Below, piece by piece: positions 1-64,000 of a DNA stretch of 64,000 bases. How positions within the stretch are numbered: the stretch's first letter is position 1; each line of letters opens with the position of its first letter. The stretch covers positions 3,131,001 through 3,195,000 of the forward strand of contig CP018226.1 in the NCBI GenBank assembly GCA_016865015.1, read 5' to 3'. Source of the DNA: Rhizobiales bacterium IMCC20636 (GTDB lineage Bacteria; Pseudomonadota; Alphaproteobacteria; Rhizobiales; GCA-2746425). The translations under genes and the position numbers were made by a program. The notes beneath the pieces are model-generated. The model saw only the letters and a program-made list of their open reading frames with translations. It made no database searches and was not told the DNA's origin.

Positions 1-66
1 AAATTCATTCCATACTTCGGGAACGACCCAGGCAGATGCAGTCCATGTTCACCGCTGATGGCTTTT

Positions 67-576
67 TCACTCACCATTTTCCGTGACCGGCCAACTGACC
101 AGATGTTCTTCATATTCTTCAATTGGAACACCAATCTCGGTCTTGACGCGTCCGCGCACGGAAATTCCTGCAGCGTGAACCGTATCCGCGTCACCTGACA
201 GAAGCGGATGCCACCACAACAGGGGTTTTCCATCTCTCAGGCGGGCATAGGCACAACTTGGCGGCAGCCAAGTGATTTCCTGAACGGATTGCGGAGTTAA
301 CTGCAGGCATTCGGGCACTTTTTCGAATCGATTTGCATAATCCTTGCAGCGACAGCTCTCGTGATCCAGAAGGCGGCAGGCAAGATCAGTCCAGATGATT
401 TCACCTGTGTCCCAGTCTTCAACCTTGTTCAGACAACAGCGGCCACAACCATCACACAGCGATTCCCACTGCCCCTTCGACATCTCGGCCAATGGTACAC
501 GTTCCCAGAAGGGACCCGATACGGCATCGTTCGGCTGCTCAGAATCTGACTTGTCAGGAATGGGACTGGTTTTCAC
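67..576 (-). CDS. YcgN/YkgJ-type cysteine-cluster protein (UPF0260)
   Basis: This matches the UPF0260/YcgN family, small cytosolic proteins with a conserved cysteine cluster that probably binds metal; their reaction is not known. The core starts at the family signature FWERVPLAEMSKGQWESLCDG (in part) and carries a CxxCxxCC cluster at residues 41-48 (LCDGCGRCC), followed by further Cys residues in ACRLL, SCRCKDY and PECL. The open frame continues upstream to a GTG at 633. I prefer the GTG at 576 because a GAGG lies five bases before it and the extra 19 residues have no family counterpart. Length from 576 is 169 residues, a little longer than Escherichia coli YcgN because of a variable N-terminus. 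It is transcribed divergently from the PBP1A gene. Family assignment is firm; function is not. Confidence 0.88.
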   Translation of the reverse strand: MKTSPIPDKSDSEQPNDAVSGPFWERVPLAEMSKGQWESLCDGCGRCCLNKVEDWDTGEIIWTDLACRLLDHESCRCKDYANRFEKVPECLQLTPQSVQEITWLPPSCAYARLRDGKPLLWWHPLLSGDADTVHAAGISVRGRVKTEIGVPIEEYEEHLVSWPVTENGE

Positions 577-907
577 GGCCACCTCAGCTTGCGTTGCAAA
601 AGCCAGTTTCTGGCATGAATGAAAGCGCGACACAAACCTGCAGCTACAGGCCGAAATTCACATCCAACACCTGATTAATGCAAAATCGGGAGAATGAATG
701 GTGGAGGCAACCCAATATCTTCTGGAAAACTTGCAAGATTGGCGTTAACTATGGTTTAGACTGATCATGGCATGCATGCGTATGACTTCGTGTTGGGGAC
801 CGACTGTCTGTTGGAAATGCATAGGATGTCAGCGTTCACATCTGGCAACTGAGTGATGTTTTAAAAACCGGTAGATCGAGAAACCGGAATCGGAAAGCCA
901 ACGGCGC
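577..907. promoter_or_regulatory. Divergent intergenic region between YcgN-type gene and mrcA
   Basis: No credible gene lies here. The stretch must hold the promoters of both the leftward cysteine-cluster gene and the rightward PBP1A gene. A TTAA-N7-TTAG sequence at 745-759 is one mismatch from the CtrA full-site consensus TTAA-N7-TTAA, but one-mismatch sites are common by chance. A GGAAAG about a dozen bases before the ATG at 908 is the likely ribosome binding site of the PBP1A gene. Confidence 0.4.
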
Positions 908-3118
908 ATGCAAGATCCTTTTGTTAATCGAAAAAAACCACTTCCCCGGCTCACCTATCGGGAAATTGATGCTTGGCTTGAAGCCCATATTCATCAGGGG
1001 CTGGTGGCCGTCGGCAAATTTTATTCCGGGATACGCCGATTCTTTTTACGGTTCCGACTGCGCGGTGTGCCACGCACTTTGAATGAGCTGGCATCGGAAG
1101 CCACAACACTGGGCCTGGTTGGGCTGGTGTTTGTGCTGACGCTGGCGCTTCCTGCGTTTGAAGAGACACGTGGCAACTGGAAAGCCCAGGATGATTATTC
1201 CGTCACTTTCCTCGATACTGCAGGCAATATCATCGGGCGACGCGGTATCTTGCTGGATGACGCAGTACCGCTGGATGAAATTCCAGACCATCTGATCAAA
1301 GCTGCACTGGCAACTGAAGATCGCCGCTTCTTCAGCCATTTTGGTATCGACATCATGGGTACCGCACGCGCGATGATGGAAAATATGCGCGCTGGCGGTG
1401 TGGTTCAGGGTGGTTCGTCAATTTCTCAGCAATTGGCAAAAAACCTGTTTCTGTCGAATGAACGGACCCTCCAGCGCAAGATCAATGAAGCCTTTCTCGC
1501 GCTCTGGCTTGAAGTGAATTTTACCAAACGCGAAATTCTGAAGCTTTATCTTGATCGCGCCTATATGGGCGGCGGTGCCTTTGGTGTGGGTGCAGCAGCA
1601 CAATATTATTTTGGCAAATCGGTCAAAGACGTGACAATGGCCGAAGCCGCCATGATGGCCGGCCTTTTCAAAGCGCCGACGAATTATGCACCACATGTCA
1701 ATCTGCCACGCTCACGCGCCCGCGCCAATGAGGTTCTGACCAATCTTGTACAGGCCGGATTTTATACCGAAGGACAGGTCATCGCCGCCCGCCAGAATCC
1801 TGCCACACCTGTGGACAGGTCCGAGGAAGGCTTTGGTAACTTCTACCTTGATTGGGCGTTTGAGGAAATCAAACGTATTGCACCGGGGCCGGAACAGGTT
1901 CTGAACGTAACGGTAAGTTACAACGCGCGTTTGCAGAAATTAGCGACCGAAACCATTACGAACAGTTTGCGGGAAAACGGCGCTGCGAAACACGTTCAAC
2001 AAGCAGCTGTGGTGACAATGGAAAATGATGGACGCGTGCTGGCCATTGTTGGTGGACGCGATTATGGGGAAAGCCAGTTTAATCGGGCGACCGATGCCTT
2101 GCGTCAACCAGGCTCCGCCTTCAAGCCCTTTGTGTATGTAACTGCGATGATGAATGGCTACCGGCCTGATACCATTATTGCAGATCGCCCTATTCGCATG
2201 GGCAATTGGCAACCACAGAATTATAACCGCCGCTATGCTGGTAATATCAGCCTGACAACAGCGCTGGTGCGATCCATCAACACAGTTCCGGTGCGATTGG
2301 CGAACAGTATAACCCGCAAGGCAATTGTCGATACGGCCCGTGCCATGGGTCTGACAACGGATTTGCCTGAATCTTCTCCCATGCCGCTGGGGGTCGCTGA
2401 AGTCCGGGTCATTGATATGGCATCTGCTTATGCCACCATGGCCAATGGTGGCTTGTTGGCAACGCCCTACACGGTGCTGAAAATAGAAGGAACCAGTGGC
2501 GCAGTTCTGTATGAACGCGATGCTGAAGCAACACCCAAACGTGTCCTTCCGGAGCAGGCAGTGGAAGATATGAACAGCATGCTGCATCAGGTGACCACAA
2601 AAGGGACGGCCCGCCGCGCCCAAATCGAAAACGTCAATGCTGCGGGCAAGACCGGAACCACGCAGGCCTACCGGGATGCCTGGTTCGTCGGCTATACGGG
2701 CAATTTCACCACGGCTGTGTGGTATGGCAACGATGATTACACCCCGACAAACCGGCTAACCGGTGGTAATTTGCCAGCGATGACCTGGCAACAAATAATG
2801 GCGCAGGCTCACAAGGGCCAGCCAACTCTACCGATGCCTGGCGTGGACATGCCCGTGGCGGAGGCGCTGATTGCGAAAGCCAGAATTTTGGGAAAATCGG
2901 ATGAGACCGGCACAATCGCAGGCCTCATAGAAATCGATGATGCAGCCCGGCTATCGCCAGCAACTGCGCTGGCACTTCAAAGGATACATTTATTGCTTGG
3001 TGGAAATGGCATTCAGCTTCAAGTAGGACTTGATGAGACCGATCCTGCATCTGAAACAGACGTTCCATCGGACAATGCGACACTGACAACGCAAATTGCC
3101 CCGGGTCAGGCAGGATAA
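908..3118 (+). CDS. mrcA: Penicillin-binding protein 1A (bifunctional transglycosylase/transpeptidase)
   Basis: This class A PBP polymerises lipid II into glycan chains and cross-links the peptides on the periplasmic side of the inner membrane. A cytosolic N-terminus is followed by a membrane anchor around residues 70-85 (LVGLVFVLTLALPAF). The GT51 domain shows the catalytic Glu137 in ATEDRRFF, then GGSSISQQLAKN and the KREILKLYLDRAYMGGGAFG motif. The transpeptidase domain has the acylated Ser403 in PGSAFKPF, the SxN motif in RSINTVPV and the KTG motif in AGKTGTTQAYRDAWFVGY. All catalytic motifs are intact. At 736 residues it is of normal length. Two small membrane-anchored proteins (DUF1214 and DUF1254) follow immediately, so the three are probably cotranscribed. 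Confidence 0.95.
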   Translation: MQDPFVNRKKPLPRLTYREIDAWLEAHIHQGLVAVGKFYSGIRRFFLRFRLRGVPRTLNELASEATTLGLVGLVFVLTLALPAFEETRGNWKAQDDYSVTFLDTAGNIIGRRGILLDDAVPLDEIPDHLIKAALATEDRRFFSHFGIDIMGTARAMMENMRAGGVVQGGSSISQQLAKNLFLSNERTLQRKINEAFLALWLEVNFTKREILKLYLDRAYMGGGAFGVGAAAQYYFGKSVKDVTMAEAAMMAGLFKAPTNYAPHVNLPRSRARANEVLTNLVQAGFYTEGQVIAARQNPATPVDRSEEGFGNFYLDWAFEEIKRIAPGPEQVLNVTVSYNARLQKLATETITNSLRENGAAKHVQQAAVVTMENDGRVLAIVGGRDYGESQFNRATDALRQPGSAFKPFVYVTAMMNGYRPDTIIADRPIRMGNWQPQNYNRRYAGNISLTTALVRSINTVPVRLANSITRKAIVDTARAMGLTTDLPESSPMPLGVAEVRVIDMASAYATMANGGLLATPYTVLKIEGTSGAVLYERDAEATPKRVLPEQAVEDMNSMLHQVTTKGTARRAQIENVNAAGKTGTTQAYRDAWFVGYTGNFTTAVWYGNDDYTPTNRLTGGNLPAMTWQQIMAQAHKGQPTLPMPGVDMPVAEALIAKARILGKSDETGTIAGLIEIDDAARLSPATALALQRIHLLLGGNGIQLQVGLDETDPASETDVPSDNATLTTQIAPGQAG

Positions 3119-3121
3119 TCT

Positions 3122-3766
3122 ATGAGTTCGCTGTCGCGTATCAGTGTCGCCATGGGGCTTGCTGTTGTCATTGGTCTCGGATCGACAGATTTTTTTCTGC
3201 GGGCAAAAGCACCCATTGGAACAACAAAGCACCAGATCTGGACCGCATGGCCCAGCACCGGACTTGGGTCAAATGCAAATGCTGAAAATCCGTATCTGCA
3301 AGCTCATACGGCACGCAATGGAACCGTGCCGCTGGGCGTCAATGAAGGCGTTCTGCTGAAAACATATCGGGATGCGTCTGGTGACACGCTGGTGCGCAAT
3401 TGCCTTTATCAAATCACCGGTGACATCCCGACAGCGCAACTGTGGACGTTGGCGGTGTCCGACAGTCTGGGCCGCGTGCTGCCCAACCCAACCCAACGGT
3501 TCGGAATTGAATCAAACCAGTTGCTGCGTGCGCCTGATGGCAAATTCGACATCTGGCTATCGCGGGATGTACAGCCTGGCAACTGGGTTTCTCTCGGTGA
3601 CCTTCCAGAAGATCCCTACACTGCCAACGAGACGGTACCTGTTGACGGCAGGTCCCAGAACCAGAGTTTTCTCCTGACACTGCGCCTGTACGGCGCCAAT
3701 CTGTCGTCAGAGACATCACTCAGCGCCGTGGCGTTCCCAACGGTTGAAAAGGTCAGTTGCCCGTGA
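3122..3766 (+). CDS. DUF1214 domain membrane-anchored protein
   Basis: This 214-residue protein has an N-terminal hydrophobic anchor or signal (about residues 6-22, ISVAMGLAVVIGLG) and a soluble domain that should lie in the periplasm. The second half fits DUF1214: NCLYQITGDIPTAQLWTLAVSD, then LLRAPDGKFDIWLSRD and NWVSLGD (quoted in part). DUF1214 and DUF1254 often occur together, either fused or as neighbours; their biochemical role is unknown. It starts three bases after the PBP1A stop codon and its own TGA overlaps the start of the DUF1254 gene, so translation of all three is probably coupled. The placement suggests an envelope role, which is inference. Confidence 0.85.
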   Translation: MSSLSRISVAMGLAVVIGLGSTDFFLRAKAPIGTTKHQIWTAWPSTGLGSNANAENPYLQAHTARNGTVPLGVNEGVLLKTYRDASGDTLVRNCLYQITGDIPTAQLWTLAVSDSLGRVLPNPTQRFGIESNQLLRAPDGKFDIWLSRDVQPGNWVSLGDLPEDPYTANETVPVDGRSQNQSFLLTLRLYGANLSSETSLSAVAFPTVEKVSCP

Positions 3767-4509
3767 TCAACAGATCCTTCCTTGTGACGCTGTTGATTGG
3801 TCTGTTTCTCGCAGCCATCATTCATATTGGAATTCTGCTGTTCGCGCCACGCCTGTCCGTAAGCGATGCCTGGGAGGCGGTCGCGCTGCCTTTGGAGCCA
3901 TTTGTTGCATTTCCCGTGCGCCCGATGCGCCCGGGAGAGGTCTTCAATGATCCGGACGAGGCTGAAAATGCCACGATCACGGAAGTCCTGATGAGAGATT
4001 TGGATCCGCAGTTCTCTCACACCATATGCCGTTTTGATCTGAACTCCGGCCCCGTGCACATCCAAACCGATGGGTTTGAAGGGTTCTGGACGCTCAATTT
4101 GTTCAGCGTTGGGGGGATCAGTTTCTTCAGCACCAATGAACAGGTCAATGCCGGGCGCCCACCCAACATCCTTGTGACGACGCCTGCGCAGGTGACCAGT
4201 TTGCGGGCGAATAACAGCGCAAGCCTCAATAATCTGACTCTTGTGGAAACCGATATTGTGGATGCGGCTGTGCTGTTTCGCGCATACCGCCAGCACCAGG
4301 AAGCGTTGCCAACGACGATGGCCAAGCTTCAATCCGTGTTCTACTGCTCACCGTTCCAGCAAAATTCGGGGCAGGAACAGGAAGAGCCAGAGGCACCAGA
4401 ACTGGTTGTACCGGCAACCGAGGCGATAACCGATGAAACTCCGGTTCTGGATCCCGATGCTTTCCTCAGCGACGAACCGGACCTGGAAGCAGAGCCGGTT
4501 TCGCAGTAA
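3763..4509 (+). CDS. DUF1254 domain membrane-anchored protein
   Basis: The protein has one N-terminal transmembrane segment (about residues 6-26, VTLLIGLFLAAIIHIGILLF) and a periplasmic domain fitting the DUF1254 family, with the typical stretch DLDPQFSHTICRFDL and the WTLNLFSVGG region. The C-terminal 50 residues are acidic and proline-rich (EEPEAPELVVPATEAI) and look disordered. I place the start at the GTG at 3763, whose bases overlap the TGA of the DUF1214 gene; a TTG two codons upstream is the alternative. It is the split partner of the preceding DUF1214 protein. The molecular role is unknown. Confidence 0.82.
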   Translation: MINRSFLVTLLIGLFLAAIIHIGILLFAPRLSVSDAWEAVALPLEPFVAFPVRPMRPGEVFNDPDEAENATITEVLMRDLDPQFSHTICRFDLNSGPVHIQTDGFEGFWTLNLFSVGGISFFSTNEQVNAGRPPNILVTTPAQVTSLRANNSASLNNLTLVETDIVDAAVLFRAYRQHQEALPTTMAKLQSVFYCSPFQQNSGQEQEEPEAPELVVPATEAITDETPVLDPDAFLSDEPDLEAEPVSQ

Positions 4510-4527
4510 AACGGAATGTCATGGCGA

Positions 4528-5394
4528 TTACTTTTGTGGAACCGGTTGGTAGAACGGATCAACCGCCGGCTTATGACTATCCCTGTCGGTGATGTATCGG
4601 GATCGGCGGACAGTCACAGCACTATCATCTGATTGCAGATAGGCAGCTTCAGCTTTTCTGAAAATGAATTCCAGACGTTGCAGTTCCCCATCGGCAAGCC
4701 CTACCCTCTCGTCGGGTTCTTCGATAGCCAAGCGCTCGATAGCATTCCTATAGCTTTCAATCCGAAAGTTTACGGCTCTCTCTGCCCAATTGATCAATTC
4801 CTGATTTTCAAACACCCGCGCCTGAGCCGCGGTTTGAACGGACGTCATGGGACGCACCAAAGGGCTTTGCACCGCAAACCGATTTGGCTCTCCTGGTCCG
4901 TATACAGCGACGGCTTCAAGCCTCATCACGTCGGCTGCTGAAACCTGGCTGGCACGGGCAAAAAATGGCGGTACCAGTGCCGCATCGGAGGCAATATCTG
5001 CGCTCAATCTGTTGTAGCGTCCAGCTGTCGATCTGAATCTGTCAGAACGCAAATAAGCATAATAGGCGTTGGTGCTGAGATGCGGATCCAATGGAGCGGT
5101 GATGCGATAGCGCTGCACCCGTTCTGCCACTGCATGCAACCAATCCCTTGCATGTGGTGGGGCAACGAGGTGTCTGACTTGCTGACGCAGCAGCTTCTCT
5201 TCATCTGTCAGATTGAAATATGATACTGGCTCACCCCGGTAGCGCGCTACGAAACCGCCCAGGAAGGGCAGCACGCGGTCATTGATCAGTCCCTTTTCGC
5301 CGCGACCAAAATCGCCAGCTATTGAGGGACCAACGCTACCTAGAACCGTCCCTGCCAGCAGGAGTGTGGCAGCGAGTTTCCTGACATGATGCAT
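4528..5394 (-). CDS. Exported protein of unknown function
   Basis: I do not recognise a family. The sequence shows a signal peptide in the first 27 residues (positive MHHVRK, hydrophobic LAATLLLAGTVLG, likely cleavage after PSIA), so the product is probably periplasmic. The mature part is about 260 residues, largely helical, rich in Arg and Ala, with recurring aromatic residues (DAHLSTNAYYAYLRSDRF-like segment near the middle). There is no obvious catalytic motif, repeat or further membrane segment. I chose the ATG at 5394 rather than the longer open frame to 5496 because the signal peptide starts there. It lies 26 bases downstream of a small gene on the same strand, with which it may form an operon, and its end faces the end of the DUF1254 gene. 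Confidence 0.75.
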   Translation of the reverse strand: MHHVRKLAATLLLAGTVLGSVGPSIAGDFGRGEKGLINDRVLPFLGGFVARYRGEPVSYFNLTDEEKLLRQQVRHLVAPPHARDWLHAVAERVQRYRITAPLDPHLSTNAYYAYLRSDRFRSTAGRYNRLSADIASDAALVPPFFARASQVSAADVMRLEAVAVYGPGEPNRFAVQSPLVRPMTSVQTAAQARVFENQELINWAERAVNFRIESYRNAIERLAIEEPDERVGLADGELQRLEFIFRKAEAAYLQSDDSAVTVRRSRYITDRDSHKPAVDPFYQPVPQK

Positions 5395-5420
5395 GGGCTC
5401 GCACTCTTTCTTGATATATG

Positions 5421-5720
5421 TCACCGATGCTTCAGTTGCGGTGTCTTTTCCGGTCCACAATTCTCGTCTTGTCGGACCAACTTTCGATGGTGCCAATCAG
5501 CTTTACTGCGCTGCGCTACTGATGGATGCGCGTTATCTGCACAGTTAGTATCTGCTCGTGACGTCGTCTGGAATTCATCATGATATTCAACAAACACACC
5601 GCTAAATAAAACGATATTATTCCTTGCGCCGTTCAGGGCCTGAGTCTGACTCAGGCCGGATTGGGCCGAAAGAAGTTGCAAGCGAGATTTCATGTCCGGA
5701 AAGGCAATGACCTTTCCCAT
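5421..5720 (-). CDS. Small hypothetical protein with MGKVIAFP start
   Basis: This 99-residue frame begins MGKVIAFPDMKSR, and its middle reads NNIVLFSGVFVEYHDE. Both parts resemble a loose pattern I recall in small alphaproteobacterial proteins (an xVIPFP start and an ILFFTGVRYER-like segment), which is my only family-level argument. The ATG at 5720 has a GGAG seven bases upstream; an ATG two codons earlier and a TTG at 5747 are alternatives. The last 45 residues are polar and uninformative. It lies just before the exported protein gene on the same strand. Expression and function are unknown, and a chance open frame remains possible. Confidence 0.45.
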   Translation of the reverse strand: MGKVIAFPDMKSRLQLLSAQSGLSQTQALNGARNNIVLFSGVFVEYHDEFQTTSRADTNCADNAHPSVAQRSKADWHHRKLVRQDENCGPEKTPQLKHR

Positions 5721-5887
5721 ATCCATACTCCGTTTGATTTCTGCCAAACCGGAGTGGATATACGCCCGAACTCCCCGGAGCGGTTTGAACCCACAAGGAA
5801 TAACGCTCGGGAGGTTAACAGTCTGCTAACGAATTACTGCGATATTTACACTTCTTTATCCAGACCGAATTGTTGTGTGTACGGTCA

Positions 5888-6766
5888 ATGCAAAACCATC
5901 ATTACAGTGCTGACCAAAAGTCTGCAGCAGAGGCATTGGGCGATTCAGAGTTTCACGCTCTGACAGCTCGGCCCGGCAGACATCCCAGCCCCGCTCTTCT
6001 TTTAGCCCTTGCCCAACTGTTCGTGCAAAACACAGCGCCCAAATTATGGGAAGTTGATCAGTTTCAGGAATTGATGTTGAACCTGCTGCCATTCGCTGAT
6101 GCTGCCACGCGTCAGGAACTGGCCGGTTTGCTTTGTCCACATCTGAATACGCCCACCAGCGTGCTGAACGCATTGACATCAGAGCCGGTTGAAGAGCGGC
6201 CCATACAGTCCCCCCCCTCAAAGGCGCCAAAACCAGTTCGCATCCAGCATCAGCAGCCAACCTACAGCATTGATCGGTTAAAGGAGATGCTGCCGCTGCA
6301 GATATCCAAAAGGATGGCACATGTTGCAGCGTTGGCAGCCAAACGCGGCGACCGCCATGTTTTGCGTTCTGTGCTGGCTTCCCATCTGGCTGTATCCCGT
6401 GATTTCACCGATTACCTTTTGACCAGTCAGGATGGGCTTTTCCTGGCAACGGCTCTTCGCGCCTTGCGCATGCCAGGGCCCATTGCACACACAATCCTGC
6501 TGGCCAGAGAAGGCTTGGAATGCCGTGATCTGGTTTATGTACCCCAGATGGTCAAGTCTTTTGAACGGCTTGAGCCCGAGGCCTGCCGCAAGAGATTGAA
6601 AGATTGGGAAGCAGCATTTTACGCAAGCAACGGACAAACACCGGCCAGCCGTAACGCAGCGAAGCACCAGCCCGATTACAGGACCAAAGGAACCGGAGGT
6701 CTGCAACAGGGCAAAGTCCATGAAGTCCGGATGCGGATTTCCGAGTATCGACGAAAGGCCGGATAG
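5888..6766 (+). CDS. DUF2336-like helical protein
   Basis: The 292-residue product looks like the DUF2336 group of alphaproteobacterial proteins, built from HEAT-like helical pairs and without known activity. Typical features are two helical blocks separated by a proline-rich linker (about residues 105-120, SPPSKAPKPVRIQHQQP), and in the second block the segments VLASHLAVSRDFTDYLLTSQ and LATALRALRMPGP followed by a long helix ending in RKRLKDWEAAFY. No signal peptide or membrane segment is seen, so it is likely cytosolic. The ATG at 5888 is preferred to a TTG six codons upstream. It converges on the DUF1491 gene. The family call is moderate because I rely on pattern rather than on a residue signature. 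Confidence 0.68.
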   Translation: MQNHHYSADQKSAAEALGDSEFHALTARPGRHPSPALLLALAQLFVQNTAPKLWEVDQFQELMLNLLPFADAATRQELAGLLCPHLNTPTSVLNALTSEPVEERPIQSPPSKAPKPVRIQHQQPTYSIDRLKEMLPLQISKRMAHVAALAAKRGDRHVLRSVLASHLAVSRDFTDYLLTSQDGLFLATALRALRMPGPIAHTILLAREGLECRDLVYVPQMVKSFERLEPEACRKRLKDWEAAFYASNGQTPASRNAAKHQPDYRTKGTGGLQQGKVHEVRMRISEYRRKAG

Positions 6767-6776
6767 CTCTGCTGGT

Positions 6777-7136
6777 TTATTCTGTCAGGCGCAACGCGTG
6801 GCGTCCCTGTGTGTCCTCGACCTCGATGATCCAGACATCGGGATCAAATTTTCTTTCACGGCTTAGACGCACTTCAATCAGATCGTCAGTTGCGGCCAGA
6901 ACCATCTCAAAAACACGACTGTCGTCGCCAGACAGGACATCATCAACACTGTTCAGGGCTGCGCTCTGAGGCGCTGGGCCATAAAGATTCACTGTCCCGT
7001 CTGGGAGTATGATCTTGATGAAAATTGCTCCGGCATCCGTAGCACCACGTTTTGCAAGGTAACCGAATGAGCCGTTCAGGCGACATTTTCTGAGGTAGGA
7101 TGCAACCCAAAGGTCACTGGAAATACGAAGAGCCAT
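6777..7136 (-). CDS. DUF1491 family protein
   Basis: This 119-residue protein fits DUF1491: it starts RISSDLWVASYLRKC, continues with the GAIFIKIILPDGTVNLYGPAP segment (in part), and ends in DPDVWIIEVEDTQGRHAL, all typical of the family. No membrane segment or signal peptide is seen. It is the third gene of a compact minus-strand unit, 29 bases after the peptidoglycan-binding protein gene, which itself overlaps the sensor kinase gene. The role is unknown. A link to the kinase is suggested only by position. Confidence 0.85.
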   Translation of the reverse strand: MALRISSDLWVASYLRKCRLNGSFGYLAKRGATDAGAIFIKIILPDGTVNLYGPAPQSAALNSVDDVLSGDDSRVFEMVLAATDDLIEVRLSRERKFDPDVWIIEVEDTQGRHALRLTE

Positions 7137-7165
7137 CAGTGTACCGTATCAGGAAATAAAGCGCT

Positions 7166-7867
7166 CTAGTCCAAAGCGCCAATCGCAATGAGCCGAACCA
7201 TAAGACTATCGCTTAGTTTGCCGGTAATCGCCATACCCTGATTCATTTCAAAACGCTGGATAGCAGCTGAAGTTTCCTCACCAAACACACCATCCGCCGT
7301 CACAGGCCCATAACCAAAGCTGTTCATGGCCTGCTGGACAGACAGAATCTGAGCGGCAGCAATGGCCGAACTGGCAGCGGGTTGGTCCGGATTTGGGTTT
7401 GCTGCAGGTGAGCGTGCCGGTAATGGTACTGTTTCTTCTCTTACGAGTTGATCCATACGCATGCGGGCCAGCAGCTTAACCGATGGCTCTCCGGTGGGCG
7501 ATACGTTGATACCACGCTCATAATCTGCAATAGCAGCGCGGGTTTCAGGTCCATCTACGCCGTCAACCAAGCCGTGATAAAACCCTTTGACTGCCAACAT
7601 GCTTTGCACCTCACTGATGAGGGCCCTATCGGCTACCAATGGCGGATAATGTAAATCGGTGCCCGCAGACACCGTGCGCACTTCCCGATGCATCAGGGCA
7701 GCCAACTGCCCTCCCGGGGCGCGCGTCTGGAACAATGGTGCCGGGTGCTTTCCAGGCTGCATGTAAGTAGCATTGACCGCCACCAGGGCAGAAACCGCAG
7801 CACACAATGCGATAGCACTGTTGCGTCCAGGTTTTTCCATCAGCTTCTGGGCAATTCGTGCAGCCAT
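7166..7867 (-). CDS. Membrane-anchored peptidoglycan-binding protein (two PG_binding_1 domains)
   Basis: The protein has one N-terminal membrane segment (about residues 17-34, NSAIALCAAVSALVAVNA) and two peptidoglycan-binding domains of the PG_binding_1 type. The first covers about residues 85-145 (LISEVQSMLAVKGFYHGLVDG, then GPETRAAIADYE) and the second about 170-230 (VQQAMNSFGYGP, DGVFGEETSAAIQRFE). A Pro/Ala-rich linker separates them. There is no catalytic domain, so it probably holds or senses murein rather than cutting it. Its ATG shares a base with the stop codon of the kinase gene (TGATG), which implies translational coupling. The pairing suggests that the kinase and this protein act together at the envelope; that is inference. 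Confidence 0.85.
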   Translation of the reverse strand: MAARIAQKLMEKPGRNSAIALCAAVSALVAVNATYMQPGKHPAPLFQTRAPGGQLAALMHREVRTVSAGTDLHYPPLVADRALISEVQSMLAVKGFYHGLVDGVDGPETRAAIADYERGINVSPTGEPSVKLLARMRMDQLVREETVPLPARSPAANPNPDQPAASSAIAAAQILSVQQAMNSFGYGPVTADGVFGEETSAAIQRFEMNQGMAITGKLSDSLMVRLIAIGALD

Positions 7868-9312
7868 CAGGCGCTTCTCCTCAGCCGTTCGGCTTCATCA
7901 TCGGGTTGCTCACTGCTGCTGGAAGGTCGGTCAGCGTCGATGTCCGTATCATTCTCGGTGGCGCGCACGCAAGGGAGGGAGATGGTCACGACTGTCCCCT
8001 CGCCAAGAACACTCTCCAAGCTTAACGTACCGCCATGAAGTGCTGCCATGTTCTTCACCAGAGCGAGACCGAGCCCCACCCCAGGTCGCGGCAATTGCGC
8101 GTCAACAACGCGCTCAAAGCTTTTGGCAAGACGTGGCAGGGCCTCGTCAGGAATGCCAATGCCTGCGTCCTCGACGACAAAGTTCATGTGCCCAAGTCTT
8201 TTCTCGACTGTCAAAGACATCCGGGTTTCGGGTTCGCTGAATTTCATGGCATTTTCGAGGATGTTCAACAGCATCTGACGGCAGCAATCCTGGTCTGCAT
8301 ACAGGGTTGGGAGGTTTGCCGGGCAGCGCAGTTCAACCGTCATGCCCTTTTCGCTGAGCTGCGGTTCCAGAATGGCAATGCATTCTTCACACAAGCGAAC
8401 AACGTCAAACGATGATGGAGACAGGTTTAACTGTCCCGCTTCCAGTTGACCTGCAATCAGCATCTTATCGACAACACTCAAAAGGTGCTGGCCAGCATGA
8501 TGTATGTATCCGGCATATTCCTGCCGCCGTTCATCTGATTGGAAAGCAAATTTGTCGCCTGCCAGAATTTCAGAAAAACCCAATATGGAATTGAGCGGCG
8601 AACGCAGTTCATGAGCCAAAGTGCTGACTGCAGTCATGAACTGATCTTCGGAAGCATCTTTAACCTGCGCAGTCTTGAGAGCAGCCTGCAACGCCACTTC
8701 AGAAGTTGCATCCTGCAAAGAACTGATGCAGCCATCATGGCACCAATGAGCCATGAAGGTAAAAGGCTGATAAGTGCCTGGCGCGTCACCAAGCGCCAGA
8801 TGAACTCTGATCGGGGCAACAACTTTGCTGCAGCTTGCATCGGAAACCGCCTTGAGAAAGGCCGGTCGATCGCTGACGCGCATGAGGTTCAGCAAACCTT
8901 TGCCAAGCACCGTATGGCCAAGATCAATCAGCAGAGGATGCAAGGAGCAAGAATGCGCAACAACATCACCATTCACATCATGGCGCAAAGTCAATTCGTT
9001 CATCGGGCAGAGTGATTCGGCATTCGCCTCACCACTTCGCACTTTCCCTGTCGGCAGTGTGTTTGCTGAGTTCTTTGGTGATGGCACCAGCAAAGCCGCA
9101 AAAGCACCGAGGACAGAGGCTCCGATTGCAATGCCTATCAAAGGAGCTGTCTGAGTCACCATCATCCGGGAGGCTGCAAGAAGAATTGGCATAGACAGGC
9201 CAGCACCGATCAGGGCGCCAGCCAGCATTCTTGTCTCCAGTCCGCCGGGTACGACCGACAGGACTGGACTGGAATGCGTTTCCCCATTTTGGGATTTTTC
9301 AAAAATCTTCAA
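7867..9312 (-). CDS. Membrane sensor histidine kinase
   Basis: Two hydrophobic segments near residues 28-45 and 51-72 anchor a 481-residue histidine kinase. A PAS-like region with no clear signature covers about residues 95-215. The HisKA dimerisation domain has the phospho-accepting His234 in TLAHELRSPLNSILGFSEIL. The ATPase domain shows the N box (NILENAMKFSEP), G1 (EDAGIGIPDEAL) and G2 (GVGLGLALVKNMAALHGG). All motifs are complete, so it should be active. No response regulator lies in the window. The HisKA sequence resembles the PleC/DivJ class of alphaproteobacterial kinases, but I cannot assign it to one member. It leads an operon with the peptidoglycan-binding and DUF1491 proteins. The last 35 residues are polar and probably disordered. 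Confidence 0.9.
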   Translation of the reverse strand: MKIFEKSQNGETHSSPVLSVVPGGLETRMLAGALIGAGLSMPILLAASRMMVTQTAPLIGIAIGASVLGAFAALLVPSPKNSANTLPTGKVRSGEANAESLCPMNELTLRHDVNGDVVAHSCSLHPLLIDLGHTVLGKGLLNLMRVSDRPAFLKAVSDASCSKVVAPIRVHLALGDAPGTYQPFTFMAHWCHDGCISSLQDATSEVALQAALKTAQVKDASEDQFMTAVSTLAHELRSPLNSILGFSEILAGDKFAFQSDERRQEYAGYIHHAGQHLLSVVDKMLIAGQLEAGQLNLSPSSFDVVRLCEECIAILEPQLSEKGMTVELRCPANLPTLYADQDCCRQMLLNILENAMKFSEPETRMSLTVEKRLGHMNFVVEDAGIGIPDEALPRLAKSFERVVDAQLPRPGVGLGLALVKNMAALHGGTLSLESVLGEGTVVTISLPCVRATENDTDIDADRPSSSSEQPDDEAERLRRSA

Positions 9313-9654
9313 CGGATGCTGCCTGCTGTTTATTCACTCAAGGAGCATCATTACAGGCAAGGTTTACCGTAAGGCTAAGACGAAGCACGCTGGCCTAAAT
9401 CACGCCAAATTTTGCCAAAACACCTGTAAAAACCGGGTTTCGTGGTAAATAAACTGTTAACAAATACCGGTAAACAGGGACAATCCAGCAGTTCCCGGTG
9501 TAGATTTCCTAGACGCTGTGTTGTGCTGCAGCCGTTAATTACAATTTGAAATAAATTCAAAAACAGTTTGCCATTCATCTTAAATGGCAGCGTTCTAATA
9601 TGAGAATGAAGTTCAAAGTGTGATTGTCCCAAACAGATAACCGAGTGGATATAA
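9313..9654. promoter_or_regulatory. Divergent intergenic region between kinase operon and DUF5330 gene
   Basis: No gene is visible in these 342 bases. The part from 9410 to 9560 is AT-rich, as expected for two back-to-back promoters. A TTAA-N7-TTTA sequence on the minus strand at 9446-9460 is one mismatch from a CtrA full site. I could not assign -35 and -10 boxes with confidence. Confidence 0.35.
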
Positions 9655-10149
9655 ATGTTTTTCGTACGTTCCATCTTCTGGCTGAGCCTTGTGTTTTTTC
9701 TCATGCCGGTGGCACCTGAGGATCAGGATAAAATTGAGGCTATCTCGCCATTCGAGGCTGTTGGAGCCGCTGCCGCCGCCGTCCGGGACATTTCCGGTTT
9801 TTGTGGACGCAACCCGGAGACCTGTGAAACCGGTGGCAAAGCAGCCTTGGCGCTTGGCTACAAAGCAAAATATGGCGCACAGCAATTGCTGTCCTCATCT
9901 GATGATGAGCCAAGCGATGAGAATGAAGCGCTGGGTGATGGCAATGTTGAACAACCTCTTGCCGGTCTGACAAGTACAATTGCAGGGATCATACCAGTTG
10001 AGGACACCATCTCGATTGTCCAATCCGCTACTCATGTACTAGCCACCACGGACGATGTATCACAAGGTCCTGTCGTATCTGCTGAAGCAATTGTCCCGGC
10101 CTCGGCAACGCGCGCCACGCCTACCCCCCGCGCGCGGCCCAATATCTGA
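9655..10149 (+). CDS. DUF5330 domain protein
   Basis: This 164-residue protein matches the small alphaproteobacterial DUF5330 family: a short hydrophobic N-terminus (FFVRSIFWLSLVFFLMPVAP) followed by the conserved stretch AAVRDISGFCGRNPETCETGGKA (in part), with two conserved Cys residues that could form a disulfide in the periplasm, and then ALGYKAKYGAQQL. The C-terminal 80 residues are low-complexity and acidic or Ala/Thr/Pro-rich, and end in RATPTPRARP. It lies 114 bases before sufE on the same strand. Its function is unknown. Confidence 0.8.
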   Translation: MFFVRSIFWLSLVFFLMPVAPEDQDKIEAISPFEAVGAAAAAVRDISGFCGRNPETCETGGKAALALGYKAKYGAQQLLSSSDDEPSDENEALGDGNVEQPLAGLTSTIAGIIPVEDTISIVQSATHVLATTDDVSQGPVVSAEAIVPASATRATPTPRARPNI

Positions 10150-10263
10150 CATCTGGACTGCGACACGTTACTGATCTGGATCATCCTGACGGACAGGCGC
10201 TTCAAACCAGCTTCGTGCGCTCCATATCTATAGTTGTCATACAGTTTGCCAGAGATCAGTATT

Positions 10264-10677
10264 ATGAACATTACAGACGTCATTGAAAACTTCTCCTATC
10301 TGGATGATTGGGAGGATCGCTATAAATATGTGATCGAGTTGGGCAAAGAACTTGAACCGATGCCAGACGCCTTGCAGGTGGATGCCAACAAGGTGCGAGG
10401 CTGTTCCAGTCAGGTCTGGCTGGCAACCAGTGTTTCTGAGCGAGATGGCGAAGCCGTGCTGCACTTTCTTGGCAACAGTGACGCACACATTGTGCGCGGC
10501 CTGGTTTGCATTACCCTTGCTATTTTCAATGACAAGACGGCTCGGGAAATTGTTGATCTGGACGCAGACGCTATTTTCCAGAAGATACAACTGCGCGAAC
10601 ACATCTCGGCACAACGATCAAACGGTCTGAATTCAATGCTCCAACGCATTCGGGCCGACGCACATAATCTGTTATGA
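10264..10677 (+). CDS. sufE: SufE family Fe-S cluster assembly protein
   Basis: SufE accepts sulfane sulfur from the SufS cysteine desulfurase and passes it to the SufBCD scaffold. The 137-residue product shows the acceptor Cys47 in the family motif KVRGCSSQVW, preceded by WEDRYKYVIELGKELEPMPD, and ends in the RSNGLNSMLQRI helix, all typical of SufE. I chose the ATG at 10264; the open frame reaches 10234, but the family N-terminus begins here. No other suf gene is in the window, so this is a stand-alone copy. A strong hairpin terminator follows. Confidence 0.93.
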   Translation: MNITDVIENFSYLDDWEDRYKYVIELGKELEPMPDALQVDANKVRGCSSQVWLATSVSERDGEAVLHFLGNSDAHIVRGLVCITLAIFNDKTAREIVDLDADAIFQKIQLREHISAQRSNGLNSMLQRIRADAHNLL

Positions 10678-10740
10678 TCGCTTGAAGCAAGTTTCACCAA
10701 TGCGGATCATTGTTCTCAATTGAACGAGGAAAAGCACTGT

Positions 10741-10787
10741 GAACAAGAAAAAGCCCGGAGCTGTTGCTGCCGGGCTTTTTCTTGTTC
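10741..10787. terminator. Bidirectional rho-independent terminator between sufE and mucR
   Basis: A perfect 18-bp inverted repeat (10741-10758 and 10770-10787) encloses an 11-base loop. The stem reads GAACAAGAAAAAGCCCGG and its partner CCGGGCTTTTTCTTGTTC. Each strand therefore has a GC-rich stem followed by a run of five T, as needed for termination in both directions. It sits between the convergent sufE and mucR genes. Confidence 0.9.
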
Positions 10788-10815
10788 AATCGAGAACACG
10801 TGTAGTTGGAATCGT

Positions 10816-11262
10816 CTATGCTTTTTTAGGACGACGTCCGCGCTTCTGTGTGCCGCGTCCAAGCCCCATCTGCTTCGCAAGCTCAGAACGCGCGCGAGCA
10901 TAGTTGGGTGCAACCATTGGATAATCTGGTGCAAGGCCCCATTTTTCCCGGTACTCTTCAGGTGACAGATCGTAATGTGTGCGCAAATGGCGCTTCAGCG
11001 ATTTGAATTTCTTGCCGTCTTCCAGACAAATCAGAAAGTCTGGTGTAATGGATCGACGAGGTGACACTGCTGGTGTCAAAGGCTCAGGTTCCGGCTCGTT
11101 ATTGGACTCGCTGATATTCGTGAACGCTTCATGTACATTTCTGATGATAGCGGGCAAATCAGATCCAGCGACTGCATTGTTGCTTACATAGGCGGCAACA
11201 ACATCGGCTGTCAGATCGATCAGATCACTGTCAATCGTTCCAGCTGACTTTGTTTCATCCAT
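10816..11262 (-). CDS. mucR: MucR/Ros family zinc-finger transcriptional regulator
   Basis: MucR/Ros proteins are AT-rich-DNA-binding repressors, with H-NS-like behaviour, that control surface polysaccharide, motility and cell-cycle genes in Hyphomicrobiales. The N-terminal half (LIDLTADVVAAYVSNNAV) is the oligomerisation region. The C-terminal half carries the prokaryotic zinc finger: PDFLICLEDGKKFKSLKRHLRTHYDL with a CxxD and HxxxH ligand set (sequence given in part), then LSPEEYREKWGLAPDYPMVAPNYA. The C-terminus is basic (GTQKRGRRPKKA). I chose the ATG at 11262 because a GGAG lies nine bases upstream; an ATG at 11277 has no such site. An AT-rich upstream region suits autorepression, which is known in the family. 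Confidence 0.92.
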   Translation of the reverse strand: MDETKSAGTIDSDLIDLTADVVAAYVSNNAVAGSDLPAIIRNVHEAFTNISESNNEPEPEPLTPAVSPRRSITPDFLICLEDGKKFKSLKRHLRTHYDLSPEEYREKWGLAPDYPMVAPNYARARSELAKQMGLGRGTQKRGRRPKKA

Positions 11263-12085
11263 GAATTTAAACTCCATATTGTTTTTATTTGCTATATTTT
11301 CTACGGCCTATGTAGAGCAGCGATAAAAAAATAACAATCGCGAAAAAACAGAAAATGATATCCCTGTTTTGTATATTGCTCTAATTGTGTATATTATGAG
11401 CCTAATCAATCGCAAGAATCTTGCTTTGCATCAACAATTCAATCCAAGAATATAACACAGCTCCGGCTATTTCAGATTGTGGATAATTGTTAATTCAACT
11501 TTGATTAGATTTTGTTTTTACTACAAATTTATTTTCAATTCTTTGTATTTTGAGCTCACAAACGTGATTCGGCTGACCGGATATGAACGTTTACGGCCAA
11601 TTCCTCGACTGAAACGTCGCTTTCAAGCAGATCATTCATTCGCTTTCGACTCTCTAGACCACTTGGTGCTATCCACCACCTGTTTCAATCACTCATTGGT
11701 TAAAGTTCTGCATAATCTTTGATTTGTCTGCACAGCCGTAAACCGATTGTTGGTTGCGACCACTATGGACAATGTGAAGCGCTTGACGGTACGGCACTAC
11801 TTGAGCCTGCACTCGCCCGCTTCTTGTCTATACGAAACGGTTTGGCTGAGCTTCCAACTTTACTGGCTATCTCGCCTGATGAACTGGTCGGGATCATCAA
11901 ACGATTCCATAAACACGAGAAACACTGTTGGCCAACAGCCAAGGCAATTGAATTGACCCGGATACCATTTGTGGATTGAGGCACGAAACCACAAACAAGC
12001 CATAAACATGGCAAGTGTATGTCCTTGCCAAGAAACAACGATCAGAATGTAGGCAGATCTTGATGTCTATTCGTCTGCGCTGCGC
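11263..12085. other. Gene-poor region upstream of mucR, partly AT-rich
   Basis: About 820 bases without a gene I can support. The first 300 bases are clearly AT-rich (runs such as TAAAAAAATAACAATC, and TATATT motifs near 11370-11395) and are the likely mucR promoter and a place where AT-binding MucR could act on its own gene. The rest has open frames on both strands at 11477-11722, 11719-11979 and 11763-12038, but none has a ribosome binding site or recognisable family. A short hairpin (GGCAAG...CTTGCC) lies near 12009-12028. A small RNA or an orphan small gene is possible but not shown. Confidence 0.5.
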
Positions 12086-12454
12086 TCAGTCGATTTCGGT
12101 TGGCTTGCGCAACTCATCATTCTGATAATCAGCCATGTCTTCGCAACGTGTCGATGGTTCAGGACGATAACCGACCAGATATGCACTGCGCGCCAACAGG
12201 TGAGATGAAATGGGAGCGGTCAACAAGAAGAAAACGATTGCCGCTATTGCGCGCGTTACCACATCCAGTTCCTGTGAATACACCGCCAGAGCCAACAGCA
12301 TCAGACCGGAGCCAAGCGTGCCAGCCTTACTGGCCGCGTGGGTACGCGTATAAAGGTCAGGCAGTCTGATCAGACCAATCGTTGCGATGACTGCAAAGGC
12401 AACGCCAATCAGCATGATCACACCGGTCGCGATCAAAACCAAATCATGTGTCAT
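12086..12454 (-). CDS. mrpG: Mrp Na+/H+ antiporter subunit G
   Basis: MrpG (MnhG/PhaG) is a small three-helix subunit of the hetero-oligomeric Na+/H+ antiporter. The 122-residue product has hydrophobic segments at about residues 5-28, 38-58 and 66-86. It shows the family signature [22 protein letters not shown] and the third helix [22 protein letters not shown] (in part). The C-terminus (about 25 residues) is polar and variable. It is the last gene of the operon, and its ATG overlaps the stop of mrpF by four bases. Confidence 0.93.
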
Positions 12455-12813
12455 TGATCTGCTCCTGTGCTTTGACGAATTTCCTGTTCTATCAGGTTTT
12501 GCTTACCCTCAGGATCCGGTCCCTCTTTGAAGGTGGCCCCGCGGCTCAGGACATAACGGGAGAAGGCAACGGTTGCCAGAAAGCCAATAAGGCCAAGCGC
12601 AATGGCAACATCGATGTAGAGAAAAAATCCGGTTTTGATTCCAATGACTGCGATAAAGCCGATGCCAACAGCAACAAGCATATCCAGCGCCAGAATTCGG
12701 TCTGGCAAAGTCGGTCCGCGCACAATGCGTACGATGATCAGCAAAAATGCGATGACCAGCATCGCCAGTGACAGATTGACAGCATATTCCAGGAAGGTTT
12801 CAGCTGCACTCAT
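12451..12813 (-). CDS. mrpF: Mrp Na+/H+ antiporter subunit F
   Basis: MrpF is a small membrane subunit of the Mrp complex. The 120-residue product has three hydrophobic helices (about residues 10-30, 38-58 and 62-84), with the family motif [16 protein letters not shown] between the first two and [20 protein letters not shown] in the last. The C-terminal tail of 30 residues is polar. Four-base overlaps with mrpE upstream and mrpG downstream show tight coupling. Confidence 0.93.
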
Positions 12814-13286
12814 CGAAACGCCTCCATAATCTTCATTTCAAACCCTTCGGCAATATCGCGTTTCAGAGCCTCGTCATCGGTTACATTGATGGCATGGATA
12901 TACAGAATTCTGCGGTCCGGTGACACATCAACAGACAAGGTCCCAGGCGTTAGCGTGATCAGATTGGCCAACAGTGTGATTTCAAAATCTTTGTCAACGC
13001 GAAGCGGATAGGCGACGAAGGCCGGGTTGATTTCCATTTTGGGAGACAGGACCAGCTTTGCCACCGACACCGCAGACAGAACCAACTCATACAGAAATAG
13101 CAATAACAGGCTGGTGACCCGACGCGCGCGGCTCAGATAGCCAACTGTACCCACCTGCTCTCGGATCAATGACAGGGCCAAGGCCGCCAGGGCAAACCCA
13201 AACAGCAAATTCGGCAGGCTGAACGAGCCGGTGATGGCAGCCCAGACCAGCGCCAAAAGGATATTAATCAGAAACAGCGAATTCAT
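12810..13286 (-). CDS. mrpE: Mrp Na+/H+ antiporter subunit E
   Basis: MrpE is the subunit with N-terminal helices and a cytosolic domain found in all Mrp complexes. The 158-residue protein has hydrophobic helices near residues 3-40 and 60-80, then the typical [14 protein letters not shown] and [20 protein letters not shown] motifs and a soluble end containing the family HAIN sequence ([12 protein letters not shown]). Four-base overlaps at both ends link it to mrpD and mrpF. Confidence 0.93.
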
Positions 13287-14962
13287 GATCCATCTCCTGA
13301 TTGGCTTTCCTCAGTGGAATTAGCGTCCGGACCATCAGCATCTGTCCCAATTTCCTCACCAATATCAGCCTCCGTAGAGTCTTTTCCCAACACTGACTCC
13401 ACATATGCGTCGCTGTATAGCAGCCCGCCAGCTCCACCGGCCGCAATATTCAGATAGGGCCTTGGCAGGAAGCCCAGTGCGATGACAAGGATTGTCAGAC
13501 CAATGATCGGGAACAACATGTCGCGTCGGTCGGCAGGATCAGTCATCGGCATGTCGGTGATCGCAATGCTTTCCCCATCCGGCGTTCCAACGGGGCCCCC
13601 ACGCCAGAAACTCATGATCCAAATTCTTCCAACAGCAATTGTGGTGAGGAACCCCGTCACCAGAATGGCGCCGGCGAGCCAGCCATTTCCACCGGCCAGA
13701 GATGCCTGAATCAGCGTCAGTTTGGGCCAGAACCCGGAGAATGGTGGCAAGCCGGCAATGGCAAATGCAAGGATCAGAAAAATGGCTGACAGGAACGGAT
13801 CGCGGGCATAAAGGCCACCGAGGCGGCGTAAATCGTGAGACCCGGCCTGATGAATCATCAGGCCACAGGTCATATAGAGCGCAGTCATGACAATCATCGA
13901 ATGAACCGCATACATGATCGCGCCCATCAGCCCAAGATCTGAGGCCAGAGCAATACCGGCCAGCATGGAGCCAATACCTGACACGACCAGATACCCCATT
14001 GTCCGTCGAATGTCGCTCTGAGCCAATGCGCCCAACACACCGAGCAGCATCGTCGCTCCGGCGATCCAGGCCAGAATGTCCGTGAACACAGCCAGGGATG
14101 CCGGCATCAACATCACCAGCGTGCGAAGCAGCGCATAAACGCCGACCTTTGTCAGCAGACCGGCAAATACGGCCGACACAACGATGCGCGGCGTGTGGTA
14201 GGCAGCGGGCAGCCAGCTGAACACCGGAAATGCGGCGGCCTTCATGGCAAAAGCAAGAAGATACAAAGCGGCAATGGTGTTGATCGGTGCTCCATCAGGC
14301 AACTCGGCGACGCGCACAGCAATGTCAGCCATATTCAATGTGCCGACCAATCCGTAGAGATAGGCAGTTGCTATCAGGAACAATGTTGTGGCGATGAGAT
14401 TCAGAAACGCATATTTGACGGCGCCATCCAACTGCGCTTTTTCATTGCCCAGTATCAACAGCCCGAATGAGGCGATCAGCAGAACTTCAAACCAGACATA
14501 CAGATTAAAGATATCACCGGTCAGAAACGCTCCGCAGACACCAGCCATCAGCAGAACCAGGAATGGGAAAAAGCCGTAACGTCGATGCTGTGTATCGATT
14601 TCAGTCAGGGCATAGAGGCCGCAGAAGAACGATACAATTGCGGCAACAAGAACCATAACCGCACCGAGAATATCGACGGCGAAGGTAATTCCAAATGGCG
14701 GCAACCAACGCCCCATCGTCATGACAATAGGGCCGCTATTCAGCACATGGGAAAGCAAACCGACAGCGGCGACAACCAATAGTGCCAGAACCCCAACTGC
14801 GGTTCTGCCTTGAATCGCGGTGTTCTTGCGTTGTGCCAGCAAAAATGCGCCGCCGAGCAGGCAGATGACAACCGGCGCAACCACAAGCCAGTCGGCAAGG
14901 GCCGGAACATCGGTGACCATAGCTCCCGTAAGATCAACAGGTTCTGTTGGTTTTCCTGCCAT
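13283..14962 (-). CDS. mrpD: Mrp Na+/H+ antiporter subunit D
   Basis: MrpD is an antiporter-like subunit related to complex I NuoM/NuoN with about 14 helices. The conserved helix-5 glutamate needed for transport is Glu159 in LYVWFEVLLIASFG, and a conserved lysine region is seen in AAAFPVFSWLPAAYHTPRIVVS (in part). Length is 559 residues, longer than the usual 490-500 because of a polar C-terminal tail of about 45 residues rich in Asp, Glu, Ser and Gly (STEADIGEEIGTDADG). That tail has no counterpart in the family core and may be disordered. It lies 15 bases after mrpC and overlaps mrpE by four bases. Confidence 0.94.
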   Translation of the reverse strand: MAGKPTEPVDLTGAMVTDVPALADWLVVAPVVICLLGGAFLLAQRKNTAIQGRTAVGVLALLVVAAVGLLSHVLNSGPIVMTMGRWLPPFGITFAVDILGAVMVLVAAIVSFFCGLYALTEIDTQHRRYGFFPFLVLLMAGVCGAFLTGDIFNLYVWFEVLLIASFGLLILGNEKAQLDGAVKYAFLNLIATTLFLIATAYLYGLVGTLNMADIAVRVAELPDGAPINTIAALYLLAFAMKAAAFPVFSWLPAAYHTPRIVVSAVFAGLLTKVGVYALLRTLVMLMPASLAVFTDILAWIAGATMLLGVLGALAQSDIRRTMGYLVVSGIGSMLAGIALASDLGLMGAIMYAVHSMIVMTALYMTCGLMIHQAGSHDLRRLGGLYARDPFLSAIFLILAFAIAGLPPFSGFWPKLTLIQASLAGGNGWLAGAILVTGFLTTIAVGRIWIMSFWRGGPVGTPDGESIAITDMPMTDPADRRDMLFPIIGLTILVIALGFLPRPYLNIAAGGAGGLLYSDAYVESVLGKDSTEADIGEEIGTDADGPDANSTEESQSGDGS

Positions 14963-14977
14963 AATCCGTTCTCAGCC

Positions 14978-15355
14978 CTAGTAACCGGTTGGCGGGGCGG
15001 CTTCATCAGCCGGCTCCGCAATGCGCATGGTGTCAGTGTCATCCGTGCCCAATTCCTGAAAGGCGCGATAGGCCAGCGTCAGCAAGAATGCAAAGAAAGA
15101 AAATGAAATAACGATAGCCGTCAGAACAAGCGCCTGAGGCAGTGGATTGGCGATGGACGGATCTGCCACAATCATGCCATCGGGCACAATGGGAGGCACT
15201 TCTCTGGTCAAGCGTCCACTGGTGAAGATCAGAAGATTGACGGCATTGCCAAGTACAGCCACACCGAGCAGAATCCGAATGACGTGCGGTGACAGCATGA
15301 GATAGACAGCCGTCACAAAAAAGATGCCGATCAAGGCGGCAAGTGCAACTTCCAT
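14978..15355 (-). CDS. mrpC: Mrp Na+/H+ antiporter subunit C
   Basis: MrpC is homologous to complex I NuoK: three helices and a conserved acidic site. The 125-residue product shows ALIGIFFVTAVYLMLS, then HVIRILLGVAVLGNAVNLLIF, then PQALVLTAIVISFSFFAFLLTL (in part). Its ATG shares one base with the mrpB stop codon. The last 20 residues are polar. Assignment rests on order and helix pattern as well as the PQALVLTAIVI motif. Confidence 0.94.
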   Translation of the reverse strand: MEVALAALIGIFFVTAVYLMLSPHVIRILLGVAVLGNAVNLLIFTSGRLTREVPPIVPDGMIVADPSIANPLPQALVLTAIVISFSFFAFLLTLAYRAFQELGTDDTDTMRIAEPADEAAPPTGY

Positions 15356-15774
15356 TACAATCTCTCCCGCTCTTCGAGGCCAAGCGCAATGGACGCTATG
15401 GTTCCCAACACCACCAGATAGACACCAATGTCGAAAACAAGTGGTGTCGACAAAGCAATCTCAACACCGAAAATGGTCGGGTAAATCCAGAGGCCCGTAA
15501 AAAACGGCACGCCGGAAAAGAGCGAAATGATGCCCGACGACGCGCCAATAAAGAGGCCAGTGCCCGCAATCGACATTGGATGAAAGACAAGAGCCCGGCG
15601 CACGGGCGGCACACCGCAGGCAATGCCGTAAATCGCAAAAGCCGAAGCTGCTATCAGACCACCAATAAACCCGCCGCCAGGTTCATTGTGCCCGCGCAGC
15701 AGAACGAAAATCGAAAACAACACCATCAGACTGGTCAGATATGGTGCCGTGGTCCGGAAGATCACGGTTCTCAT
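15355..15774 (-). CDS. mrpB: Mrp Na+/H+ antiporter subunit B
   Basis: MrpB is a four-helix subunit (MnhB family). The 139-residue protein begins [48 protein letters not shown] (given here as landmarks only in part), which contains the family signature [13 protein letters not shown], and ends with the [17 protein letters not shown] helix. It is a separate gene, not fused to mrpA, as in the seven-gene (group 1) type of Mrp operon. Four bases overlap mrpA; one base is shared with mrpC. Confidence 0.94.
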
Positions 15775-18176
15775 TGTGTGGTCTCCTGTGCCGGGCTGGT
15801 TTTGGCACTGGCAACAACGCCAACATTGCTGTTGTCCGAGATCGGCTGCGCTTTTGGCCTGGTTTTGGGCCGCACCCGGATCAATGCCAGGATGGCAAGA
15901 CCGGCAATGGCGACAACTGCGATTTCGCCCAATGTATCAACACCGCGGAAGTCGACGAGAATGACATTGACGATGTTGCGACCGTGGGCAATTGCAACGC
16001 TGTGCTCGCGGAAGAAGTCGGAGAGTTCTGCGTTGAATGGTTGCTGCACAACCGCCAGCAACAACAGGAAGAACCCGCCGCCAACTGCCAGTGCCAGTGT
16101 ACCGTCAACCACGGTTCTGACAGGTGAGCGGTGATCGTCCTGATACAGGCTCAACCGTGTCATGACCAATGCCAGAATGACAACAGACAAGGTCTCGACC
16201 ATGAATTGGGTAAAGGATAGATCCGGCGCGCCAAACAGCATGAAGATCAGCGCCACGGCAAAGCCCTGAATGCCCAGGGCGACTATGGCTGTCAGACGGT
16301 TTTTGGCATTCAGCACGGCTGCCAGACCAATGACCGCGATGGCCATGACACCCCATTCGTAGAATCGCATATCCGGCATTTCCGGCCAGTTGGGCAATTC
16401 ATCCAGCAAGATGAGCGGCAGCAGAATGGCGGCGGCCGTCATCGCAAACGCCACTTTCATATACATATTCATCTGGCCGGGCTGCACCAGTCGCGTCACG
16501 CGATGTGCTGCCAGCACAGTACCGTTCATGAACTGATCGAAACCAAGGTCAGGTCCCCAGCCGATAGTCCGCAGGACCCGGTCCATGATGCCCCGCAGCA
16601 GCGCAAGACGGAAAAACAGCACAAGCCCGAGAGCAACCGTGATCAGCGACAGGATCAGATTCGCCTTGATCGCGGTTGGAAACAGATGAAGCGCAGGTGT
16701 CAAAACTTTTCCGGCAACACTCGATGCCATCGGTCCGACAAGATGAACGCTGGTCCAGTGCAGGAATATCGCAGAGGCCAAGCCACACACTGACAGCACC
16801 ACGGGACCTGCCAACATCAAAAGTGGCCCCTCATGAGCGGCTTTTGGCGTCTCGACTTTCGCTCCCAGAAACGGTTTGAAGGCAACGGCAAATCCAATGA
16901 CCAGCATTAGGGCATTGCCGATGACAGCCGTGATGGTCAGCGCCAGAAACGGTGGTTCGGTTCCCCAAATCCCAAGATAGAGTTCTTCCTTGGCGACAAA
17001 GCCGATGAAGGGTGGAAGGCCTGCCATCGACAAAGCTGCAAAGGCCGCAGCACCAAAGGTGATTGGCATTGCCTTTGCCAAACCGCCAAGTTTCGTGACG
17101 TCGCGGGTGCCAGTTCCATGGTCAATCAGGCCTGCAACCATAAACAGCGCCCCCTTGAAGAGCGAATGTGCCAGCAGATACAGAACAGCGCCCTGGATCG
17201 CTATTTCATTGCTGGTGCCGGTCAGCATGACCAGAAGGCCCAGAGAGGCCACGGTGGTATAAGCCAGCATCAGCTTCAGGTCAGTCTGGCGCACGGCAAG
17301 CAATGTGCCCACAATCAGGGTGGTACCGCCAAAAATCGGGAGAATGATGGACCAGGCCAAAGTGTCGCCCATGATGGGCTGAATGCGCATCAGCAAATAG
17401 ACACCGGCCTTGACCATGGTTGCCGAATGCAGATAGGCGGACACAGGTGTCGGGGCTTCCATGGCGTTCGGCAGCCAGAAATGCAGCGGGAATTGCGCCG
17501 ATTTGGTAAAGGCACCGCCCAGAAACAACAGCAAGATCGGCATGTAATAGGGGCTGGTCTGGAGCAATCCAGGCTGGGTCAGAAGCGTCGACAGATCGGA
17601 GGTGCCAGCCACCAGTTGCACCAAAATGATGCCTGCCAGCAATGACAGACCACCACCGCCGGTGACGACAAGCGCCTGAAGCGCTGCGCGGCGAGACTTT
17701 TCCTTGGTGGTATTGAAGCCAATCAACAGGAATGACGTGATCGAGGTCAGTTCCCAGAATATGAAGACCGTCACCAGATTGTCTGAGATGATCAGCCCCT
17801 GCATGGCGCCCATGAACAGAAACATGAATGACAGGAAGCGACCCAGTTGAGGGTGGCCTTTCATGTAGCCGCCGGAATACAGAATTATGAATGTGCCAAT
17901 GCCGCTGATCAGCAATGCGAACATCAGGCTGAGGCCGTCAATCAGATAGGATAGTGGCCATCCCATTCCAGGCCACCAGTCCCAGACACTGGCAATGCCG
18001 GCACCTCCGACTGTCTGGTCGATATACCCAAGAAAATGAACGAAAATGCCTGCCGGAACCAAAGCCAGAAGCCATGATCCATTGTGCCCCAACATGCGAA
18101 CCACGAATGGTGCCAGCGCTGCTGCGAAAAAGGGTGCCAGAATGGCAATGAAGGTGCCATCAATTGCTGCGTTCAC
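15771..18176 (-). CDS. mrpA: Mrp Na+/H+ antiporter subunit A
   Basis: MrpA is the largest Mrp subunit: an N-terminal part of about 14 helices related to complex I NuoL and a C-terminal part related to NuoJ and to hydrogenase-type subunits. The transport glutamate is Glu142 in [15 protein letters not shown], and a conserved lysine lies in the [17 protein letters not shown] segment. The C-terminal extension begins near residue 600, with [19 protein letters not shown] and the [20 protein letters not shown] motif typical of MrpA. At 801 residues it is full length. Translation starts at GTG (18176), preceded by a GGGTAGGG stretch. It is the first gene of mrpABCDEFG. Confidence 0.95.
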
Positions 18177-18635
18177 GAATCCCTACCCTTGATTTCTCTG
18201 CACGACATATAAAGCGCTCTTCCCCATTTGCAACAAAAGCGCTTCGGGTGCAAACCTTCTGGCAGGAATTGAAGAATGTCGCCATTCCACTGCCATGGAT
18301 ATGGGTTTCTACGCGTAAAACTCAATACAATTTGCAGCGATTTTTAATTCAAGTGGGTCAATTTACCCCATATCTCCAACAACATGGCAAGTTTCTCTCA
18401 GGATCTGAATCAATTTTATAATGATTGACCATCCAGTTTTCCTGTTTGCCGGTTTTTGAACCTGTAAACATTCAGGCTTTGTTCGATTGCTATGGGCGAT
18501 TCGCTCCCTGTCGGCTTTGCGCCCTCTGGAAAGCGCCTCATCGCTTGAGAGCGTGCAGCTTTATCGGCGCACTTGCCGCAATAGCGTGGAAGTCCTATTT
18601 GACCAATCAGATCATTATTTGAAGGGCAGCACTCC
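18177..18635. promoter_or_regulatory. Divergent intergenic region between mrp operon and msrB
   Basis: These 459 bases hold no gene I can support; short frames on both strands lack ribosome binding sites and family likeness. The region must carry the mrp operon promoter (minus strand) and the msrB promoter (plus strand). The middle (18300-18430) is AT-rich. No sodium or pH riboswitch-like structure is evident by eye. Confidence 0.4.
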
Positions 18636-19061
18636 ATGACGAAACAAAACCGCACCCCAACTGTTATAAAATCCGAAGAAGAGTGGCGGCAACAACTGAC
18701 CCCTGAACAATATCACGTGACCCGCAAGCATGGGACAGAACGCGCCTTTACCGGCCCGGACTGGGACCAGAAGGCTGATGGCGTATACAAATGCGTATGT
18801 TGCAACGAGCCCCTGTTCCGCTCCGAAACCAAGTTTGATTCCGGCACCGGCTGGCCGAGCTTCTACGCTCCGATTTCAGAAGATGCCGTCAACGAATTTA
18901 AAGACCGAAAACTGTTCCACACGCGTACAGAAACTCGTTGTGCCACCTGCGACTCGCATTTGGGGCATGTGTTCCCCGATGGTCCACAGCCAACAGGCCT
19001 GCGCTATTGTATGAACGGTCAGGCGTTGAGTTTTGATGCTGATAAAGCCGAACAGGCCTGA
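18636..19061 (+). CDS. msrB: Peptide-methionine (R)-S-oxide reductase MsrB
   Basis: MsrB reduces the R epimer of methionine sulfoxide in proteins, using thioredoxin. The 141-residue protein has two zinc-binding cysteine pairs (Cys53/Cys56 in [11 protein letters not shown] and Cys102/Cys105 in [14 protein letters not shown]), the GTGWPSFY substrate motif at about residues 70-77, and the catalytic Cys125 in GLRYCMNG, the usual nucleophile position. It lacks a signal peptide, so it is cytosolic. A GAAGGGC lies before the ATG. Confidence 0.95.
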
Positions 19062-19139
19062 CACGCCAGCAAGCGCCATGCCTCATACAGATTTCCATTA
19101 AACCAACAGGCAATTCTGCCTTGCCTGAAAGAGAGCCTC

Positions 19140-21224
19140 ATGTCTTCTACACCACCATCCGCCGAAAAACGCCCGACCACTTTCACCCATCACGGTATCA
19201 CGGTGGAAGATGACTATGCCTGGCTTCGGGCGGATAACTGGCAGGAAGTGATGCGGGACCCAACGGTTCTGGAACCCGATATCCGCGACTATCTGGAAGC
19301 TGAAAACGCTTATACCACTGCGGCCATGGCCGATACCGAAGCCTTGCAGGAAAAGCTGTTTAAAGAAATGCGTGGGCGTATCAAGGAAGATGACAGTTCC
19401 GTTCCTATCCCGGATGGCCCATATGCCTATCTGACCAAGGAGTTGACCGACGCTCAACACCCGCTTCTGGTGCGCACGCCGCGTGCAGGCGGCGATGAGA
19501 CTGTGTTGTTGAACGCCAATGTGGAATCCGAAGGCCTTGCCTATTTCAAACTGGGTGGCGCCAGTCATTCGCCCGATCACAGCAAACTGGCATGGACCGC
19601 TGACCGCAAGGGGTCTGAAAAGTACCAGTTGAATGTGCGCGATCTGTCGAGCGGACAGGAATTGGCCGACCAGATTGCAGAAACCACCGGATCTGCCATC
19701 TGGGATGCTGACAGCCAGGGCGTGTTCTATACGGTCCTCGATGACAATCACCGGCCGTGCAAAGTGTTTTATCACAAGCTTGGGACGGACCAATCCGAGG
19801 ACCATCTGGTCTATGAAGAGCCGGATGCCGGATTTTTTCTGGGTGTTGGAAAAACCCTTTCCGGCAAATACATTCTGCTCGACAGTCATGATCATGAAAC
19901 CTCTGAGGTGCGTGTCGTTCCGGCAGATTCTCCGAAAGCGTCTCCGCAATTGATTGCAGCGCGTGAGACCGGCGTTGAATATTCTGTGGAGCATCATGAC
20001 AAGCAGTTTTTCATACTGACCAATCGGGACGGCGCTGAAGATTTCAAAATTGTGACCGCACCAACGGCCACGCCCGGTCCGGACCACTGGACCGATCTGG
20101 TGCCGCACACCGCCGGAACGCTGATCCTGTCGCTGACACTGTATTCCCATCACATGGTGCGACTGGAGCGGTTTGAAGGCCTGCCGCGCATTGTCGTGCG
20201 TGATCTGGCCTCCGGCGACGAACACTCGATTGCGTTTGATGAGGAAGCCTATGGGCTTGGTGTGTCTGACGGGCTTGAATTCGACATGGATACCGTCCGC
20301 TTTTCCTACAGTTCCATGACCACACCTGCACAGGTTTTCGACTATCAGATGGCTGATCGGGTGCGGACATTGCGCAAAACGCAGGAAGTTCCGTCCGGTC
20401 ACAACATTGATGATTATCGCACGCGGCGCATCTTTGCTCTGGCAGAAGATGGCGAACGCGTGCCGATCTCCATCCTGTACCACAAGGACACCAGGCTTGA
20501 TGGCAACGCGCCATGCCTGCTCTATGGCTATGGCTCCTATGGCATCAGTATTCCGGCGGGCTTTTCAGTGACCCGATTGTCTCTGGTGGATCGCGGCTTT
20601 GTCTATGCGATTGCGCATATTCGCGGAGGCAAAGACAAGGGTGATCGCTGGTATCGCGACGGTCGGCGTGAGAAGAAAATCAACACGTTCAAGGACTTTA
20701 TTGCTGCCGGGCGGTTCCTGTCCCTGGAGAACTTTACCTCTGAAGGGCTGATCATTGCGCATGGCGGCTCAGCGGGCGGTATGCTGATGGGAGCCGTCGC
20801 AAACATGGCACCGGACCTGTTTGCCGGCATCATTGCCGAGGTGCCCTTTGTGGATGTGCTCAACACCATGCTGGACGACACACTGCCCCTGACGCCGCCA
20901 GAGTGGCCGGAATGGGGAAATCCGTTGAAAAGCGAAGCTGATTTTAAAACCATTCAAAGCTACAGCCCCTATGACAATGTGACGGCAAAGGACTATCCGG
21001 CGATTGTTGCGCTTGGCGGGCTGACAGATCCGCGCGTCACCTATTGGGAGCCGGCCAAATGGGTCGCAAAGCTTCGCGAGTTGAAAACGGATGACAATCT
21101 GCTGATGCTGAAAACCAATATGGATGCAGGCCATGGCGGCGCATCAGGCCGGTTTGACAGCTTGAAAGAGGTTGCCTTTACAACGGCCTTTGCCTTGAAA
21201 ATTGCCGGACGCATGCAGGCGTAA
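19140..21224 (+). CDS. ptrB: Prolyl oligopeptidase family serine peptidase (oligopeptidase B-like, S9A)
   Basis: S9A peptidases cleave short peptides; oligopeptidase B prefers bonds after Lys or Arg. The N-terminal 400 residues form the seven-bladed propeller, which starts PSAEKRPTTFTHHGITVEDDYAWLR (in part, family-typical). The alpha/beta hydrolase domain carries the catalytic Ser544 in HGGSAGGMLMG, Asp630 in GGLTDPRVTYWEPAKW and His665 in DAGHGGASGRF. Length (694 residues) suits PtrB. The basic-residue preference is inferred from overall likeness, including RGGKDKGDRWYRDGRR, and is not proven. No signal peptide is seen, so it is cytosolic. It follows msrB by 78 bases and may be read from the same or its own promoter. 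Confidence 0.92.
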   Translation: MSSTPPSAEKRPTTFTHHGITVEDDYAWLRADNWQEVMRDPTVLEPDIRDYLEAENAYTTAAMADTEALQEKLFKEMRGRIKEDDSSVPIPDGPYAYLTKELTDAQHPLLVRTPRAGGDETVLLNANVESEGLAYFKLGGASHSPDHSKLAWTADRKGSEKYQLNVRDLSSGQELADQIAETTGSAIWDADSQGVFYTVLDDNHRPCKVFYHKLGTDQSEDHLVYEEPDAGFFLGVGKTLSGKYILLDSHDHETSEVRVVPADSPKASPQLIAARETGVEYSVEHHDKQFFILTNRDGAEDFKIVTAPTATPGPDHWTDLVPHTAGTLILSLTLYSHHMVRLERFEGLPRIVVRDLASGDEHSIAFDEEAYGLGVSDGLEFDMDTVRFSYSSMTTPAQVFDYQMADRVRTLRKTQEVPSGHNIDDYRTRRIFALAEDGERVPISILYHKDTRLDGNAPCLLYGYGSYGISIPAGFSVTRLSLVDRGFVYAIAHIRGGKDKGDRWYRDGRREKKINTFKDFIAAGRFLSLENFTSEGLIIAHGGSAGGMLMGAVANMAPDLFAGIIAEVPFVDVLNTMLDDTLPLTPPEWPEWGNPLKSEADFKTIQSYSPYDNVTAKDYPAIVALGGLTDPRVTYWEPAKWVAKLRELKTDDNLLMLKTNMDAGHGGASGRFDSLKEVAFTTAFALKIAGRMQA

Positions 21225-21296
21225 GCTTTGTGCATGCGCCTTGGTACTGAGCGTGGCAGACGCGCTGCAGGATGAGAATCTGATTCAAACGAAGTG

Positions 21297-21348
21297 GCTA
21301 ACCGGTTGGGCGTGAATCACAATTGTGGTTCGGGTGTTACCGGTTAGC
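21297..21348. terminator. Nested inverted repeat between ptrB and rnhA (possible bidirectional terminator)
   Basis: The 10-base arms GCTAACCGGT (21297-21306) and ACCGGTTAGC (21339-21348) are perfect complements. Inside lies a second palindrome centred on CACAATTGTG (21319-21328). The genes on both sides converge, so a shared terminator is likely. The T-run after the outer stem is short (CTTTTCC), so a classical rho-independent call is uncertain. Confidence 0.5.
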
Positions 21349-21376
21349 TTTTCCAGCCAGTGCCTGCAAAGCAGGT

Positions 21377-21820
21377 CTACCCCTTATAGGGTGCCATGCC
21401 TGTGCGGGCCAGTTCGTCGGCGCGTTCGTTCATTTCGTGGCCTGCATGGCCCTTCACCCAGTGCCAGCTGACCTCGTGACGTTTCAGGGCTTCGTCCAAT
21501 GCCTGCCAAAGCTCAACGTTTTTCACGGGCTTTCTGGCCGATGTTTTCCAGCCGTTTTTCTTCCAGCCGTGAATCCAGCCCGTAATGCCACCCTTGACAT
21601 ATTGGCTATCGGTCCAGACTTCAGCGCTGGCCGACTTTGTCAGCGCATTCAACGCTTCAATGGCCGCGGTCAGTTCCATGCGATTATTGGTGGTCTCCGG
21701 CGCACCGCCATAAAGTTCCTTGCTGGTGTCCCCATAGGTGAGAATCGCGCCCCAGCCGCCGGGACCGGGATTGCCCGAGCAGGCCCCATCCGTATAAATC
21801 ACAACTTTCTTGTCGCTCAT
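21377..21820 (-). CDS. rnhA: Ribonuclease HI
   Basis: RNase HI cuts RNA in RNA-DNA hybrids, for example R-loops and Okazaki primers. The 147-residue protein has the four catalytic acids Asp11 ([17 protein letters not shown]), Glu49 ([13 protein letters not shown]), Asp71 ([11 protein letters not shown]) and Asp135 (NERADELAR), and the GHAGHEMNE active-site loop. These are the positions of E. coli RNase HI shifted by one. The basic handle region ([17 protein letters not shown]) is present. Its ATG overlaps the thrB stop by four bases. Confidence 0.96.
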
Positions 21821-22782
21821 TCATCAACTCCGTAGGCAGAAACACTCTCGACATCCATGTGGAAGCGCAGTTTCTTCAAATATTCCAAAGGGTTTTTCGG
21901 AACGACCAGAGCACCCGGAGGCACACGCAGCCAGTCATGGAGGCGTGTCAGCAGAAACCGCATGGAAGCGCCGCGCGCCAACACAGGCAGAGCCTGCAAC
22001 TCGTCAGGGGTCAGGACGCGAATGGACCGATAACCCTCGATCAGCGCCTTTGCCTTGGTGACATTGAACGAATTGTCGCGCTCGAAACACCAGGCATTGA
22101 GGCAGATCGCAAGGTCATAGACCAGCATGTCATTGCAGGCGAAATAGAAGTCGATCATCCCGGAAAACTTGTCATTCAGAAAGAACACATTGTCGGGGAA
22201 CATATCGGCATGAATCACGCCGTCCGGCAGATTTTTGGGCCAATTGAGTTCGAGATACTCCAACTCGGCATCAATAGTCTGGGCCAGCCCACGAAGCACC
22301 TCATTGGCCCGGCTGCGGGATTGTTCAAACAATGGCCGCCAGCTTTCCTGGTTCAGGCTGTTGGCGCGCCTGATGCCAAAATCCTGGCCGTCCTTGTGCA
22401 GTTCCGCCAGCGCCTGCCCCACCATGGTGCAATGATCTGCAGTGGGACGTTTGACCCACATCCCGTCAAGAAAGGAGATGATAGCGGCCGGTCGCCCCTC
22501 AAGTGTGTTGAGCGTTTCGCCGATCTTGTCATGGATCGGAACCGGGCAGTCGAGCCCCTTGGCGGCCAGATGATCCATCAGCCCGAGAAAGAACGGAAGA
22601 TCATCCACATCGACGCGTTTTTCATAGAGGGTCAGAATAAACTGTCCCTGATCGGTGCCGAGCAGAAAATTGGAGTTTTCCACGCCTTCGGCAATGCCCT
22701 TGCATGATGTCAGCGCACCAATATCGTAGAGCGTCAGGAATTGCTGCAGCGCTTCATCGCTGACATCTGTGTAAACTGCCAT
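21817..22782 (-). CDS. thrB: Homoserine kinase (aminoglycoside-phosphotransferase fold type)
   Basis: This enzyme phosphorylates homoserine on the way to threonine. It is the protein-kinase-like ThrB form common in alphaproteobacteria, not the GHMP form of E. coli. The 321-residue protein starts [20 protein letters not shown] and contains the catalytic loop with His191, Asp193 and Asn198 ([13 protein letters not shown]) and the metal-binding Asp211 ([11 protein letters not shown]). These are the usual APH-type motifs. It is placed between ispH and rnhA, five bases after ispH, an order seen in many Hyphomicrobiales. Confidence 0.94.
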
Positions 22783-22787
22783 ATTGT

Positions 22788-23771
22788 TTAATCCGCACCC
22801 TCGAACTCGGCCACTTTGTCTCGTAATGCCCTTGGCAGGGTGAAGACAACACCTTCATCCACAGTGCGCGCCAATTCGACCGTGACGTCAAATCGGGATC
22901 GGAATGCATCGATGACTTCGTCCACCAGCACTTCCGGCGCAGAAGCACCGGCGGTCAAACCCACAGTGCGCACACCGTCGATGGCCTGCCAGTCTATATC
23001 GACAGCCCGCTGCACCAGATGGGCGGATCGCGCCCCGCTACGCTCTGCAACTTCGCGCAGCCGCTGGGAGTTGGAGGAGTTGGGAGCACCGACCACAAAA
23101 ACCGCGTCACATTTCGGCGCAATCGCCTTCACCGCTTCCTGGCGGTTGGTGGTGGCATAACAGATATCTTCCTTGTGAGGTCCGACCACACTTGGGAAAC
23201 GCCGCTGCAAGACCTCGACAATCTCACGCGTGTCATCCACCGACAGGGTGGTTTGTGTGATCCATGCCAGATTTTCCGGCTCTTTGGGCTGAATGGTTTC
23301 AGCGTCAGCCACCGTTTCAATCAGCGTGACAGCCCCGGGCGGCAACTGTCCCATTGTGCCAATCACTTCCGGGTGTCCTTTGTGGCCGATCAGCAGAATT
23401 TCGCGGTCGCGCTTGCGGTGAATCTGGGCTTCCTTGTGAACCTTGGAGACCAACGGACAGGTTGCGTCAATATAGAGCATGTTGCGCGCAGCTGCGCTTT
23501 CGGGAACCGCCTTGGGCACCCCATGGGCCGAGAATATGACCGGTTGGTCGGTTTCCGGTATCTCGTCCAACTCATCGACAAACACCGCGCCCTGGCGGCG
23601 CAGACCATCAACCACATATTTGTTGTGAACAATTTCATGGCGCACATAGACCGGAGGACCGTAGGCTTTCAGCGCCAGTTCGACGATCTTGATGGCGCGG
23701 TCGACGCCAGCACAAAAGCCGCGCGGTGCTGCAAGGTAAAGCATCAATGGCGGTTTTTCCGCTGCGGACAT
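22788..23771 (-). CDS. ispH: 4-hydroxy-3-methylbut-2-enyl diphosphate reductase IspH
   Basis: IspH makes IPP and DMAPP in the last step of the MEP isoprenoid pathway with a [4Fe-4S] cluster. The three cluster cysteines are Cys20 ([13 protein letters not shown]), Cys105 ([13 protein letters not shown]) and Cys204 ([11 protein letters not shown]). Substrate-binding motifs [25 protein letters not shown] and [13 protein letters not shown] are all present. Length (327 residues) is normal. It leads a minus-strand unit ispH-thrB-rnhA, divergent from sodB. Confidence 0.96.
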
Positions 23772-24027
23772 GTTGAAGCGACTCCTTGGTCAGGCCGAAC
23801 AGCCTTTGAAAGTGAAAGCTGTGTATCACTGCCCAAATGGGATGGCAAAGCTGGTTTTGCACCCCTGTGGATGAAAATGCCGCCTCAGGTAAAAATCATG
23901 CGTCGATTGCATCCAAACCATTGCCGAGTGCTGAACACCTGCCTATGTTGCATCCAATACGTCAGAGGCACTTTATGGATTTCCACGCCGCTGGCGGTAA
24001 TGCCGCACTAACAACCGGAGACACCCG
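23772..24027. promoter_or_regulatory. Divergent region between ispH and sodB
   Basis: No gene is seen in these 256 bases, which must carry the ispH promoter (minus strand) and sodB promoter (plus strand). A 10-base direct repeat TTGCATCCAA occurs at 23907-23916 and 23948-23957, 41 bases apart, about four helical turns, upstream of sodB. It could be chance. I see no clear iron-control box. Confidence 0.35.
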
Positions 24028-24624
24028 ATGGCTTTTGAACTTCCCGACCTGCCCTACGCCTATGACGCACTGGCACCCTATATGTCTGCCGAGACACTGG
24101 AATTCCACCATGACAAGCATCACAATGCCTATGTGACTGCTGGCAATGGCATGATTGAAGGTACAGACTACGCCAATATGTCTCTGGAAGATGTGGTCAA
24201 AAAGAGCCACACCGATAATCCGGGACTGTTCAATCAGGCCGGCCAGCATTTCAACCATATCCATTTCTGGAAATGGATGAAGCCAAATGGTGGTGGTTCC
24301 ATTCCAGGTAATCTGGAAGCAAAGATCATTGAAGATCTGGGCTCTGTCGCGGACTTCCGCGATGCCTTCATGACGGCTGGCAAAACCCAGTTCGGGTCCG
24401 GCTGGTGCTGGCTTGCACTGAAAAACGGCAAGCTGGAAATCATGAAAACGCCCAATGGTGAAAATCCATTGATCCATGGCGCAACACCCTTGCTGGGCTG
24501 CGATGTGTGGGAACATTCCTATTACATCGATTACCGTAATCTGCGTCCAAAATACCTCGAAGCATTTGTCGATAATCTCGTAAATTGGGAATATGTGACC
24601 GAGTTGTTCGAAAACGCCAGCTGA
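24028..24624 (+). CDS. sodB: Iron superoxide dismutase
   Basis: This enzyme converts superoxide to oxygen and hydrogen peroxide in the cytosol. The 198-residue protein has metal ligands His27 (EFHHDKHHNAY), His77 (FNHIHFWKWM), Asp159 and His163 (GCDVWEHSYYIDYRN). The start MAFELPDLPYAYDAL is typical of Fe-type enzymes, as is Gln73 near the metal (NQAGQHFNH); distinguishing Fe from Mn or cambialistic use is not certain from sequence alone. There is no export signal. A rho-independent terminator follows 26 bases after the stop. Confidence 0.95.
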   Translation: MAFELPDLPYAYDALAPYMSAETLEFHHDKHHNAYVTAGNGMIEGTDYANMSLEDVVKKSHTDNPGLFNQAGQHFNHIHFWKWMKPNGGGSIPGNLEAKIIEDLGSVADFRDAFMTAGKTQFGSGWCWLALKNGKLEIMKTPNGENPLIHGATPLLGCDVWEHSYYIDYRNLRPKYLEAFVDNLVNWEYVTELFENAS

Positions 24625-24650
24625 GTTCGGCTGTCAGATTATCTGCAAAA

Positions 24651-24678
24651 GGCCCGGCAAAATGTCGGGTCTTTTTTT
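24651..24678 (+). terminator. Rho-independent terminator after sodB
   Basis: The stem GGCCCGG (24651-24657) pairs with TCGGGTC (24665-24671), with G-U pairs at the ends, around a seven-base loop, and is followed directly by seven T. It lies 26 bases after the sodB stop. Confidence 0.82.
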
Positions 24679-24779
24679 GTTCACGCATCTGTGAACAGCA
24701 AAGCCGGTTGCACCGGTGACAGGTTTGCGGTCGTGTGTTTTACTCGCCGGAATATCCAAAATCCAAACAGGAGACGTGT

Positions 24780-25214
24780 ATGCAGAATGTCTTGAAACTG
24801 GCTCTTATCGCAGGTCTGGCAAGTGCCAGCACCCTTGCCTATGCAGCAGGAGACCCCCTCGCCGATCGTAAGGCGATGATGAAATCGGTCGGAGCTGCAA
24901 CAGGTGCCTCCGCCGCCATGGTCAAGGGCCAGGCCGAGTTTGATGCGCGTGTTGCCATGCTGGCTTTGCGCACGATGAATGCAGTTGCACTCGGATACGG
25001 ATCAAAATTCCCTGAAGGTTCCGATACCGGTGACACCAAGGCGAAAGCTACGATCTGGACAGATTCTGAAGGTTTTACAGCCGCCCTTGCCAAATTCGAA
25101 GCTGATACGGCTGCAGCGCTTGCAGCTCCCGCTGCCGATCTGGACGCGTTCAAGGCACAGTTCGGAATGGTTGCTGCAAACTGCAAGGCTTGTCACGAAA
25201 CCTATCGTAACTGA
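24780..25214 (+). CDS. Class II c-type cytochrome (cytochrome c'/c556 family)
   Basis: A periplasmic four-helix cytochrome with the haem attached near the C-terminus. The 144-residue precursor has a signal peptide (MQNVLKLALIAGLASASTLAYA, cleaved before AGD). The mature protein begins DPLADRKAMMKSVGAATG, as in c556 proteins, and ends with the CxxCH site CKACHETYR. The helix-1 Met in RKAMMKSV could be the sixth haem ligand, as in c556. The ATG at 24780 has AGGAGA upstream. A longer in-frame start at 24735 would precede the signal peptide and is not used. The exact electron partner is unknown; a dihaem cytochrome gene follows by 35 bases. Confidence 0.9.
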   Translation: MQNVLKLALIAGLASASTLAYAAGDPLADRKAMMKSVGAATGASAAMVKGQAEFDARVAMLALRTMNAVALGYGSKFPEGSDTGDTKAKATIWTDSEGFTAALAKFEADTAAALAAPAADLDAFKAQFGMVAANCKACHETYRN

Positions 25215-25249
25215 TCTTCAGGGCCAGACCCCAGTTCAATGAAAGACAA

Positions 25250-26173
25250 ATGATGCTGCGGCAATTGATAAAAATCGGAATCGTTCTGGGCGTTTTGGGT
25301 CTGGGTGTCTTCTGGTATTTGACCATGCCGCAGCAACTTGCTGCAGATGATCTTCCCGCGCACACCGCTGATGCTATGCGTGGGGAATATATTTTCGCTG
25401 CCGGAGGATGTTCCTCCTGCCATGCCGCTCCCGATGCAAAAGGGGATGACAAGCTGCTGTTGGCGGGTGGTCATCGGTTCGAAACCGAATTTGGCACCTT
25501 CATCGCGCCCAACATTTCGCCGGACCCGACGGCTGGTATCGGTTCATGGACCCCTCTCGCCTTTGTCAATGCCGTCACAAGAGGTGTGAGCCCGGAAGGC
25601 GCGCATTACTACCCTGCCTTTCCCTATACGAGCTACAGCAAGGCGAAGCTGACAGACGTGCTGGATCTGAAAGCCTATATGGACACGCTGCCGCCCGTGG
25701 CGGAGGCTGCCCCTCCAAATGAGATTGGCTTTCCGTTCAATATTCGTCGGGGAATGGGGCTTTGGAAAGTTCTGTTCGCTGATTTCAGCCCCTTTGAAGC
25801 GGATCCTTCAAGCAGCGAACAGGTGAACCGCGGTGCCTATCTGGTCAATGCGCTGGGCCATTGTGGTGAATGCCACACCCCGCGCAACCTTCTGGGAGCC
25901 ACAGACCAGACGATGGCGTTTGCCGGTGCGCCCAATCCGGACGGCAAGGGCTTCATTCCAAATATCACGCCGCATTCCGACGGCCTTGGCGGCTGGTCCG
26001 CAGAAGATATTGCCTATGCTCTGGAAAGCGGTTTCACCCCCGACTTTGACAGTCTGGGTGGCTCGATGGCAGCCGTGGTTGAAAACACTGCCAAGCTGAC
26101 AGCACAGGACCGGGAAGCGATTGCAGCTTATCTGAAATCAGTGCCGGAACACCCAAAAACCCAAACTCAATAG
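25250..26173 (+). CDS. Membrane-anchored dihaem cytochrome c
   Basis: The 307-residue protein has an N-terminal membrane segment (about residues 7-25, KIGIVLGVLGLGVFWYLTM) that probably anchors it facing the periplasm. Two cytochrome c domains each hold a CxxCH site: CSSCH (about residue 55) and CGECH (about residue 205). Each is followed by a Met region (for example MAFAGAPNPDG and the IAPNISPDP and IPNITPHSD motifs), the pattern of electron-transfer subunits of periplasmic dehydrogenases such as alcohol dehydrogenase cytochromes. No dehydrogenase subunit is nearby, so its electron donor is not evident. It follows the c556-type gene by 35 bases, and the two may be cotranscribed. Confidence 0.9.
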   Translation: MMLRQLIKIGIVLGVLGLGVFWYLTMPQQLAADDLPAHTADAMRGEYIFAAGGCSSCHAAPDAKGDDKLLLAGGHRFETEFGTFIAPNISPDPTAGIGSWTPLAFVNAVTRGVSPEGAHYYPAFPYTSYSKAKLTDVLDLKAYMDTLPPVAEAAPPNEIGFPFNIRRGMGLWKVLFADFSPFEADPSSSEQVNRGAYLVNALGHCGECHTPRNLLGATDQTMAFAGAPNPDGKGFIPNITPHSDGLGGWSAEDIAYALESGFTPDFDSLGGSMAAVVENTAKLTAQDREAIAAYLKSVPEHPKTQTQ

Positions 26174-26284
26174 CCACTGCGCAAAAGTTTTACGCGCACC
26201 CGCATCAAGAATTTATCTTACGCAAATGCATGAATAGTGCTAATATTCATGTGGGTGCCGGATATATTTTCGGGAGAATTCTGA

Positions 26285-26728
26285 ATGAAACGCAAAAACT
26301 TCTTGTTTTCAATCTGTAGCAGCCTGTTGGTGGCGGTCTTCTTGATCGCCAGTTACACCTCTGCTGCAGACGCACGTAGCTCAAAACACCGCAACAATCA
26401 TCGCGGTGGAGTGATCTTGAACTTTGGCAGTCAGGGCCTGTTCGGTGGTGTTATTCTGGGCGGCAAATACAGCCGTCGCAGCGGCCGATCTCACTGCCAT
26501 GGTCGCAATTATTGTCACCGCCATTCAAACCGCGGCTATCACGATCATAATCGTCGCGGTGTTGTGATCTATCCCCGGCACACTGCCCCCCGGTATAACC
26601 GGAGCAGACGAGGTTCGGCGCATGTGAATTGGTGCGATAATCGCTACCGTTCATATGATATCTATACTGATACGTTCCAGCCCTATAAGGGCGGACGTAA
26701 ACGGTGCAACTCGCCATTCAGCAGATAG
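26285..26728 (+). CDS. BA14K-type small exported basic protein
   Basis: The 147-residue precursor has a signal peptide of about 30 residues (MKRKNFLFSICSSLLVAVFLIA). The mature protein is very rich in His, Arg, Gly and Asn (HNRRGVVIYPRHTAPRYNRSRRG), with several Cys. The end, WCDNRYRSYDIYTDTFQPY followed by GGRKRC, matches the BA14K C-terminal motif of Brucella and other Hyphomicrobiales. BA14K has been reported as an immunoreactive or lectin-like cell-surface protein, but function in general is not settled. A GGGAG lies eight bases before the ATG. It stands alone between two terminators or gene ends. Confidence 0.82.
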   Translation: MKRKNFLFSICSSLLVAVFLIASYTSAADARSSKHRNNHRGGVILNFGSQGLFGGVILGGKYSRRSGRSHCHGRNYCHRHSNRGYHDHNRRGVVIYPRHTAPRYNRSRRGSAHVNWCDNRYRSYDIYTDTFQPYKGGRKRCNSPFSR

Positions 26729-26735
26729 AATTGAA

Positions 26736-26759
26736 AAAGCCGGGCAATGTCCCGGCTTT
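26736..26759. terminator. Bidirectional terminator between the BA14K-type gene and the aminotransferase gene
   Basis: The perfect 9-bp stem AAAGCCGGG (26736-26744) and CCCGGCTTT (26751-26759) encloses a six-base loop. On the plus strand it is followed by CTCTTTC; on the minus strand by TTTTTCAA, a better T-run. It therefore ends the leftward aminotransferase gene and probably also the rightward BA14K-type gene. Confidence 0.85.
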
Positions 26760-26799
26760 CTCTTTCATGCAAGCCAACTTGCGACTTAACCTGGCAGAC

Positions 26800-27654
26800 T
26801 CATGCGTGCGCAAACTGCCAATAAAGTTCGCGAGCAAGCGCTGATACCGGACCTGACTCCAGGGCAAGGTCTTCAAACTTTGTGATGGGCATCACCTTCG
26901 AGTAATTCCCGGTGGCAAACACCTCGTCAGCTGACCTGAAATCATCATATGTCAATGAAGTCTCAAAGACTTCGGTGCCAGCACTGCGCAGCAACGCAAT
27001 GACCCGCTGACGGGTTACGCCATCCAGAAATGTGCCGTTGGGAACAGGTGTGGCAACCTTTCCATCCTTCACCAGGAAGGCGTTTGCGGTGGCAAATTCA
27101 GCGACATTGCCAAGCACGTCGCAGCACAGGGCATTATCAAACCCAGCGGCCTGCGCTTCCCGCATCATCCGGCCATTGTTGGGATACAGGCACCCTGCTT
27201 TCGCATTGACCGGCATTGTCGTGAGGGTTGGACGCTGAAACCTGGTGGTGGTGGCCGTGAAGCCCGTTGGCTTCGGCATTGGGTCGACATGCATGCAAAG
27301 TGCAAACCGCGTGCTTTCCGGGTTGGGTGGGACAGCCATGAAGCCGCCCTCCTCTGCCCAATACATCGGTCGGACATAAAGCTCTGCACCGGTCTCAAAA
27401 CGATCCAGTCCGTCTCTGGCCAGATCAGCAATGGCCTCCGCTTCCATGGTTGGTGCCAACCCCAATGCGAGCGCAGAGCGGTTCACCCTTTGACAGTGCA
27501 ATTCCAGATCGGGCATCACACCTTCAAAGGCGCGTGCCCCATCAAACACGCTGGACCCCAGCCACATGGCATGACTGCGCGGCCCCAATATCGGCACATT
27601 GCCTTCAAGCCAGGTTCCGTCAAGCCAGGTCCAGGTTTGTGACCATTCACTCAT
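26800..27654 (-). CDS. Class IV (branched-chain-type) aminotransferase
   Basis: This 284-residue PLP enzyme belongs to fold type IV with branched-chain aminotransferases, the likely substrate class being leucine, isoleucine and valine with 2-oxoglutarate. Seen motifs: WLDGTWLEGNVPILGPRSHAM near the start, VFDGARAFEG (residues about 34-43), the PLP lysine in NAKAGCLYPN, and the family loop GFDNALCCDVLGNVAEFATANAF (in part). D-amino-acid transaminase or aminodeoxychorismate lyase would be alternatives in this fold; substrate cannot be fixed from sequence by eye. The ATG at 27654 has AGGAG seven bases upstream. The frame stays open to 27927, but that part overlaps the TPR gene and is not coding. 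Confidence 0.85.
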   Translation of the reverse strand: MSEWSQTWTWLDGTWLEGNVPILGPRSHAMWLGSSVFDGARAFEGVMPDLELHCQRVNRSALALGLAPTMEAEAIADLARDGLDRFETGAELYVRPMYWAEEGGFMAVPPNPESTRFALCMHVDPMPKPTGFTATTTRFQRPTLTTMPVNAKAGCLYPNNGRMMREAQAAGFDNALCCDVLGNVAEFATANAFLVKDGKVATPVPNGTFLDGVTRQRVIALLRSAGTEVFETSLTYDDFRSADEVFATGNYSKVMPITKFEDLALESGPVSALARELYWQFAHA

Positions 27655-27697
27655 AAGCACTCCTGAAAAAGCAAAGGCGTTGGTTTCTCGACATTGA

Positions 27698-29671
27698 TTA
27701 CTCTGAGCCCATTGTTTGCTGCAGCACCTGAGCGCGGGACAGGCTTTCGACAACCCGTTCCGCATAGGCGGGGGCCGATTCCGACAGAACTGAAACTGCC
27801 GCCTCATAGGCGGTAATAGCAGCGGCAATGGCCTCCGGATCCTTGCGGCGTTCGCCCAAAGTATGCAGTATATTGCCGATATTGTTTTGGGTGACGGCCC
27901 ATCGGGTCGGGTCCGTTTCCCTGTCAAAACTGTCCAACGCCAGCGAAAATGCGGTCAGGGCTTCTTCCAGATTGTCGGTATTGCCTTCCTGCTCTGCAAT
28001 AAATGCCAACGCATTTCCCAGGCTGTGCTGAGCAGTCGCCCATTCGATGGCCGATTCTTGCTGGTCCAGTTGGTCAATGGCGGCGCGATAGGCTGTCACC
28101 GCCTGCTCGATGACTTCAATATTTTTCACCCGTGCACCGATGGTCATCAGCGTTGACCCCAGATTGATCTGAGTGATGGCATGATCATTCGGCTGTTTGT
28201 CGGGCGTGCGCACTTCCAGTGCGGCGCGGTAAGCAATAACCGCTTCCTCCATAATGGCCGGATCAGCGTCTCTCTGTCCCAGCCCCTGAAGTGCCGTTCC
28301 AAGGCTGTGCTGAGACGACGCCCATTGATCCGGGAAATCTTCGCGGTTCAGCACTGTCAACGCCTGCCGGTAGGCCGCAACCGACGCAGCCAACATCTGA
28401 TTATTGGATTCCCGTGTTCCAAGCGCATTCAGTACTTCTGCCATTCTGTTCTGCAACTGCGCCCACATAACGGGGTTGCGGCTGCGTGGCATTTCAACAA
28501 TCGCGCCCTGAAACGCACTAAGAGCCTGACCAATTTCCTGGTTTCGATTGTCTTTCACTCCAAGAGAGGCCAGCGCAATTCCAAGATCAATCTGATTCTG
28601 CGCCCAGTCATCCGGCAAAACGTAGCGGTCCAGCAGAATATCTGCACTGCGATAGTGCTCAATTGCGCTTTCCATCTGTTGTGAGGCCTCGGCCTGAACG
28701 CCCAATACAAACTCGGCCACGCCCAGTTCGTGATACAGGGCACCCAATTGTCGCACCGACAATTCCGGCTTCGAATTCTGTGAGACCGGCAACAGCGCAT
28801 CTCGTGTGACTGTCATACCACTTGTCAAAACGCTCTCGTCAAACCGCTCGATGTTCTTCGAGACAGACCAGATCTTGGCTGCAAAGACAGTTGCCTGATC
28901 AGCACCAAAGTCGGTTTTCAAGATTACATCATCTGTCGCAAAATGCGTAGCCGCACTGTCTGTCGGATAGTTGATACGCAACTCAAGACGCTGATCATCG
29001 GGCAGTACCTCTCCCCAGATCAGGACATCAGCGTCAGTTCTGCGCGCGATTTCCAGACTGTTCTCCCTGACCAATGAGGCCAGATCCAACACAGTGCCTT
29101 CATCTCGAACCAGAGCGCAATCCACTGTCTGAACCTGCATCAGGGGACCGTCGCCCCCCTGCAGTTCTTCCAGAGCAGACTGGATGAGACGTCCTTGTGG
29201 ATCTTCCAGATCATTCAACAATGGCACCAGGACGACGCGCAATTTTTGACTATTGATCGCTTCGAGGCCCGGAACGGTTCGATCGAGGCAGCCTGCGAGG
29301 CTCTCGATTTCCGGTTTTGGACCCCAATATTGATATCCAAGCACTCCGCCTGCACCCAATGCGAGTGCCAGAAGGAAGCCCAGCAGCCGTTTTCCCCAAC
29401 TGGGCCTGGCCACAACAGGAACGATATTTGCACGATCTTCTGTCCCTACCGCAAAGGTTGGTTCCACATGCGCTGTTGCTGGTGGCACATCAACCGCTTG
29501 CGTGGCCTCTACAGCGGGAATGGGAGCGTTTGACTGGGTCCTGACCTCCTGTGGTTCAATTTCCACCGGTTTGGAGTCTGCTCTGGCAGGTTTGGGCAAA
29601 ATAGCACCAGGAGACACAGCATCCTCGGGAATTTCGAACTCCGGATTGTCCCACTTTTCTTTGTCGCTCAC
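27698..29671 (-). CDS. Membrane-anchored TPR protein with TolB-like domain
   Basis: The first 90 residues are polar and proline-rich, followed by one transmembrane segment at about residues 95-115 (LLGFLLALALGAGGVLGYQYW). A domain at about 125-230 reads VVLVPLLNDLEDPQGRLIQSAL and DADVLIWGEVLPDDQRLELR (in part). This resembles TolB/adenylate-cyclase-associated N-terminal domains. From about residue 350 to the end, six repeats of close to 50 residues have the pattern WA..Q..LG.AL..LG, then A...Y..AL. The repeats probably form a TPR superhelix in the periplasm. Translation is from a GTG pair at 29671/29674; the second has AGGAG six bases upstream. No partner is known; the branched-chain aminotransferase follows by 43 bases. 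The function is unknown. Confidence 0.78.
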   Translation of the reverse strand: MSDKEKWDNPEFEIPEDAVSPGAILPKPARADSKPVEIEPQEVRTQSNAPIPAVEATQAVDVPPATAHVEPTFAVGTEDRANIVPVVARPSWGKRLLGFLLALALGAGGVLGYQYWGPKPEIESLAGCLDRTVPGLEAINSQKLRVVLVPLLNDLEDPQGRLIQSALEELQGGDGPLMQVQTVDCALVRDEGTVLDLASLVRENSLEIARRTDADVLIWGEVLPDDQRLELRINYPTDSAATHFATDDVILKTDFGADQATVFAAKIWSVSKNIERFDESVLTSGMTVTRDALLPVSQNSKPELSVRQLGALYHELGVAEFVLGVQAEASQQMESAIEHYRSADILLDRYVLPDDWAQNQIDLGIALASLGVKDNRNQEIGQALSAFQGAIVEMPRSRNPVMWAQLQNRMAEVLNALGTRESNNQMLAASVAAYRQALTVLNREDFPDQWASSQHSLGTALQGLGQRDADPAIMEEAVIAYRAALEVRTPDKQPNDHAITQINLGSTLMTIGARVKNIEVIEQAVTAYRAAIDQLDQQESAIEWATAQHSLGNALAFIAEQEGNTDNLEEALTAFSLALDSFDRETDPTRWAVTQNNIGNILHTLGERRKDPEAIAAAITAYEAAVSVLSESAPAYAERVVESLSRAQVLQQTMGSE

Positions 29672-29898
29672 CACATACTCCTACTTCCAACCCTCGCCAG
29701 GCTGGATTTATTAGGCGTTGCTGCCGCGCGGCGTCAATACTGCCGGGGCTTCAACAAGCCTTCACTCAATCACATTAATGGGAAGCAGGCCAAATCATTG
29801 AATGATTGGCCCGCGTGGTCTTCTGACTTTCATTCTGCCGAAGTTGCGTTAGACTGACAGCCTACACGGATTCAGTCATTCTCACCATATGAGTTAAT

Positions 29899-30561
29899 AT
29901 GCCCCACGCCGTCTATGTGTTCGACGCCTATGGAACACTGTTTGATGTTCATGCAGCGGTCAGAAAACACGCTGAAGCAATTGGTCCTGATGGAGCGCGC
30001 CTGTCTGAAATATGGCGCGCGAAGCAATTGGAGTATTCCTGGGTTCGCGCGCTGATGGGCCGTTATCAGGATTTCTGGGAATTGACCGAACAGGCGCTGG
30101 ATCATGCATTTGCCTGTGTTCCAAGTGCGGACCCAAAATATCGCAAATCGTTGCTGGATGCCTATCGGGAACTGGATTGCTATCCGGAAGTACCATCGGT
30201 ATTGCGGGCACTCAAAGAGCGTGGCGCACTGACAGCAATCCTGTCCAACGGATCTCCCGATATGCTGGAGAGTGCGGTGCGATCTGCGAAAATTGATACG
30301 TTGCTGGATGAGGTTCTCTCTGTCGACGCTCTGCAGACCTACAAGACAGCCGAACCTGTCTATGAAATGGCCACCACGACCTTCCGCGTGTTTCCTGAAG
30401 CCATTTCGTTCCAGTCCTCAAACCGCTGGGATGTGGCGGGCGCAACTGCGTTCGGATTTCGCACGGTGTGGGTGAACCGAACCGGACAGCAGGACGAATA
30501 TCAGGATTTAAGCCCGTCTGCCGTATTGGCGACACTGGATGGACTTCCAGCTCTGGGCTGA
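29899..30561 (+). CDS. L-2-haloacid dehalogenase-type hydrolase (HAD type II)
   Basis: Family: HAD superfamily, haloacid dehalogenase type II, which replace halogen by hydroxyl in short 2-halo acids. The 220-residue protein has the nucleophile Asp9 (VFDAYGTLFD). The other catalytic residues of L-DEX are all present in equivalent spacing: Thr13, Arg40, Ser117 (LSNGSPD), Lys149, Tyr155 (KTAEPVYEM), Ser173, Asn175 and Asp178 (FQSSNRWDVAGATAFG). Sequence is thus consistent with a genuine dehalogenase rather than a generic phosphatase. The natural substrate is unknown; there is no haloacid transporter gene nearby. The gene stands alone ahead of hss. Confidence 0.9.
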   Translation: MPHAVYVFDAYGTLFDVHAAVRKHAEAIGPDGARLSEIWRAKQLEYSWVRALMGRYQDFWELTEQALDHAFACVPSADPKYRKSLLDAYRELDCYPEVPSVLRALKERGALTAILSNGSPDMLESAVRSAKIDTLLDEVLSVDALQTYKTAEPVYEMATTTFRVFPEAISFQSSNRWDVAGATAFGFRTVWVNRTGQQDEYQDLSPSAVLATLDGLPALG

Positions 30562-30733
30562 TTGAACAATGCTCAAGAAAATACCCCTGAAGTTGCCAAT
30601 TATGCGCCGCAAAGGTGAATTCCACCGGAAAGATACAAGTCACAATTGAATTTTTCGGTCTCTGTCCTGTAGGATCGAGACGATCAGAATCTCAATTATC
30701 CCCCATTACCACACTCTCCCGTCGGAAGGCCCT

Positions 30734-32161
30734 ATGTCACAAAAACAGAATTTTGACGGTACGTTCGTATTGCTCGGATTTGGCTCCATCGGCAATGCCG
30801 GTCTGGACATCATCTTCAATCATATCGAATTGGACCCAGACAGGTTTTTTGTGGTTTCGCAGGGCTTCGACCGCGCTGATTTACATCAGGACCATGGTGT
30901 GTCCTTTGTCGAGCGCAGCATCACAGCGCAAAATCTGGATGATGTGCTGGATGGTTTTTTTGAAAATGGGTCCGGAATTCTTGTCAACGCATCGGTAAAT
31001 ATCTGCAGCAAGGCGTTGATCGAATACTGCCAGCGGCGCGACATTCTCTATGTCGATACCAGTTTCGAAATCTGGGCAGACCAGGTTGGTTCAGATGATA
31101 TGATCAATAATGGCGGGCGTTTCAGCAATATTCAGCAAGCCAAACAAAATTTCGCAGGCGGTGCCACTGCCATTACCTGCCACGGAGCCAATCCTGGCAT
31201 TGTCAGCCATTTCGCAAAGCGCCTTATCAGTATGCTGGGACAAGAAGAATTGGGGGCAGATTTCACACCGCCCCGTTCACAGGCTGACTGGGCCGATCTT
31301 GCGGAGAGCCTTGGGATTACCTCTGTCATCATAACCGAGATGGATGATCAGCAATCAAACGCGCCGAGCGCTGAAAAGATGGCTTTGAACACATGGTCCA
31401 TCTATGGGCTTCTGGAAGAAGCCTCGGAGAAAATCTGTGTGCCCTTTGGTACACATGAACCTGTCGACGACGCCATCACCTCTTGTGTATTTGACGCAAG
31501 TGGCGTGCGCTATCTGGAAGTGGATACGCGCTCGGCCCATTATCATTCTCTGGGGTATTCGCCGACGTTCGGCGTGTTCTCGGGCATGGTCATTCCACAT
31601 GTCGAGGCTTTCACCATCGCCAATTTCTTCTCCCGGCGTGATGGTGATGAACTGCTCTATCAACCCACATCCTATTTCTGCTACCAGCCCTGCCCTGCTG
31701 CACTTGATACGGTCACAAATGCGTCCGGCAATGACTGGCATCCCGATGGACCGGTTCGTGTGATGCTGGAAGAGATTGATCGCGGCATTGATTCACTTGG
31801 GGTCATGCTGTTCCGCAGCACGACAGACGAGGTTGTCTGGTATGGCTCGGAAGTCTCAACCGAGATTGCCCACTCCTACAAGACAACAAATGCCACCAGC
31901 CTTCAGGTTATTGCCGGGCTGATTTCCTCCATTCTCTATGTGATGACAAACCCACGTGAAGGTTTGCTGGAGCCGGAAGATCTGGATACGGATTTCATAC
32001 TCGGGATCGCAGAGCCCTATCTTGGCAATGTTTACACCCACAGGGTGAACGCACCCTTCGAGGGAGGGCAGAGCCTGTTCAGTCGGCACCCCCTCTCGAC
32101 ACCGCGTGAAGTGAAGGCTGATCCCCGCTTTATTGGTGTACCACTTGTGGACCGTCGATAA
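30734..32161 (+). CDS. hss: Homospermidine synthase
   Basis: This NAD-dependent enzyme joins two putrescine units (or a spermidine aminobutyl group and putrescine) to sym-homospermidine, the characteristic polyamine of many Hyphomicrobiales. The 475-residue protein has the NAD-binding loop VLLGFGSIGNAGLD (residues 12-25), the VSQGFDRADLH region, the NASVNICSKALIEY and YVDTSFEIW segments, and the HGANPGIVSHFAKR stretch, all typical of bacterial HSS. Length is normal. GGAAGG lies a few bases before the ATG. Downstream are a periplasmic binding protein gene and a GGDEF-EAL gene; whether they sense its product is a hypothesis. Confidence 0.95.
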   Translation: MSQKQNFDGTFVLLGFGSIGNAGLDIIFNHIELDPDRFFVVSQGFDRADLHQDHGVSFVERSITAQNLDDVLDGFFENGSGILVNASVNICSKALIEYCQRRDILYVDTSFEIWADQVGSDDMINNGGRFSNIQQAKQNFAGGATAITCHGANPGIVSHFAKRLISMLGQEELGADFTPPRSQADWADLAESLGITSVIITEMDDQQSNAPSAEKMALNTWSIYGLLEEASEKICVPFGTHEPVDDAITSCVFDASGVRYLEVDTRSAHYHSLGYSPTFGVFSGMVIPHVEAFTIANFFSRRDGDELLYQPTSYFCYQPCPAALDTVTNASGNDWHPDGPVRVMLEEIDRGIDSLGVMLFRSTTDEVVWYGSEVSTEIAHSYKTTNATSLQVIAGLISSILYVMTNPREGLLEPEDLDTDFILGIAEPYLGNVYTHRVNAPFEGGQSLFSRHPLSTPREVKADPRFIGVPLVDRR

Positions 32162-32400
32162 GATCTGTCTGAACTCCTGAGACAGCTTTGCTGAAATAAC
32201 GCGCTTCATCCCCAAATATTGAGCGATCCGAACGGAGTCTATCCGAGAATAAACCGGATCGGGTAAGTTGAAAGCGGCCCCCGAAGTCGCGTTTTATCAA
32301 ATAGCTTATGCATCCCGTCAAATACCGGATGCATCGTTGCGTGAATCTTTACGACTTGAGCGTACGCTCTGCGGAAGATATTAACACCACAGGTGGCACC
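32162..32400. promoter_or_regulatory. Intergenic region between hss and the binding-protein gene
   Basis: A 239-base stretch without a supported gene. It contains short inverted repeats, one CTGTCT...AGACAG near 32165-32185 just after the hss stop and one GATCCG...CGGATC near 32225-32260. Neither is followed by a T-run, so terminator assignment is weak. The promoter of the binding-protein and GGDEF-EAL pair should lie here. Confidence 0.35.
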
Positions 32401-33225
32401 ATGCTCAAAATACGTTTGTCGTCCACGCTTGCCGGACTTGTTTCATCCCTGATAATCAGTGCTTGCAGCGTGGCCCAAGCGGAAACCTTGCAGGTCGGTG
32501 GAACCGGTGTTGCGCTGGGCGGCATGTCCATGATTGCTGAGGCCTTTGAAAAACAAAACCCCGGCACAACGATAACGGTTTTGCCCAGTCTCGGCAGCTC
32601 AGGAGGCGTCAAGGCGCTGATCGCTGGCGCCCTTGATCTGTCTGTTTCCTCGCGCGCGTTGAAAGACGCCGAAGAAGCAAAGGGGGCTCAAGGCACGCTT
32701 TACGCAACAACGCCTCTTGCTCTCGTCACATCGATAGATACAGATGCGGAATCGGTGACGACCGAACAACTTGCAAAGATATACGCCGGGGAACTTTCTG
32801 AATGGCCATCCGGTGAAACAATAAGACTGGTTCTGCGTCCCATGTCCGAAACAGACACAAAAATTGTGGGTGGCCTGTCCGATGCAGTGATGCAAGCAAT
32901 CGAAGAGGCGCATGAGAGACCAGGCTTGCTGAAAGCAACGAATGATCAGGAAAACGCTGAAATGCTTGAACAACTGGCTGGCTCTCTTGGTTCCGTTGCC
33001 ATGGGTCAGATTGCGACCGAAAACAGACGTCTGAAGATTCTGACCCTGAATGGCAATTTGCCAAGACCAGGTGATGTCGGCGGTCAGGACACAGCCTTCA
33101 GCAAGAGTCTGTACATCGTCAAAACCGGGAGTCCATCAAACTTGGCTTCCCAATTCTTCGACTTTGTATTTTCCGAAGAGGCGCGATCCATTCTGATTGC
33201 GACCGACCATGCACCGACGCGGTAA
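32401..33225 (+). CDS. PstS-like periplasmic substrate-binding protein (orphan)
   Basis: The 274-residue precursor has a clear export signal (MLKIRLSSTLAGLVSSLIIS). Cleavage could be by signal peptidase I after VAQA; however IISAC at Cys22 also fits a lipobox, so it might be a lipoprotein. The mature part begins LQVGGTGVALGGMSMIAEAF and continues ITVLPSLGSSGGVKALIAG (in part), then LDLSVSSRALKD, the pattern of the PstS-like phosphate or oxyanion binding fold. No permease or ATPase gene is near. The next gene, a GGDEF-EAL membrane protein, starts seven bases after this stop, so the protein is more likely a sensor partner than a transport component. The ATG at 32401 is chosen because the signal peptide starts there. 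Confidence 0.82.
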   Translation: MLKIRLSSTLAGLVSSLIISACSVAQAETLQVGGTGVALGGMSMIAEAFEKQNPGTTITVLPSLGSSGGVKALIAGALDLSVSSRALKDAEEAKGAQGTLYATTPLALVTSIDTDAESVTTEQLAKIYAGELSEWPSGETIRLVLRPMSETDTKIVGGLSDAVMQAIEEAHERPGLLKATNDQENAEMLEQLAGSLGSVAMGQIATENRRLKILTLNGNLPRPGDVGGQDTAFSKSLYIVKTGSPSNLASQFFDFVFSEEARSILIATDHAPTR

Positions 33226-33232
33226 CCAGTCA

Positions 33233-35167
33233 ATGGAATATTCAAGATCAGAGTCTCTGTCGCAGATATCGCCAGGTGTGGTTCGGTTCTCGACGCTAAT
33301 GGCGCTGTTTATTGCGTTGTTCATCGCCATATTTCCGCCCTCGCTCCACTACTATTACGGAACCAAAACTGAAAAAAGCGTCATTGGTTCAGAAGCAAGC
33401 CTGCGTGCCGAAAACATATCGCAGATCATTGGGCGCAACCCGACCATGTGGGAGTTTGAAACCCTTCGCCTTGATGAGTTGATCCTGGTCAAACTTCAGC
33501 ATAATGAGGTCGAAGCCAATGTCGGGCATTCAGATCATAAAACCGAAATCATAAACGACAATCACAGAATTGAGATTGTGAACACTGACGGTGACATTGT
33601 GACTGCATCGGGTCTCGATGTCGTCCCCAGACCGTTTGTCTCAATCACGCGCCCGCTCCATGATGCCGGGCACGTGGTCGGCACACTCGTTGTGATACAC
33701 AATCTTGCCCCTCTGCTGAAATCTTCCGGTTTGCTGCTGTTGGCAACCTCCATCATCGCCATCGTGATGTTTTTCTTCCTCCGCACATTTCCATTGAAAC
33801 TCCTCAAACGTGCCAGCGAACGCGCATCGTTTCTGGCAAGCCACGATTCTCTGACACGATTACCCAACCGGTCACTCTTCAACGAGTCGTTGTTGCAATC
33901 GATTGCTGATGTTGGTCGTCAGAACACTTCTCTTGCAGTCCTTTGCATCGATCTGGATCATTTCAAGGAGGTCAATGATATTCTTGGGCACGCTGCTGGC
34001 GATGAGTTGCTGAAACAAACCACTGAACGCATGACGGCTACCTTGCGCAGCAATGACGTTCTGGCCCGGCTCGGCGGTGACGAATTTGCTATTGTCCAGA
34101 AACATGTTGAACAACCCACCGGATCTTCAGCTCTGGCCGAACGGCTGATCGCAGCCGTCGCAGAACCGTTCGATCTGGACGGAAGTGAAGTCATTATCGG
34201 ATCCAGCATCGGCATATCAATTTTGACCGAAGGTGAAAAAAGCGATGAGCAGACGATGTTGCGCCATGCAGATATGGCCATGTACAGGGCCAAAGCCGAC
34301 GGCCGGGGAACTTTCCGATATTTTCAGGATGAGATGAACGATGCCTTGATCGCTCGTAAAGAGAAAGAAACAAGCCTCAGGAAAGCATTGCTGGAAAAAG
34401 AATTCGAACTGGTTTACCAGCCTCAAATTGATCTGGAGACCGATGCAATCACAGGCGTCGAAGCCTTGCTGAGATGGAACCACAAAGAAGAAGGTGTGAT
34501 CCAACCCGATGATTTCATCCCGCTGGCGGAAGAGTGTGGTCTCATTGTTCCCATCGGTGAATGGGTCATTCGCCAGGCCTGCGCTGATGCCAAGGATTGG
34601 GGTAATTTGGCCGTTGCGATTAATGTCTCACCCGTTCAATTCCGTCAGGGCCATCTGGTTGAGACTGTTCGAAAAGCACTCGAGGCGGAAGGAATTGACC
34701 CGGCCCGTCTGGAAATCGAGATCACCGAAGGTGTCCTGTTGAGCAACACCGAAGAAACCATAGCAATACTCAGAGATCTGCAGGCATTGGGCGTGAAGAT
34801 TGCGATGGATGATTTTGGTACCGGCTACTCCAGCCTCAGCTATTTGCGGCGTTTTCCGTTTGACAAAATCAAGATTGACAGATCGTTCACGAAAGATCTG
34901 GGCTCATCCACCGAGGCTGACAACATCATTGATGCGGTCATCAAACTTGGTGCGTCCATGGGCATGATCTCCAATGCTGAAGGTGTTGAAACCATCGAGC
35001 AGGCTAATTTCCTGCGAAAACATGGCTGTCAGGAAGTCCAGGGCTTCCACTTCAGCAAACCTTTGCCATCCACCAGTATCTCGGACCTTCTGCAGGACAA
35101 GGATTGGAGCAAATACGAAGATGGCCATCTGGTCGGGTTCGTACCGCAAGACCTGAAAAGCGCCTGA
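33233..35167 (+). CDS. Membrane GGDEF-EAL protein (diguanylate cyclase/phosphodiesterase)
   Basis: The 644-residue protein has transmembrane segments at about residues 17-38 and 166-187, with a periplasmic sensor region of about 125 residues between. The cytosolic part has a GGDEF domain with an intact active site (GGDEF, residues 281-285) and an RxxD inhibitory site five residues before it (RSND). The EAL domain has the EAL motif at 410-412 (GVEALLRW), then DDFGTGYSSLSYL and the NAEGVET motif, all needed for c-di-GMP hydrolysis. Both activities are thus possible. The likely start is the ATG at 33233, seven bases after the binding-protein stop; a longer in-frame start at 33197 overlaps that gene. 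The pair is likely cotranscribed, and a terminator follows. Confidence 0.92.
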   Translation: MEYSRSESLSQISPGVVRFSTLMALFIALFIAIFPPSLHYYYGTKTEKSVIGSEASLRAENISQIIGRNPTMWEFETLRLDELILVKLQHNEVEANVGHSDHKTEIINDNHRIEIVNTDGDIVTASGLDVVPRPFVSITRPLHDAGHVVGTLVVIHNLAPLLKSSGLLLLATSIIAIVMFFFLRTFPLKLLKRASERASFLASHDSLTRLPNRSLFNESLLQSIADVGRQNTSLAVLCIDLDHFKEVNDILGHAAGDELLKQTTERMTATLRSNDVLARLGGDEFAIVQKHVEQPTGSSALAERLIAAVAEPFDLDGSEVIIGSSIGISILTEGEKSDEQTMLRHADMAMYRAKADGRGTFRYFQDEMNDALIARKEKETSLRKALLEKEFELVYQPQIDLETDAITGVEALLRWNHKEEGVIQPDDFIPLAEECGLIVPIGEWVIRQACADAKDWGNLAVAINVSPVQFRQGHLVETVRKALEAEGIDPARLEIEITEGVLLSNTEETIAILRDLQALGVKIAMDDFGTGYSSLSYLRRFPFDKIKIDRSFTKDLGSSTEADNIIDAVIKLGASMGMISNAEGVETIEQANFLRKHGCQEVQGFHFSKPLPSTSISDLLQDKDWSKYEDGHLVGFVPQDLKSA

Positions 35168-35245
35168 TGTAACGGTTACACTCTGCTTTGATGTCGTCGG
35201 GTAGCATTTTCGCCCGTCAAGACATGTTGCAGATTTGCGAAATTG

Positions 35246-35279
35246 AACCTTGTCGAGAACTCTCGATAAGGTTTTTTTC
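35246..35279 (+). terminator. Rho-independent terminator after the GGDEF-EAL gene
   Basis: The 12-base stem AACCTTGTCGAG (35246-35257) pairs with CTCGATAAGGTT (35262-35273) with one G-U pair, around a four-base loop, followed by six more T. It lies about 80 bases after the stop codon and ends the binding-protein and GGDEF-EAL unit. Confidence 0.85.
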
Positions 35280-35349
35280 TGGCAGAAAACCTCTCCGTGG
35301 TGTGCAACATTCGTTCTGACCATTGAACGCTGCATCACGGATTGAGACA

Positions 35350-36516
35350 ATGACATCACAGCACAATCGAAAACCCGCACGCTCCACTCGCATTGCACAG
35401 GCCCTGCGATTTGTGGATGAGGAAACCGGAGCGGTGGTTCCGCCCATTCAACCTGCGGCGACCTATGCGCGCGATGAGAATTATGACATCCGGCAACCTT
35501 ACTGGTATCGCCGCGACGGCAACCAGACCACAGCCCACGCAGAAGCGATCATCGCGGAACTGGAAGAAGCAACTGAATCCCTGCTGTTCGCCTCCGGCAT
35601 GTCGGCAGCCACGGCAGTCATAGACCATCTGCCGGCGGGCGCACATGTGGTGATCCCACGCGTCATGTATCATGGTGTGCTGGCGCAATTTCAGAAATAT
35701 CATGCCCAGAAACGTCTTGAGATCAGCTATTATGGCGCCGGCAATCTTGACGAACTGGCTGCCGCCACGCGCAACGGCGAGACGCAGTTGGTCTGGGTGG
35801 AAACGCCCAACAATCCCGAATGGGACGTGACCGACATCGCGGCGGCGGCGCAAATTGCGCATGATGCAGGCGCACTGCTGCTGACCGACTGTACCGGCAC
35901 ACCGCCCTGCTCTACCCGCGCCCTCAATTTTGGTGCAGATATCTCGTTTCATTCAGCAACCAAATACCTCAACGGACATTCCGATATCACAGCGGGCGTG
36001 TTGTCCATTCGGGAAGTCGCCCCGTTCTGGGAAGACATTGCCAGGGTGCGTAATTTGCAGGGCACGGTGCTGCATTCATTTGACGCCTGGTTACTGATCC
36101 GCGGCATGCGCACCCTGTTTCTGCGCGTTGAAAAAGCCACTGCAAATGCGCTGGCCATTGCCCGCCATTTTGAAAACCATCCCGCATTGGAGGCCGTACT
36201 TTATCCCGGACTGCCATCGCATCCCGGACATGCGGTCGCGCGGCGGCAGACGGACGGGCAGTTTGGCGGCATGATGTCCATCATTGTCAAAGGCAGCGAA
36301 CAAACGGCCATTGATGTCACGCGCTTTTGCGAGTTGTTTTACCCGGCCACGTCACTGGGCGGTGTGGAGTCTCTGGTTGAACACCGCAAGACGGTCTCCG
36401 GCCCGAATTTTCCTGTGCACCCCCGACTTCTTCGGCTCTCCATTGGCATCGAAGATGCGGATGATCTGATATATGATCTGGAACAGGCATTGGCGCGGGC
36501 AAATCAACAGGCCTGA
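35350..36516 (+). CDS. Cystathionine gamma-synthase family PLP enzyme
   Basis: Fold type I PLP enzyme of the Cys/Met metabolism family (trans-sulfuration group), 388 residues. The PLP lysine is Lys205 in SFHSATKYLNGHSDI, the ring-binding Asp180 lies in LLLTDCTGTPP, and ETPNNPEWDV precedes it. The C-terminal SLGGVESLVEHRK and LRLSIGIEDADDLI segments are family-typical. Activities in the family include cystathionine gamma-synthase, O-acetylhomoserine sulfhydrylase, cystathionine beta/gamma-lyase and methionine gamma-lyase; I cannot separate them by eye. The ATG at 35350 is preferred to one nine codons upstream. It precedes an aminotransferase and a gamma-glutamylcyclotransferase gene on the same strand, hinting at sulfur amino acid or glutathione turnover. 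Confidence 0.85.
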   Translation: MTSQHNRKPARSTRIAQALRFVDEETGAVVPPIQPAATYARDENYDIRQPYWYRRDGNQTTAHAEAIIAELEEATESLLFASGMSAATAVIDHLPAGAHVVIPRVMYHGVLAQFQKYHAQKRLEISYYGAGNLDELAAATRNGETQLVWVETPNNPEWDVTDIAAAAQIAHDAGALLLTDCTGTPPCSTRALNFGADISFHSATKYLNGHSDITAGVLSIREVAPFWEDIARVRNLQGTVLHSFDAWLLIRGMRTLFLRVEKATANALAIARHFENHPALEAVLYPGLPSHPGHAVARRQTDGQFGGMMSIIVKGSEQTAIDVTRFCELFYPATSLGGVESLVEHRKTVSGPNFPVHPRLLRLSIGIEDADDLIYDLEQALARANQQA

Positions 36517-36539
36517 ATCCAATAATGATCAGACATTTC

Positions 36540-36568
36540 AATTTATGTCAGTAATATTGACATAAATT
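36540..36568. promoter_or_regulatory. Palindromic operator-like site upstream of the aminotransferase gene
   Basis: An 11-base perfect inverted repeat, AATTTATGTCA (36540-36550) and TGACATAAATT (36558-36568), flanks a seven-base spacer. It overlaps a TTGACA at 36557-36562 that could serve as a -35 box, and lies 50 bases before the ATG at 36619. There is no T-run, so it looks like a binding site for a dimeric repressor rather than a terminator. The regulator is not identified and no regulator gene is adjacent. Confidence 0.6.
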
Positions 36569-36618
36569 ACTGTTTGTGTACTTCTCTGTCTCAAAAATTA
36601 TCCGGGAGCTAATTCGAA

Positions 36619-37830
36619 ATGGACTGGGAGCACATACTGGCGCCAAGAATGCAGCGGATGAACGCGTCGGAAATCCGCGAATTGCTGAAATTGCTGGATC
36701 AGCCTGACATCATTTCATTTGCAGGCGGCATTCCTGATCCGGCTCTGTTCCCGGCAAAGGCGTTTCAGGACGCGTTTTCCAGCATCCTGTCCGGCGGGCG
36801 ACAGGAACAGGCTCTGCAATATTCTGTCTCCGAAGGGCATATGCCCTTGAGACGATGGATTGTGGAGCACATGGCACAGTTCGGCGTTGCCTGCACGGTC
36901 GACAATATCCTGATCACATCGGGCTCCCAGCAGGCACTCGATTATCTGGGAAAGCTGTTTCTTGCGCCAAAAGATACAGCGCTTGTGACCTGGCCGACCT
37001 ATCTGGGTGCGCTGGGCGCATTCAATGCTTATGAACCCGTCTATGACCGTCTGTTACCGACAAGCAACCGTCTGCCGGAAGATTATCGCGAGACCGCAAA
37101 GGCCAAGGGCGGCGCGGTGAAATTCGCCTATTGTTCGGTTGATTTTGCCAATCCCACCGGCGAGACACTGGATGGTTCTGCACGGCGGGATATCTTGCGT
37201 CTGGCTGAGGAGCTGGACATCGCTGTCATCGAGGATGCTGCTTACCAGTCCCTGCGTTATGATGGCGAAGCGCATCTGCCAATCCTGGCGCTGGAAATCG
37301 AACAGCGCGGCACCATTGAAGACTGCCGCACCATCTATTGCGGCAGTTTTTCCAAAACGCTGGCCCCCGGCCTTCGGGTTGGTTGGGTGTGCGCTGCAAA
37401 GCCGGTGATCTCCAGATTGGTGTTGATCAAACAATCTTCAGACCTGCACACATCAACGCTCAACCAGATGGCGATTGCTGATGTGGCAACGGCCTGTTTT
37501 GACGAACAGGTGGCCAAAGCAAAGGCTGTCTATGGGGCAAGACGCGACAGAATGTTGCAAGCTCTGGAAACCCATATGCCAGAGGGCGTGACATGGACGC
37601 GGCCTGAAGGAGGCATGTTTATCTGGGTGACCCTGCCAAAACATCTGGATGGCACCGAGTTGCTTGCAAAATCCATCAAAGCGCAAAAGCTCGCCTTCGT
37701 GCCAGGAAAGGCGTTTTATGCTGACGGATCGGGCGGAAATACGCTGCGACTCAATTTCACGCGCACGGATGACAGCGTCATCGATGAGGGGATCAGGCGA
37801 CTTGGCGTCGTGGTGAGAGACGTGATGTGA
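36619..37830 (+). CDS. PLP-dependent aminotransferase (class I, 2-aminoadipate-type)
   Basis: Fold type I aminotransferase of 403 residues, of the group that includes 2-aminoadipate, aromatic and kynurenine aminotransferases and lacks the GntR domain of MocR proteins. Seen: SFAGGIPDPALFP near residue 33, SGSQQALDYLGK (PLP contacts), DFANPTGETL, IEDAAYQSLRYD, and the PLP lysine Lys246 in YCGSFSKTLAPGLRVGW. The C-terminal PEGGMFIWVTLP and LRLNFTR (substrate carboxylate Arg) are present. The substrate is unknown. It is preceded by a palindromic site and overlaps the gamma-glutamylcyclotransferase gene by four bases (GTGA). Confidence 0.88.
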   Translation: MDWEHILAPRMQRMNASEIRELLKLLDQPDIISFAGGIPDPALFPAKAFQDAFSSILSGGRQEQALQYSVSEGHMPLRRWIVEHMAQFGVACTVDNILITSGSQQALDYLGKLFLAPKDTALVTWPTYLGALGAFNAYEPVYDRLLPTSNRLPEDYRETAKAKGGAVKFAYCSVDFANPTGETLDGSARRDILRLAEELDIAVIEDAAYQSLRYDGEAHLPILALEIEQRGTIEDCRTIYCGSFSKTLAPGLRVGWVCAAKPVISRLVLIKQSSDLHTSTLNQMAIADVATACFDEQVAKAKAVYGARRDRMLQALETHMPEGVTWTRPEGGMFIWVTLPKHLDGTELLAKSIKAQKLAFVPGKAFYADGSGGNTLRLNFTRTDDSVIDEGIRRLGVVVRDVM

Positions 37831-38354
37831 CGCTCCACATCTTTTCCTACGGCTCAAACCTGTTGCTCGCACGGCTGAAAGCGCGGGTCCCATCTGCGCG
37901 CTTTGTCGGCAAGGCAGCCCTACCCGGCCATGTGCTGCGCTGGCACAAGCCCGGCTCGGATGGATCGGGCAAGTGCGATGCGTTTCACACCTATGACCCG
38001 GCTGACCATCTGTGGGGCGGAATATTTGAGATAGATAAAGCGCACAAATATTTGCTCGACGCCGCCGAAGGTCTGGGCACGGGCTATGGTGAAAAATCTG
38101 AAGACATTGAATGCGTGCCCACCAGCCGCCCCCGCTTTGTGGTGCGGGCGAGCCTTTACACGGCTATGAAAATGGACACTGCGGCCATACCCTATAGCTG
38201 GTACAAGGCCTTCGTCGTGGCCGGGGCGCATGAATGTGGTCTGCCCTCAGACCACATTGAGAATTTGCAGGCGATGCGCTGTGCAGAAGATACGGACACG
38301 CAGCGTAACACCCAAAACAGAGCGCTGCTGCCCGATCATTTCAGGCAGATGTAA
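37827..38354 (+). CDS. Gamma-glutamylcyclotransferase family protein
   Basis: This 175-residue protein starts HIFSYGSNLLLARLK, the substrate-binding YGSN loop of the gamma-glutamylcyclotransferase fold, and has the catalytic Glu in LDAAEGLGTGYGE. These enzymes release 5-oxoproline from gamma-glutamyl peptides or amines; glutathione and gamma-glutamyl amines are possible substrates, not resolved here. Start is GTG at 37827, overlapping the aminotransferase stop by four bases, so translation is coupled. Context with a trans-sulfuration family enzyme suggests glutathione or sulfur amino acid turnover, as inference. Confidence 0.85.
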   Translation: MTLHIFSYGSNLLLARLKARVPSARFVGKAALPGHVLRWHKPGSDGSGKCDAFHTYDPADHLWGGIFEIDKAHKYLLDAAEGLGTGYGEKSEDIECVPTSRPRFVVRASLYTAMKMDTAAIPYSWYKAFVVAGAHECGLPSDHIENLQAMRCAEDTDTQRNTQNRALLPDHFRQM

Positions 38355-38366
38355 TTTGACAAGCCG

Positions 38367-38963
38367 TCAGATTTCAGCGCGTTCAACCCATTTCTGCAGC
38401 TTTGGTGCTTCGTAATTTTCAAAGGCGCGCATGATATCTTCGGCACTGTCGCTGAATATCGCCATGTCCCGGTGCCCCTTGCGCACAAAGCCTTCATCTG
38501 ACTGGTGATCCAGAAACGTACAGAGCGGATTATAGAACCCGGCAACATTCATGAACGCCAATGGCTTGTCATGATGGCCCAGTTGCGCCCATGTCCAGAT
38601 TTCAAAGATTTCTTCCAGCGTACCGACGCCGCCAGGCAAGGCGATAAACCCATCCGATAAATCCGCCATCAGCGCCTTGCGCTCGTGCATGGAAGATACG
38701 CTGAGCAGTTCTGTCAGACCCTTGTGCGCGATTTCCTTGTCAATCAATGCCTTCGGCATAACCCCGATGGCATGACCGCCAGCGGCGAGCGCTGCATCGG
38801 CTACAGCTCCCATCAGACCGACTTCGGCACCGCCATACACCAGCTTGTAGCCTTGTGCGACAATGCTCTTACCCAGGCTACGGGCAGCTTCGAGATAGGC
38901 TGGATCATTCCCGGGGTTTGAACCGCAGAACACGCATATGCTTTTCAATTTTGCAGAGCTCAT
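38367..38963 (-). CDS. LOG family protein (cytokinin-riboside monophosphate phosphoribohydrolase-type)
   Basis: LOG-family enzymes release a nucleobase from a nucleoside 5-prime monophosphate; some act on cytokinin ribotides. The 198-residue protein starts SICVFCGSNPGNDPAYLEAA (in part) and shows the active-site motif PGGVGTLEE at residues 110-118 with the preceding Arg/Glu pair in SMHERKALM. No signal peptide. Bacterial LOG proteins do not by themselves prove cytokinin production; in many species the role is unknown. Its ATG overlaps the M20 peptidase stop by four bases. Confidence 0.92.
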   Translation of the reverse strand: MSSAKLKSICVFCGSNPGNDPAYLEAARSLGKSIVAQGYKLVYGGAEVGLMGAVADAALAAGGHAIGVMPKALIDKEIAHKGLTELLSVSSMHERKALMADLSDGFIALPGGVGTLEEIFEIWTWAQLGHHDKPLAFMNVAGFYNPLCTFLDHQSDEGFVRKGHRDMAIFSDSAEDIMRAFENYEAPKLQKWVERAEI

Positions 38964-40345
38964 TTGGCCAAAGCTTCCATAACCCGCGCCCAGGAACGAA
39001 TGCCCTTGTGGAAGCTGGTCAGATTGTATTTTTCATTTGGACTGTGAATGCTGTCATCATCCAGACCAAAACCGATCAGCAATGTGTCCATGCCAAGGAC
39101 CCGCTGAAACTCGCCGACAATGGGTATCGAACCACCCATTCCCATCAGAACAGCCTGTTTGTCCCATTCATCGGTCAGTGCCTGCTGGGCCTTTACGATT
39201 TCAGGCATGTCCAGTGGCAGGCTGAACGCCCGATCATTGCCATAGCCAACAAATTCAACGCTGCAATCTTCCGGCAATCTGTCCTGAACATAAGCACGGA
39301 AGGCCGCCTGAATCGCTTTTGGGTCCTGATCTCCGACCAGGCGAAACGAGACTTTGGCCGATGCCTTGGACGCGATGACTGTCTTCGCCCCGGCACCGGT
39401 GTAACCACCAATGATGCCATTGATATCGCATGTCGGCCGCGACCAGAGTTGCTGCAGCGCCGGGTAGGCTGTTTCACCTGCAGGTTTTGACAGGCCGACA
39501 GACCCCAGAAATGCATCAGCATCAAAGTTCAGTGCATCCCAGCTTTCAGCGATATCTGGTGCCAAGTCTGAAACGCCATCATAGAAGTTCGGCAAGGTGA
39601 TACGGCCTTCATCGTCATGAAGATCAGCCAGAATTCTTGACAGAACGCGGATGGGGTTTTGCGCTGCGCCACCATAAAGACCGGAGTGCAGATCGCGGCT
39701 GGCAGCCGTGACAATTACTTCCTCATACACCATGCCGCGCAGCATCGTATCGATGGCCGGAGTTTCCGCATCATACATGTTGGTGTCACACACCAGCGCG
39801 AAATCCGCCTTCAACTCGTCAGCATTGGCCTTCAAAAATGCATCAAGGCTCGGACTGCCGGATTCCTCTTCTCCCTCAAACAGCATGGTGATGCGCAAGG
39901 GAAGTGTTTCATGCTCCGCCAAATAGGCCCTGCAGGCCTCCAGAAAGGTCAGCAATTGTCCCTTGTCGTCGGCAGCGCCACGCGCAAAGACCTGTTTTAC
40001 GCCATTGACCTCGCGGAATTCCGGCTCAAAGGGCGGTGTGTTCCAAAGCTCCACAGGATCGACCGGCTGCACATCATAATGCCCGTAAAACAGCACATGT
40101 GGTGCCTGATCTCCGGCGTCATGATTATGCGCAATGACCATCGGGTGTCCCGGTGTATCGCGGCGCGACGCGTCGAACCCGATCTGCGTCAATTGGGTCA
40201 CCAGCCAATCAGCCGCCTTGATGCATTCGTCCGCATAGGCCGGATCGGTTGAAATGGAGCGGACACGCAGAAGATCGAACCAGCGCTCGATACTCTTGTC
40301 CAGATCAGCATCAATACGATTCAGAACCGCGTTAATTTCAGTCAT
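38960..40345 (-). CDS. M20 family dipeptidase
   Basis: Zinc peptidase of the M20/DapE/ArgE/CPG2 group, 461 residues, acting in the cytosol on dipeptides. Metal-ligand motifs are complete: FYGHYDVQPVDP (His, Asp), RGAADDKGQLL (bridging Asp), FEGEEESGSP (catalytic Glu pair), LVCDTNMYD (Asp) and a late DDDSIHSPNEKYNL (His). The dimerisation domain starts near residue 200. The ATG at 40345 is chosen: the frame stays open to 40417 but the extension overlaps the HerA-type gene end. The gene is 19 bases downstream of the HerA-type gene and overlaps the LOG gene. Confidence 0.92.
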   Translation of the reverse strand: MTEINAVLNRIDADLDKSIERWFDLLRVRSISTDPAYADECIKAADWLVTQLTQIGFDASRRDTPGHPMVIAHNHDAGDQAPHVLFYGHYDVQPVDPVELWNTPPFEPEFREVNGVKQVFARGAADDKGQLLTFLEACRAYLAEHETLPLRITMLFEGEEESGSPSLDAFLKANADELKADFALVCDTNMYDAETPAIDTMLRGMVYEEVIVTAASRDLHSGLYGGAAQNPIRVLSRILADLHDDEGRITLPNFYDGVSDLAPDIAESWDALNFDADAFLGSVGLSKPAGETAYPALQQLWSRPTCDINGIIGGYTGAGAKTVIASKASAKVSFRLVGDQDPKAIQAAFRAYVQDRLPEDCSVEFVGYGNDRAFSLPLDMPEIVKAQQALTDEWDKQAVLMGMGGSIPIVGEFQRVLGMDTLLIGFGLDDDSIHSPNEKYNLTSFHKGIRSWARVMEALAK

Positions 40346-40364
40346 TTTACTATTTCCCAAAAGT

Positions 40365-42062
40365 CTAGAAGCCACGTTTGATGGACCCCAGAATGCCGCG
40401 CACAAGGGCGCGACCAAGCTGGGTGCTGACAGAGCGAACCACTGACTTCATGGCCGCTTCCGTCACCGTCTGGCGGTTGCTTGTGCGCTTGCGCGTCTTG
40501 GCTCTGGTGCGCGCACGTTTGGTGGGTCGATCATCACGGGAGGTGCGACGGCGGCGCGTTGAACGGCTGCTGCTGTCATCGTCGCCATCAAAATCCGGCA
40601 GGGTGAAGCCGGTGCGTGAACGGCGCATCCGGCCGGTTTCCTCGCGCTCTTCATCCTCGACCTTGCGCTGATCTTCTTCCTTCTTCAAAAGCGCATCAGC
40701 GTGTTTCTTCAACACCTCATATGCGGATTCCCGATCGACAATCTCATCATACTGACCAAATACAGGGCTTGCCTGCATGATCTTCTTGCGTTCCTGCGGC
40801 GTAATCGGAGCCATGCGGGAGGATGGCGGACGGATCAATGTGCGTTCCACAATGGAGGGCACACCCTTCTTCATGAGGGTAGACACCAAGGCCTCTCCCA
40901 CGCCGAGATTGGTGATCACTTCAAAGGCATCAAATTCCGGGTTTGGCCGGAACGTATCGGCAGCGGTCTTCACGGCCTTGCGCTCACGCGGCGTATAGGC
41001 GCGCAAGGCATGTTGCACGCGATTGCCCAATTGAGCCAACACGCTGTCCGGCACATCCAGCGGGTTTTGCGTTACGAAAAATACGCCAACTCCCTTGGAT
41101 CGGATGAGCTTGACCACCTGCTCGACCTTCTGAAGCAGAACTTTCGGTGCTTCATCAAACAGCAAATGCGCCTCGTCGAAGAAAAACACCATGCGTGGTT
41201 TGTCGGGGTTACCAACTTCGGGCAATTGCTCGAACAGTTCGGACAACAGCCATAACAGGAATGTCGCGTAGAGACGTGGCGACATCATCAGCTTGTCGGC
41301 TGCCAGAATGTTGACCATGCCGCGCCCATCCGGAGCAGTGCGCATGAGATCGGTAATGGCAAGAGCCGGTTCGCCGAAGAAATTCTCAGCACCCTGCTGT
41401 TCCAGCACAAGCAATTGACGTTGAATGGCACCAACGGACGATTTGCTGACATTGCCGTAACTTCCGGAAATCTCCTGTGCCCGATCAGCCAGATTCGACA
41501 GCAAAGAGCGCAAATCCTTCATGTCGAGCAGCAGCAAACCTTCTTCATCTGCAATCTTGAAAGCAATGTTGAGAACACCCTCCTGTGTGGCGTTCAACTC
41601 CATCAAGCGTGACAATAATAACGGGCCCATATCAGAAATGGTGGTCCGGATGGGATGGCCCTGTTCGCCGAACAGATCCCAGAATATGGTCGGGAAGGCT
41701 TCGTAGCTGTATTGCTCGGCGAACCCGATGGTTTCTGCACGCGCTTCCAGAAAATCCTTGCTCTCACCCGGCATGGCCAGGCCAGACAGATCGCCTTTCA
41801 CATCCGCACAGAACACGGGGACACCTGCTCTGGAGAAGCCCTCGGTCAGAATTTGCAGGCTGACTGTTTTACCGGTTCCGGTTGCGCCCGTAATCAGTCC
41901 ATGCCGATTGGCCAGCTTCAATTGCAGATATTCCGGCTGGTTGATGGCATCATCCGGGTGGCGACTGGTCCCGAGATAGACTTGGCCCTCTTCATACATA
42001 TGCGGCTCTCCGAATTGTCCTGTCTGGGCAACACCCAAACATGTTGTTTCTGACATAGACAT
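40365..42062 (-). CDS. HerA-like ATPase (DUF853, helicase HerA-like C-terminal)
   Basis: P-loop ATPase of the FtsK/HerA superfamily, DUF853 type. The 565-residue protein has Walker [13 protein letters not shown] (about residues 58-69), a [10 protein letters not shown] segment, and Walker B in [18 protein letters not shown], then [15 protein letters not shown] as sensor region and [17 protein letters not shown]. The C-terminal 140 residues are basic and Arg/Ser-rich ([19 protein letters not shown]), probably disordered and able to bind nucleic acid. The cellular role of bacterial DUF853 ATPases is not established; there is no NurA nuclease gene nearby, as would accompany archaeal HerA. It is the first gene of a unit with the M20 and LOG genes. 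Confidence 0.88.
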
Positions 42063-42229
42063 CCAAGTGTCTCAATGTCCAATCTTGTCGGCATATGAAC
42101 AAAACAAGCTTTCGCCAAAACTGTCCGGCAAAAACCCTTGTCATCGCGCTGATTCTGTTGCCAAATAGTGGCATATTTTTCGGATTCACTTACGAACAGC
42201 TGAAATCAGAGTTTTGAACAAAGGTAAAT

Positions 42230-42622
42230 ATGCACGATCTCATTGCCAGAATAGCAGCCAAGGCCGGTATCAGTGAGGGCATCGCTCAGCAGGGCGTTGC
42301 GATTATCCTCAGCTTTCTTGCAAAGGAAGGACCGGAATCACAGGTTGGCAAATTACTGGATGCCATTCCAGGTGCCAGAGCAATGGTCGAAGCCAGAAAC
42401 GAATCCGATAGCGGCAGCGGCGGCGGCGGGTTGCTGGGTGGTCTGCTCGGCAGTGCTGGCGGCATGATGGGTGCATTTGGCGAATTGAAGGGCCTTGGTC
42501 TTGAAATGGGCGAAGTTCAGACTGTCGCAAAGGAAACTCTGGACTACTCCAAAGAACAGGCCGGTGATGAGACTGTTGACGACATCATCAGCTCAATCCC
42601 CGGACTCAGTCAATTCATCTAG
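42230..42622 (+). CDS. DUF2780/VcgC-like small protein
   Basis: A 130-residue protein. The N-terminal 55 residues (HDLIARIAAKAGISEGIAQQG, ILSFLAKEGP) and C-terminal 40 (DYSKEQAGDETVDDIISSIPGL) resemble DUF2780/VcgC-type small proteins. A glycine-rich stretch (GGGGLLGGLLGSAGGMMG, about residues 63-82) connects them. No signal peptide is seen. It is followed 60 bases later by a DUF4332 gene on the same strand. Function is unknown; the family call is by pattern and is moderate. Confidence 0.68.
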   Translation: MHDLIARIAAKAGISEGIAQQGVAIILSFLAKEGPESQVGKLLDAIPGARAMVEARNESDSGSGGGGLLGGLLGSAGGMMGAFGELKGLGLEMGEVQTVAKETLDYSKEQAGDETVDDIISSIPGLSQFI

Positions 42623-42682
42623 CGCAGACTTACTCATGCCGACGGGCGATTCCAGTTCGGCACTCTACCAAGGGAGAATAGC

Positions 42683-43093
42683 ATGTCATCTTATTCCATC
42701 ATCGACATTGAGGGCATTGGGCCGACCTACGCCGCCAAATTGAAGGGCATCGGTATACGAACCACGAAAGCCCTGTTGGACCGTGCAAAGGACCCCAAAG
42801 GTCGTAAAGCGGTGGCGGAAGAAGCAGGGCTCGACACCTCCCAGATTCTGAAATGGGCAAATATGTGTGATCTGATGCGGATCAAAGGTGTTGCCGAGGA
42901 ATATTCTGAGTTGCTGGAAGCTGCCGGTGTCGACACGGTCAAGGAACTGCGCAACCGTAATTCTGCCAACCTTGCCGCAAAGATGGCTGAAGTGAACGCC
43001 GACAAGAAGCTTGTGCGGCTGGTGCCCAGTGAAAAGACAGTGGACAAATGGGTCGAGCAGGCCAAAACCTTGCCGCCAACCATGACTTACTGA
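42683..43093 (+). CDS. DUF4332 domain protein (helix-hairpin-helix-like)
   Basis: A 136-residue protein of the DUF4332 type. It contains two helix-hairpin-helix-like units: IEGIGPTYAAKLKGIGIRT near residue 10 and MRIKGVAEEYSELLEAAGVDTV near residue 75, followed by ELRNRNSANLAAKMAEVNAD (given in part). The C-terminus reads VDKWVEQAKTLPPTMTY, typical of the family. Such proteins may bind DNA in a sequence-independent manner, but this is not shown. GGGAG lies before the ATG. A terminator follows. Confidence 0.85.
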   Translation: MSSYSIIDIEGIGPTYAAKLKGIGIRTTKALLDRAKDPKGRKAVAEEAGLDTSQILKWANMCDLMRIKGVAEEYSELLEAAGVDTVKELRNRNSANLAAKMAEVNADKKLVRLVPSEKTVDKWVEQAKTLPPTMTY

Positions 43094-43112
43094 TTATTGG
43101 TTCAAACCAGGG

Positions 43113-43141
43113 AAAGGCGTCGCAATTGCGGCGCCTTTTTT
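43113..43141 (+). terminator. Rho-independent terminator after the DUF4332 gene
   Basis: Stem AAAGGCGTCGC (43113-43123) pairs with GCGGCGCCTTT (43128-43138), with one G-U pair, around AATT, followed by more T to 43141. It separates the DUF2780/DUF4332 pair from the mutA operon. Confidence 0.85.
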
Positions 43142-43288
43142 CATTGTTAATCGATGGCCGGCAGATGTTGAGCAAACCGACACTGCAGGTGTTCATCCTG
43201 TGTCCTACCTTTGCAGGGCTTGCCGAGCCAGTTGTGCACACCTATTCTGGCCCTGCAAATTCCAATCCTCAAAGTTTCAGAGCACCGA

Positions 43289-45039
43289 ATGGCGAAGGAA
43301 GAATTCTCTCTGCGAGAGATGATCGAAGCGACACCGCAAGGACGCCAATGGTTGGATGGCGTCAGCCAGACGCTGGGCCAGAGCGACCACGATCATGTGC
43401 TTGAAAAACTGAGCTCCCTGACCAATGACGGTTTGCTGGTCGCGCCGATCTATCCGCTGACCGGCACCAACACACTGTCATTACCGGTTGCTGCGAGAGC
43501 TGACGCAAAATGGAAAACGCTGACCCGGATTGATCATCCAACGCCCGCGGACGCGAACGCGCAATTGTTGCATGACCTTGAACAAGGTGCCGATGGGGCT
43601 CTTCTTGTGCTGCATGGGTCCGGCTCGGCCTATGGATTTGGAATCGAACTGGCGGATCACGCCTCTTTTGACGCGCTTTTCGACAATATCTTTGTGGATG
43701 CCACAAGCCTTCGGTTCGACGGTATGACAGCTGCACAACTTTCCCTCTGGTCGGATTTTTGTGACCGACGCAATTATGATCAAAGCGATCTGGATGTCAG
43801 CTTTGACGCTCATGACATTTCAGGTCTGGAAAACGGCTCCGCCCGACTCATCTCGGATGCCGCGAAATGGCATGACAAGGGTGCGACGGCGGCGCAGGAA
43901 TTGGGCTTTGCCCTGGCGGAGATTGTTGCTCTGATGCGCGATCTGAGCGGCTCCAGTGTGGATGCACATGCAATTCCCAACCGCATTGGAGTTGCGTTGA
44001 GCTGTGATGCCGATCAGTTCGAGACCATGGCCAAATTTCGCGCCATGCGACTGCTCTGGAACCAATTGCTGCAGGCGATGGGAAGTGTTGAATGGCCACT
44101 CAACATACATGCCACCACAAGCTGGCGGATGATGGGTCGACGCGACCCGTGGACGAATGTGCTGCGCACGACCATGGCATGCTTTGCTGCCGGTCTGGGC
44201 GGCGCAGACAGTGTGACAGTGTTGCCGCACACACAGGCACTTGGCCTGCCGGATGCCTTCGCAAGGCGTGTTGCACGCAATATCAGCCTGATTCTGCAGG
44301 AAGAGAGCCATCTCGGCAAAATGGTCGATCCGGCAGCCGGGGCCGGTGTCTATGACGCCTTGACCGTTTCGCTCGCTGAAGCTGCATGGACAATCTTCCA
44401 GTCGCTTGAGGCACAGGGCGGTTTCACAGCAGCAACTGAAAATGGCACCATTGACCAGATCCTCTCCGACAGCCGCACAGCCCGTATGAGCGATGTCGTT
44501 ACGCGCAAGATTGTCTCGCTCGGCAACAGCCATTTTGCGCAACTTGAAGCACCTGCCGTCGACACGCTGATCACTCGGCCTCTGGAAACCAAACAGGACC
44601 TTGAGCCCTTTGGCAATCTGCGCGATGGCATTCCATTTGAACAATTGGCAGATCGGGCGCAGACACTGTCTGCGCACACAAAGCCTTCCGTTTCACTGTT
44701 GTGTATCGGGAGCCGCAAAGCCTGGAAGGCACGATCAGATTTCGCTTCTGACCTGTTTGCTGCCGGTGGTTTGGCAACCGAGATTCTGACTCTCGATTCT
44801 GATCCGACTCTTGGCAGTTTGGATATTTTGAAAACACCCATCATATGCCTTTGCGGCGCGGATGCAGATTATGAATCAAGCGCCAGTGCATTGATTGCAA
44901 GGCTACGGGATGCAGGAGCACAACACATTGTGCTGGCAGGCCGCAGTGATTTTGCAGAGTTGGATGAAACGGTATTCACCGGTTGCGACGCACATGCAGT
45001 GCTCGACCGGGTTCTGCTGGTGTTGGAGGGGTTGAAGCG

Positions 45040-45043
<4 letters not shown>
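43289..45043 (+). CDS. mutA: Methylmalonyl-CoA mutase small subunit
   Basis: Small, non-catalytic partner of the B12-dependent methylmalonyl-CoA mutase heterodimer, which interconverts (R)-methylmalonyl-CoA and succinyl-CoA. The 584-residue protein is homologous to Mut[39 protein letters not shown] (landmarks, in part), [13 protein letters not shown] and the DVVTRKI region. The C-terminal B12-like domain ([20 protein letters not shown]) lacks the cobalt-ligand His of DxHxxG, as normal for this subunit. The ATG at 43289 fits the family start ([15 protein letters not shown]); a longer frame from 43211 is less likely. Its stop overlaps mutB by four bases. Confidence 0.92.
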
Positions 45044-47190
<2,147 letters not shown>

Positions 47191-47241
47191 GTTACATATT
47201 CAACTGTGACATCACATTCAACAGGTCCGTCAAAAAGCCCG

Positions 47242-48219
47242 ATGATCGATATATCCACTCTTGAAGGCGGTATTCTGGACCGTCAGCGACCTTTGCTGGC
47301 CCGCGCCATCACGCTGGTGGAATCGAAGCGCCGCGATCATCGACAGGCCGCGCGGGAGTTGCTTGATCGGCTGGCTGATAAAATAGGACATGCCATACGT
47401 GTTGGTATCACCGGTGTGCCGGGCGTTGGAAAATCGACAACCATTGAGGCCCTTGGCAACCGTCTGACCGATGCAGGGCACAAGGTCGCAGTTCTGACTG
47501 TCGACCCCTCCTCCAGCCGAACCGGCGGATCTATCCTCGGCGACAAAACCCGCATGCATACGCTTGCTGCCAATCCCAACGCCTTTATCCGTCCCTCTCC
47601 CGCAGCGGGCACATTGGGCGGCGTTGCGGCCCGAACACGCGAGACAATGCTGCTCTGCGAAGCGGCCGGTTACGATATCATCCTTGTGGAAACCGTTGGC
47701 ATCGGACAGTCGGAAATCACTGTCGCTGATATGGTGGATTTTTTTCTGGTGCTGATGCTGCCGGGTGCCGGAGATGATTTGCAGGGCCTGAAAAAGGGCG
47801 TTCTGGAAATTGCCGACATGATTACGGTCAACAAGGCCGATGGCGACAACAGGATTGCTGCAGAGCGGGCGGCGGCGGAATACCGCAATGCGCTGCATAT
47901 CCTGTCGCCCAGAACCCCGACCTGGTCTCCTCCAGTGCTGACGCATTCTGGTCTGACGGATGAGGGTGTCGATGTTCTGTGGGAACAGATCCTACTGTTC
48001 CAGACACGCATGACCGCATCGGGAGAGTGGCAACAACGCCGTGAAGAGCAGCGGGTCCGCTGGATGTGGTCGATGTTCGATGCCAAATTGAAAAACACCC
48101 TCGATGACCGTCCCGAGTTACAGGCCCTGGCGCAGGAGCTGGAAACCGAAGTGAGATCAGGCGAGCTTCAGCCCGGCAGCGCTGCAGAACGCCTGTTTGA
48201 CGCTTTAATGGGTGGATAG
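47242..48219 (+). CDS. meaB: MeaB/ArgK-type GTPase, methylmalonyl-CoA mutase chaperone
   Basis: MeaB is a G3E-family GTPase that protects and helps reload methylmalonyl-CoA mutase with cobalamin. The 325-residue protein has Walker A GITGVPGVGKST (residues 55-66), the DPSSSRTGGSILGDKTRM loop, the ETVGIGQSE switch III region, LMLPGAGDDLQG and the NKADGD base-recognition motif. I prefer the ATG at 47242; a GTG at 47206, close after the mutB stop, is possible. It is the third gene of the mut operon and is followed by a small gene of unknown role. Confidence 0.95.
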   Translation: MIDISTLEGGILDRQRPLLARAITLVESKRRDHRQAARELLDRLADKIGHAIRVGITGVPGVGKSTTIEALGNRLTDAGHKVAVLTVDPSSSRTGGSILGDKTRMHTLAANPNAFIRPSPAAGTLGGVAARTRETMLLCEAAGYDIILVETVGIGQSEITVADMVDFFLVLMLPGAGDDLQGLKKGVLEIADMITVNKADGDNRIAAERAAAEYRNALHILSPRTPTWSPPVLTHSGLTDEGVDVLWEQILLFQTRMTASGEWQQRREEQRVRWMWSMFDAKLKNTLDDRPELQALAQELETEVRSGELQPGSAAERLFDALMGG

Positions 48220-48250
48220 CTGCGTCATTTCACCATGGAGAACAGGCGAC

Positions 48251-48481
48251 ATGACACAGACCCCAAAACGTCTTCCCTTGCCGGTGCGCCGGCAAATGAA
48301 CCTGACGGATGCAGCCTATAGCAGACTTCGGGAATTGAATGACAGCTATCACCTTGGCAATAATTATTGCCTCGTTGTCTTGCTGGAGAATCTTGATGAG
48401 CTTGTTGGGAAAGACAAGCTGGACGCCGCCTATCAAGCGTTCATGGACGAATATGGCGTCTCTTCTGAGAAAAAGGCCTGA
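48251..48481 (+). CDS. Small protein of unknown function downstream of meaB
   Basis: A 76-residue protein. It has a basic N-terminus (TPKRLPLPVRRQMN) and then a likely helical body, LTDAAYSRLRELNDSYHLGN, NYCLVVLLENLDELVGKDKL and YQAFMDEYG. I do not recognise a family. The ATG at 48251 has an AGG close upstream. Codon use and the compact coupling with the mut operon (31 bases after meaB) support it as real. It is a candidate accessory factor for the mutase or its chaperone, but nothing in the sequence proves that. Confidence 0.6.
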   Translation: MTQTPKRLPLPVRRQMNLTDAAYSRLRELNDSYHLGNNYCLVVLLENLDELVGKDKLDAAYQAFMDEYGVSSEKKA

Positions 48482-48589
48482 CTGCTGCGTGCTAAATGGT
48501 CCATTGCAACATCTTACATCTCCTTCAAATCGGCACAATCTCCGCGCATCGTCTTCAGAACTTGAAGCCATTATCTGAAAAGTAGCGCG

Positions 48590-49336
48590 ATGCTGTCAGT
48601 TCTTCTGAAATCGACAAAATATCTTCTGATGGTGTTTTTATGCCTGTTCCTGCTGCCACTGGGTGTGCATGCGGGCGTGTTCTGGTCAAAGGGTTGGGAG
48701 AAAAGCTGGCGCAGTGCGGACTGGTCCAGTGCTGGCATACTGGACAAAGCCACCGAAGGCTCCGAGCCGGTGATTTCCGTCTATGCGGCCCGTACCGGAC
48801 GCTGGAAAGGCATTTTTGCGGTTCATAGCTGGATTGTGGTGAAAGACAAAAATTCGCAGTCCTGGGATCGCTATGAAGTTGTCGGTTGGGGCACCCCAAT
48901 TCGCAAGAATGCCTATGCGCCGGATGCGCGTTGGTATGGCAACGAGCCGATGCTGGTTGGCACTGTCAGCGGTGATCTGGCTGCTTCACTGATCCCGAAA
49001 GTGCGCGCGGCGGTGGCCCACTACCCCCATGGCGCACGCGGTGATTACCATATCTGGCCAGGACCGAATTCGAACACCTTCGTGGCAACAATCCTGCGGG
49101 AGGTTCCGGAGCTGGGCATGAGCTTGCCACCCACTGCAGTCGGCAAGGATTATCTGGCCGATGGCGGCTGGTTCAGCACCGATGGCGAAAGCATCAAAAT
49201 CTCTGCCAATGGTCTTTTCGGCTTCTCGTTTGGCGGTTCGGAAGGTTTTGAGATCAATATTCTGGGATTGGTCGCAGGGTTTGACTGGCAACACCCTGCA
49301 CTCAAATTACCCGGTTTTGGCCGCATTGGGGCCTGA
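48590..49336 (+). CDS. DUF3750 exported/membrane protein
   Basis: The 248-residue protein has an N-terminal hydrophobic segment (LLMVFLCLFLLPLGVHAG, about residues 12-29) that may be a signal peptide or anchor. The rest fits DUF3750: VYAARTGRWKGIFAVHSWIVVK (in part), SWDRYEVVGWGTPIRKNAYAP and the late HIWPGPNSNTFVATILRE. The conserved His and Asn pattern (HSW, PGPNSNTF) recalls an NlpC-like hydrolase arrangement, but no catalytic Cys is evident. The role is unknown. Its 3' end overlaps the convergent aminotransferase gene by 30 bases. Confidence 0.85.
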   Translation: MLSVLLKSTKYLLMVFLCLFLLPLGVHAGVFWSKGWEKSWRSADWSSAGILDKATEGSEPVISVYAARTGRWKGIFAVHSWIVVKDKNSQSWDRYEVVGWGTPIRKNAYAPDARWYGNEPMLVGTVSGDLAASLIPKVRAAVAHYPHGARGDYHIWPGPNSNTFVATILREVPELGMSLPPTAVGKDYLADGGWFSTDGESIKISANGLFGFSFGGSEGFEINILGLVAGFDWQHPALKLPGFGRIGA

Positions 49337-50497
49337 GTTGTTCAGCCATTTGTCGAGGCGCTCAATCGCTTCATCAAGCACGCTGTCCTGCTTGCAGAAA
49401 CAAAATCTCAGGAACTTTCGCGGTGGCGCGCTGCCCTTGTAAAAGGCGGATACGGGCACAGTGGCCACCTTTGCGTCGCGCACCATGGCCTGACACGCCT
49501 CGACATCAGTTTCTCCGATGGGTAGCGCAGAAAAGTCTGCATTGAGAAAATAGGCCGCCTGACAGGTTCCAACCTTGAAATTCAACGCGCTCAATCCTGC
49601 AGCCAGCCTGTCCCGTTTGGTCGACAGGTCGGCTTTGATAGCGTCAAAATAGCTGTCTGGAAGCTCCAGTCCCTTGGCCACTGCCATCTGCAAATGTGGC
49701 GGCGTGGTGAATGTGGTGAACTGATGCGCCTTGGCAATCGGTTCAATCATCTGAGCAGCGCCTGTCACTGTTCCGACTTTCCAACCGGTCATGGAAAAAG
49801 TCTTCCCCGCCGAGCCAATCGCAACAGATCGCGCCTGTGCATTGGGCAGAGACAGAATGGAGATATGCGCTCTGCCGTCAAAAGTTAGATGCTCGTAGAC
49901 CTCATCGGCAACAATAAAAGCATTATGTTCCGCGCACAGATCGACAATCACCTCCAGTTCGGGGCGGGAAAACATCTTGCCTGCCGGGTTCATGGGGTTG
50001 TTGAGCAACACCAGTTTTGTGTTGGCAGAAAAGGCACCCCGTAATGCTTCTACCGGCAACTCCCAATTGGGTGGCTCCAGACGCACCAGTTTGATAATGC
50101 CGCCTGCCCGTTCCACCAATGGCGCGTAGCAGTCATATAGCGGTTCCAGAAGCACCACTTCATCACCGGGATTGATCAGTCCATTGATGCAGTCCGACAG
50201 GGCTTCGGTCGCACCAGAGGTGATGATGACCTGACTTTGCCAGTCAACCGTCACACCCTGAAACCGCGCATAGGATTGTGCAACGGCCTGTCGCAGAACC
50301 GGGAGGCCAGGCATTGGCGGATACTGATTGGGGCCATTCAGGAGCGCTTCTGCAGCATATTCCCGCAAGCTCAGTGGTCCGTCCACATCTGGAAAGCCCT
50401 GTCCAAGATTTACAGCATCATGCTGTTGGGCAAGGCGGCTCATGACCTCGAATATGGTCGTTGGAATGCCAGAATAAATCGCGTTTGTTGACGGCAT
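49307..50497 (-). CDS. PLP-dependent aminotransferase (kynurenine/methionine aminotransferase-like)
   Basis: Fold type I aminotransferase, 396 residues. Landmarks: VNLGQGFPDVDGP, ITSGATEALSDCINGLINPGDEV (in part), NNPMNPAGKMFSR, VADEVYEHLTFDG, the PLP lysine Lys232 in SAGKTFSMTGWKVG, and the C-terminal FLRFCFCKQDSVLDEAIERL (substrate-binding Arg in this segment). This matches the group of YbdL (methionine aminotransferase) and kynurenine aminotransferases. Substrate is not decided by sequence alone. It lies 23 bases downstream of the AsmA gene on the same strand. Confidence 0.9.
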   Translation of the reverse strand: MPSTNAIYSGIPTTIFEVMSRLAQQHDAVNLGQGFPDVDGPLSLREYAAEALLNGPNQYPPMPGLPVLRQAVAQSYARFQGVTVDWQSQVIITSGATEALSDCINGLINPGDEVVLLEPLYDCYAPLVERAGGIIKLVRLEPPNWELPVEALRGAFSANTKLVLLNNPMNPAGKMFSRPELEVIVDLCAEHNAFIVADEVYEHLTFDGRAHISILSLPNAQARSVAIGSAGKTFSMTGWKVGTVTGAAQMIEPIAKAHQFTTFTTPPHLQMAVAKGLELPDSYFDAIKADLSTKRDRLAAGLSALNFKVGTCQAAYFLNADFSALPIGETDVEACQAMVRDAKVATVPVSAFYKGSAPPRKFLRFCFCKQDSVLDEAIERLDKWLNNSGPNAAKTG

Positions 50498-50520
50498 AAC
50501 CGGATTACCCGTTGGCTTTC

Positions 50521-53500
50521 TTACTGTCCGAAGATGCCGCGCAACAGTCCCTCAACCGGATTGCGCGAGGGGCCTTGAGGGTTTCCGCTGCCAGGCAGCA
50601 CTTGCTGGGTTGGTGCCCGTCCCGGGTTGAGAAGATCGATCGGGCCACTTCCACCGGATGAAGGTGCGGCTTGTTGCCGAGCGGGTGGATTTGCTGGCGC
50701 TGGTGTGTTCTGGTTCCCGGACACAACGGCACGACCACCGGTCAAGCGGCGGGCTTCTGCCGGTGTCATGAAACGCGGTGATGCGTTTGCCGGACCGGAT
50801 GACCGTACCAATGACCCTCTGGGATCAGGACGCGGCACAGGTATGCCACCGGTGTTGGGCTGTTGTCCGACTTGCTGATTGCCAAATTGTGGCTGAATTT
50901 GCGGCTGGCCGCCATCCTGCGGCTGATTTCCGCCAATAAGGCGGCCTATCAGCGCTGCCCCCTGGCCAATGGCCGCATCACGGTCCAATCCACCGCCCTG
51001 GACAATCTGGTTGACGTCTACGCCGATACTGTCACGCACCTTATCTCGCAACGCGTCACCATCATCACCCAGAGCCGCCAGACCACCACCGAATTGGCGC
51101 AGTTGTTCCAGAGCTGCGTCCGGGTTCTCAAGGATCCCTGCGATATCAGGATAGATTCGCGGTTCCGCAAACGCGCCCTCCACAACAATGGGGACACCAA
51201 GACCGGCAAAGTCCTGAGAAGCGCCCTGACCTTGCAAGGAAGCAACAACTTTTGGATCAAACCGCATCTCGAGGCGCTTTGCAGGAAGATCAACCGTACC
51301 GGCACCCGTCGCGCGCACAAGCGGACCAATCAGCCTGATATCTCTGGTGCGCCCCAGGCCGTTGGAGAACTGAAAGGAACCGGAAAACTCGCTGAAATCT
51401 GTCTTTTCCTGCTCATTTGTCTGCCAACCCAGCAATGTGCGCGCCGACAGGGTGCGCACCATTTGAGGAAGGTTGACGCCACGAATGGCTCCGTTGGAGA
51501 AGATCATCCGGGTTTCCCCGTCGAGACCAGACACAAGTGCCAGTTCACTACGGCCCCGGGTTGTCAGTGCAAGACTGTAATCAGCGGTGCCTTCCAGCCT
51601 GGTGAATTGAGCCGCATCACGCAGGAAGGGATATGCATCCAGTGATGACAGATCAAAGTTCACGGCCATTGATGGGGTGTCGCCGGACGCGTTGACTTCC
51701 AGCCGACCAGCTCCCCTGCCACCATACAACTGCAACTCAGTCAGATCAGCGGTCAACACCCCATCCGTGAGGGACACGGTCATATTGGTATTACCGGTCC
51801 GAATGCCATCCAGAATAATCTCGTTGGCACTGATGGTCAGATTGGCATTCATGCCGTTGAGGCTGGACAGGTCTATCGGTGCATTGCTCCAACCCGCGTC
51901 AACCGCGCCTTCGATACCTGGCAAATTGCTCCCGGTGGGTGTCGACGACTGACCGCCAGATGAACCGCCCGACACATAAGGTGTCAGGTCCAGTTGTTGC
52001 AGCGCAAGCCGTGCTTGAAGCGTTGGTTTTCCTGCCAGTGAAATGACACCACTGCCGGTGCCTTGTGTTCCATCCAACAATATCCGCGCATTGGAAAAAT
52101 TGACCGCGCCGGTGCTGAACGATAATTCACCCGTATAGCTGAAAGGTCCAAGGCCACCACCATCGCCGACAGGCTGATTCAGCCAGGTAAGCAGATTGCG
52201 CAACGACCGGGTTTCAACGGTGATGTCACCATCGAAGTCTCCGGTCTGCGTGAAGGTGCCGTTTACGCCTGCCGATACACGATCTGAATTAATTCCAAAT
52301 TGCGCTGGACCCATGCCATTTGAGAGCATTTGCCCGGCTGCAAATTGTCCGCTCATTTCAAAACGTTCATCACGCCATTCGGCCTGCCCCAACAAGCCGA
52401 TCGGCGTGTCCAGAGTGTTGATGGTGATGTTTGCTGTGATGTTGCTGATCGTATCAGCGCGCGCTTCGCCAAGAGCAAGGCCGATGCCGGTCTGTGTCAC
52501 CGTGCCGCTGCGCAGTCCGAGTGTGCCCCGTGCATTCAGGCTGGACATGATCTGTTCAGGCGTTGCGCCTTGCGAGGCAAATTGCAGATCGACAATAAGG
52601 GAGCCGTTCACGCTCGGCTGCCCTTCGCCAACCATGCCAGCGGCAGACATCAGTGTTCCAACGTCCACACCCTGGGACACCAGTTCCCCGGACAGGGCCG
52701 GAATGGCCTGAGACAGGTCAGCCCGAAGTGAGCCCTGAAGAGATTCCTCACCAACGATAAGAGCAAATTCCGTGACGTCGACAGCGACCGGAGAGGCTGC
52801 CAGTTGCGCCGACACACGGATGCTGTCGAGGCCGTTTGCCTCTTCCGGCAATTCAGTGCCAAGCCAGGCAGCCAGAGCGGTGGCAGAAGGAATATTGGAG
52901 ACAAATTGCCCGCCAAAGGCAGGCCCCAGCCCGAAATCCACAGTCCCACCGAGAGACGCCTCGACGACGCTGCCATTGAGGGACAGCTCCAGCGCCGATT
53001 GTTCTCCCAGAACCGCTGATCGTGGTTCATCAAGACGCGCATTCAGGGAAAATCCCTGCCCCTGATAGGCAAAGGCGGATTCAATAATAAGAGGCACATC
53101 GAGAGACGTGAGGGCAGTATCCACACTGATCTCGCTGACCAGATGATCAGTGCCGTCACGCATATCCTGATAGCGAACCGAGCCATTGCGGATGGTTACC
53201 TCATCAATCTTCAAACGCTCGAGAGCCTGCAACATGCTCCCCGTGTCATCAACCACTGCGTCGCTCGAGCCATCGCCGTTCAGGCTGGTCCTCAAATCTT
53301 CCTGTGGCGTTCCTGCCCCAGACCGGTTTTGCGTCCAGGTTGCGCGACCATTCTCATCGACAATGAGATCGATTTCCGGGCCGATCAGGGTTGCCTCATC
53401 AAGGCGCACATTGCCGGTAAATATGGCTGCCAAATTGATGCCAAACCGCACGGTTTCAGCACGCACGGCACTTGTTTCACCATCGGCTGAAATTCTCACA

Positions 53501-54780
53501 TCACTGGCACTGAAGCGAGGTGTTGGAAAAATACCGACCGATATGGGACCATCAATCGCCAATTGCCAGCCTGTCGCCTGCTCAACCTGTCTCGATACTT
53601 CCCGTGCAATGGTCTGACTCGGCAGGAAGAACGGCAATACAAACACCACCAACAGGAACAAGCCAATGATGCCGCCGCCAATATAGGCTGCCTGACGCAT
53701 CCACGGGGATTTGAACAGAGGTTCGCCCGGTTTACGTGGTTTTCTTGCCTTGCGTTTTTTCCGCAGGGGCGTGTTCGACACGGGAATTGGGGATACGCCA
53801 CCCGGGTCAGCATTCTGTGACGCAGCAAAAGACTCATCGCTTCCCGGCACCGTTTGTGCCGCAGGTGCAGTCCCGCCACCTTGGTCGATTTCGAACGAAG
53901 GCATGTAAGGCTCTGCGGCCGCTGATTGCGCCTGAACCGGTTCAAGAGCAGCCTCTATGTAAGGCGTTGAGGCCGGTTCCGCCGGAGCTTCTGCTGAACC
54001 GGCATAAAAGTCTGGCTCAGATCTGTATGCTGGTGCGTTTGACCCAGAGGGATCTGGCACATACGGATCAGGTTCAACAGCGTCCGGCACATGAAGATAT
54101 TGCGGCTCATCCTGCGCGTTTCCCTGAGGCATAACAGGCTGTGCTGCCACGGTGGGCGCAACAACCGGCTCCGAAGTCATTTGTGGCCGATAATCCGGTC
54201 GGGTGAACGCAGAGGCTGGACGCACAGGTTCTGGCGACACAGGCCCGCGTGACACAGGAGGAGCGACGACAGCCGGAGTCGGTGTTGTGTATCTTGGGGC
54301 AGACGATTGCAAAGGTTCGCGGGGCGGCAATGGCACGCGGGGCGAGCGTGGCTCTGGCGTCGACCGTGGTTCTTGGGTCCGCTGGGGCTCCCGTGCCATG
54401 GAAGGTTCCCGGCGTGCAGCAGGGACAGGGCGCGCGCCAATGCCATGTTCAATTTCAAATTGTGCGTCCAGATGCGGCTCTTCCGTCATCTGTTTTGGGG
54501 CTTGGTAGCTCGGTCGCCCGGCACTGGGAGGCGGCTGCGACGGCGTGCGTGGCGCTGTTACAAAGTCCCGAGAGGCCGACCCAAAGGGGCCATCAGCGAC
54601 CGAGGGCAAGCGATGTGCCGTTGGCCTGTCAGTTTGCGAAGACCGCGCAGGAGACGGGGTTGGCTGCGGAGAAGCCGCAGGCCTGCTGAACCGGTCTGCA
54701 GCCGGATCGGCAGATGGCGGTCTTCCCGTCCGGTTATCCGGCGAAGGTTCGTTTCCGTCTGTCGGGTCGTCGTTCGACAC
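50521..54780 (-). CDS. asmA: AsmA family protein with long proline-rich N-terminus
   Basis: A 1419-residue AsmA-type protein. Residues 1-350 are low-complexity, rich in Pro, Ser, Glu and Arg, and should be a disordered cytosolic region. One transmembrane segment follows at about 363-385 (YIGGGIIGLFLLVVFVLPFFL), and then the AsmA N-terminal domain (QVEQATGWQLAIDGPISVG, FSASDVRISADGE). The long middle part has beta-rich repeats typical of AsmA/VPS13-like lipid-transfer proteins, and the C-terminal AsmA_2 domain includes GRGAGRLEVNASGD and LRDAAQFTRLEGTADYSL. The last 150 residues are again Pro/Gln/Gly-rich. AsmA proteins are thought to move lipids across the periplasm and affect outer-membrane assembly. 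GTG start with GGAAG upstream. Confidence 0.88.
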   Translation of the reverse strand: MSNDDPTDGNEPSPDNRTGRPPSADPAADRFSRPAASPQPTPSPARSSQTDRPTAHRLPSVADGPFGSASRDFVTAPRTPSQPPPSAGRPSYQAPKQMTEEPHLDAQFEIEHGIGARPVPAARREPSMAREPQRTQEPRSTPEPRSPRVPLPPREPLQSSAPRYTTPTPAVVAPPVSRGPVSPEPVRPASAFTRPDYRPQMTSEPVVAPTVAAQPVMPQGNAQDEPQYLHVPDAVEPDPYVPDPSGSNAPAYRSEPDFYAGSAEAPAEPASTPYIEAALEPVQAQSAAAEPYMPSFEIDQGGGTAPAAQTVPGSDESFAASQNADPGGVSPIPVSNTPLRKKRKARKPRKPGEPLFKSPWMRQAAYIGGGIIGLFLLVVFVLPFFLPSQTIAREVSRQVEQATGWQLAIDGPISVGIFPTPRFSASDVRISADGETSAVRAETVRFGINLAAIFTGNVRLDEATLIGPEIDLIVDENGRATWTQNRSGAGTPQEDLRTSLNGDGSSDAVVDDTGSMLQALERLKIDEVTIRNGSVRYQDMRDGTDHLVSEISVDTALTSLDVPLIIESAFAYQGQGFSLNARLDEPRSAVLGEQSALELSLNGSVVEASLGGTVDFGLGPAFGGQFVSNIPSATALAAWLGTELPEEANGLDSIRVSAQLAASPVAVDVTEFALIVGEESLQGSLRADLSQAIPALSGELVSQGVDVGTLMSAAGMVGEGQPSVNGSLIVDLQFASQGATPEQIMSSLNARGTLGLRSGTVTQTGIGLALGEARADTISNITANITINTLDTPIGLLGQAEWRDERFEMSGQFAAGQMLSNGMGPAQFGINSDRVSAGVNGTFTQTGDFDGDITVETRSLRNLLTWLNQPVGDGGGLGPFSYTGELSFSTGAVNFSNARILLDGTQGTGSGVISLAGKPTLQARLALQQLDLTPYVSGGSSGGQSSTPTGSNLPGIEGAVDAGWSNAPIDLSSLNGMNANLTISANEIILDGIRTGNTNMTVSLTDGVLTADLTELQLYGGRGAGRLEVNASGDTPSMAVNFDLSSLDAYPFLRDAAQFTRLEGTADYSLALTTRGRSELALVSGLDGETRMIFSNGAIRGVNLPQMVRTLSARTLLGWQTNEQEKTDFSEFSGSFQFSNGLGRTRDIRLIGPLVRATGAGTVDLPAKRLEMRFDPKVVASLQGQGASQDFAGLGVPIVVEGAFAEPRIYPDIAGILENPDAALEQLRQFGGGLAALGDDGDALRDKVRDSIGVDVNQIVQGGGLDRDAAIGQGAALIGRLIGGNQPQDGGQPQIQPQFGNQQVGQQPNTGGIPVPRPDPRGSLVRSSGPANASPRFMTPAEARRLTGGRAVVSGNQNTPAPANPPARQQAAPSSGGSGPIDLLNPGRAPTQQVLPGSGNPQGPSRNPVEGLLRGIFGQ

Positions 54781-55128
54781 TAAATCTTCCGCTTTTTCAA
54801 ATGATTACAAATCAACTGCTGAACAGTACGATTTACCGTTCGGCAGACTACACTGGATAAGAAATAAGGCAATTCGGTGCCGACCATAAAGGCCGCCAAA
54901 TCTACCTTAACCAGACCTATTTGTTACAATTTTAAACAAAAAAGTTCCAGGTAAGGTTTTAGAACGGGCAACTCCGCATCCTGCCACACAGAAAGCACCA
55001 TAAAATGGATGCGGCGATTCTCTCATCTCAGAACCAAAGACAGGCCAATTGCCTGCCTGTTTGTGATGATGTTGCTGTGTCCGACAATCTCCCTAAACCA
55101 GGTTCATTCTGGCGTCGAGATTTGCTAA
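54781..55128. other. Intergenic region between hemA and the AsmA gene
   Basis: No gene is seen in these 348 bases; frames from the AsmA end run in but are not coding. A short hairpin with arms ACAGGC and GCCTGT (55040-55060) lies about 70 bases after the hemA stop and may act as its terminator, though the T-run is weak. The promoter of the AsmA gene should lie in 54781-54960, which is AT-rich. Confidence 0.4.
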
Positions 55129-56343
55129 TCAGGCGACAGCCCGTGATAAAGCGCATTGCGACCACAAGTCTGACAGCGCGCTGACCAGCCGATCCATATC
55201 GTCATCACTGTGCAGTGGTGTCGGCGTAAACCGCAGCCGCTCGGTTCCTTCCGGAACAGTCGGGTAATTGATCGGCTGGACGTAAATTCCGTAATTGTCG
55301 AGCAACAGGTCGCTGATCCATTTGCATTTGCCAGCATTGCCAACCATCACAGGCACAATGTGACTGGCGTTGGGCATATGCGGAATGCCTTTGGCATCAA
55401 GCTTTTTGCGCAATGTGGCAACACGTTCCTGATGTTGCGCACGCTCTTCCTGGCTATTCTTGAGATGCTGTATGCTGGCAATTGCACCGGCTGCCAGTGC
55501 TGGCGGAATGGCGGTGGTGAAAATGAATCCCGAGGCGAAGCTGCGTACGAAATCACATAATTCGGCCGAGCCGGTTATATAGCCACCCATCACGCCATAG
55601 GCCTTGCCAAGTGTTCCTTCAATCACGGTCAGCCGATCCATCAGGCCTTCACGTTCAGCAATCCCGCCTCCGCGCGGTCCATACAGACCGACCGCGTGAA
55701 CTTCATCGAGATAGGTCATGGCGCCAAATTCATCAGCGACGTCACACAATTCTTTGATTGGAGCTATGTCCCCATCCATCGAATAAACGGATTCAAACGC
55801 CACCAGTTTCGGGACAGCTGGATCATCAGCAGCCAGCTTGCGGCGCAGATCGTCCGCGCTATTGTGCTTGAAAATACGCTTTTCGGCCCGACTGTGGCGA
55901 ATGCCCTCGATCATGGAGGCATGGTTGAGCGCATCGGAATAGACAATGCAGCCTGGCAATCTTGATGCCAGCGTTCCCAAAGCCGCCCAGTTGGATACAT
56001 AGCCGGATGTGAAAATCAGCGCTGCGTCCTTGTTGTGCAAGTCGGCGAGTTCGCGCTCAAGCAAAACATGGAGATGATTGGTGCCAGAGATATTGCGTGT
56101 CCCACCAGCACCTGCGCCGCATTTGGCAATCACATCGGTCATGGCTGTGATGACACGCGGGTTCTGCCCCATACCCAGATAGTCGTTGGAGCACCACACT
56201 GTGACTTCGTCCGTCCCATCTGCGCGAAACCGGGTGGCCTTCGGAAACCCGCCACTGTGGCGTTCCAGTTCTGCAAATACGCGGTAACTGCCGTCGTCCC
56301 GCAAACGGTCGAGTTGTTTTCTGAACAGCGCGTCGTAATCCAT
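55129..56343 (-). CDS. hemA: 5-aminolevulinate synthase
   Basis: ALAS condenses glycine and succinyl-CoA to 5-aminolevulinate, the first haem step in alphaproteobacteria. The 404-residue protein has [12 protein letters not shown], the glycine-rich [21 protein letters not shown] (in part), the SMDGDIAPI region, [10 protein letters not shown], and the PLP lysine Lys247 in [21 protein letters not shown] six bases before the ATG is the ribosome binding site. A FixK/Fnr-type box lies 108-121 bases upstream, suggesting control by oxygen. It supplies haem, which the cytochromes in the window would use. Confidence 0.96.
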
Positions 56344-56450
56344 CAGGGACTCCAGATTGAACCTTAGGCTATCTGCTGCCGAGTGACTGAGATCAACCGC
56401 CAGCAGATTTTAAATATGTAATATCATTACCTTATTCAAATGCAAATCCA

Positions 56451-56464
56451 TTGCGCTGGATCAA
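56451..56464. promoter_or_regulatory. FixK/Fnr-type box upstream of hemA
   Basis: On the minus strand the sequence TTGATCCAGCGCAA fits the rhizobial FixK consensus TTG(A/C)-N6-(T/G)CAA completely, and the Fnr consensus TTGAT-N4-ATCAA in eight of ten positions. It lies 108 bases upstream of the hemA ATG. Control of hemA by FixK-type regulators is known in related bacteria. No FixK or Fnr gene is in the window, so the site is a prediction. Confidence 0.5.
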
Positions 56465-56480
56465 ACAGGTTTCTGATAGA

Positions 56481-57329
56481 CTAGTGGCCAAAGGCATGGA
56501 CGGTCTGTTTTTGTGTCCCCAGGCCATCAATGCCCAGTTCCATCTGGTCGCCATCGACCAGAAAACGGGGCGGTTTCATGCCCAGGCCAACGCCTTCCGG
56601 CGTCCCTGTGGCAATCACATCACCTGGCATCAGGCGCATGAACCGGCTCATATAGCTGATGATGGTCGCAACCGAGAAAATCATGTCAGCCGTCGTGGAA
56701 TTCTGAACGGTTTCTCCGTTCAGCTTCAGCCAGAGTGGCAGAGTCTGGGGATCGGGGATTTCGTCTGCTGTGACCAACCAGGGGCCAATCGGGCCGAATG
56801 TTGGTGCGGATTTACCCTTGATCCACTGACCGCCATGTTCGAGCTGAAAGCTGCGCTCTGACATATCATTGATCAGACAATATCCGGCCACGTGAGACAA
56901 CGCATCGGCTTCGCTGACATGTTCAGTCACTGAACCAATGACAACGCCCAATTCCACTTCCCAGTCGGACTTGACACTGCCCTTAGGCATGACAACTTCG
57001 TCATTCGGTCCCTGAATGGCAGAGGTTGCCTTGGAAAACAGGATTGGCTCTGAAGGCGCATCCATGCCGCTTTCCTTGGCGTGGTTTGCATAGTTCAAGC
57101 CAACACAGAAAAAATTCGGAACTGATCCCACACAGGCACCAATGCGGGGCTGGCCACCAACTAATGGAAGACTGCCTGGATCAAGCTCGCGCAATCGTGC
57201 CAGGCCTTCCCGACTCAAAGTGGCCGGTTCAATGTCTTGCAGGTGTCCTGACAAGTCACGCAATGCGCCGTCACTGTCTAGAATGCCTGGTTTTTCAGCG
57301 CCAAGCGCCCCGTACCGCACGAGTTTCAT
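56481..57329 (-). CDS. Fumarylacetoacetate hydrolase family protein
   Basis: Metal-dependent hydrolase or decarboxylase fold of the FAH family, 282 residues. Landmarks: FFCVGLNYANHAKESG, PILFSKATSAIQGPNDEVV (in part), the metal-ligand pair in SDWEVELGVVIG, and GDVIATGTPEGVGLGMKPP near the C-terminus. Members act on fumarylacetoacetate, acylpyruvates or 2-keto-3-deoxy sugar acids (ketodeoxy-rhamnonate pathway). Which applies is not clear; near a sugar cluster, a sugar-acid role is possible. It is separated from the aldo/keto reductase gene by a hairpin terminator, so it is not clearly part of that operon. Confidence 0.88.
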   Translation of the reverse strand: MKLVRYGALGAEKPGILDSDGALRDLSGHLQDIEPATLSREGLARLRELDPGSLPLVGGQPRIGACVGSVPNFFCVGLNYANHAKESGMDAPSEPILFSKATSAIQGPNDEVVMPKGSVKSDWEVELGVVIGSVTEHVSEADALSHVAGYCLINDMSERSFQLEHGGQWIKGKSAPTFGPIGPWLVTADEIPDPQTLPLWLKLNGETVQNSTTADMIFSVATIISYMSRFMRLMPGDVIATGTPEGVGLGMKPPRFLVDGDQMELGIDGLGTQKQTVHAFGH

Positions 57330-57480
57330 GTGCCGTTCCCCTTGAGTTTATGATTGAATTATTGTTCTTGATGATTTTGGCTGTTTCTATTGCACAGCCG
57401 AGGTTGCCTGCCAATGACCGACGATGATTTTAGATGGTACTGCAGCTTCCAGCAAGTCGTGATGGGCAACGCAGAACGAC

Positions 57481-57518
57481 AAATCCTGGCGAGAGACTCT
57501 CTGTCTGCGCCAGGATTT
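57481..57518. terminator. Hairpin terminator after the aldo/keto reductase gene
   Basis: The perfect 11-bp stem AAATCCTGGCG (57481-57491) and CGCCAGGATTT (57508-57518) encloses a 16-base loop. On the minus strand it follows the aldo/keto reductase stop by about 20 bases, with TTT at the end of the stem, and on the plus strand five T follow. It probably ends the leftward sugar operon. Confidence 0.75.
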
Positions 57519-57540
57519 TTATTCGAAACAAACCTTCAGA

Positions 57541-58572
57541 CTAGTCACGTTCTGCAGATGCTGCCCACAGATTGATGTTGGCATCATTGGCATGCTTGTC
57601 GATCAATGCGAGTTCCTCAGTGGTGAAGTCAGATTTATCAAGTGCTGCCACGCAATCAACAATCTGCTCAGGACGGCTGGCGCCGATAAGTGCTGTCGTG
57701 ACGCGCCCTCCGCGCAGAACCCAGGCAATCGCCATTTGTGCCAATGTCTGTCCACGGCTTTGAGCGATGTCGTTGAGCGCCCGTATATTTGACAGTGTCT
57801 TCTCGTTCAGGAAATCCGGATTGAGTGACGAATCCTGAGCTGCACGGCTGTCCTTGGGTATTCCACCGAGATATTTGTTGGTCAGCATGCCCTGTGCCAG
57901 AGGCGAAAACACAATTGACCCGACGCCGAGATCATCCAGCGTATCCAGAAGACCATCGTCTTCCACCCAGCGATTGAGCATGGAGTAGCTTGGTTGATGA
58001 ATGAGGCATGGAGTGCCCAGATCATTCAGAATTTTGACTGCTTCACGGGTGCGCAGTGAATTGTAGGACGAAATGCCGACATATTGCGCACGCCCGGATC
58101 GCACAATGTGATCCAGAGCGCCCATGGTTTCTTCAAGCGGTGTGTTGGGATCGAAGCGATGGGAATAAAAGATGTCGACATAGTCGAGCCCCATCCGCTT
58201 CAGACTCTGATCGCAGCTTGCAATCACATATTTGCGACTGCCCCATTCACCATAGGGTCCTGGCCACATCCGGTAGCCAGCCTTGGATGAAATGATCAAC
58301 TCATCACGCAGGCCACGGAAATCATTCTTCAGAATTTCGCCGAATGCGGTTTCTGCTGATCCTGGCGGCGGTCCGTAATTGTTCGCCAGATCAAAATGGG
58401 TAATGCCACAGTCCAAAGCCTGCCGGCACAAGGCCTGTTTTGTTGCATGCGGGGTTTCGTTGCCAAAATTGTGCCAAAGCCCAAACGACAAGGCAGGCAG
58501 TGTCAGCCCGCTTTTGCCAACGCGGTTGTAACGCATCTTGTCGTAACGGTTTTCGCTGGGAATCCAGTTCAT
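57541..58572 (-). CDS. Aldo/keto reductase (L-glyceraldehyde 3-phosphate reductase type)
   Basis: NADPH-dependent aldo/keto reductase of the AKR14/YghZ group, 343 residues. The catalytic tetrad is seen as Asp and Tyr in HFDLANNYGPPPGSAE, Lys in SSKAGYRMWPGPYGEWGSRKYV (in part) and His in DIFYSHRFDPNTP. The WPGPYGEWGSRKY segment is typical of YghZ. YghZ acts on L-glyceraldehyde 3-phosphate and other aldehydes; here the placement at the end of a mannoside cluster suggests reduction of a sugar-derived aldehyde. It follows the Gfo/Idh gene by ten bases. Confidence 0.9.
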   Translation of the reverse strand: MNWIPSENRYDKMRYNRVGKSGLTLPALSFGLWHNFGNETPHATKQALCRQALDCGITHFDLANNYGPPPGSAETAFGEILKNDFRGLRDELIISSKAGYRMWPGPYGEWGSRKYVIASCDQSLKRMGLDYVDIFYSHRFDPNTPLEETMGALDHIVRSGRAQYVGISSYNSLRTREAVKILNDLGTPCLIHQPSYSMLNRWVEDDGLLDTLDDLGVGSIVFSPLAQGMLTNKYLGGIPKDSRAAQDSSLNPDFLNEKTLSNIRALNDIAQSRGQTLAQMAIAWVLRGGRVTTALIGASRPEQIVDCVAALDKSDFTTEELALIDKHANDANINLWAASAERD

Positions 58573-58582
58573 AAGTCGGGTC

Positions 58583-59716
58583 CTATCTCAAAAGCGCCCT
58601 GGCTTCGGCAATGCCCAATGCTGCCGGGCGACTGCATGTCGTGCTCATGGCAATAAATTCTCCAGTGTCTCCGGACTTCAGGATCGAGGTCATCACATCG
58701 ACCGCGTGCAAAGCGCGCTCCAAAGAACACCGGTGGTCGCGTCCTTCCATAATGGCCATTGCCATATCTGCCAACCCGGCAGCACGGTAATTCGCCCTGC
58801 CCTGCCCCTTGTCGTTCTGGTTATTTATACCAAATGGATGATCCCAGTCAGGCAAGGCTGTCACCTCCGAGAAGTTTTCTCCGCCAGCAGAAACGGTGCC
58901 GCCAAAGAAATTCGGATCAGGCACATAGATCGATCCGCCGGTGCCATAGAGCTCAATCTCTGAATGCCTATGAGCCCAGACATCCCAACTGGACAGCATG
59001 GTGATTGTCGCACCCTGCTCAAATTCCAGCAAGGCGTGAATATTCGTCGGAGTGTCCACCGGCACAGTCTCTCCCGTGCGTGGCCCGTTTGCGATTGTCC
59101 GGGTTTTGGATGCCATGGACGTCAAGGCAGCAACGCGTTTGACCGGACCAATGAAGTTGATCAAATCGGCGATGTAATACGGCCCCAGATCCAGAACCGG
59201 ACCACCGCCCGGCTGAAAAAAGAAATCAGGGTTCGGGTGCCAATGCTCCATGCCATGGTTGAGAACAATGGCTGTTCCCGAGGTAATGGTACCAACCGCT
59301 CCACTGTCAATATGTGCTCTTGCCTGCTGATGCGCGCCCCCAAGAAAAGTATCGGGCGCTGATCCGACCAGCAATCCTTTTTGCTTGGCCAAATCCCGCA
59401 GGTCCTTGCCCTCTTCCAGGCTCAGCACCACCGGCTTTTCAGAATAGGCATGTTTGCCAGCTTCCAGAATCTGTTTTGTCACGCTGTAATGCGCATCGGG
59501 TATCGTCAGATTGACAATTATATCGATGTCATCAGCTGCCAACAGACCATCAATGGTCTCCGCGCGCACGCCAAACTCATCAGCCTTTGCTTGTGCAGCA
59601 GCGCTGTTCAAATCTGCGCAGGCCCTGATTTCGATGCCTTTGAACAAGGGAACCAGCGAGAAATAGGTTTTCGAAATGTTTCCGCATCCTATGATGCCAA
59701 CTCCAAGTAAACTCAT
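58583..59716 (-). CDS. Gfo/Idh/MocA family sugar oxidoreductase
   Basis: NAD(P)-dependent dehydrogenase of 377 residues. The Rossmann motif is VGIIGCGNISKTYFSL at the start; the EKPVVLSLEEGK motif (Lys of the EKP signature) lies near residue 92; and the substrate-side AHQQARAHIDSGAVG and PGGGPVLDLGPYYIADLINF (in part) are typical. Substrates in the family range from inositol to N-acetyl sugars; not resolved here. It sits between the isomerase and reductase genes of the sugar cluster, with ten- to twelve-base gaps. Confidence 0.9.
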   Translation of the reverse strand: MSLLGVGIIGCGNISKTYFSLVPLFKGIEIRACADLNSAAAQAKADEFGVRAETIDGLLAADDIDIIVNLTIPDAHYSVTKQILEAGKHAYSEKPVVLSLEEGKDLRDLAKQKGLLVGSAPDTFLGGAHQQARAHIDSGAVGTITSGTAIVLNHGMEHWHPNPDFFFQPGGGPVLDLGPYYIADLINFIGPVKRVAALTSMASKTRTIANGPRTGETVPVDTPTNIHALLEFEQGATITMLSSWDVWAHRHSEIELYGTGGSIYVPDPNFFGGTVSAGGENFSEVTALPDWDHPFGINNQNDKGQGRANYRAAGLADMAMAIMEGRDHRCSLERALHAVDVMTSILKSGDTGEFIAMSTTCSRPAALGIAEARALLR

Positions 59717-59727
59717 CTAAAACCCTT

Positions 59728-60483
59728 TCAGAATTGCTGTGCAGCTTTGAGCGAGCGTTCGGCAAACCGCCTGTCATCACTCGGATTATCATGTTCCATT
59801 ATAAAGGTCTCAACCTTTGTATTGCGCAGGGCCGCCATGATGGCTGGCCAGTCCATTGTGCCATCCCCGACATCAGCCCAGCCATCTTCATCTGCCTTTT
59901 CACCTTCCGGAGCAATGTCCTTGATGTGGGCAGAGGTCAGTCGATCACTGTATTTTGCAATATAGTCCAACGGGTTTTGGCCACCCCGGACAATCCAGGC
60001 AATGTCCGCTTCCCATTTCAGCGAGGGAGCTGCTTCAAAGAGAAGATCAATCGGCAGTTCCCCTGTCGACAGAGCCTCGAATTCAAAGTCATGATTGTGC
60101 CAGCCAAAAGCAAGGCCTGCATCACGCAGAGGTTTTCCGGCCGCCTCCAATCTCTTCCCGAAGGCGCGCCAGCCATCCGCATCTGTCGGGCGATCTTCGG
60201 CGACCAGATAGGGTGCGAAAACGGATTTGATGCCAAGCGCCCTGGCGATTTCAAGAACACGTTCAGGTTTGCTTTCGACCATGTCGATGCTCATATGGGC
60301 AGTCGGCATTTTCAAGCCGCTGTCTCCCAGATTGGCGATCAATTCATCGACAGAAGCTTCATTATCAAACAGCGCGCCATAACCTTCCACTTCGGCATAG
60401 CCAAGACCGGATAGCATCGTCAATGTGTCGCTGATGGGGGTAAAGTTGCGTGAGCTGTAAAGCTGATAGGAAAAATCGGTCAT
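59728..60483 (-). CDS. Sugar phosphate isomerase/epimerase family protein
   Basis: TIM-barrel protein of the AP-endonuclease 2/xylose isomerase-like family, 251 residues. Seen: YAEVEGYGALFDN near the start, PTAHMSIDMV, LAFGWHNHDFEFEAL (metal-binding His and Glu), WEADIAWIVRGG and TSAHIKDIAPEG, ending GTMDWPAIMAAL and FIMEHDNPSDD. Metal ligands at Glu, Asp, His and Glu are likely. Substrate is unknown; such proteins commonly pair with Gfo/Idh dehydrogenases, as here. The ATG at 60483 has GGAG upstream. Confidence 0.9.
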   Translation of the reverse strand: MTDFSYQLYSSRNFTPISDTLTMLSGLGYAEVEGYGALFDNEASVDELIANLGDSGLKMPTAHMSIDMVESKPERVLEIARALGIKSVFAPYLVAEDRPTDADGWRAFGKRLEAAGKPLRDAGLAFGWHNHDFEFEALSTGELPIDLLFEAAPSLKWEADIAWIVRGGQNPLDYIAKYSDRLTSAHIKDIAPEGEKADEDGWADVGDGTMDWPAIMAALRNTKVETFIMEHDNPSDDRRFAERSLKAAQQF

Positions 60484-60516
60484 GTCATAATCTCCTTGGT
60501 GTGCTGGCAATTCGCG

Positions 60517-62916
60517 TCATGCGGTGCCGTAAGTCGCAGTAAAAAGATCTCTCACTGTAAATTCAGGTTTTTTGTTCGGCGCAGCCGGTACAAAGCGCAG
60601 GACCTTTTCGTGGCCAGGCAGCACGGTGAAGGCATTGTCGGAAAATCGGCCCTCACTGTCTGCTTCGAGCGCAACGAAGAGCGCGAGCTTTTGACAGGTC
60701 AGTGTCACCTCCCAGTCCTTACCGGACGGGGCGACGCTGATGTCAATTTCAGGATCGAGCAGATCCAGTGTCTTGTAAGGGTGGTTGGTAAAATGGTCGC
60801 TGTGAATAATTCCATCCGATCCGGACCATTCAAAATACAGAATCTCGCCGGCCTGTAATTCCCGTTTCGGCACCCGCAGCAACACAGAGGTCGCCGCTGA
60901 GGTAATGCTTTGATCGCCTGCTCCCAGTTCGCGCTGCTCTCCGGTCATTGTCACGGCATAGGCTGTGACGCGCAGTTTGCGCTCACCGCGCAAATCATGA
61001 AGCGCAATCAGCGCAATGTCATCGTCGCTGGGGACAGCCACAACCACTTCCGGCGCGAAGAAGTGTCTCGCCATATGATGCAGCAATTTCCAATTGCCGC
61101 CATAATCCAGACTGGACCAGCTTGCCACTGGCCAGGTGTCATTCAACTGCCAGTAAAGCGCGCCCATGCAATGCGGTTTGATGCTGCGCCAGTATTCGAC
61201 CGCAGTCTTGATCGCCAGGCCCTGCTGAACCTGACTGAGATAGACAAAATTCTCGAAGCCAATTGGGAAGCGGAAGTAACGAAACATGGTCTCGGCGATG
61301 CGGGCATTGCCCCCGGCATTCTTCTGATGGCTTTCCATGACCGGTGAGGCAATATTCCAGTCCTGCTCCTTGGCAAAGCTGCGGATGACATTCATTGACG
61401 GAAAAGACTGAAACCCGAACTCCGAGCAGAATCGCGGTTTGACGTCACGATAGTGGGCAAAATCCCTGCCTTCATGCCACACCGACCAGAAATGCATGTC
61501 GCCGGAACTGTCATCGTGCCACGCATCGCCAAAATTCATCGGTCCAGGAGACGGGCTGGACGGCCACCAATTGGCGTGTGGCAATGTCTCTTTCAACGCG
61601 GTTTCCACGGTTCGGTTCAGCCGGTCATAGCTGACCAGATAACGGTCCCGGTCTTTCCGGCTTTCCTCGAACCAGTTGAGCGCGCCGATCAATTCATTGT
61701 CTCCACACCACAGGGCCATGGAAGCGTGGTGTCCCAACCGCGCAGTCTGCTCGCGAACCTCGGCATCCACTTCGGCAAGGAATGCGGGGGTTGAGGGGTA
61801 ATGATTGCAAGCGAACATGAAGTCCTGCCAGATCAGAAGACCCATCTCATCGCAAATATCGTAGAAATAATCGGGCTCATACCGCCCACCACCCCAGACC
61901 CGGATCATGTTCATATTGGCATCAACAGCGGACTGCAGCAAAGCTCGGGTTTTGTCTTTTGTGATGCGACCCGGCAACGCATCCGCGGGAATCCAGTTTG
62001 CTCCGCGCATGAAAGTATCATGGTCGTTGATACGAAACTTGAACCCCAATCCGGCATCGTCGGATTCTGTCACCAGATCGATGGACCGCAATCCAATGCG
62101 CCGGGTCTCGATCTGATCATCCAGTGTGACAATCATGGTGTGCAGGGGTTGTGCTCCAAGACCAACGGGCCACCACAATTGCGGATTTTTGATCTTGAAA
62201 TTGGCGACTGCCGTGTCGTCGGAAATCGTGGCGCTGCGGCTTTCGCCAGCAAACTCGATTGTGACGCTTTTGCCAGTGCCTTTTCCAATTGTCGAAACCG
62301 TCACCTTTACATCAGCGCAGTGTTGCGTTGTTGTCTGATCAACACGGATGTTCGCGATTGTGACGGGCCGGTTTCGCACCAGTTCGATGCGGCCATAAAC
62401 GCCCAATGGCGCAAGCGCAATGTTCCAGTCCCAGCCAAAATCGCACTGCACCTTGCGCAGCATATTGCCATTTGCGATGGGGCAGTTCCCCTGATTCCAT
62501 GGCACATAGAACGGTTGTTCTGCCTGAAGTTCCTGCCCAATGCGGGGAGCTGATGCAAAGCGGATGCTGATTTCATTGTCGCCGGACAGAAGGCTGTCCG
62601 ACAGGTCGATCCTGTATGTCCGGAAACTGTTCCGCGTCTCCGCCACCACAGACCCGTTGACGCTGATTTGCGCGATCGTATCCACATTCTCGATGATCAG
62701 CGACAGATCGGTTTCAGTGCTTGTGAAATTTCTGCTGATGACCCAATCCCGCTCCGCCACCCAGCGCACAGCGTATTCATTGCGTCCGACATAGGGGTCA
62801 GGCACCAATTGCGCGTGCTGAAGTGCGCTCACCACATCGCCGGGAAGCATCATAGGCAGGGAACAGGTGTTTTGCTGATCGCAAAGCGACCATTCACCGG
62901 ACAGGTCAATCATCAT
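60517..62916 (-). CDS. Glycoside hydrolase family 2 beta-mannosidase
   Basis: GH2 exo-beta-mannosidase of 799 residues, removing mannose from the non-reducing end of beta-mannosides. After the sugar-binding domain and immunoglobulin-like domain, the catalytic TIM barrel shows RVWGGGRYEPDYFYDICDEMGLLIWQDFMFAC (in part), the acid/base Glu408 in WCGDNELIGAL and the nucleophile Glu499 in FCSEFGFQSFPS. The family length is about 800-850. There is no signal peptide (MMIDLSGEWSLCDQ), so it acts in the cytosol on imported oligosaccharides. The ABC ATPase gene lies just upstream and the isomerase gene 33 bases downstream. Confidence 0.93.
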   Translation of the reverse strand: MMIDLSGEWSLCDQQNTCSLPMMLPGDVVSALQHAQLVPDPYVGRNEYAVRWVAERDWVISRNFTSTETDLSLIIENVDTIAQISVNGSVVAETRNSFRTYRIDLSDSLLSGDNEISIRFASAPRIGQELQAEQPFYVPWNQGNCPIANGNMLRKVQCDFGWDWNIALAPLGVYGRIELVRNRPVTIANIRVDQTTTQHCADVKVTVSTIGKGTGKSVTIEFAGESRSATISDDTAVANFKIKNPQLWWPVGLGAQPLHTMIVTLDDQIETRRIGLRSIDLVTESDDAGLGFKFRINDHDTFMRGANWIPADALPGRITKDKTRALLQSAVDANMNMIRVWGGGRYEPDYFYDICDEMGLLIWQDFMFACNHYPSTPAFLAEVDAEVREQTARLGHHASMALWCGDNELIGALNWFEESRKDRDRYLVSYDRLNRTVETALKETLPHANWWPSSPSPGPMNFGDAWHDDSSGDMHFWSVWHEGRDFAHYRDVKPRFCSEFGFQSFPSMNVIRSFAKEQDWNIASPVMESHQKNAGGNARIAETMFRYFRFPIGFENFVYLSQVQQGLAIKTAVEYWRSIKPHCMGALYWQLNDTWPVASWSSLDYGGNWKLLHHMARHFFAPEVVVAVPSDDDIALIALHDLRGERKLRVTAYAVTMTGEQRELGAGDQSITSAATSVLLRVPKRELQAGEILYFEWSGSDGIIHSDHFTNHPYKTLDLLDPEIDISVAPSGKDWEVTLTCQKLALFVALEADSEGRFSDNAFTVLPGHEKVLRFVPAAPNKKPEFTVRDLFTATYGTA

Positions 62917-62948
62917 GGTCTCTTAAAAATGTTGCGGCGTCAGTGTTG

Positions 62949-64000
62949 TTACAGGCGCAGCTCTGTCGTGTTGTCGAATAGCGAAGCACGTGCGGGGTCA
63001 AAGCCGATGCTGAGATCATCCCCAACCGACACCGCAGCCTGCCCGTCCATTCTGAAGCGGAACGGCGTGCCATTTATCTTGGTCCAGACCAAAGTGTCAG
63101 ATCCCATCGGCTCAACAATATCGACACGTACCTTAGCACTGAATGGCGCTTCGTCATTGACAAGAATGTGCTCGGGCCTGATCCCGAACCATGCGGTGGC
63201 ATTGGGGCTTTCTTCAGCAAAATCGTAACGGGTCAGATCGATGCTCAAATCGCCGCTTACAAATTGACCATTGGCGATCTCACCTTCAAAAAAATTCATT
63301 GATGGCGAGCCGATAAAATCAGCGACATATTTGTTGACCGGTCGGTTGTAGATCTCCTGAGGGCTGTCCAATTGCTGGATCAGGCCGTCTTTCATAATCG
63401 CTATCCGGTCAGCCAGCGTCATCGCTTCAATCTGGTCATGCGTGACATAGATCATGGTGTTCTTGAGACGCTCATGCAGCAACTTCAATTCAACGCGCAG
63501 ATCAGCACGCAATTTGGCATCCAGATTAGACAGGGGTTCGTCAAACAGGAACACATCGACATCCCGGACAAGTGCCCGGCCAATGGCAACACGCTGACGC
63601 TGACCACCCGACAAAGCCGCAGGTTTGCGGTTCAGCAAGGGTTCGATCTGGAGAATCTCAGCCGCGCGGGTGACACGCTCCTCGATCTCTTTCTTGGGCA
63701 TCTTGGCGTTTTTCAACCCAAAGGTTAGATTGCCACGGACGGTCATCTGCGGATACAGCGCATAGGATTGAAACACCATGCCGATCCCGCGTTCTGAAGG
63801 CTGTTCCCACGTCACATTCTTGTCATTGATGAATATCTGCCCGTCAGACACATCGAGAAGCCCTGCGATGCAGTTCAGCAAGGTGGATTTACCACATCCT
63901 GATGCCCCCAGAAGCACCAGAAACTCGCCTTGCCCAATATCCAGATTAAGGTCCTTCAAGACTTTGAACGAGCCGAACTCCAGGTCGAGATGTTTGATGG
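62949..64000 (-). CDS. Sugar ABC transporter ATP-binding protein (UgpC/MsmK type), 5' end outside window
   Basis: ATPase subunit of a carbohydrate ABC importer. Seen motifs: Walker A GASGCGKSTLL, Q-loop FQSYALYPQMTV, signature LSGGQRQRVAIGRALVRD, Walker B VFLFDEPLSNLDAKLR, switch His in YVTHDQIEAMTLADRI, and a C-terminal TOBE-type domain ending GFDPARASLFDNTTELRL. The reading frame continues through the right edge (IKHLDLEFGSFKVLK...), so the start lies beyond 64000 and only about 350 codons are present. A TTG near 63959 is not the real start. It likely serves uptake of beta-mannosides or another sugar feeding the mannosidase cluster. Confidence 0.93.
   Translation of the reverse strand, partial: IKHLDLEFGSFKVLKDLNLDIGQGEFLVLLGASGCGKSTLLNCIAGLLDVSDGQIFINDKNVTWEQPSERGIGMVFQSYALYPQMTVRGNLTFGLKNAKMPKKEIEERVTRAAEILQIEPLLNRKPAALSGGQRQRVAIGRALVRDVDVFLFDEPLSNLDAKLRADLRVELKLLHERLKNTMIYVTHDQIEAMTLADRIAIMKDGLIQQLDSPQEIYNRPVNKYVADFIGSPSMNFFEGEIANGQFVSGDLSIDLTRYDFAEESPNATAWFGIRPEHILVNDEAPFSAKVRVDIVEPMGSDTLVWTKINGTPFRFRMDGQAAVSVGDDLSIGFDPARASLFDNTTELRL

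Follow-up and report, generated by a model that had tools for sequence, protein, structure and literature searches.

A PstS-like periplasmic binding protein and its neighbouring GGDEF-EAL membrane protein as a candidate sensor module for c-di-GMP

In Rhizobiales bacterium IMCC20636, the gene of an exported PstS-like periplasmic binding protein (PBP) lies between hss, which encodes homospermidine synthase, and the gene of a two-transmembrane (TM) GGDEF-EAL protein, here called the receptor. This arrangement raises the question of whether the genes form a sensor acting on c-di-GMP, and which of them belong to it. All coordinates refer to the window, a stretch of 64,000 nucleotides from contig CP018226.1 (Table 1).

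The locus and its hss neighbour

The order of the three open reading frames (ORFs) given in a preliminary description of the sequence was recovered, as was the gap of seven bases between the PBP stop, ending at 33225, and the receptor ATG at 33233. The absence of a transporter permease or ATPase also held, as inspection of the ORFs of 26-40 kb revealed neither (six proteins by Pfam, the rest by eye), and the periplasmic domain, put at about 125 residues, was found as approximately 120 residues between two hydrophobic segments.

Table 1. Features of the hss-PBP-receptor region, in window coordinates
Feature	Position	Strand	Remarks
hss, homospermidine synthase	30734..32161	+	ORF list and structure-database matches; neighbour, outside the sensor module
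Weak terminator-like hairpin between hss and PBP gene	32274..32290	+	5 such sites in the region, 3.1 expected
PBP gene, PstS-like periplasmic binding protein (PBP_like_2); 274 aa, signal peptide included	32401..33225	+	
PBP signal peptide, residues 1-26	32401..32478	+	By eye, from sequence only
PBP Arg59 (mature numbering)	32653..32655	+	Present in 92/92 aligned PBPs
PBP Arg120	32836..32838	+	Present in 92/92 aligned PBPs
PBP E-T-D (124-126), aligned with PstS S-G-T loop	32848..32856	+	Acidic: 124 in 90/92, 126 in 84/92
Receptor gene, two-TM GGDEF-EAL protein, 644 aa	33233..35167	+	
Receptor TM1, residues ~15-36	33275..33340	+	Hydropathy and predicted model
Receptor periplasmic domain, residues ~37-158, extracytoplasmic PAS/Cache-like, without Pfam family	33341..33706	+	
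Receptor Trp73 in NPxxW stretch	33449..33451	+	Invariant across 95 aligned receptor domains
Receptor TM2, residues ~159-183	33707..33781	+	Hydropathy and predicted model
Receptor GGDEF domain, with GGDEF and I-site-like RSND	33836..34309	+	
Receptor EAL domain, motifs intact	34373..35062	+	
Terminator-like hairpin 3' of receptor gene	35245..35274	+	13 pairs and T run

Among solved structures, the hss product matches the homospermidine synthases 2ph5 (E 3.1e-81) and 4plp (6.1e-61); by Pfam only Sacchrp_dh_NADP is recognized, and NCBIfam returns only a weak carboxynorspermidine synthase match, far below cut-off. Besides the window, hss is found near the PBP-receptor pair, within the flanking sequence retrieved, in only one of the 82 neighbour loci, that of congener G002. 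Congener G001 has HAD-hss and no PBP-receptor pair, and in congener G003 hss (4.04 Mb) and the pair (1.26 Mb) are 2.8 Mb apart. The functional tie of the pair to hss that had been suggested is not supported by these genomes; a polyamine module including hss was rejected because of the synteny, and hss appears to be an accidental neighbour. Two PLP enzymes encoded downstream (35353-36516 and 36619-37830) were considered as ScrA-like signal makers and set aside, as they are not recurrent in the 82 neighbour loci.

Conservation of the pairing and its outputs

Starting from the PBP, a search of named genomes recovered 71 loci distributed over five phyla, and in all 71 the N-terminal membrane and periplasmic domain of the receptor is encoded in an adjoining gene (70 downstream, 1 upstream). 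Receptor-first queries omitted the cytoplasmic part and were run on overlapping samples that each include this genome. In the first receptor-only search a PBP_like_2 neighbour was present in 12/12 genomes, this genome included; in the phylum and class samples a PBP adjoins the receptor in 20 of 22 and 13 of 16 cases, respectively, and both strong matches in the 61-genome family sample adjoin one. Order-wide (297 genomes), 16 matches were obtained at E < 1e-20, with PBP_like_2 adjoining in 14 and Peripla_BP_4, an unrelated binding protein, in 2; no further Peripla_BP_4-partnered receptor was found among 20 genomes of the family of G155, besides G155 itself.

Some receptor-like matches lack such a partner. 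In the phylum sample, L063 and L064 are weak receptor-like matches with no adjoining PBP. In the class sample, L214 has no adjoining PBP beyond a divergent gene whose NMT1 match is borderline, no PBP was seen adjoining the receptor-like match of L218, and L220 has a PhnD-like SBP one gene away, beside another kinase. A further 17 genomes in the order-wide search matched only at E 2e-5 to 0.01; these weak matches are mostly partial and fall within proteins roughly 1,000 aa long, and no PBP is present in the flanks of the 14 places given as loci.

As this genome has three PF12849 places in 4.79 Mb (with approximately 4,500 genes assumed), a chance neighbour would be expected about once per thousand genes, and the adjacency of PBP and receptor is far beyond chance. 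Permease matches occur near the pair in 2 of the 82 neighbour loci and ABC ATPase matches in 18; the genome's own PstC/PstA-like proteins gave a single, weak match near the pair, in L116. Distances of the PBP and the receptor domain are correlated (Mantel r 0.78, n=92, with 0.10 the largest of 2000 permutations), a correlation to be expected of any tightly linked genes. The pair is real and old, and the objection of non-conservation fails for it because adjacency is kept across phyla; of the conserved adjacency proposed as a check in the preliminary description, the part concerning PBP and receptor stands and the part concerning hss does not.

The PBP alignment (A3) holds 92 proteins and omits the copies or near-copies L082, L086, L092, L112, L128 and L129, L043 (a repeat of the window), and the PBPs of L055, L067, L123 and L131, which are broken or short. 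The alignment of 95 receptor domains (A4) omits the same six copies, L043, L123, and the weak L063 and L064; the set of 64 of the 71 receptors examined with Pfam (A5) omits the six copies and the broken L123. The sequence records show breaks in the PBPs of L067, L123 and L131, as well as in the receptors of L123 and L126.

Different outputs are carried on the receptor N-terminal domain, namely GGDEF-EAL, histidine kinase, hybrid kinase and HD-GYP. Using profiles made for this work, 36 of the 71 loci were assigned to GGDEF-EAL and 31 to histidine kinases, and 4 were left unassigned; among these four, Pfam identifies L081 as HD-GYP. Pfam on the 64 receptors gave GGDEF in 32, EAL in 32, HATPase_c in 28 and HD_5 in 1. 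Eleven output changes are counted on a quick tree, only one of them forced by well-supported branches. Because histidine kinases, hybrid kinases or HD-GYP carry the same input half elsewhere, the input half appears to be a general plug. Histidine-kinase outputs are nearly as frequent as GGDEF-EAL, which the preliminary description had not foreseen.

Fold and ligand of the binding protein

The PBP belongs to PF12849 (PBP_like_2, E 9.1e-26 by Pfam), and its AlphaFold2 model (mean pLDDT 95.9) has the fold of PstS; the first 40 of 50 listed PDB matches are phosphate-binding or putatively so. Its score against the PstS-family model TIGR02136 is below the cut-off (72.5 versus 206.6 bits). The most conserved positions, GxG, GSxG, Arg59 and Arg120, align with the PstS ligand site, and both the Arg and the G-S-S/G-G loop found in the PstS relatives are retained. 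The S-G-T of 4gd5 and 1twy, the phosphate-binding loop, is replaced by [E/D]-x-D in most of the 92 PBPs. The acidic loop could be structural instead of ligand-binding. No pst transporter genes lie beside the PBP among the ORFs of 26-40 kb, and a second PstS is encoded elsewhere in the genome, with neighbours resembling pst/pho genes (named by eye).

These features bear on what, if anything, is bound. A sensor in which the PstS-like PBP reports external phosphate, or arsenate or phosphonate, to c-di-GMP would be in keeping with the shared fold, the sequence kinship and the retained loop and Arg; it is nevertheless unlikely, since the S-G-T loop has been changed, with an acidic residue at position 124 in 90 of 92 PBPs, another PstS is available in the genome, and the PstS-family score is low. 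Phosphate, one of the ligands offered in the preliminary description, is thereby disfavoured. The acidic loop could suit a cation, and hss adjoins the pair in the window and in G002, so that binding of homospermidine from the hss product, a form of self-sensing like that of norspermidine by NspS, might be considered; this is very unlikely, however, given the single other locus with hss nearby, the arrangements in G001 and G003, a PBP that is not PotD-like, two invariant Arg that would be odd for a polyamine site, and the weak terminator-like site between hss and the pair.

Two further explanations can be considered. One has the PBP acting ligand-free, for example by monitoring the state of the envelope or serving as a constitutive clamp, with which the loop differing from PstS agrees; the equivalents of the PstS ligand site are nevertheless the most conserved positions, and in two relatives the partner is a sugar-type SBP, which is consistent with ligand input, making this option a poor one, somewhat below that of a phosphate sensor. 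The other regards the neighbourhood as incidental and the PBP as a transport receptor using a permease encoded elsewhere. Precedent exists in orphan SBPs that make use of borrowed permeases, but adjacency in 71/71 loci from five phyla, together with the rarity of permease matches (2 of 82 loci), leaves this the least credible option, with hardly any chance of being correct. As a tentative guess from the residues, which is rather less than an even bet, the ligand may be a small molecule with an anionic and an amine group and not free phosphate, because two invariant Arg are combined with the acids of [E/D]-x-D.

The docking domain, known systems and the proposed sensor

The receptor retains the GGDEF, RSND (I-site), EAL and DDFGTGYSSL motifs, and no Pfam match to HAMP was found in it. 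Its N-terminal domain is predicted to form a long N-terminal helix and a PAS-like sheet between the two TMs. Among the VIA fold matches listed are WalK, CitA and CdgS9 at Z 8-11, a middling range; Foldseek matches are weak, and across the 95 members no Pfam family exceeds the cut-off (scattered matches, best E 0.001). Trp73 is retained in both receptors with Peripla_BP_4 partners.

The periplasmic part of the kinase serves as docking site for the binding protein in LuxPQ, TorTS and other SBP-dependent histidine kinases, and LuxP is a sugar-type SBP. LuxQ periplasmic domains match the fold of the receptor domain at Z 8.0-8.3, where Z 8 is near the background of the tool. The PstS of phosphate ABC transporters (TIGR02136, PF12849) shares fold and family with the PBP, which differs in having no adjoining pst genes, a replaced S-G-T, and a score far below the PstS-family cut-off.

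Closer counterparts act on c-di-GMP proteins. The NspS-MbaA systems of Vibrio cholerae and Sinorhizobium meliloti have a periplasmic binding protein gene adjoining a two-TM GGDEF-EAL gene, and in S. meliloti MbaA the periplasmic part spans residues 24-256 and a HAMP is present (PMC9993111). The output, the TM-flanked periplasmic domain and the adjoining SBP gene are shared with the present locus; however, NspS is PotD-like, whereas the PBP falls in PF12849, followed by PstS models, and the MbaA periplasmic domain, of about 230 residues with HAMP, contrasts with about 120 residues and no HAMP match here. The proposal that the orphan PstS-like receptor and GGDEF-EAL membrane protein are an NspS-MbaA analogue built of different parts is supported. 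PruR-DcpA of Agrobacterium tumefaciens has a layout like that seen here, in which an operon of two genes supplies a periplasmic binding protein and a DGC-PDE whose docking domain is periplasmic; PruR itself, ~170 aa long, is SUOX-like (PF00174-like) and binds pterin (PMC13259868), unlike the PBP_like_2 protein with its PstS fold. No profile similarity was found between the docking domain and that of the one Vibrio PruR partner compared, and no GGDEF/EAL neighbours were found in the flanks of PF00174 loci in five genomes. In ScrABC of Vibrio parahaemolyticus, likewise a pair of binding protein and GGDEF-EAL protein, ScrB acts on ScrC and the aminotransferase ScrA makes the signal from the same operon (PMC11315295); here hss lies upstream, and no such gene recurs in 82 loci. 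No scrABC was recognized near 15 EAL places (1.5 kb flanks) in a V. campbellii replicon. By analogy, the module looks like one that works as NspS-MbaA or PruR-DcpA do, without sharing those of their defining features that were tested.

As both genes travel together across distant bacteria, the PBP and receptor most likely form one outside-to-inside sensor that adjusts c-di-GMP, with docking, ligand and enzymatic direction presumed. The secreted PstS-like PBP would no longer serve a transporter and would bind an extracellular small molecule in the periplasm; its closed form could then dock on the PAS/Cache-like domain of the receptor, probably near the conserved NPxxW stretch. Docking would move TM2 and the helix behind it, which may shift the balance of GGDEF cyclase and EAL phosphodiesterase, and so cellular c-di-GMP, in one direction or the other.

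The pair looks like an interchangeable binding-protein/docking-domain sensor module. There is perhaps an even chance that the unnamed docking domain is a general adaptor from periplasmic binding proteins to signalling outputs (GGDEF-EAL, histidine-kinase, hybrid-kinase and HD-GYP) in at least five phyla, with PstS-type proteins re-tooled from phosphate and sugar-type proteins swapped in within some lineages; one recognition mode, around NPxxW, might serve unrelated binding proteins.

No description of such a PBP-receptor module was found in the open-access literature searched. The module adds a widespread and differently built case to the few c-di-GMP receptors known to be driven by binding proteins, and suggests that a PstS-like protein with a phosphate transport annotation can in fact be a signal receptor. 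A natural set of varied inputs and outputs on one docking domain is useful for studying communication between binding proteins and membrane receptors, as well as for assigning roles to many 'phosphate-binding' genes.

Gene content of the pair

The arrangement in the preliminary description, in which the homospermidine synthase gene hss is followed by a PstS-like exported periplasmic binding protein (PBP) and a two-TM GGDEF-EAL protein (the receptor), is confirmed, with all three genes on the plus strand. The PBP is matched best by PBP_like_2, with PstS models next at scores far under their cut-offs, and phosphate-binding proteins fill the first 40 of the 50 PDB rows listed for its AlphaFold2 model (4n13, 4gd5, 4q8r and others; mean pLDDT 95.9). 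The receptor keeps its GGDEF and EAL motifs as well as the RSND I-site, and from these motifs both synthesis and breakdown of c-di-GMP can be expected of it.

Features of the window and of the two loci with a sugar-type binding protein
Feature	Position	Strand	Description
hss	30734-32161	+	homospermidine synthase by closest solved relatives
PBP gene	32401-33225	+	274 residues, exported, PBP_like_2
Receptor gene	33233-35167	+	644 residues, two TM, GGDEF-EAL
Terminator-like hairpin	35245-35274		13 pairs, after receptor gene
Receptor then Peripla_BP_4	L203:7901-8905		
Receptor then Peripla_BP_4	L204:7886-8809		

Conservation, outputs and spread of the pair

When the N-terminal 186 residues of the receptor alone served as the query against 297 genomes of the order, 12 matched, the window's genome included, and in 12 of 12 a PBP homologue directly adjoins the receptor gene. 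A pattern built from 12 PBPs located 71 loci, all in named genomes, which belong to Pseudomonadota (Alpha, Beta, Gamma), Thermodesulfobacteriota, Nitrospirota, Nitrospinota and Myxococcota. The receptor N-domain (the N-terminal membrane and periplasmic part) is encoded in the directly adjacent gene at all 71, downstream in 70 and upstream in one (L099); five of the genomes had already been met in the order search, and loci L081 and L082 are identical in gene layout and scores. The adjacency of PBP and receptor genes, proposed earlier as a check in related genomes, is conserved from both directions of search. Profile searches matched 22 of 398 genomes of the phylum, where the PBP adjoins in 20 and the other two are weak matches, and 16 of 385 of the class, where it adjoins in 13; in 61 genomes from one family of the order it is present at both strong matches. 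The samples overlap, and their counts are not independent. Within the class sample, L214 lacks the PBP and shows no more than a divergently oriented gene that matches NMT1 at a borderline level, no binding-protein gene was seen near the receptor-like gene of L218, and L220 has a phosphonate-type SBP one gene away, adjoining another kinase. At locus L225:598-6869 a weakly matching receptor-like kinase is encoded in a row with a hybrid kinase and an SBP of phosphonate type (PhnD-like). In draft records, module genes of L067, L123, L131 and L126 are split into two frames, perhaps as pseudogenes or through sequencing errors.

The output portion is variable, as profiles assigned GGDEF-EAL to 36 of the 71 receptors, a histidine kinase (HK) to 31 and neither to the other four; among these, L081 is a PAS-GAF-HD-GYP protein with L082 its near-copy, and in L122 and L126 the N-domain occupies a separate frame followed by GGDEF-EAL. 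Pfam, applied to 64 of the 71, recorded GGDEF in 32, EAL in 32, HATPase_c in 28, a response regulator in 10 and HD_5 in one. A quick tree built from 92 PBPs shows 11 changes between the HK and GGDEF-EAL labels (30.5 in shuffles); as only one change is forced by well-supported branches, repeated exchange of outputs is likely rather than proven. At L122:6779-9099 the putative docking domain is its own 248-aa frame, overlapped by four bases by the GGDEF-EAL frame after it.

The module is patchy at each of these levels (12/297, 22/398 and 16/385 genomes in order, phylum and class). The copy of Phaeobacter sp. CECT 5382 (64% identity to the window for the PBP, 66% for the receptor) is nearly as close as those of congeners (65-70% and 67-69%), and in the tree the window falls with its congeners and with two Roseobacteraceae into a starred group of five rows, which suggests horizontal transfer of the module.

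The proposed docking domain and the adjacent binding proteins

In the AlphaFold2 model of the N-domain (mean pLDDT 89), TM1 runs into a long helix (14-68). Another helix (77-95) comes next, and after it four strands and the helix with TM2 (159-198). Fold comparison returned extracytoplasmic PAS/Cache domains, including those of WalK, CitA, CdgS9 (a LapD orthologue) and LuxQ, at Z 8-11, a range which common arrangements also reach; Foldseek alone gave weak matches, and no Pfam family covers the domain in 95 members. Trp73 of the NPxxW motif is invariant across the 95 domains and, by helix order in the model, should lie far from the membrane.

With a 95-row profile, a further search of the order's 297 genomes yielded matches in 33 (E up to 0.01), of which 16 were strong (E below 1e-20). 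The PstS-like PBP adjoins the receptor in 14 of these 16, once divergently (L167), while the other two (L203 and L204, viewed with larger flanks) instead carry Peripla_BP_4, a sugar-type binding protein, starting at the receptor stop or 8 bases past it; some binding protein therefore adjoins all 16. Both Peripla_BP_4-linked receptors keep Trp73, and the Arg following the motif is absent. In the 17 weak-only genomes (E 2e-5 to 0.01), no PBP was found at the 14 places given as loci, and these mostly partial matches in proteins of ~1,000 aa are probably other PAS/Cache proteins. The two exchanges are the best sign, at n=2, that the N-domain may be a docking site for binding proteins.

Neighbours, ligand and known systems

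A transporter scan of 82 loci, with the ABC systems of the window's genome as queries, found permeases near the pair in two (L104, L116). ABC ATPases turned up in 18, their distance and strand differing between loci. Among the 25 largest clusters of neighbouring proteins, the pair itself aside, the most frequent one (ABC ATPases) occurs in 11 loci, the next in 6 and the rest in fewer. In the loci scanned the pair has, as a rule, no transporter and no third gene beside it. Another PstS is encoded elsewhere in the genome, with neighbours that are pst/pho-like as named by eye.

Phosphate had been put forward as a possible ligand. The PstS relatives 4gd5 (titled as phosphate-bound) and 1twy carry S-G-T in the loop after a conserved Arg, a loop that holds phosphate in PstS. 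Aligned positions in the PBP family are E/D in 90 of 92 and D/E in 84 of 92, with Arg59 and Arg120 invariant, making free phosphate unlikely and suggesting a ligand that carries both charges; the acidic residues could also be structural.

A polyamine module with hss, as had been proposed, is not supported. Of 41 related genomes, 16 carry hss (E up to 1e-20). It adjoins the pair in two of three pair-carrying congeners, and no more distant locus has it beside the pair within the flanks fetched. The congener G002 has the gene order of the window; in G003 the pair and hss lie apart, at 1.26 Mb and 4.04 Mb respectively; and G001 has the HAD-hss block with no pair within the 10 kb fetched, neither PBP nor receptor domain being found in its genome. 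Judged by gene order, the position of hss beside the pair appears to be accidental. Conservation of the HAD-hss block (window 29899-32161) in G001 and G002, with identities of 87-95%, does not depend on the sensor pair.

NspS-MbaA, PruR-DcpA and ScrABC are described as working alike. Within the PBP clan, SBP_bac_3 alone is given as studied in c-di-GMP networks in a 2022 review of c-di-GMP sensing (PMC8846402), and in the main text of a survey that covers c-di-GMP genes of five alphaproteobacterial orders (PMC9756655) a term search returned no 'binding protein', 'PBP' or 'PstS'. Two loci of V. campbellii hold further possible pairs. At L200:2656-4253 a PruR-like protein (weak PF00174) adjoins a GGDEF protein whose N-terminal stretch spans ~210 residues, possibly a pair of PruR type; at L138:2-2253 an SBP_bac_3 gene and a 437-aa GGDEF-EAL frame overlap at the start of the latter, possibly an SBP-driven pair. 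Among the matches listed from the open-access literature, to which any statement that the module is not described applies, no PstS-like protein with a GGDEF/EAL or kinase partner was found. The earlier idea of a sensor pair formed by PBP and receptor is well supported by the comparative evidence, and the module would represent a widely spread variant within a known kind of system, unnamed as far as the open-access literature was searched.
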